Source: a virus | Direction: 5' to 3' (one strand) | Virus record (IMG/VR): IMGVR_UViG_3300010883_000685 | Span: 1-20,272 of that record | Length of the DNA stretch: 20,272 nt | In this document: positions 1 to 20,272 of the stretch, one piece after another | Numbering within the stretch: the first letter of the stretch is position 1 | How the letters are laid out: each line of letters begins with the position of its first letter | Position numbers and translations under genes: made by a program | Notes under the pieces: model-generated | What the model was told of the DNA's origin: nothing | What the model saw: only the letters and a program-made list of their open reading frames with translations | The model's database searches: none

Positions 1-105
1 AGAAAACATGCTTCTGCTTGGTTAAATCAAGAGTGTTGGAATGATGAGGTTTGTATTGTAAGTGATGGCATAACTAATGGGAACTTAAAAGGGATGATTT
101 TATGA
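1..105 (+). CDS. C-terminal end of a probable phage replication protein (partial)
   Basis: The reading frame is open from the first base and stops with TGA at 103-105, giving 34 residues that begin RKHASAWLNQECW. A segment of the form H-x-x-x-W-L-N-Q-x-x-W near the C-terminus is typical of phage replication-initiation proteins of the O/DnaD-like, helix-turn-helix type, so this is probably the tail of such a protein. The stop overlaps the ATG of the primase-helicase (ATGA), which suggests translational coupling and fits a replication role. The N-terminal domains lie outside the window, so the family is inferred from a short segment only. Confidence 0.5.
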   Translation, partial: RKHASAWLNQECWNDEVCIVSDGITNGNLKGMIL

Positions 106-1781
106 CCTTTCATGATAATGGCATAACTATAAAAAAGAACTCAGGTCAAGTTAAAACAAAATGCCCTAAATGTTCTTACGATAGGAAAAAGAAATCAGAC
201 CCATGTTTATCAGTAAATATAGACGAAGGTGTTTGGAATTGCCACAACTGTGGATGGAAAGGAACTTTAAAACAAAATAATTATATGGAACAAACAGTGT
301 TCGTAAGACCTAAAAAAGTAAAAAAATTATCTAAGTATAGTGATGGAATGATAAAGTATTTTGCAAGCAGAGGTATTTCTGAAAAAACATTAATAGATAA
401 TAAAGTGGGAGAAGGTATGGAATATATGCCACAAGTTCAGTCTGAGAGAAATACAATACAATTTAATTACTATAAAGACTCGGAGCTTATTAATATTAAG
501 TATAGGGATGCTGAGAAGAACTTTAAGCTCGTTAAAGATGCTGAGAGGATTCTATATGGCTTAGACGATATAAAAGACTGTGAGGAGATTATAATTGTTG
601 AGGGCGAGGTGGATAAATTATCTTTTTATGAGTCAGGGTATAAGAATTGCGTATCAGTTCCAAATGGGGCTTCAAATTTAAAGTTAGAATATATAAAAGA
701 TTTACCTGATAATCTAAAAAAAGTTTATATAGCAACTGATAATGATGAGCCAGGCAGGAAGCTTGCTGAAGAATTATCAAGAAGAATAGGTAGGGATATT
801 TGTTATCGTGTTGATTTCCAAGAGTGTAAGGATGCTAATGAGGCTCTTGAACTTGATTTATCATTATTTATTAAAAATGCAAAAGCTTATCCATTACAAG
901 GGGTTTTAGGGGTAGATAGTTTTGATATTGATATTGATGATTTATATAAGAATGGACTACAGAGAGGAGATACTACTGGCCATGCAACATTTGATAATTT
1001 ATTTTCATTTACAACATCTCAATTAACGGTGATAACTGGTGTGCCTACTCATGGTAAAAGTAATTGGCTTGAACACATGTGTATTAAATTGGCAGCTAAT
1101 AGTGATTGGAAATTTGGGGTTTTTTCTCCTGAGCACTATCCCTTGCAGTTGCACTTCTCAGTTCTTGCAGAGAAGTTTATTGGGAAATCATTTAGAGATT
1201 TGAATAAATACGAAAGAATGTCAAGGGATGAACTTAATAAAGCTAAGAATTTTATATCAGAAAGTTTTAATTGGATTAGACCTGATGGAGATGTTTTTAC
1301 TATTGATGCTATACTTGAGTCAGCAGCAGGGTTAATTAAAAGGCATGGGATAAAAGGGCTTATTATTGACCCTTATAATAAGATTAGTGCTCCATTTGGT
1401 TCTCAGAGTGAAACGCAGTATATAAATGAGTTTTTAACTAAACTAACTATATTTAAACAAAAATATGATATTCATATATTTCTAGTTGCACATCCAAGAA
1501 AAATGCAAAAGAAAGATAATGGATTGTATGATGTACCTACCTTATATGATATTGCAGGGTCAGCTAACTTTTACAATCAAGTAGATAATGGTATAACCGT
1601 TTATAGAAATTTTGAAACAGGATTAAGCCATGTTTATGTGCAGAAGGTAAAGTTTAGGCATATAGGAGAGATAGGTGAGGCTGTATTCCAGTATAACATG
1701 CAAAACGGTAGATATAATGAACTTGGAGAATCGGTGGATAATAGTCCTTATAAAAAATACGATTATACGCTTGCTATTTAA
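102..1781 (+). CDS. Bifunctional DNA primase-helicase (T7 gp4 / Twinkle type)
   Basis: This 559-residue protein should both prime and unwind DNA at the phage replication fork. An N-terminal zinc-binding domain has C21-x2-C24 and C47-x2-C50. A TOPRIM primase core follows, with E167-G-E-x-D171 and D213-N-D215. A RecA-like DnaB-type helicase domain occupies about residues 285-535: Walker A G313-VPTHGK-S320, Walker B hydrophobics ending in D423, a sensor-type LVAH464, and K517/R519 near the position of the arginine finger. Domain order and length match T7 gp4 (about 566 aa). The ATG overlaps the upstream stop in ATGA, and the zinc ribbon begins 20 residues in, so the start is credible. It appears complete, with all key residues in place. 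Confidence 0.93.
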   Translation: MTFHDNGITIKKNSGQVKTKCPKCSYDRKKKSDPCLSVNIDEGVWNCHNCGWKGTLKQNNYMEQTVFVRPKKVKKLSKYSDGMIKYFASRGISEKTLIDNKVGEGMEYMPQVQSERNTIQFNYYKDSELINIKYRDAEKNFKLVKDAERILYGLDDIKDCEEIIIVEGEVDKLSFYESGYKNCVSVPNGASNLKLEYIKDLPDNLKKVYIATDNDEPGRKLAEELSRRIGRDICYRVDFQECKDANEALELDLSLFIKNAKAYPLQGVLGVDSFDIDIDDLYKNGLQRGDTTGHATFDNLFSFTTSQLTVITGVPTHGKSNWLEHMCIKLAANSDWKFGVFSPEHYPLQLHFSVLAEKFIGKSFRDLNKYERMSRDELNKAKNFISESFNWIRPDGDVFTIDAILESAAGLIKRHGIKGLIIDPYNKISAPFGSQSETQYINEFLTKLTIFKQKYDIHIFLVAHPRKMQKKDNGLYDVPTLYDIAGSANFYNQVDNGITVYRNFETGLSHVYVQKVKFRHIGEIGEAVFQYNMQNGRYNELGESVDNSPYKKYDYTLAI

Positions 1782-1803
1782 AATATTTTTTGTATAATTG
1801 CAA

Positions 1804-2007
1804 ATGTCAATATTAGATATTATAAGAAAAAGTCCCAACAGTAAAAGGAGGTGGATTGTTAAGTATGACTCTAAAGAAAGAATTAGAGAGGTTAAGCTTT
1901 TATATAATGACCACGAATACAGAGGGGAAAGAAAGAAACTGACTGATGAAGATTTAAGAACAATACTTGAATTAAATAAAAAAAATAAAAAAAAAGACAA
2001 TGAGTGA
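1804..2007 (+). CDS. Small basic protein of unknown function (67 aa)
   Basis: A short, highly charged protein. The preferred start is the ATG at 1804 (MSILDIIRKSP). An in-frame TTG two codons upstream (1798) would also work but is less likely. The N-terminal half contains RRWIVKYDSKERI and the C-terminus is very lysine-rich (ELNKKNKKKDNE), which may suit nucleic-acid contact, but no family is recognised. It lies 22 bases after the primase-helicase and overlaps the next gene by 8 bases, so it belongs to the same operon. Codon use and A/T richness match its neighbours. Confidence 0.6.
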   Translation: MSILDIIRKSPNSKRRWIVKYDSKERIREVKLLYNDHEYRGERKKLTDEDLRTILELNKKNKKKDNE

Positions 2008-2266
2008 TAAAGACGAATACTGGAAATCTCAACAAAAAGAGGGGGAAATTAGAGCCTTTGTTGACCTTAATGTAAATGGTAATGCAAAAGGAGGTACTTT
2101 TATTAAATCCCAATTAAAAGAGCATGTTGAAATGATAGAAAAAGATGGGATTCAAAGGGTTGTTGGTGTTGTTTATGATGGGTCTTACAATCTTGAAATC
2201 TTATTAAAACCAGTTATTGAAATTGAGACAGATAAAAACTTAAACGATAAAGGAGTTAGCGTATGA
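2000..2266 (+). CDS. Hypothetical protein (88 aa)
   Basis: Not recognised. The sequence is soluble and looks beta-rich: alternating hydrophobic strands near IRAFVDLNVNG, IQRVVGVVYDG and NLEILLKPVIEIE, with a central charged helix (QLKEHVEMIEKDG). There are no cysteines, membrane segments or obvious catalytic motifs. It starts inside the end of the previous gene (8-base overlap) and ends by overlapping the next ATG by 4 bases (ATGA), so translation is probably coupled through this part of the operon. A role in phage DNA metabolism is suggested only by position. Confidence 0.65.
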   Translation: MSDKDEYWKSQQKEGEIRAFVDLNVNGNAKGGTFIKSQLKEHVEMIEKDGIQRVVGVVYDGSYNLEILLKPVIEIETDKNLNDKGVSV

Positions 2267-2562
2267 CAGAGCATAATAAATATTACTATGAGAGAGATAG
2301 AAATGGATGTAACTATAAATTAACATCAACAACTATGGATGATTTCAGTGACAGTAGAGTGCCAGAATATTATAAGGGTAAAAACGGATATGAAGCTCGT
2401 AAGGTTTGCGATAACTTTAATCTTCCCTATCATCTTGCCACAGCTACCACTTACATTCTGCGAGCATATCATAAGCATGACACTCCTGTAGATTGTCTAA
2501 CTAAAGCTATAGCACACCTGGAGTTTGAATTAGAGAAAATAAAAGATGAAGGAAGAGAGTAA
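2263..2562 (+). CDS. DUF3310-type protein (T7 gp1.7-like nucleotide kinase family)
   Basis: Residues 36-95 fit the DUF3310 pattern: a YY-x-G stretch, a short linker, then LPYHLATATTYILRAYHK and a helix carrying LTKAIAHLEFELEK. In T7 this domain forms part of gp1.7, which has nucleotide (dGMP/dTMP) kinase activity, so a role in nucleotide metabolism is plausible. Many small DUF3310 phage proteins have no tested function, and no classical P-loop is visible here. A good Shine-Dalgarno-like AAAGGAG lies about 7 bases before the ATG, supporting the start despite the 4-base overlap with the previous gene. Confidence 0.72.
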   Translation: MTEHNKYYYERDRNGCNYKLTSTTMDDFSDSRVPEYYKGKNGYEARKVCDNFNLPYHLATATTYILRAYHKHDTPVDCLTKAIAHLEFELEKIKDEGRE

Positions 2563-2818
2563 GGAGGTTTCTTTTAATACAGGACAGTTTAACAGAGAAG
2601 AATTTGATAAGCACTTCATAAAAGATGATAACATAAAAAAGACATCTTGCTGTAACAGGGCTTGGTATAAAACCAAAAAACACTACAAATGCCCTGGATG
2701 CAAAGAGGTAGTGACCGAAGACATTATAGCTAGGGGTCTTATGCAGGGAATTAACAATATGATGACAGCTAAAGAAACAGAAGATAATGAAAAAACTAGA
2801 AATAACTCCAGTATCTAA
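2546..2818 (+). CDS. Small zinc-ribbon-like protein (90 aa)
   Basis: Cysteines at 35/36 and C49-P-G-C52, separated by a basic loop (NRAWYKTKKHYK), suggest a zinc-knuckle or zinc-ribbon fold that could bind nucleic acid or protein. Both flanks are charged and probably helical or disordered. The gene overlaps the DUF3310 gene by 17 bases and rusA by 32 bases. Such long overlaps are acceptable here because the zinc motif and open frame are intact and no other start lies near the beginning. No specific family is recognised. Confidence 0.6.
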   Translation: MKEESKEVSFNTGQFNREEFDKHFIKDDNIKKTSCCNRAWYKTKKHYKCPGCKEVVTEDIIARGLMQGINNMMTAKETEDNEKTRNNSSI

Positions 2819-3158
2819 ACCTCGTATGACCAGAAGTGATGCTTGGAAAAAAAGAAAATGCGTTACTAAATATTGGGATTTTAAAAAAGAATTGATTCGT
2901 TTATTTGGTCAAAACAATATAACAATCAATGAAACATTATATATAGAATTTCATCTTCCTATGCCTAAATCTTGGAGTAAGAAGAAAAAAGAGGAAAAAG
3001 CAAATGACTTCCACGACCAAAAACCAGATATAGATAATCTTATTAAAGCAGTCTTAGATGCTATTCTATCTGAGGATTGTAAGGTTCACAGTGTTCATGC
3101 AAGAAAGTTTTGGGCTGAAGAGGGTTCTATAGTGATATGGGATTCCCAGGAGTTCTAA
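2787..3158 (+). CDS. rusA: RusA-family Holliday-junction resolvase
   Basis: RusA enzymes are small dimeric endonucleases that resolve four-way junctions during phage recombination or before packaging. The 123-residue length is typical. The signature K79-PDIDNLIKAVLDAI contains metal-binding D81 and D83 (the D-x-D-N motif), and the acidic pair E96/D97 (LSEDCKV) supplies the third carboxylate. An early basic segment (KPRMTRSDAWKKRK) matches the family N-terminus. The gene closes the plus-strand replication module, and its last 32 bases are shared with the convergent gene on the other strand. All catalytic residues appear present. Confidence 0.9.
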   Translation: MKKLEITPVSKPRMTRSDAWKKRKCVTKYWDFKKELIRLFGQNNITINETLYIEFHLPMPKSWSKKKKEEKANDFHDQKPDIDNLIKAVLDAILSEDCKVHSVHARKFWAEEGSIVIWDSQEF

Positions 3159-3462
3159 TATTCCTACTTGGGTTGAATTTATCTCTTTGTTTGTAAACAA
3201 TATTCTTTGCTTGTTTTTCAGATATATCGTACTTTACAGATAAATCAATAAATGTATTTCCAACATGACCTCTATTTAGAACTATAAATTTATCAAAATC
3301 TTTTATCATCATGTAATTTCTTAAAACTTTAGGAGGAATACACCCATACTCTGAGAGATGGTATATCATATCTTTTAAAGTGAACTTCTCACCAAACCTT
3401 TTTGAGAGCTGCTCATATAGAGCTTCTCTAAATTCAAATACTATAGCTTGCTTGTTTGCCAT
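3127..3462 (-). CDS. Hypothetical protein with a C-terminal helix-turn-helix-like segment (111 aa)
   Basis: The last gene of the minus-strand block. Residues about 67-96 (NTFIDLSVKYDISEKQAKNI and following) have the spacing of a helix-turn-helix: an LSVKYDIS turn followed by a probable recognition helix with basic residues. The remainder is helical. This could be a small DNA-binding regulator, possibly Mor-like in outline, but the assignment is weak and no family is firmly recognised. It overlaps the 86-aa gene upstream by 22 bases, and its stop lies inside rusA on the opposite strand, so transcripts from the two operons would overlap. Confidence 0.6.
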   Translation of the reverse strand: MANKQAIVFEFREALYEQLSKRFGEKFTLKDMIYHLSEYGCIPPKVLRNYMMIKDFDKFIVLNRGHVGNTFIDLSVKYDISEKQAKNIVYKQRDKFNPSRNIRTPGNPISL

Positions 3463-3701
3463 TTTTTTATTAAATTATCCCATCCAACTTTAACATTACT
3501 AACGCAAGTTCCACATGTCCTTGCTGCTCTATTGCCTGCATGCTTACCACCTAAATAAGCACCATGCTTATCAAACAAATACATTAAAGCAGAAGACTTT
3601 TTATCTAAATCAGTTTCCGTCCTTGAGTTAATTGTCTCTAATGAAATCTTAACTTTTTCTAAAACATCTTCAGGAATATCTTTCCAAGAATCTACTACCA
3701 T
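3441..3701 (-). CDS. Hypothetical protein with CxxC motif (86 aa)
   Basis: A small soluble protein. The N-terminal half is acidic and helical (EDVLEKVKISLETIN). The C-terminal part has HAGNRAARTCGTCVSNV with C63-x2-C66 and nearby H49 and H54, which could bind a metal, then WDNLIKKW. I recognise no characterised family. It overlaps the 77-aa gene upstream by 7 bases and the 111-aa gene downstream by 22, so the three small genes behind the tape measure probably form one translationally linked cluster. A late or virion-associated role is suggested by position only. Confidence 0.6.
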   Translation of the reverse strand: MVVDSWKDIPEDVLEKVKISLETINSRTETDLDKKSSALMYLFDKHGAYLGGKHAGNRAARTCGTCVSNVKVGWDNLIKKWQTSKL

Positions 3702-3928
3702 AATCCTTTAGGGCACTCTATATACCATTCTTTAATTCTAGCTTTAGATTGTAAAAAACAACCACAATCCCCACATTTTTCTAATATTTTAAGATTAAAA
3801 GGTTTCTTATATTCTCCACAGGAATTAGAACGACATATATCTATTCTATCATTAAAAGTTTTATCTGTCGCCCTCTGGACTCCCTTTCCTGCAAAGTAAT
3901 TCCAAAATAATATAACAAGTGTTTTCAT
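3695..3928 (-). CDS. Small cysteine-rich zinc-binding protein (77 aa)
   Basis: The N-terminus (MKTLVILFWNYF) is hydrophobic. Residues 32-72 contain six cysteines: C32-x4-C37, C52-x2-C55-x-C57 and a C-terminal C72 in ECPKGLW. This arrangement (IC-x4-C, then CGDCGCFLQSKAR, then ECP-x-G-x-W at the very end) is a recurrent small zinc-ribbon protein in phage genomes; its function is not known to me. It sits 22 bases downstream of the tape-measure gene and overlaps the following gene by 7 bases. Confidence 0.68.
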   Translation of the reverse strand: MKTLVILFWNYFAGKGVQRATDKTFNDRIDICRSNSCGEYKKPFNLKILEKCGDCGCFLQSKARIKEWYIECPKGLW

Positions 3929-3932
3929 TCCG

Positions 3933-3950
3933 TAAAGTTACAAAACTTTA
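3933..3950. repeat. Short inverted repeat between tape measure and downstream gene
   Basis: TAAAGTT, four-base spacer, AACTTTA: a perfect 7-bp stem lying exactly in the 22-base gap after the tape-measure stop codon. It is entirely A/T rich apart from one G-C pair, and no T-run follows it on the minus strand, so it is unlikely to be an efficient terminator. It could slow RNA decay or mark a processing point, or be chance. Confidence 0.3.
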
Positions 3951-6900
3951 TTAAAGAATCGCTGACTGAAGTTCTAAGATATTAACATTTTCCTGTGTAC
4001 TACTTATATCTGCCTCAAGAACGGTAACTCTTTTATTGTTAACTCCCCCTATAACTTGACGGCCTAAAGCTTCAACAATAGTATTCATATTCCCTAATCC
4101 ACTTTCATTTATCATATTACTTGTTCCTGGCATAACACCCCCTTGCTGGAAGCTTTTACCACCACCTGCTACATTCATTTTACTTAGTTGTCCACGAAAC
4201 ATAGATGTTGACCTTTTATTAATAACAGCCTCACCACCCTCAAGTTCAACAACCCTTCCTCCTGCTCTAAACTTCTCACCTCCTTGTGCGTGACTGTTAC
4301 CCACAACCATACCTCCATCTGCAAATTTATCTATCAAACCTCCATCAGAAAATTTATCTAAAGAGCCTTCATTCGTAGAAGTAGGAGTTATCCCCCCTTT
4401 AGCCCCTACATATTTTTGAGAGGCGATAGCAGCGATTTGAGCAGCAACTAGTGTAGCCATAATAGGAGCAGCTACAACAACTCCAACCCCTGTTTGTGCT
4501 GCTGCCATAGTGATAGCCACAGCTCCATTAATTGCAGCCATTATGATTTGATTAATCTTATTCATCATAAACTGCTTCTTCTTAACTTTTGTAAGTTCAG
4601 CATCTCTTTTAGCATCATCAACCCTTTGTCTTTCAGCATATAATTCTCTAATATCTTCTTGAGCTTGAGCATTACCTTCGTTTTGAGCTAACTTTTCATC
4701 CATCTCATCAGTAAGGTCTTGCCTAACGACATCATGCCTTTCATTTATAGCTTGCATTTCCAAGGCAAATCTATTGTTTAAGAATGTTGCTAGTGCATCA
4801 AAAGCCATACTATAGTATTCTCCAACCTTTGCTATTTTATCAGCCTGTAACTGAGCATCAGCCATATCTGAGTTATTCTGTATAACATTTACAGCAGCCT
4901 GGTGTTCAAGTCTATTGTTTACAAGGGCTTTTTGAAGGTTTTTATCATTCGTAATTTTCCTTGCATCAAACTGCTTCTGAGTTATCTCTCCTGACATTAA
5001 AGATTCTACAAGATTATTGTGTATGTTGTTGTGATGCTCAAATGCCATACTTGACTTTCTATCCATTTCTGCTGCCTGAAACTGCATATCACCTTCTTCC
5101 ATAGCCTTCCTATTACCTCTTAGCTTATTCCATAAAGAGAAAAGCTTTAACTCTCCTGCCTCTGTAAAACCAACTACTGAATCCATAAATGATTTCTCAG
5201 CCTTAGCCTTATCAAGTGATTCTTTATTTTTAAGTGCTAATATTTTTCTTTGATAATCTTTCTCTAATTGTATCAGTAAAGAATTGTTAGTTTCTTTTTT
5301 AGCAACTTCTTCTGCTAGCATTTTAGTGATAAGCCTTCTTATCTTAGTCAGGTGCTCGGTTTTACCACTAATCACATCTTGATAATCTTGTGCATCTAAA
5401 TTCTGTATTACGGTATATTTATTTTTAGCACTCTTAATTGTTGCAGACAGCATTTTAGCATCAGAAGAAGTTTCAATAGATTCCATTCTCTGAATGTTTG
5501 TTGTCATTAATTTAATCTCCTCAGAATACCTTTTTGTCTCAACCTCAAGGTGTGTGCTAGCAGCAGCAGAAAGCCTTTGGAAGTTATCTATAATAACTTC
5601 ATCCATTATCTTAGCAAGAGCTTTATAATTTTCTTTTGTTTTATTTAGATAAGTGGCAGATATTACAGAAGGCCCTTTTAGAGATTTTCCACTAGTAGCC
5701 ATAGCTCCATCAAGGTCACTTACAAATTTTCTAAATTCAGAAAGTTCAATATTTATATCTTGAATACTTGCTGTTGTACCTGTTATTTTTTTTGCAAATT
5801 CTGGCCCAACAGTAACTAGAAAGTCTTCTGCCTCCTTAACACCACCTGCTGTTGTTTTACCAAATTCATCAACCTCAGTTGCTAATATGTGGTAATAATC
5901 AGATGTTAACTGTAGTTCTTGTAGTCTAGCTTCATGCCTAACCATCTCACTTTCCTTCTTGTCATCATTCATTTTACGAAAAAGCTGTAAATCCTTTGAG
6001 TATTGAAGATTTAACTGCTTTCTCATTGTTTGCCCATTTTTAAGCTGTAAGTTTTCGGCATCTCGGATAGCCATAATACTGTTTGTAACAGCCATAACAT
6101 GACCATTCAAATCGTTTTTAAGTTGATTTACAGTCCTACTAGAGTTTCTTATTCTATCGTTAGCCCACTTCTTATTATTCATAGCATCTATAAACTCCTG
6201 AGAGTTTCTATCGCCATTTGACTTCATAATATCCTCATTTTCTTGAACAATAACTCTGTTTTTTGCCACTGAAACTCTAATAAGGTCTTCCTCTATCGCT
6301 ATCTGCTGTTTTAGATTGTCCATTTTTTGCTTAACATTCTCAAGGTCTTCTGAGTTCATAGCATTTTTAAGTAGCTTTAACTGCTTGTTTGATGCCCTCT
6401 CTAAGTCAAGAAATTTTAAAAGGTCTGGGAAGTCATTAACAAATGCCCTCATTAATTCTGACCTATCTTTAGATGCTTCATTATGTCCAAATATATCTGA
6501 TAATGAATCTTGTAGGGCATCATTAAACCTTCTTTGAGCTTGTGCTGCCTCATCTGTTTCGTCTGCAAACATAACTAAGTATGTTACCACAGTAAGAACC
6601 CCCTGAGCTATAGCCCCCCAAGGAGTTGATGCCATTGTGACTTTTAATGCTTTTTGAGCCTTATCAGTAGCCCATGTACTTTTCGCAAAAGCCCACATAC
6701 CTCTACCTGCTGCAAAAAGCCCCTTAGTAAAATTCATTAACCCTACTCCAGCCAATCTAAGTGTTAACCCAATAAGTGCAGCTATAACTAAATTAATACC
6801 TGCTTGAAATAGTTTTAACTTACTCTGGCTTGCAGATAAATCCTGAACCCATCTAGTAAGAGTATATATAGTTGCTCTCAGTCCTTCATCAAAGTTTTCT

Positions 6901-8039
6901 CCCATAGCTATACCTAACCCCTCCATAGCAGATTTCATTAGGGTCATATCGCCCTGTAGTGTGTCTAATCTTATTGCAGCCATTCTTGATGTAGCTCCCT
7001 CTGCTTGGTTTAATAATTGAACAGCAGGCTCTAAGCTTTCTATACTATTCATTAAAGCTAAGAAAGCAGGTGCAGAACGCTTATCTAATAAATTAACAGC
7101 ATCTGTTAATCCAAAGCCCTCTTTTTTAAGCTCTTTCATCTTAGCAACCATGTCAGGCATATTATCAACAGTCCCTCCTAGTCTTTTAGAAAGTTTTGAA
7201 CTACTATCTCCTAATTTTAAAAATATATTTTTCAGAGCATTACCAGCTATAGAACCATGAAGACCGTTATCTGCTAATTTCATTAAAGCTGCTGATGTCT
7301 CTTCCATTGTAAAACCAGCAACCCTAGCTACTGGGGCAACAAACTTCATTGATTCTCTAAATCTTTCAAGATTTAAGGCAGAACTTGTAAAAGCAGCAGC
7401 CATTGAGTCTGTAACTCTTTGAGTTTGTTCTGCATCATAATTAAATGCTCTTAAAACAGACCCTGCCGTTTGTGCAGCTCCAGCTAAAGACTCTCCAGTA
7501 GCAGCAGCTAAATCAAGTGTTGCACTTTGAACCCTTCTTATTTCATCAGCAGTAAAACCTAAACGAGCAAATTCCTCTTGTAGTTCAGCAACCTGAGTAG
7601 CTGTAAAAACAGTTGTTCTACCTAATTTCTCAGCAGATTCCTTTAATCTATCAAACTGTTTACCTGTAGCACCTGATATGGCTTGCACAGCAGCCATCTT
7701 AGCCTCAAAGTCAGCAAATACCTTTATAGTACCCCTTATACCACCCACAATAGCTCTAACGGCAAACGCAGAGGCTATAGCGACTCCAGCAGACTTAAAT
7801 GTGGAAATCATCCTACTACCTGCACTATTCATTTTACCAGCAGCTCTAGTCGCACCACCCATACTTTTATTTAAAGTGCCAAATTGTTTTCCTAAAGTCC
7901 CTATTTGGGCTGTCTTAGCCTTATAGGCATCAGTATCTTTAGCAAGACCTTTTAGTTGTAGTCTTGCTTTTTTTAATTTTTTCTCTAAATCAATTAAACC
8001 TTTTAGGTCTGCTTTAAATTGGTATATTGTTGCACTCAT
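3951..8039 (-). CDS. Tail tape measure protein, TP901 family
   Basis: At 1362 residues this is a typical tape measure, which sets tail length and is ejected ahead of the DNA. Residues about 10-80 are helical and basic. Residues about 100-390 form the TP901-type core, with the characteristic FTMEETSAALMKLADNGLHG and IAGNALKNIFLKLG. Hydrophobic segments follow at about 410-445 and 472-492, then a long coiled-coil-rich region to about residue 1150, then a hydrophobic Ala-rich segment at roughly 1160-1205. The C-terminus has Gly-rich repeats (KFSDGG, KFADGG, FRAGG) and VELEGGEAVINKRST, a motif common near the end of Bacteroidetes-phage tape measures. It lies 9 bases after the hub gene. Its position downstream rather than upstream of the hub is unusual. 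Confidence 0.93.
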   Translation of the reverse strand: MSATIYQFKADLKGLIDLEKKLKKARLQLKGLAKDTDAYKAKTAQIGTLGKQFGTLNKSMGGATRAAGKMNSAGSRMISTFKSAGVAIASAFAVRAIVGGIRGTIKVFADFEAKMAAVQAISGATGKQFDRLKESAEKLGRTTVFTATQVAELQEEFARLGFTADEIRRVQSATLDLAAATGESLAGAAQTAGSVLRAFNYDAEQTQRVTDSMAAAFTSSALNLERFRESMKFVAPVARVAGFTMEETSAALMKLADNGLHGSIAGNALKNIFLKLGDSSSKLSKRLGGTVDNMPDMVAKMKELKKEGFGLTDAVNLLDKRSAPAFLALMNSIESLEPAVQLLNQAEGATSRMAAIRLDTLQGDMTLMKSAMEGLGIAMGENFDEGLRATIYTLTRWVQDLSASQSKLKLFQAGINLVIAALIGLTLRLAGVGLMNFTKGLFAAGRGMWAFAKSTWATDKAQKALKVTMASTPWGAIAQGVLTVVTYLVMFADETDEAAQAQRRFNDALQDSLSDIFGHNEASKDRSELMRAFVNDFPDLLKFLDLERASNKQLKLLKNAMNSEDLENVKQKMDNLKQQIAIEEDLIRVSVAKNRVIVQENEDIMKSNGDRNSQEFIDAMNNKKWANDRIRNSSRTVNQLKNDLNGHVMAVTNSIMAIRDAENLQLKNGQTMRKQLNLQYSKDLQLFRKMNDDKKESEMVRHEARLQELQLTSDYYHILATEVDEFGKTTAGGVKEAEDFLVTVGPEFAKKITGTTASIQDINIELSEFRKFVSDLDGAMATSGKSLKGPSVISATYLNKTKENYKALAKIMDEVIIDNFQRLSAAASTHLEVETKRYSEEIKLMTTNIQRMESIETSSDAKMLSATIKSAKNKYTVIQNLDAQDYQDVISGKTEHLTKIRRLITKMLAEEVAKKETNNSLLIQLEKDYQRKILALKNKESLDKAKAEKSFMDSVVGFTEAGELKLFSLWNKLRGNRKAMEEGDMQFQAAEMDRKSSMAFEHHNNIHNNLVESLMSGEITQKQFDARKITNDKNLQKALVNNRLEHQAAVNVIQNNSDMADAQLQADKIAKVGEYYSMAFDALATFLNNRFALEMQAINERHDVVRQDLTDEMDEKLAQNEGNAQAQEDIRELYAERQRVDDAKRDAELTKVKKKQFMMNKINQIIMAAINGAVAITMAAAQTGVGVVVAAPIMATLVAAQIAAIASQKYVGAKGGITPTSTNEGSLDKFSDGGLIDKFADGGMVVGNSHAQGGEKFRAGGRVVELEGGEAVINKRSTSMFRGQLSKMNVAGGGKSFQQGGVMPGTSNMINESGLGNMNTIVEALGRQVIGGVNNKRVTVLEADISSTQENVNILELQSAIL

Positions 8040-8048
8040 TATTAAATA

Positions 8049-11000
8049 TTATTTTAAATATAATTTCTTTTTAACTTTTTTAGTAGTTGCTCCACCTCCA
8101 GTAAGCTCATTATAATAACCTTCTTCTATAATCTCTTCAACATAAACATCTCCAGTTAATGTTAAGTCCCCTATAGTGAAATCAGCAACAACCTCTCCCC
8201 CATATATAGTAACTTCTCCACTATCACTTACTGTTATGGCATTTTGTCTAATCCAATCTCCCTTATTGTCCTTATACCCACCTCCTACTTGGAATATATC
8301 TGTAGGGTTATAAGCATTTGCCTTTCCTAAAACCACTTGATTACCTCTAGCTTTAAGGCTATCCCCAATAGTTATTGATTGTTGACCTGTTACATTATTA
8401 GATTGGGCTGTTGATATATCAATAAAAGAAGACATGCCTCCCTGTGCTTTATTAGCCCTATCCTGTTCTGATTTAGGTATAATATTATTAACATGCTCTT
8501 TAGTAGCATTATTAATGAATGTTATTCCAGATTTCCCAGTAACCTTCCTTTTACCACCACCTTTTCCGTCTCCTCCATAACTATTAGTTATATCTCCTTG
8601 GTGAGTCTCTATTTTCTGGAGTCCCCCATCTCCATACTTCCATTCTATTAATTCAACTTTAGTTAATTCATCCCTTCCAGGCTTGTAATCTGAAATTTTA
8701 TTTATAGTCCAGTATGTATAAACCCCCTCTATTTTTAATTTAATCAAATCCCTCATGTCAACCTGTGAAATATCATTTGGGCTTAAATCCATCATACAAC
8801 TTCTTAATGCAGCTCCCCCACTTATTTTTTCATAAAGACCTGCATAATACCTGTCAAATAATCCTTGTTCTCCATTATGATTATGCCAAGCAAGGCAACT
8901 GTCATATCCAGGATTTATGTTATTATAATTACTTGTGTATGAATAAGGGTATATATTTTTTGTTTGAGGGTTGCCTGAATCATCTGTTAACTGCCAATTA
9001 GGACAAGTGTGTGTGCCATGATAGTTTAATATTCTCGGCTTATATTTAACATTATTATCTGGTCTTTGTGTGCTATTAAACCAACCCCAACTAGGCATTT
9101 GATTCGCCCACATGCAAGGCATAATAGGGCCTGAAGCACTACTAGTACCAAAGGTTAAATTACCATTAGCCCCAGACAATTCCATTGTTGGTGAAAAGTA
9201 TTTATTACCCATATCCTTAGCTTCTTTACGGTAAAGCTCTCCATGCTCTATTTCAAGTGCCCATAATTCAGGGCTTCCATAAGCATTAAGCATAGATAGA
9301 TTCCTTCTATCAACTATTAAATCTCCATCATCAAGTTTGTATTTCCAAGTAATAGTCTGAGCAAGTTCTTCAATTAAAAACTTATCAGTCCATGTTGTTT
9401 TATCAAGCCTGGAAGTCCAGTCAAGAACCTTCCCAGAGCCGTAAAAAGTATCATAAGGTTCTACAGAAACTGTCTTTGTTGATTCATCAGCAGTCCAATG
9501 TAGATTAAACATATTTGTTATTCCTTTAAGGAAATCAATCTGATTAGTACATGGTAAGGATGCTGCCAAACTAACTGTAGATTCAGGAACTGTGGTGTTA
9601 CTTGCGTGAGGCCAAACATGAAAGTTTTGGTTTTTAATACGAGAATAATCTATATGACAGCAATTACTATTTCTCCCCTTCATCCAAACCTGTATTTTAT
9701 CCCCTATTTGTAAGTCAATTTCAAACCCTAAAGACTCAGGTATATAAGTACCATCAGAATTAGATGCGTTCCATCTACAAGAGTACCCATCAAAACTAGT
9801 GGCATTATATGGGGCATTTGTTGGTAAATAAGAGTTTCCTCCCCCTAATACACTACCTCCCCAAGAGTAAGGGTTGTTTGCATAATTATTTGCTCCAGAA
9901 CTTTGTAGTATTTTACCATTAATTGTTATCCAAGCGAACCACTGACCACCATCATACCCTTGACTTTGATAAACTTCAGCATCATACATTATAACATATC
10001 TTCCAGTAAAAGGGCATACATACCCATTATTAATACTATTGTGACTTGTATTGTGTGTATGTATATTAGCAGGGTCTGTCTCAAATTGCATTATAGGAGA
10101 CCATGTCCTATATGTATAAGTACCCCAACCAGTAGCAGGTAGGTTTGGGAAGTCGTTGTCTTCTGCATTTCTTGATGCTGCTAAAGAAAAGCTTCCTCCG
10201 TCACCCATAGCCGTTCCAGTGTTATCATATTCCTCTCCACTAGTGTAAGGTAAAATAAGTTTTTTGAAAAAAGAAGAGTCAAAGAAGTTACTATCAAGAT
10301 TATAACCAATCTGTTCAAATATTAATCTTATTATTGACCTAACATAAGTAGCAGGGTGAAAATCTCTCAATGATTTAGGTTGATTAGGTGTTGGTGCAGC
10401 GTAAGTCCCTGGAAACCAAGCACCATAATCTATTACTGGATATACATAGTCTATATTACTTTGATTGTTAGACCAACTAGAAACAACATTATCGTAATTT
10501 TTTTGATGAGTAGGGAGTGGTAATTCACAAATTTTAAGTCCCTTTAATAGCTCAGGCCAATATGTTGGGTCTTGCAGTATATGACATTTATATCTTCCCC
10601 CTTGCCCAGTTATAGATTGTTCTATTCTCGCATAGCCTTCAAAGACAAAAATACCATTTGCCTGTATTCTAGCCTTATGCCAGCTTATCTTATCTAAATC
10701 CCTAACAGACCCCACTCCAGTAAGTGTTTCTATCCATTTTTGGTTATGCTTACTAGCTGGTAGCTCAAATGTTTTAGAATAACCAGCACTTCTTTTACCT
10801 GGGTCTCTTAAATCTGCACTTGTAAATGTTAAAGCCATTAAGTTTTGGTCTCTATCCATTATATCAAGATAAGTCCATTCGTAATTAGGAACACTAATAG
10901 ATGTTGTTGCATAAACAGGCACTATTCTTTCACCCATTTCTGTCATTAATTCTCTTATTTCAAATTTAGATATTTTACAAATTGGGTCTGGCCCAGTAAC

Positions 11001-12323
11001 CACAATTCTGAAAAATTCATTTTGACTTTTCATAAAGTTTTTAGGGCAATTCGCAGCTCCCCCACCACCATATTCCGTTATCATTTGAGTAACATTATTA
11101 CATGGTTGTCCTACAATACCAGGGCTATAATACTCATATAAAATCATGTCACCATCATAAGTGAAGGGGCAACATATTTCATGAGTTCCTGGGTCGTATG
11201 TTTTATCCCAAACCCAGGGTAGTGATGTTGTATCATTGTTTAATCCATTATTTTGAACAGCTTGCTCCGAACCACCGTAACTTCCTTGTGGATGCCAATA
11301 TTCCCCATACATCCACTCTAGGTGACAATCCTTCATTTCAGCAATCTCTATTAAACAATTATACCCATTACCTCCACCATAATTTTCTTCACAATTAAAT
11401 AACTCCTCCTTACTTCTTATTCCAAACCTATCTCCACTTTCAATACTTGGGGAATACTGTCTAGTGACACCTCTACCTAAACAAGACATGTGGATATGTT
11501 TCATATCAGCTTTATATTCAATGAAACCATTACTGTATTTCCAATTTGCAGTATGGACATAAGGAGTTATAAATGCGTCATAATGCTTCCATAATAATTC
11601 AGGTTTATAAAATCCAGCAGCATCTACATCAATAGAGTTATTAGAGTGTGTTTTTAGGTATTCCCATGGAGCTTCTGTTCCTGTTCCCCTAACAACCAGT
11701 AAATCGTTACCCCCATCCATTATCTCAAAAGATAAGGCATGTTCTATTTTGACTGTACTTCCATCACTAGGACTTATAAATTCTGCTCCTGCTTTTGGGT
11801 ATAAATATAACATTCTACCAGCTTCGGTGTCTTGGTCTCCATCAATAACTCTATTTTTAACATTACAAGCATCAGCAGGACAGCAGTGCCAAAGACTATT
11901 ATATAATCCATTAAATTCTATAGGTGTTGTCCCATCTTTTTGGGTAAACTTAAAAATAAAAGACATATTATATTGTGGTGGTTGAAACCCAAGATTTGTC
12001 CCAGCCATGTATGGGAAGTGGGGATTACCCTGTGCAGCATAAAAACCAGTATCTCCATAGGTAGTGTACCCAGGGTCACAATCACCAAAAGATTGTATGT
12101 CCACAATATTCATTTGAAACCCCTTTCTAGGGTAGTTACTTGCATCAAAATCAGGTAGGTGATTAAGAATCACCCCTGGATTACAACTACCATAATTTCT
12201 ACATGTATCAGTAAAGGCATCTTCACTATCAACTCCTGTTTGGTAAGTTACATCAACAGATGCTACCCCCTCTTCCTTACCTATCTCTAATATTACATCT
12301 TTTGCTACTGGCGAGTGTCCCAT
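8049..12323 (-). CDS. Large baseplate-hub / tail adhesin fusion protein (1424 aa)
   Basis: A mosaic tail-tip protein. Residues 1-460 are a cysteine-rich (15 Cys) beta-rich extension ending in a galactose-binding-like FFRIVVTG...KISKFEIREL. At about 465-600 the conserved hub-type region begins (VPNYEWTYLDIMD, YSKTFELPASKHNQKW, ARIEQSITG). Residues about 715-905 resemble a C1q/TNF-like jelly roll (CPFTGRYVIMYDAEVYQ, WITINGKI, LQIGDKIQVW). The hub fold resumes near 922 (TNQIDFLKGITNMFNLHWTA, TVSVEPYDTFY) and runs to about 1235. The last 110 residues have a trimeric-fibre-like motif (ARGNQVVLGKANAYNP, then RQNAITVSDSGEVTI). It probably joins tail tube to host surface. The ATG lies one base after the preceding stop. 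Functions are inferred from sequence pattern. Confidence 0.75.
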   Translation of the reverse strand: MGHSPVAKDVILEIGKEEGVASVDVTYQTGVDSEDAFTDTCRNYGSCNPGVILNHLPDFDASNYPRKGFQMNIVDIQSFGDCDPGYTTYGDTGFYAAQGNPHFPYMAGTNLGFQPPQYNMSFIFKFTQKDGTTPIEFNGLYNSLWHCCPADACNVKNRVIDGDQDTEAGRMLYLYPKAGAEFISPSDGSTVKIEHALSFEIMDGGNDLLVVRGTGTEAPWEYLKTHSNNSIDVDAAGFYKPELLWKHYDAFITPYVHTANWKYSNGFIEYKADMKHIHMSCLGRGVTRQYSPSIESGDRFGIRSKEELFNCEENYGGGNGYNCLIEIAEMKDCHLEWMYGEYWHPQGSYGGSEQAVQNNGLNNDTTSLPWVWDKTYDPGTHEICCPFTYDGDMILYEYYSPGIVGQPCNNVTQMITEYGGGGAANCPKNFMKSQNEFFRIVVTGPDPICKISKFEIRELMTEMGERIVPVYATTSISVPNYEWTYLDIMDRDQNLMALTFTSADLRDPGKRSAGYSKTFELPASKHNQKWIETLTGVGSVRDLDKISWHKARIQANGIFVFEGYARIEQSITGQGGRYKCHILQDPTYWPELLKGLKICELPLPTHQKNYDNVVSSWSNNQSNIDYVYPVIDYGAWFPGTYAAPTPNQPKSLRDFHPATYVRSIIRLIFEQIGYNLDSNFFDSSFFKKLILPYTSGEEYDNTGTAMGDGGSFSLAASRNAEDNDFPNLPATGWGTYTYRTWSPIMQFETDPANIHTHNTSHNSINNGYVCPFTGRYVIMYDAEVYQSQGYDGGQWFAWITINGKILQSSGANNYANNPYSWGGSVLGGGNSYLPTNAPYNATSFDGYSCRWNASNSDGTYIPESLGFEIDLQIGDKIQVWMKGRNSNCCHIDYSRIKNQNFHVWPHASNTTVPESTVSLAASLPCTNQIDFLKGITNMFNLHWTADESTKTVSVEPYDTFYGSGKVLDWTSRLDKTTWTDKFLIEELAQTITWKYKLDDGDLIVDRRNLSMLNAYGSPELWALEIEHGELYRKEAKDMGNKYFSPTMELSGANGNLTFGTSSASGPIMPCMWANQMPSWGWFNSTQRPDNNVKYKPRILNYHGTHTCPNWQLTDDSGNPQTKNIYPYSYTSNYNNINPGYDSCLAWHNHNGEQGLFDRYYAGLYEKISGGAALRSCMMDLSPNDISQVDMRDLIKLKIEGVYTYWTINKISDYKPGRDELTKVELIEWKYGDGGLQKIETHQGDITNSYGGDGKGGGKRKVTGKSGITFINNATKEHVNNIIPKSEQDRANKAQGGMSSFIDISTAQSNNVTGQQSITIGDSLKARGNQVVLGKANAYNPTDIFQVGGGYKDNKGDWIRQNAITVSDSGEVTIYGGEVVADFTIGDLTLTGDVYVEEIIEEGYYNELTGGGATTKKVKKKLYLK

Positions 12324-12324
12324 G

Positions 12325-13710
12325 TTAGTTCTTTTGCGTTAAAGTGTGTTCTGATAATTTGTATTTAAACTCTATGTAATTAACATTGTTTTCTGTGTTG
12401 TATATTTGGTAAGACCCTTTATCAATAATTATAGCCACCAATACAGAACCGTTAGTAAGGCCAGCATTTTCAGCACTATTATCCACCCTTCTCACAATCC
12501 ATGCTTCTGGCGACACTATTAACTCTTCAAGCCATATTGCCACATCATCTGTTAATGGTTGGGAAAATACTGAAAAACTATCCTCCCTATCATTCCATAA
12601 ATTTGTAGTAGAATGTTGTCCTGTCATTATCCCAAATTGAGGTCTCGCTGTTCTACTAAAGTTTGTGTGTCTATTAAATGTTGTTCCAGAAACATTAACA
12701 CTTTTCTCCTCCTTACCTGTAGCTAAAAACCAATCAATCCCTCCCCTCATATTTCTAAAAACAAATGTTGTTACATTCTTGCCTCCACATTGTTCATCTC
12801 TCTTTACAGTGTAAACCTGTTTTGGAGGGCCATTTTTAACTGCCGAATTAGAGGTGTTAGTATAATCAAATTTTATAGAATACTCATTACAAAGTAGATT
12901 ACCAGCAGCATCTATTAAGATATATTGAGCAGCCCCTGCATATAGCATTATCATAAATTCTGCTAATACTGGGTGTATTGGGAAACCGTATGTTCCATCT
13001 ATACCACCTGCTATTGTATGTATTTGATAAGAATTTCCATTGTCTTCGTTTGTAAGGGTAATTCTTAGTTTGCGATTTGAAGTTAACCCCACGATACCTT
13101 GGTAATAATACCATCCAGCCCCAATATCAAAATTAACAGCGTTTCTTTGAGCCATATTTGTGAGTGGTACGGCCATACTACCAGGAGTAGTTCCAACTCC
13201 ACTTGCGTTACCTTTATATTGTACATAGGAATCAATTCTTACATAATCAGCTTTACCAGAATCCATACTGTTATTTTCCCATACCTGAGTGTTGATTGGA
13301 TGAACATTAAATACATTAGTGAACTTCCCATCATCATAATCCACCTCAATAGTTCCAGCAGTTGTTAAGAGCACTGGACATAACTCAACCTTAAATCTTC
13401 TCTCAAACATTTCCTCATGACCTCCACACCAACTCTGGCTAAACCACTCTTTTTTATCAAGAAAATATTGCCTGCAATATTCAGCTACATTACATTCATA
13501 AATTTGATTCCCAGAGTCGGAGTATGCGTTAAATTCAACCCCTGTATTAACCCAGGTAGAAGAGCCATGTGGGCTGTTTACATGTAATATTCCTCTAAAG
13601 TGAGCAGGTTGACCTAGGCTAACTTTTGTAGATATAACTATAGGTCTTTGACATGTTACATGAGTCCCATGTGGTTGAGCATATATTGACCAGTTTATTA
13701 TTGATGCCAT
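12325..13710 (-). CDS. Tail/baseplate structural protein (461 aa)
   Basis: A beta-rich protein without membrane segments. The N-terminal third (about 1-140) looks like an immunoglobulin-type sandwich. Residues 315-330 (FVFRNMRGGIDWFLATG) and 380-408 (VFSQPLTDDVAIWLEELIVS) follow a layout I associate with distal-tail or baseplate proteins of Bacteroidetes phages: an N-x-x-GG-x-D-x-F loop followed by a WLEELIxSPEVW-type helix. It precedes the hub by one base and overlaps the gp10-like gene by one base (TAATG), so it is almost certainly co-translated with them. A distal tail (Dit-like) role is plausible. No catalytic motif is visible, and the exact family is uncertain. Confidence 0.6.
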   Translation of the reverse strand: MASIINWSIYAQPHGTHVTCQRPIVISTKVSLGQPAHFRGILHVNSPHGSSTWVNTGVEFNAYSDSGNQIYECNVAEYCRQYFLDKKEWFSQSWCGGHEEMFERRFKVELCPVLLTTAGTIEVDYDDGKFTNVFNVHPINTQVWENNSMDSGKADYVRIDSYVQYKGNASGVGTTPGSMAVPLTNMAQRNAVNFDIGAGWYYYQGIVGLTSNRKLRITLTNEDNGNSYQIHTIAGGIDGTYGFPIHPVLAEFMIMLYAGAAQYILIDAAGNLLCNEYSIKFDYTNTSNSAVKNGPPKQVYTVKRDEQCGGKNVTTFVFRNMRGGIDWFLATGKEEKSVNVSGTTFNRHTNFSRTARPQFGIMTGQHSTTNLWNDREDSFSVFSQPLTDDVAIWLEELIVSPEAWIVRRVDNSAENAGLTNGSVLVAIIIDKGSYQIYNTENNVNYIEFKYKLSEHTLTQKN

Positions 13711-14246
13711 TATTTATTTCCTTTTAATTGTGTATTTATTGCTTTGTTAACTTGTGTCATTATTATAGCCGATATATCTGACATTATCTGTTTAAAAACC
13801 TGAGATTCTATCTCATTAAACCATCCAGCAGCCTTAACTACAGTTCCTCTATTGGAAGCTGATTGAGCTACAGCAAAGGCCATTTTTTTAGCCATAACAT
13901 CATTAAGGTTATATTTTCTTTTAACCCATTTGATTAAAGCCTTTATATATTGACTTTCTCCTCCTGGGTCGCTAAATGCTCCGTAAGGGACATCAGTTGA
14001 TTTCCTAGCAAACTTTGAACCACCATTATTAAGTCTTACAGCACTATCATTAGCTTTAAAATCCCAAGTCATCATTACGCTGCTGACAAAAGGAATATCT
14101 GCCTTAAAACTGTCAGCCGTTTGGCCTGTTGTAGAATGAGGTAGTTTATTCCCTCCCCTTGCTCTAGTGAATTGGCTTTTCATTAATCTAATAACATTAG
14201 ATTGAGTTGACCCCATTAGGTTTGCTATGACATTATCTATTATCAT
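13710..14246 (-). CDS. Probable tail-completion / HK97 gp10-like protein (178 aa)
   Basis: The pattern HSTTGQTADSFKAD, then a beta region with RLNNGGSKFARKS, then ALIKWVKRKY and MAFAVAQSASNRGTV-x-AAGWF, followed by a C-terminal helix, matches the general layout of HK97 gp10-like proteins, which act at the head-tail joint or in tail completion. In this family a TGxLxxSF strand, a GG or EYG loop, an IxxWV helix and an AFxIAxxIxxxG helix recur. It overlaps its neighbours by one base on each side. Assignment is by pattern only and moderately confident. Confidence 0.5.
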   Translation of the reverse strand: MIIDNVIANLMGSTQSNVIRLMKSQFTRARGGNKLPHSTTGQTADSFKADIPFVSSVMMTWDFKANDSAVRLNNGGSKFARKSTDVPYGAFSDPGGESQYIKALIKWVKRKYNLNDVMAKKMAFAVAQSASNRGTVVKAAGWFNEIESQVFKQIMSDISAIIMTQVNKAINTQLKGNK

Positions 14247-14944
14247 TATTCAGGGTTTCCTGTTTCGGACTCTGGATATACAGGTGGAAAGTTAGTAGGG
14301 TCGTTACAAGGGTCAACCTCTGACGGAGGGAAACAACATGTTCCGTCATCAAATGTTGCGTTTACATCATAATTAATAGCTCCTGGGTCAGTACAACCAC
14401 AAACTCCATAGAAAGGAGCACAAGGGTCAAGACAAGGCTCATCACCTCCACCACTACCACCACCACAAGGGTCAACTGTAGCAGCAATTTGAGCTATAAC
14501 ATCAAATCTTACTTGTAATGTGACTAAATTATCATTAAACATACCTTTACTTCTGTTTATTGTAATCTTATGTTTAGGTAGGTAAGCAGTACATCCTCCA
14601 CCTCCACTAATACCTAACGCTAAACAGGAAAACATGTTCCACATTTTAATTTCTAAATTTGCGAATATACCAGCAACATCATCATCAAACACCTGAACAC
14701 CCTGAAGGCTTCCTGATGTTACAGGTCTTGCTAAAATTAAATCAAAAGTATAAACCTCTCTAATGCCTTCTGAAACATAAGAGGTAGGGTAATCTATATT
14801 TAACAAATCATAACAAATGTCATGGTCAAAATTTATTGCTTCTGGTGGCCCAAATTTAACAGTACAAAAACCAGCAGTATCTGCACAAGATTTAAAATCT
14901 GTCATTAATTGAACTATATCGTATGTCATTCCGTATGTAGGCAT
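14246..14944 (-). CDS. Tail-terminator-like protein with C-terminal CTDP/DDGxC motif (232 aa)
   Basis: Residues 1-155 look like a small phage neck or tail-terminator protein: an N-terminal helix (DIVQLMTDFKSCADTAG), beta strands with YTFDLILARPV, a helix (FANLEIKMWNMFSCL), and closing strands with LVTLQVRFDVIAQIA. A Gly/Cys-rich linker (about 159-182) then leads to C184-TDPGAINYD...FDDGT-C203, a short repeat very common in secreted and adhesive proteins of marine Bacteroidetes but unexpected on a small tail protein. The whole protein has 13 cysteines. Its position just before the gp10-like gene supports a head-tail junction or tail-end role. The terminator call is inference from layout. Confidence 0.5.
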   Translation of the reverse strand: MPTYGMTYDIVQLMTDFKSCADTAGFCTVKFGPPEAINFDHDICYDLLNIDYPTSYVSEGIREVYTFDLILARPVTSGSLQGVQVFDDDVAGIFANLEIKMWNMFSCLALGISGGGGCTAYLPKHKITINRSKGMFNDNLVTLQVRFDVIAQIAATVDPCGGGSGGGDEPCLDPCAPFYGVCGCTDPGAINYDVNATFDDGTCCFPPSEVDPCNDPTNFPPVYPESETGNPE

Positions 14945-14947
14945 ATC

Positions 14948-15112
14948 TTATTTTTTAGTTTTTGTTTTTTTCATTTTAGATTCATATTGCTTTTTACAGT
15001 TTCTATGTATCAATTTCCCTGTATCTGGAGTCTTTCTCCAAGAACAAGTACATCCTGTTAGTTTACCACCACATTCTGCACAATTATTAATTTTAACTTC
15101 TTCTTTGTTCAT
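14948..15112 (-). CDS. Small zinc-ribbon protein (54 aa)
   Basis: A short open frame that fills most of the gap between the chaperone extension and the tail-terminator-like gene. The ATG is preceded by an A-rich leader (AAATAAATAAAATG) like other genes here. The protein has C11-x2-C14, C21-x-C23 and C39 with nearby H36 (NNCAECGGKLTGCTCSWRKT, then LIHRNC), a plausible zinc-binding arrangement, and a lysine-rich tail. Comparable Cys/His-rich small proteins occur between phage structural genes; the function is unknown. It starts one base after the upstream frame ends and finishes 3 bases before the next ATG, as expected for a real operon member. Confidence 0.68.
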   Translation of the reverse strand: MNKEEVKINNCAECGGKLTGCTCSWRKTPDTGKLIHRNCKKQYESKMKKTKTKK

Positions 15113-15113
15113 T

Positions 15114-15403
15114 TTATTTATTTGATTTTCTCACTATCTCTGAATAAACCTTCTCAAATGAAGTTACTGCATTTTTCCAACTCATATATGTTAAAATCTC
15201 ATATAAATCTGTCAAAAGAACACTATTCACTGCATTGTTGTTGGGTAATGTAAATAACCCCTCTTTTGCTATATCATACAAGCTATTCAGCCAACCATAA
15301 CCACTTATAGTGTTTTTGGCTGCGATTCTAGCTTTTCCATCTCCATTGTCTTCAGAGAGATTAGGAAACTGTTCATTAATTGACTCTCTAGCTTGAGCAA
15401 AAA
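15114..15403 (-). CDS. Frameshift extension of the chaperone-like protein (T-like part)
   Basis: The -1 reading frame stays open from the T9 run to a stop at 15114. A ribosome slipping back one base after F199 would add 95 residues (FAQARESINEQF onward, with YGWLNSLYDIAKEGLF and LLTDLYEILTYMSWKN), giving a fusion of about 294 residues. An ATG at 15417-15419 could in theory start a free 101-aa protein, but it lies inside the upstream gene just before the slip site, with no ribosome-binding site. The GWLNSLYDIA...LTDLYEILTYM stretch is helical and protein-like, not a random shadow, so the frame is almost certainly expressed. Frameshifting is inferred from the layout. Confidence 0.65.
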
Positions 15404-15997
15404 AAAAGCGACATCCCAAACGGTTGCCATATCAAGTTCTCTAAAAAGCTTCTCCCTCTCATCTACAACATGGTCTTTAATTATTCCCATCTCCTCCCCT
15501 TCTTTTCTGCATAGTATAGCTACCTGTCTTGGTAAAATATCTAAATTACCATTCTCTAGGTTTTTATTATTCATTTCTATTTGCTCTGCCTCAATATAAG
15601 TTCCAAAGTTTTGCTCTCTCATTCCTGGTTTAGGTAAAGTATAAGTGACATCCCTAAACTTAAATTTATCTAACTCTATAGGCATATATTGTTCGTTAAC
15701 AAAATTAATAGATTTAATAAGGTCTTCTACTTCCTCCAAGGAACACATAGCTATTTCTTCTTCATCTAAACCACTCCAAAAGCAAGCTATTTTTGTATTG
15801 AACTGAATGTTATCTAAACTAACCTGTAAACTCAGAACTTCTTCACTCATTTCCTGCTCTCTATATTCTTTTGAAAGCTCCTCTTCTGTTTTTTGAGCCC
15901 TAACCAGCTTTGAAAAGCTAAGAAATTTTTCAAATGTTATCTCAGTCCATCCTTCTGGAATATTAATTTCCTTCTCGTTTATTATTATTGTCTTCAT
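15305..15997 (-). CDS. Tail assembly chaperone-like protein, zero-frame product (230 aa)
   Basis: Begins MKTIIINEKEINIPEGWTEI-TFEKFL, an opening I associate with a tail-assembly-chaperone-like family in Bacteroidetes phages: a short beta hairpin, INIPE-x-W, then an ITFxxFL helix. It continues with acidic helices, a second hairpin (FKFRDVTYTLP) and a conserved-looking C-terminal helix (ATVWDVAFFLL). In lambda the analogous gene G makes a short form and, by -1 frameshifting, a longer G-T fusion. The same layout is visible here: a T9 run at 15399-15407 lies at residues 197-200, and an open -1 frame continues to 15114. The ATG overlaps the preceding stop by one base (TAATG). Without frameshifting the protein ends at residue 230. 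Confidence 0.65.
   Translation of the reverse strand: MKTIIINEKEINIPEGWTEITFEKFLSFSKLVRAQKTEEELSKEYREQEMSEEVLSLQVSLDNIQFNTKIACFWSGLDEEEIAMCSLEEVEDLIKSINFVNEQYMPIELDKFKFRDVTYTLPKPGMREQNFGTYIEAEQIEMNNKNLENGNLDILPRQVAILCRKEGEEMGIIKDHVVDEREKLFRELDMATVWDVAFFLLKLESQLMNSFLISLKTMEMEKLESQPKTL
15399..15407 (-). promoter_or_regulatory. Probable -1 frameshift slippery site (T9)
   Basis: On the minus strand the sequence is GTC-GCT-TTT-TTT-TTG-CTC in the zero frame. Nine consecutive T let tRNA-Phe re-pair perfectly after a -1 slip, giving TTT-GCT-CAA in the new frame. About 9 bases downstream, AGAGAG (15384-15389) can pair with CTCTCT (15354-15359) across a 24-base loop, a modest candidate stimulatory stem. 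Confidence 0.6.
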
Positions 15998-16458
15998 TAA
16001 TTTAAAAGTGTTTTATCGTTATCACAGCCTGGATTGATTAATGCCATCTTCTCAAGCTTTTTCATTGTTTTTATTAGTATTTTTGACAGCTTTACTATAA
16101 CTTTGTCAATATTAAGGTGCTCCCTCTCAATAGCACATAAATAACCTAAAGATGCCCAATAAACCATATTAGGTAAAGTGTAAAACCACTTATCCCTCAT
16201 TAAAGAGTCTTTGTACGCATAAGACCCTGTTTCATTGTGTACCTCTATAATTTCTGCCAATACAACCAGAAATTCCTCATAATCCTCATCTTCAACAGTA
16301 ATCCTATCCATAAGAGATTGAATCTCTTGTAAATACTCCACTATTATGCCTTGATGCCTTAAATTCATACAAAAAATATCTTGCTCAACATTCATGTTGG
16401 CAAGTATAGGAAAAATTTTACATTTTCTTAGTAAATGTTTGGAACATTTTAACCCCAT
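15997..16458 (-). CDS. Hypothetical protein (153 aa or 132 aa)
   Basis: Not recognised. The protein is largely alpha-helical with an acidic middle (ITVEDEDYEEFLVVLAEIIEVHNE), a Trp/Tyr-rich patch (DKWFYTLPNMVYWASLGYLC) and a basic C-terminal helix (VIVKLSKILIKTMKKLEKM). The first ATG (16458) overlaps the large-terminase stop by 10 bases. A second in-frame ATG at 16395 (MNVEQDIF) would remove an odd basic N-terminal segment and may be the true start. The stop overlaps the chaperone ATG by one base, so it belongs to the packaging/tail operon. Position between terminase and tail genes gives no firm function. Confidence 0.6.
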   Translation of the reverse strand: MGLKCSKHLLRKCKIFPILANMNVEQDIFCMNLRHQGIIVEYLQEIQSLMDRITVEDEDYEEFLVVLAEIIEVHNETGSYAYKDSLMRDKWFYTLPNMVYWASLGYLCAIEREHLNIDKVIVKLSKILIKTMKKLEKMALINPGCDNDKTLLN

Positions 16459-17762
16459 GCTAATATCTTATTACCTTTTCCGAATAAAAACCTCATTCTC
16501 ATCATTAAACTATCGGCATAATCAGGCGACCTTCCTATGGATTGCTTGATTTCTTTCTTAGATAGTATAGCTAATTTACCATCTAAGTCAATATTTTTTC
16601 TTCTACACACCTCTAACTCCTCAATTATCTTGTTGCGAATGTCAATATCCTTCTCTTTTATTAAAATATTACCTGCATTTATCTGTTCTGCTAGTTTATA
16701 ATAGCATTGTGTCTTTAAATTTTGGTAATTCTCAGCCTTTATTGCTTTTGAGTTGTTTATAAAGGGAGTAACCCCTTTCATGTAATGAGAAAGGTATTGT
16801 CCTACTCCATCAGAATCAATCACTATATTCTTTCTGCTAATCCCATGCTTCTCTGCCAAATCTTTAATTAACATTTCAATATGATTGGCTGAACTTTTAT
16901 CTTCTGTAATTATTTCCTCAACAGTAAGTCCTTTCCAGCGAGTTATAACCATTTTATCACTACCCATTAAAGCTACATCACAAGAAAGGAACGCTTCTTC
17001 ATCTTCCACTACCTTATTCTTAAAAACATTCAACAAAGCTTCATATTCAAACAGCTTATCCTTCCCCTCATCATATTCCCAGTTACCATGAAGAAGTCTT
17101 TCCCTTGATACAGGGTCAAGTTTTCTTAACTGCTCTTCATAAAATCCAGATATATGGGGGTTATCCTTTAGTTTTGCCTGAACAAATCGCTGGTGACTAG
17201 GTAGATTATCGTCCCTCCACTGTTTATAGAAGTCATATACCCAGTTCTTAGCTGGATTACAACTCATAAGTATCTTTGGCCGAAGGCCAAATTTCGCTAA
17301 TTGGTAGCGAATCCTTGATGCAACGACATTTTTCGCTTTTTCAGTACATTGATTCACCTCATCAATAAATGCCCCAGATATTTCCAGTGAACCAAGTGAG
17401 TCAAAATTAGGGTCGGCTGGATATTGATAAAGGTCTTTCAATAGAATTTGGCTGCCATTTACAAATTCAATAACATTAGATTGGGCATTAAACTTATATA
17501 CCTCTCCTTTTTTAACATTCCAGTCAGAACAAACGGTAAAGAAAGAATTAAGGGTTGTCTCTTTTAATGTCTTTAGTACGGCACGACCCATTAACCAGCG
17601 AGTTCCAGGGTATCTTAAACAAGAATACAACAACCAGGCTGCTCCGAAGTAAGATTTCCCACCACCAGCACTTCCCCCAAAGAGAATCTCGGAAGACTTT
17701 TCGTCATGCAAATACTCCCAAGCCTCATGCTGCTTTATGGTTGGGGTGAAATCAATCTTCAT
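16449..17762 (-). CDS. terL: Terminase large subunit (packaging ATPase and nuclease)
   Basis: The motor that pumps DNA into the prohead and cuts the concatemer. Residues 29-37 form Walker A (GGSAGGGKS), and A131-FIDE135 forms Walker B with the catalytic glutamate. A coupling-type motif LMSCNPA lies at 165-171. The C-terminal RNase H-like nuclease has D262 (SCDVALMGSDK), D316/D318 (IVIDSDGVG) and D414/D417 (SPDYADSLMM). The 437-residue length and TPTIKQHEAWEYL opening are typical of terminases of the Terminase_3/6 type. AAGAGG lies just before the ATG, which overlaps the end of a small membrane-protein gene by 11 bases. It appears complete and active. Confidence 0.94.
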   Translation of the reverse strand: MKIDFTPTIKQHEAWEYLHDEKSSEILFGGSAGGGKSYFGAAWLLYSCLRYPGTRWLMGRAVLKTLKETTLNSFFTVCSDWNVKKGEVYKFNAQSNVIEFVNGSQILLKDLYQYPADPNFDSLGSLEISGAFIDEVNQCTEKAKNVVASRIRYQLAKFGLRPKILMSCNPAKNWVYDFYKQWRDDNLPSHQRFVQAKLKDNPHISGFYEEQLRKLDPVSRERLLHGNWEYDEGKDKLFEYEALLNVFKNKVVEDEEAFLSCDVALMGSDKMVITRWKGLTVEEIITEDKSSANHIEMLIKDLAEKHGISRKNIVIDSDGVGQYLSHYMKGVTPFINNSKAIKAENYQNLKTQCYYKLAEQINAGNILIKEKDIDIRNKIIEELEVCRRKNIDLDGKLAILSKKEIKQSIGRSPDYADSLMMRMRFLFGKGNKILAWG

Positions 17763-17910
17763 TCCTCTTTCTTAATTTAAGAATATAATTAAGAGGGGTC
17801 ATAAGAAGGTAGTGTGTAACTAAAAATATTAATACTATTGGTAAAATCCATATCATAAGGATAAATGCAAATATGACTGTGAATATTGGTAAATCTGGTG
17901 GTAAGTTCAT
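17752..17910 (-). CDS. Small membrane protein (52 aa)
   Basis: An open frame fitting exactly between the 121-aa gene and terL. Its ATG follows the upstream TAA with no gap (TAAATG), and its TGA overlaps the terL start by 11 bases. The product (MNLPPDLPIFTVIFAFILMI, then WILPIVLIFLVTHYLLM) has one long or two closely spaced membrane segments at about residues 9-37 and a basic tail (KLRKRNED), predicting the C-terminus inside the cell by the positive-inside rule. A holin-like or envelope role is conceivable, but nothing beyond hydrophobicity supports it. Codon use resembles the surrounding genes. Confidence 0.65.
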   Translation of the reverse strand: MNLPPDLPIFTVIFAFILMIWILPIVLIFLVTHYLLMTPLNYILKLRKRNED

Positions 17911-18276
17911 TTATAAAGCGTCTAGGTTAGATAACATTGTGTTTGGGTATGACAGTAAGAATGGTCTTGTAATGTTAAAGTTCTGCGTTTCTTCCACTAC
18001 CATTGGTTCATTTCCTGCTGGCCTTGTACTTGGTTCGTTAGCCCATTGAAATAATTGTATATAAGCAGAGCTTGATGACCCTAGTAACAATCTAATTTCT
18101 GCCATTGATAAATCGGCTATCTTGTAGTAAGGTGTTGATGAACTATCAAAAGGAAATCTTAACTCAAATCTTATTACTGAATTAGATTCGCTTCCACTTG
18201 CTTTCTCTCCTCTATCTGCTTCTGGAGTCATTACTTGGAATCTTAAATGCGATATTACTGCTGGTGGTGCTGCCAT
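17911..18276 (-). CDS. Hypothetical, possibly virion protein (121 aa)
   Basis: Unlike most genes here it is rich in Ala, Pro and Ser (MAAPPAVISHLRFQV) and contains strand-like segments (SNSVIRFELRFPF, PYYKIADLSMAEIRLLLG, AYIQLFQW) that suggest a small beta-rich structural domain. There are no cysteines, membrane spans or catalytic motifs. It lies alone in a 176-base A/T-rich leader after the small terminase and is immediately followed by the 52-aa membrane-protein gene. It could be a small structural or decoration protein, but I do not recognise its family. The start is supported by AATAATAAAATTATG, an A-rich leader like others here. Confidence 0.6.
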   Translation of the reverse strand: MAAPPAVISHLRFQVMTPEADRGEKASGSESNSVIRFELRFPFDSSSTPYYKIADLSMAEIRLLLGSSSSAYIQLFQWANEPSTRPAGNEPMVVEETQNFNITRPFLLSYPNTMLSNLDAL

Positions 18277-18452
18277 AATTTTATTATTTTAATTGATATT
18301 AATTTATTCTAAAAGGTTCTTGATATTGTAATTTATTTTTATTATGTTTGTAAACTCATTTGTTTTTCAGAGTATTTATTAATGATAAAGAAATGTATGT
18401 TATTTTGCTTGTCAAAATAGCTGTAAAACTATTAAAGTAGGGGATGTTATAT
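18277..18452. other. A/T-rich intergenic leader with promoter-like sites
   Basis: A 176-base non-coding gap between the small terminase and the 121-aa gene. It contains a good plus-strand TTG-N20-TATGTTTG match (18320-18350). On the minus strand a TTGACA lies 15 bases before TACATTTC (about 18395-18415), too close for the Bacteroidetes consensus. A weak AATAG...CTATT hairpin near 18416-18433 has no G/C-rich stem. No gene or strong terminator is visible. Confidence 0.45.
18320..18350 (+). promoter_or_regulatory. Promoter-like site pointing antisense to the small terminase
   Basis: TTG at 18320-18322, 20 bases, then TATGTTTG at 18343-18350, a full match to the Bacteroidetes TAnnTTTG -7 box with a -33 TTG. 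Transcription would run rightward through the small-terminase gene in antisense, with no plus-strand gene downstream. The DNA is very A/T rich, so a chance match is quite possible. Confidence 0.3.
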
Positions 18453-18917
18453 CTAAATATCATTCTCCTCTCCTTCAGGCTTAGTATAATTAAACACAAA
18501 TGAATCTCCTCCACTAGTAACATCAACCCTGTCTATTGCCATACCCTTCATCTTTGCAATATCTTGTAACAGTAATCTACAGATGTTTAAATCTCCACTT
18601 CTATAACCCTTGCTATATAAGTCGTACAACATCATTGTATGCTTATCAACCTCATATTGCTTCTCTTCATCAAACTGCTCTTTAAAATACTGTAAAGCTC
18701 TCTTGTAATAGATTGAAGCTTGTCTTCTTTGAATCCCCCAATTCTTATCACAATACTCAATAATATCAGTATATCTAACTCCTTGTAATACTAATTTAAC
18801 AACCTCAGAAGTCCTCTTATGGGCCTCCAGCTTAGTAGCTTTACCTTCAAATTTAGTCTGAACATTATCCAGACCAATGGCAGTTATATCAGCTTTAATA
18901 TCTATCTTTTCTTCCAT
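18453..18917 (-). CDS. terS: Terminase small subunit (probable)
   Basis: Small terminases recognise the packaging site and load the large subunit. Residues about 33-75 form a helix-turn-helix-type DNA-binding region (HKRTSEVVKLVLQGVRYTDI, then WGIQRRQASIYYKRA), followed by a charged helical hairpin at about 78-126 (QFDEEKQYEVDKHTMMLYDL, YSKGYRSGDLNICRLLLQDI) typical of the oligomerisation part, and a short acidic tail. The 154-residue length and its place as first gene of the block carrying terL fit well. A predicted promoter ends about 28 bases upstream, so it probably leads the packaging/tail transcript. The large repeat-rich gap just upstream is a natural candidate for its binding site. 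Confidence 0.78.
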   Translation of the reverse strand: MEEKIDIKADITAIGLDNVQTKFEGKATKLEAHKRTSEVVKLVLQGVRYTDIIEYCDKNWGIQRRQASIYYKRALQYFKEQFDEEKQYEVDKHTMMLYDLYSKGYRSGDLNICRLLLQDIAKMKGMAIDRVDVTSGGDSFVFNYTKPEGEENDI

Positions 18918-18924
18918 TTTATTT

Positions 18925-19004
18925 AGTGCATAATAATTATTTTACAAATATACAAAAAAGTTTCTTACATGTCAAGGTAATATGTTACATAAAGTGCATA
19001 ATAA
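18925..19004. repeat. Direct repeat AGTGCATAATAA flanking the terS promoter
   Basis: Two identical 12-base copies at 18925-18936 and 18993-19004, same orientation, 68 bases apart, one just downstream of the -7 box and one upstream of the -33 box. This arrangement could be an operator pair for a phage regulator. An 8-base inverted match (TATGCACT, 20196-20203) lies downstream of the other predicted minus-strand promoter. Function is inferred. Confidence 0.45.
18945..18975 (-). promoter_or_regulatory. Predicted promoter of the terminase/tail operon
   Basis: Read on the minus strand: TTG (18975-18973), 20-base spacer, TATATTTG (18952-18945), an exact match to the Bacteroidetes -33/-7 consensus (TTG, TAnnTTTG). 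The start site would fall near 18938, giving a leader of about 20 bases before the small-terminase ATG. The copies of AGTGCATAATAA on both sides may be regulatory. Confidence 0.6.
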
Positions 19005-19182
19005 CTGGGGGTTGAAAATCTAGTGTGAATATCAGACTACCCTGTAATACAGGTCTTCACAGGTAAATTGGAATTTTTTTTTATTTTTTTTTATTTATTG
19101 CCTTATATCCCCCCTGAAGACTATCTATTGACTTGTATTAGTGTAATATAATGTTTATGAATTGCTACCCTATACCTACCCC

Positions 19183-19206
19183 CTCTCTCTCTCTCTCTCT
19201 CTCTCT
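19183..19206. repeat. (CT)12 dinucleotide run
   Basis: Twelve consecutive CT units on the + strand (GA on the - strand), a perfect polypyrimidine mirror repeat able in principle to form triplex (H-DNA) and prone to slippage. It borders the start of the TACC-type tract. No coding role is visible. Confidence 0.9.
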
Positions 19207-19225
19207 TTGTTTCTTTGTTTGTTGT

Positions 19226-19480
19226 TTACTCTCTGCCTACTACCTACCTACTGACTACCTACCTACTGACTGACTACCTACCTACTACCTACCTATTGAC
19301 TACCCTACTACTACCCTACTACTACCCCCTACTATCTACCTATTGACTGCCTACCCTACCCCTACCCTCTACCTACCCCCTACCTACTGCCTACCCTCTA
19401 CCCCTTAACTCTACCCCCTACCTCTACCCTCTACCCCCTACCTATTAACTGCCTATTGACTGACTGCCTGACTGACTGAC
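19226..19480. repeat. TACC/CCCTA/TGAC low-complexity tract, G-rich on the minus strand
   Basis: About 255 bases built almost entirely from degenerate 4-6 base units: CTAC/TACC, CCCTACTA, CTACCCC and, at the right end, TGAC/TGCC. Between 19303 and 19438 the + strand carries 12 runs of three or more C (five of them CCCCC or CCCC), separated mostly by 2-9 bases, so the - strand reads like GGGTA/GGGGTA repeats and could form G-quadruplexes. The same units resume at 19526-19575 beyond the terminator and run into the last codons of the 89-aa gene. Confidence 0.85.
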
Positions 19481-19483
19481 AAT

Positions 19484-19527
19484 AAAAAAAAAGCATAAAA
19501 AAAGAGGGGACAAATTGCCCCCCCTCT
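19484..19527 (-). terminator. Intrinsic terminator after the two-gene right operon
   Basis: On the minus strand AGAGGGG (19527-19521) pairs with CCCCTCT (19509-19503) around an 11-base loop and is followed at once by a run of seven T (19503-19497, sharing its first base with the stem), then, after ATGC, nine more T (19492-19484). This is a strong Rho-independent terminator lying about 35 bases beyond the stop of the 89-aa gene. Confidence 0.8.
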
Positions 19528-19560
19528 CTACTGCCTACCTACTACCTACCTACTACCTGC

Positions 19561-19830
19561 CTACTCTACTACTTCAATACTTAATATGGTTGTATATTCT
19601 TGCCAGAAACTACCACCTGAAAATTTAATAGATAAATCATAGTCAATACAATTAGTATTAAGATAATCTTTTATTTTTGCTATCTTATTAACTTTGCCAT
19701 CTTCCTCTATTGCTACTCTGAATTTATTATCTTTTCTTTTATATCGGCTAAAGGTATTATATATTAACTTTTCTACCTTGTTTAGTTGTTCGTTTAGTTG
19801 TTCGTTTAGTTGTTTGTTTGTTGTTTCCAT
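19561..19830 (-). CDS. Hypothetical protein with QLNE repeats (89 aa)
   Basis: Not recognised. The N-terminus carries a short tandem repeat, QLNE-QLNE-QLNK, encoded by three near-identical 12-base units (19781-19816), leading into a helix (KVEKLIYNTFSRYKRK) that may form a short coiled coil. The rest is beta-like (NKFRVAIEEDGKVNKI, YDLSIKFSGGSFWQEYTTIL). The ATG has the leader AATAAACAAAATG, the same as the next gene upstream, and lies 5 bases after that gene's stop. The last codons (GTAGTAGAGTAG) merge into the low-complexity tract, suggesting the tract has expanded into the gene end or the gene end was recruited from it. Confidence 0.62.
   Translation of the reverse strand: METTNKQLNEQLNEQLNKVEKLIYNTFSRYKRKDNKFRVAIEEDGKVNKIAKIKDYLNTNCIDYDLSIKFSGGSFWQEYTTILSIEVVE
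19781..19816 (-). repeat. Tandem 12-base repeat inside a gene (3 units)
   Basis: Three consecutive units reading TTTAGTTGTTCG, TTTAGTTGTTCG, TTTAGTTGTTTG on the + strand. They are in frame with the 89-aa gene and encode QLNE/QLNE/QLNK (one unit = four codons), so copy-number change would not shift the frame. Confidence 0.9.
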
Positions 19831-19835
19831 TTTGT

Positions 19836-20129
19836 TTATTTATTTAGGTTAGTTAGTTTTATTTTGTTTTCTTTTATTTCTTTTTCTATTTCTTGCCTAT
19901 TCATTAACATAAATTGATATAAGTACTTAGATGTTGTTCGGCTATACTCTAAAGCATAAGTATCTAACAATATATTTTTAGTATTATTTTTATACTCTAT
20001 TGTTGCAATTATAGTATCATAACTTTGGAATATGTGTTTACAATAATCTTTTTTTGTTTGTATTGTTTCAAATTGGTTAGCAATAAAATTGCCGTTTCTA
20101 CTTCTTAAATTTTTTGTTTTTGTTTTCAT
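19836..20129 (-). CDS. Hypothetical small phage protein (97 aa)
   Basis: First gene of the right-hand minus-strand operon. The N-terminus is basic (MKTKTKNLRSRNGNF). The centre has FQSYDTIIATIEYKNN, then TYALEYSRTTSKYLYQFMLM. This layout (a SYxTIxA-x-I strand pair followed by YSRTTSKYLYxF) recurs in small uncharacterised phage proteins; I know of no function. The C-terminus is a charged helix (RQEIEKEIKENKIKLTNLNK). The ATG is preceded by AATAAACAAAATG, and a consensus promoter lies about 95 bases upstream. Position outside the structural block and a strong terminator downstream suggest a separately timed, perhaps early, unit. Confidence 0.62.
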   Translation of the reverse strand: MKTKTKNLRSRNGNFIANQFETIQTKKDYCKHIFQSYDTIIATIEYKNNTKNILLDTYALEYSRTTSKYLYQFMLMNRQEIEKEIKENKIKLTNLNK

Positions 20130-20272
20130 TTTGTTTATTTTTAATTATTATTTGTTGTTTGTTTTATCTTTGTTTTATTAAATTGTTTGTTAATATATGC
20201 ACTATTAAATTATTTACTTTGTCAAAACTATTTAATTTATTATTGTGCAAAGGTTCGCAATTTAACGGATAT
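20130..20272. other. Leader and promoter region at the right edge
   Basis: Non-coding, T-rich on the + strand. It contains the predicted minus-strand promoter at 20223-20250 and an inverted copy of the AGTGCATA element (20196-20203). The last 20 bases reach the window edge with no gene visible. Confidence 0.5.
20223..20250 (-). promoter_or_regulatory. Predicted promoter of the right two-gene operon
   Basis: Minus strand: TTG (20250-20248), 17-base spacer, TAGTTTTG (20230-20223), matching TTG / TAnnTTTG of Bacteroidetes promoters at the short end of the usual spacing. It would start RNA near 20216, about 87 bases before the ATG of the 97-aa gene. Confidence 0.5.

Follow-up and report, generated by a model that had tools for sequence, protein, structure and literature searches.

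A replaceable G-rich repeat tract and its conserved neighbour before the putative small terminase gene of uncultured marine Bacteroidetes phages

The window analysed here, a stretch of 20,272 nucleotides from a linear IMG/VR virus record, carries a degenerate repeat tract between the terminator of one operon and the control region of the terminase operon. Related phages keep a tract at this position but change its sequence, its copy number and at times its presence, while some 150 bp next to it are conserved. On balance we favour the view, which we hold to be fairly likely, that the tract is slippage-prone, lineage-specific simple-sequence DNA in an untranscribed and weakly constrained spacer, and that the conserved neighbour is functional. 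The region beside the tract, rather than the tract, is probably the functional part. What the comparison shows directly is where the tract lies, that it turns over and can be dispensed with, and that its neighbour is conserved; slippage, a lack of function and a pac role for the neighbour are inferred.

The repeat tract and its setting

Read along the minus strand, ORF97 and ORF89 come first, followed by the terminator, the tract, the conserved region, a Bacteroidetes-type promoter, the putative terS and terL; the elements are as follows.

19836-20129, minus strand: ORF97, a small upstream-operon gene (open reading frame; phrog_21575, function unassigned)
19561-19830, minus strand: ORF89, with which the upstream operon ends (open reading frame)
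19528-19572, minus strand: first repeat piece (GGTAGTAGGTAGG), between the ORF89 stop and the terminator (Tandem Repeats Finder, sequence)
19499-19529, minus strand: intrinsic terminator of the upstream operon (terminator scan; DNA fold z -2.0)
19236-19480, minus strand: main tract, a satellite of degenerate GGTAG/GGGGTAG/GTCAGT units whose G-rich strand is the minus (terS-sense) one
19163-19235, minus strand: tract edge, with AACAAACAAAG, (GA)12 and GGGGGTAGGTATAGGGTAG (sequence, repeat finding, motif counts)
19137-19158, minus strand: block A (ATAAACATTATATTACACTAAT), bounding the tract on its right and found at the equivalent position in relatives
19073-19096, no strand: T9-A-T9 between blocks A and B, with A-tracts in 10-bp phase, a candidate for curved DNA from sequence
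19062-19070, minus strand: block B1 (ATTTACS; TTTACG), from the alignment of 40 sequences
19014-19036, minus strand: block B2, TCTGATATTCACACTAGATTTTC, more strongly conserved than any other non-coding element
18981-19004, minus strand: block C, imperfect palindrome TTATTATGCACTTTATGTAACATA with DnaA-box-like halves
18945-18975, minus strand: terS-operon promoter, TTGACA ... TATATTTG, Bacteroidetes type (promoter scan; position constant among close relatives)
18920-18936, minus strand: a further TTATGCACTA site, immediately before the terS start
18453-18917, minus strand: putative small terminase terS (HTH, helices, two C-terminal strands)
16449-17762, minus strand: large terminase terL (PF04466, PF03237, phrog_2)

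The C-richness first noticed on the plus strand is real. The 408 bp from 19168 to 19575 contain C166, G28, T122 and A92, and 12 C-runs of at least three fall within 136 bp from 19303, the top window of the whole sequence; 300 sequences simulated from the window with a first-order Markov model never exceeded nine. A stretch of 476 bp carries 31 copies of GGTAG. The accompanying (CT)12 and T9-A-T9 runs were both located, at 19183-19206 and 19073-19096. The original prediction took this interval for a single gene-free tract; the repeats are indeed there, but they form three pieces (19528-19572, 19236-19480 and about 19163-19206, by Tandem Repeats Finder and sequence), the first two split by the terminator at 19499-19529, and the tract edge touches the ORF89 stop codon. 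The tract does lie beside the putative terS, yet not directly upstream of it, since about 250 bp including the conserved region intervene. A likeness to telomeres had also been proposed, and is superficial: TTAGGG is absent from the tract, which is internal and built of degenerate units. The tract holds no strict quadruplex motif (four runs of G3+, loops 1-7) and only two when loops of up to 12 are allowed, together with several two-tetrad (G2) motifs; over 100 bp its G4Hunter score peaks at 1.57, compared with 0.69 or less elsewhere in the window. A search of Rfam gave no match.

The large terminase shares 52% identity with its counterpart in Flavobacterium phage 11b, its nearest PDB sequence is 4idh (‘Gene 2 protein’), and a TerL search in bacterial genomes gave no confirmed match. 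The terS assignment is putative, drawn from position, HTH and predicted fold elements; its AlphaFold model has a pLDDT of 63 and gave no usable Foldseek match and no informative PDB match, and the protein neither aligns to the neighbouring genes of phages 11b or phi10:1 nor matches 11b terS. A small gene similar to ORF89 and ending alike (...IKIE*) precedes the tract position in many relatives, many of which also have a terminator at the equivalent place; pattern matches to ORF89 in viral contigs failed confirmation. The start of ORF89 (19778-19826) is itself made of a 12-bp repeat (GTTTAGTTGTTC) encoding QLNEQLNE. Because the tract lies downstream of the terminator and upstream of the promoter, little transcription would be expected across it.

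Turnover of the tract in related phages

Two scans yielded about 100 related loci, in which the slot between terminator and block A is filled by a low-complexity stretch that differs, with its unit, from lineage to lineage; GGT/TGG repeats fill many slots. The GTAGG arrays that viral contigs carry elsewhere are short and in unrelated contexts. With slot boundaries placed automatically at the last T-run, and hence approximate, 27 of 32 lineages have more G than C on the terS-sense strand; among the exceptions are a CTCCAG unit and two stretches that probably contain coding sequence. Within a genome, G-richness often peaks and complexity is often lowest in the slot (not so in G006, G007 and G019). 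A G-rich tract is missing in about a quarter of lineages, the slot being plain AT-rich in L007, L010, L013 and L015. Its absence from these lineages establishes dispensability, not absence of effect.

Comparison of tract length and units between related genomes, as had been suggested, shows differences by lineage and even between near-identical phages. Contigs L072 and L168 show no difference over 1500 bp downstream (terS-terL), yet they are 12 bp of (GGT) repeat apart and also unlike in the spacer between blocks A and B, and L045 and L046, again identical downstream, have a G7 and a G5 run, respectively, in the slot. Variable repeat number is therefore seen in these relatives' tracts, not in the window's own. 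In more diverged pairs the terminase coding sequence is 95-97% identical and the slot only about 59-68%, and in one trio the values are 96% and 83%; recombination between phages may contribute to this turnover. Assemblies break here as well: 26 of 55 contigs end 75-500 bp upstream of B2, a per-base rate about five times that on either side (computed by hand), and the clustering may reflect low complexity. Of the earlier suggestions, that of a variable satellite is supported by these data.

Repeats also occur in other post-terminator spacers, with short ones about 1.6, 1.7 and 5.6 kb before B2 in G001, G014 and G019 (CTTGGGGGATTCYCTTTAGGGG, CTAATTGGTAG, AAATGGCCTGAGAAAATCGCAT), and G-richness above 0.6 at 2 of 26 terminators outside the slot. 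Because some such spacers are likewise G-rich or repeated, the data favour a general tendency of post-terminator spacers that is strongest at the terS slot. We suggest that the tract would grow and shrink by replication slippage and unequal recombination in a non-coding, normally untranscribed spacer reaching from the upstream-operon terminator to the terminase-operon control region. No sequence-specific role is proposed for it; its G-rich polarity would follow from the shared strand direction of the operons and the expansion of any short G-rich seed. However, neither the G-richness of the slot nor the 27 of 32 lineages with G>C on the same strand is obviously predicted by neutral drift alone, and this polarity is the main unexplained point, which keeps functional readings alive.

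The conserved region, packaging and replication

The region of about 150 bp to the right of the tract, before the putative terS, is present in more than 60 related contigs with its elements in fixed order (A, B1, B2, palindrome C, promoter), and blocks A, B and C are retained in about 38 distinct relatives; two rows of the 40-row block alignment (L152 and L171) are chance matches lacking the other blocks. Most related loci that extend far enough have the 23-bp element TCTRATATTCACACTAGATTTTC at an unchanged position ahead of terS. B2 (window 19014-19036; L002-L105, L147-L181) is a near-invariant non-coding element of an uncultured marine phage clade. The Bacteroidetes-type promoter consensus is TTG / TAnnTTTG. 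A blastn comparison of the region with annotated phages gave no match, and our search of the literature on phage repeats or quadruplexes beside terminase genes found nothing relevant. The conserved neighbour, and not the tract, is a candidate for a pac site, a late-control region or a second origin; the earlier placement of the tract beside a likely packaging or late-control region is supported. Most likely these 150 bp would combine an SPP1-like late promoter with packaging (pac) recognition, and they may also be bound by the phage's DnaA-domain-IV protein.

Relatives encode a lambda-O-like initiator (phrog_270) and a protein of 130-145 aa with a DnaA domain IV signature; a phage exonuclease (phrog_704) and RusA are also encoded. 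Proteins with the domain IV box-binding motif (NRDHSTI) occur in 16 complete or large relatives (loci include L138:1974-2390, L110:3112-3537, L120:18914-19306 and L112:18932-19354), and ten further relatives of the protein, when scanned, all match PF08299, nine above the curated cut-off. Across 12 related genomes, which are not independent, the 475-bp region contains 17 copies in all of the DnaA-box-like sequence TTWTNCACW, against about 1.2 expected from genome-wide counts; the sites lie in blocks A and C beside the tract and none inside it. The main replication origin is likely to lie in the lambda-O-like initiator gene, because 22-23-bp direct repeats occur within it in several relatives (L135:12760-13398, L110:1929-2534, L128:17952-18581). 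Cumulative GC skew mainly follows gene direction and locates no origin. One relative has a C5 cytosine methyltransferase in its early operon (L137:17868-19055).

Alternative roles and known systems

That the tract itself is the pac or cos site, as the original prediction allowed, we consider highly improbable. It lies beside the putative terS, and two contigs (L017, L026) start inside or at B2 and a third (L014) just after it, but contig ends are dense enough locally to give roughly these three, and a cos end at B2 was rejected on the same count. Sequence conservation is a property of the adjacent blocks and not of the tract, and a G-rich tract is lacking in about a quarter of lineages, blocks A, B and C being kept in all. 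A fixed cos end is also not favoured by several apparently complete contigs whose ends join into a circle, with the slot lying within it or at the junction. It is very unlikely that the region contains an origin, or a second origin resembling SPP1 oriR, for which the tract would serve to stall forks or open the strands. The enrichment of DnaA-box-like sites, the conserved DnaA-domain-IV protein and the likewise intergenic, AT-rich, direct-repeat nature of SPP1 oriR (PMC6316719) would suit it; the tract, however, is unconserved and free of such sites, and the repeats in the O-like gene point to a main origin there. An assembly artefact, which low complexity and the breaking of contigs in the slot could suggest, can practically be dismissed: an independent contig (L002) matching 4364 of 4365 bases starts inside the tract at 19249, agrees with the window up to that end and is identical to it in the flank, the (CT)12 run and the edge of the tract, and related tracts recur in many assemblies.

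The polarity leaves room for a small chance that selection keeps a polar G-rich, C-poor tract beside the packaging site whatever its unit, either as a recombination-proficient 3' strand at the unpackaged concatemer end or as a block to read-through. The recombination version, in which the tract is a recombination or end-protection element feeding concatemer formation, is unlikely. Terminase would cut to the right of the tract (A-C), leaving the G-rich strand running 5' to 3' towards the unpackaged concatemer end; after resection this strand would form a 3' tail, stable RecA-type filaments would assemble on its TGG-like repeats, and the end would reinvade. The fixed polarity, the GGT/TGG repeats of many slots, the encoded exonuclease and RusA and the greatest stability of RecA filaments on TGG repeats (PMC3763553) are consistent with this. 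Against it, the cut site is hypothetical, the window's own unit is GTAGG and not TGG, and about one lineage in four does without the tract. We also know of no Chi sequence for the hosts of these phages. The read-through version, in which the G-rich non-template strand acts as a roadblock or insulator that stops terminator read-through and shields the late promoter, is likewise unlikely: the tract does follow an intrinsic terminator, with its G-rich strand non-template for the upstream operon, but comparable G-richness is rare at other post-terminator spacers and the tract is absent in several lineages.

Preferring the slippage-prone spacer tells a showy, replaceable repeat apart from a previously unnoticed conserved neighbour, the probable packaging or late-control region, which deserves the greater attention of the two. 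Broken assemblies are partly explained by the repeat slot in this uncultured marine Bacteroidetes phage group, and the conserved blocks by terS, with the small DnaA-domain-IV protein, offer a clear target for work on the start of packaging or of late transcription.

The tract resembles variable-number intergenic tandem repeats in its copy-number change between otherwise identical genomes, its low constraint and its differing units, but differs from them in that position and G-strand polarity are kept across a phage clade despite unit change. With telomeric or G-quadruplex DNA it shares a G-rich strand, GGGTA-like units and a high G4Hunter score, though not the motifs or a terminal position in the record. 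To our knowledge SPP1 has no comparable satellite. By analogy SPP1 nevertheless appears the closest described layout: its pac (pacL-pacC-pacR) overlaps gene 1 as well as the PL promoters, and oriR serves as a second origin located between genes (PMC6316719), pacL being at the non-encapsidated end (PMC6316719, PMC4737164). Compared by layout and not by sequence, the phages described here would have in common with the SPP1 pac region a promoter, boxes in repeated copies and DNA with A-tracts immediately upstream of terS.
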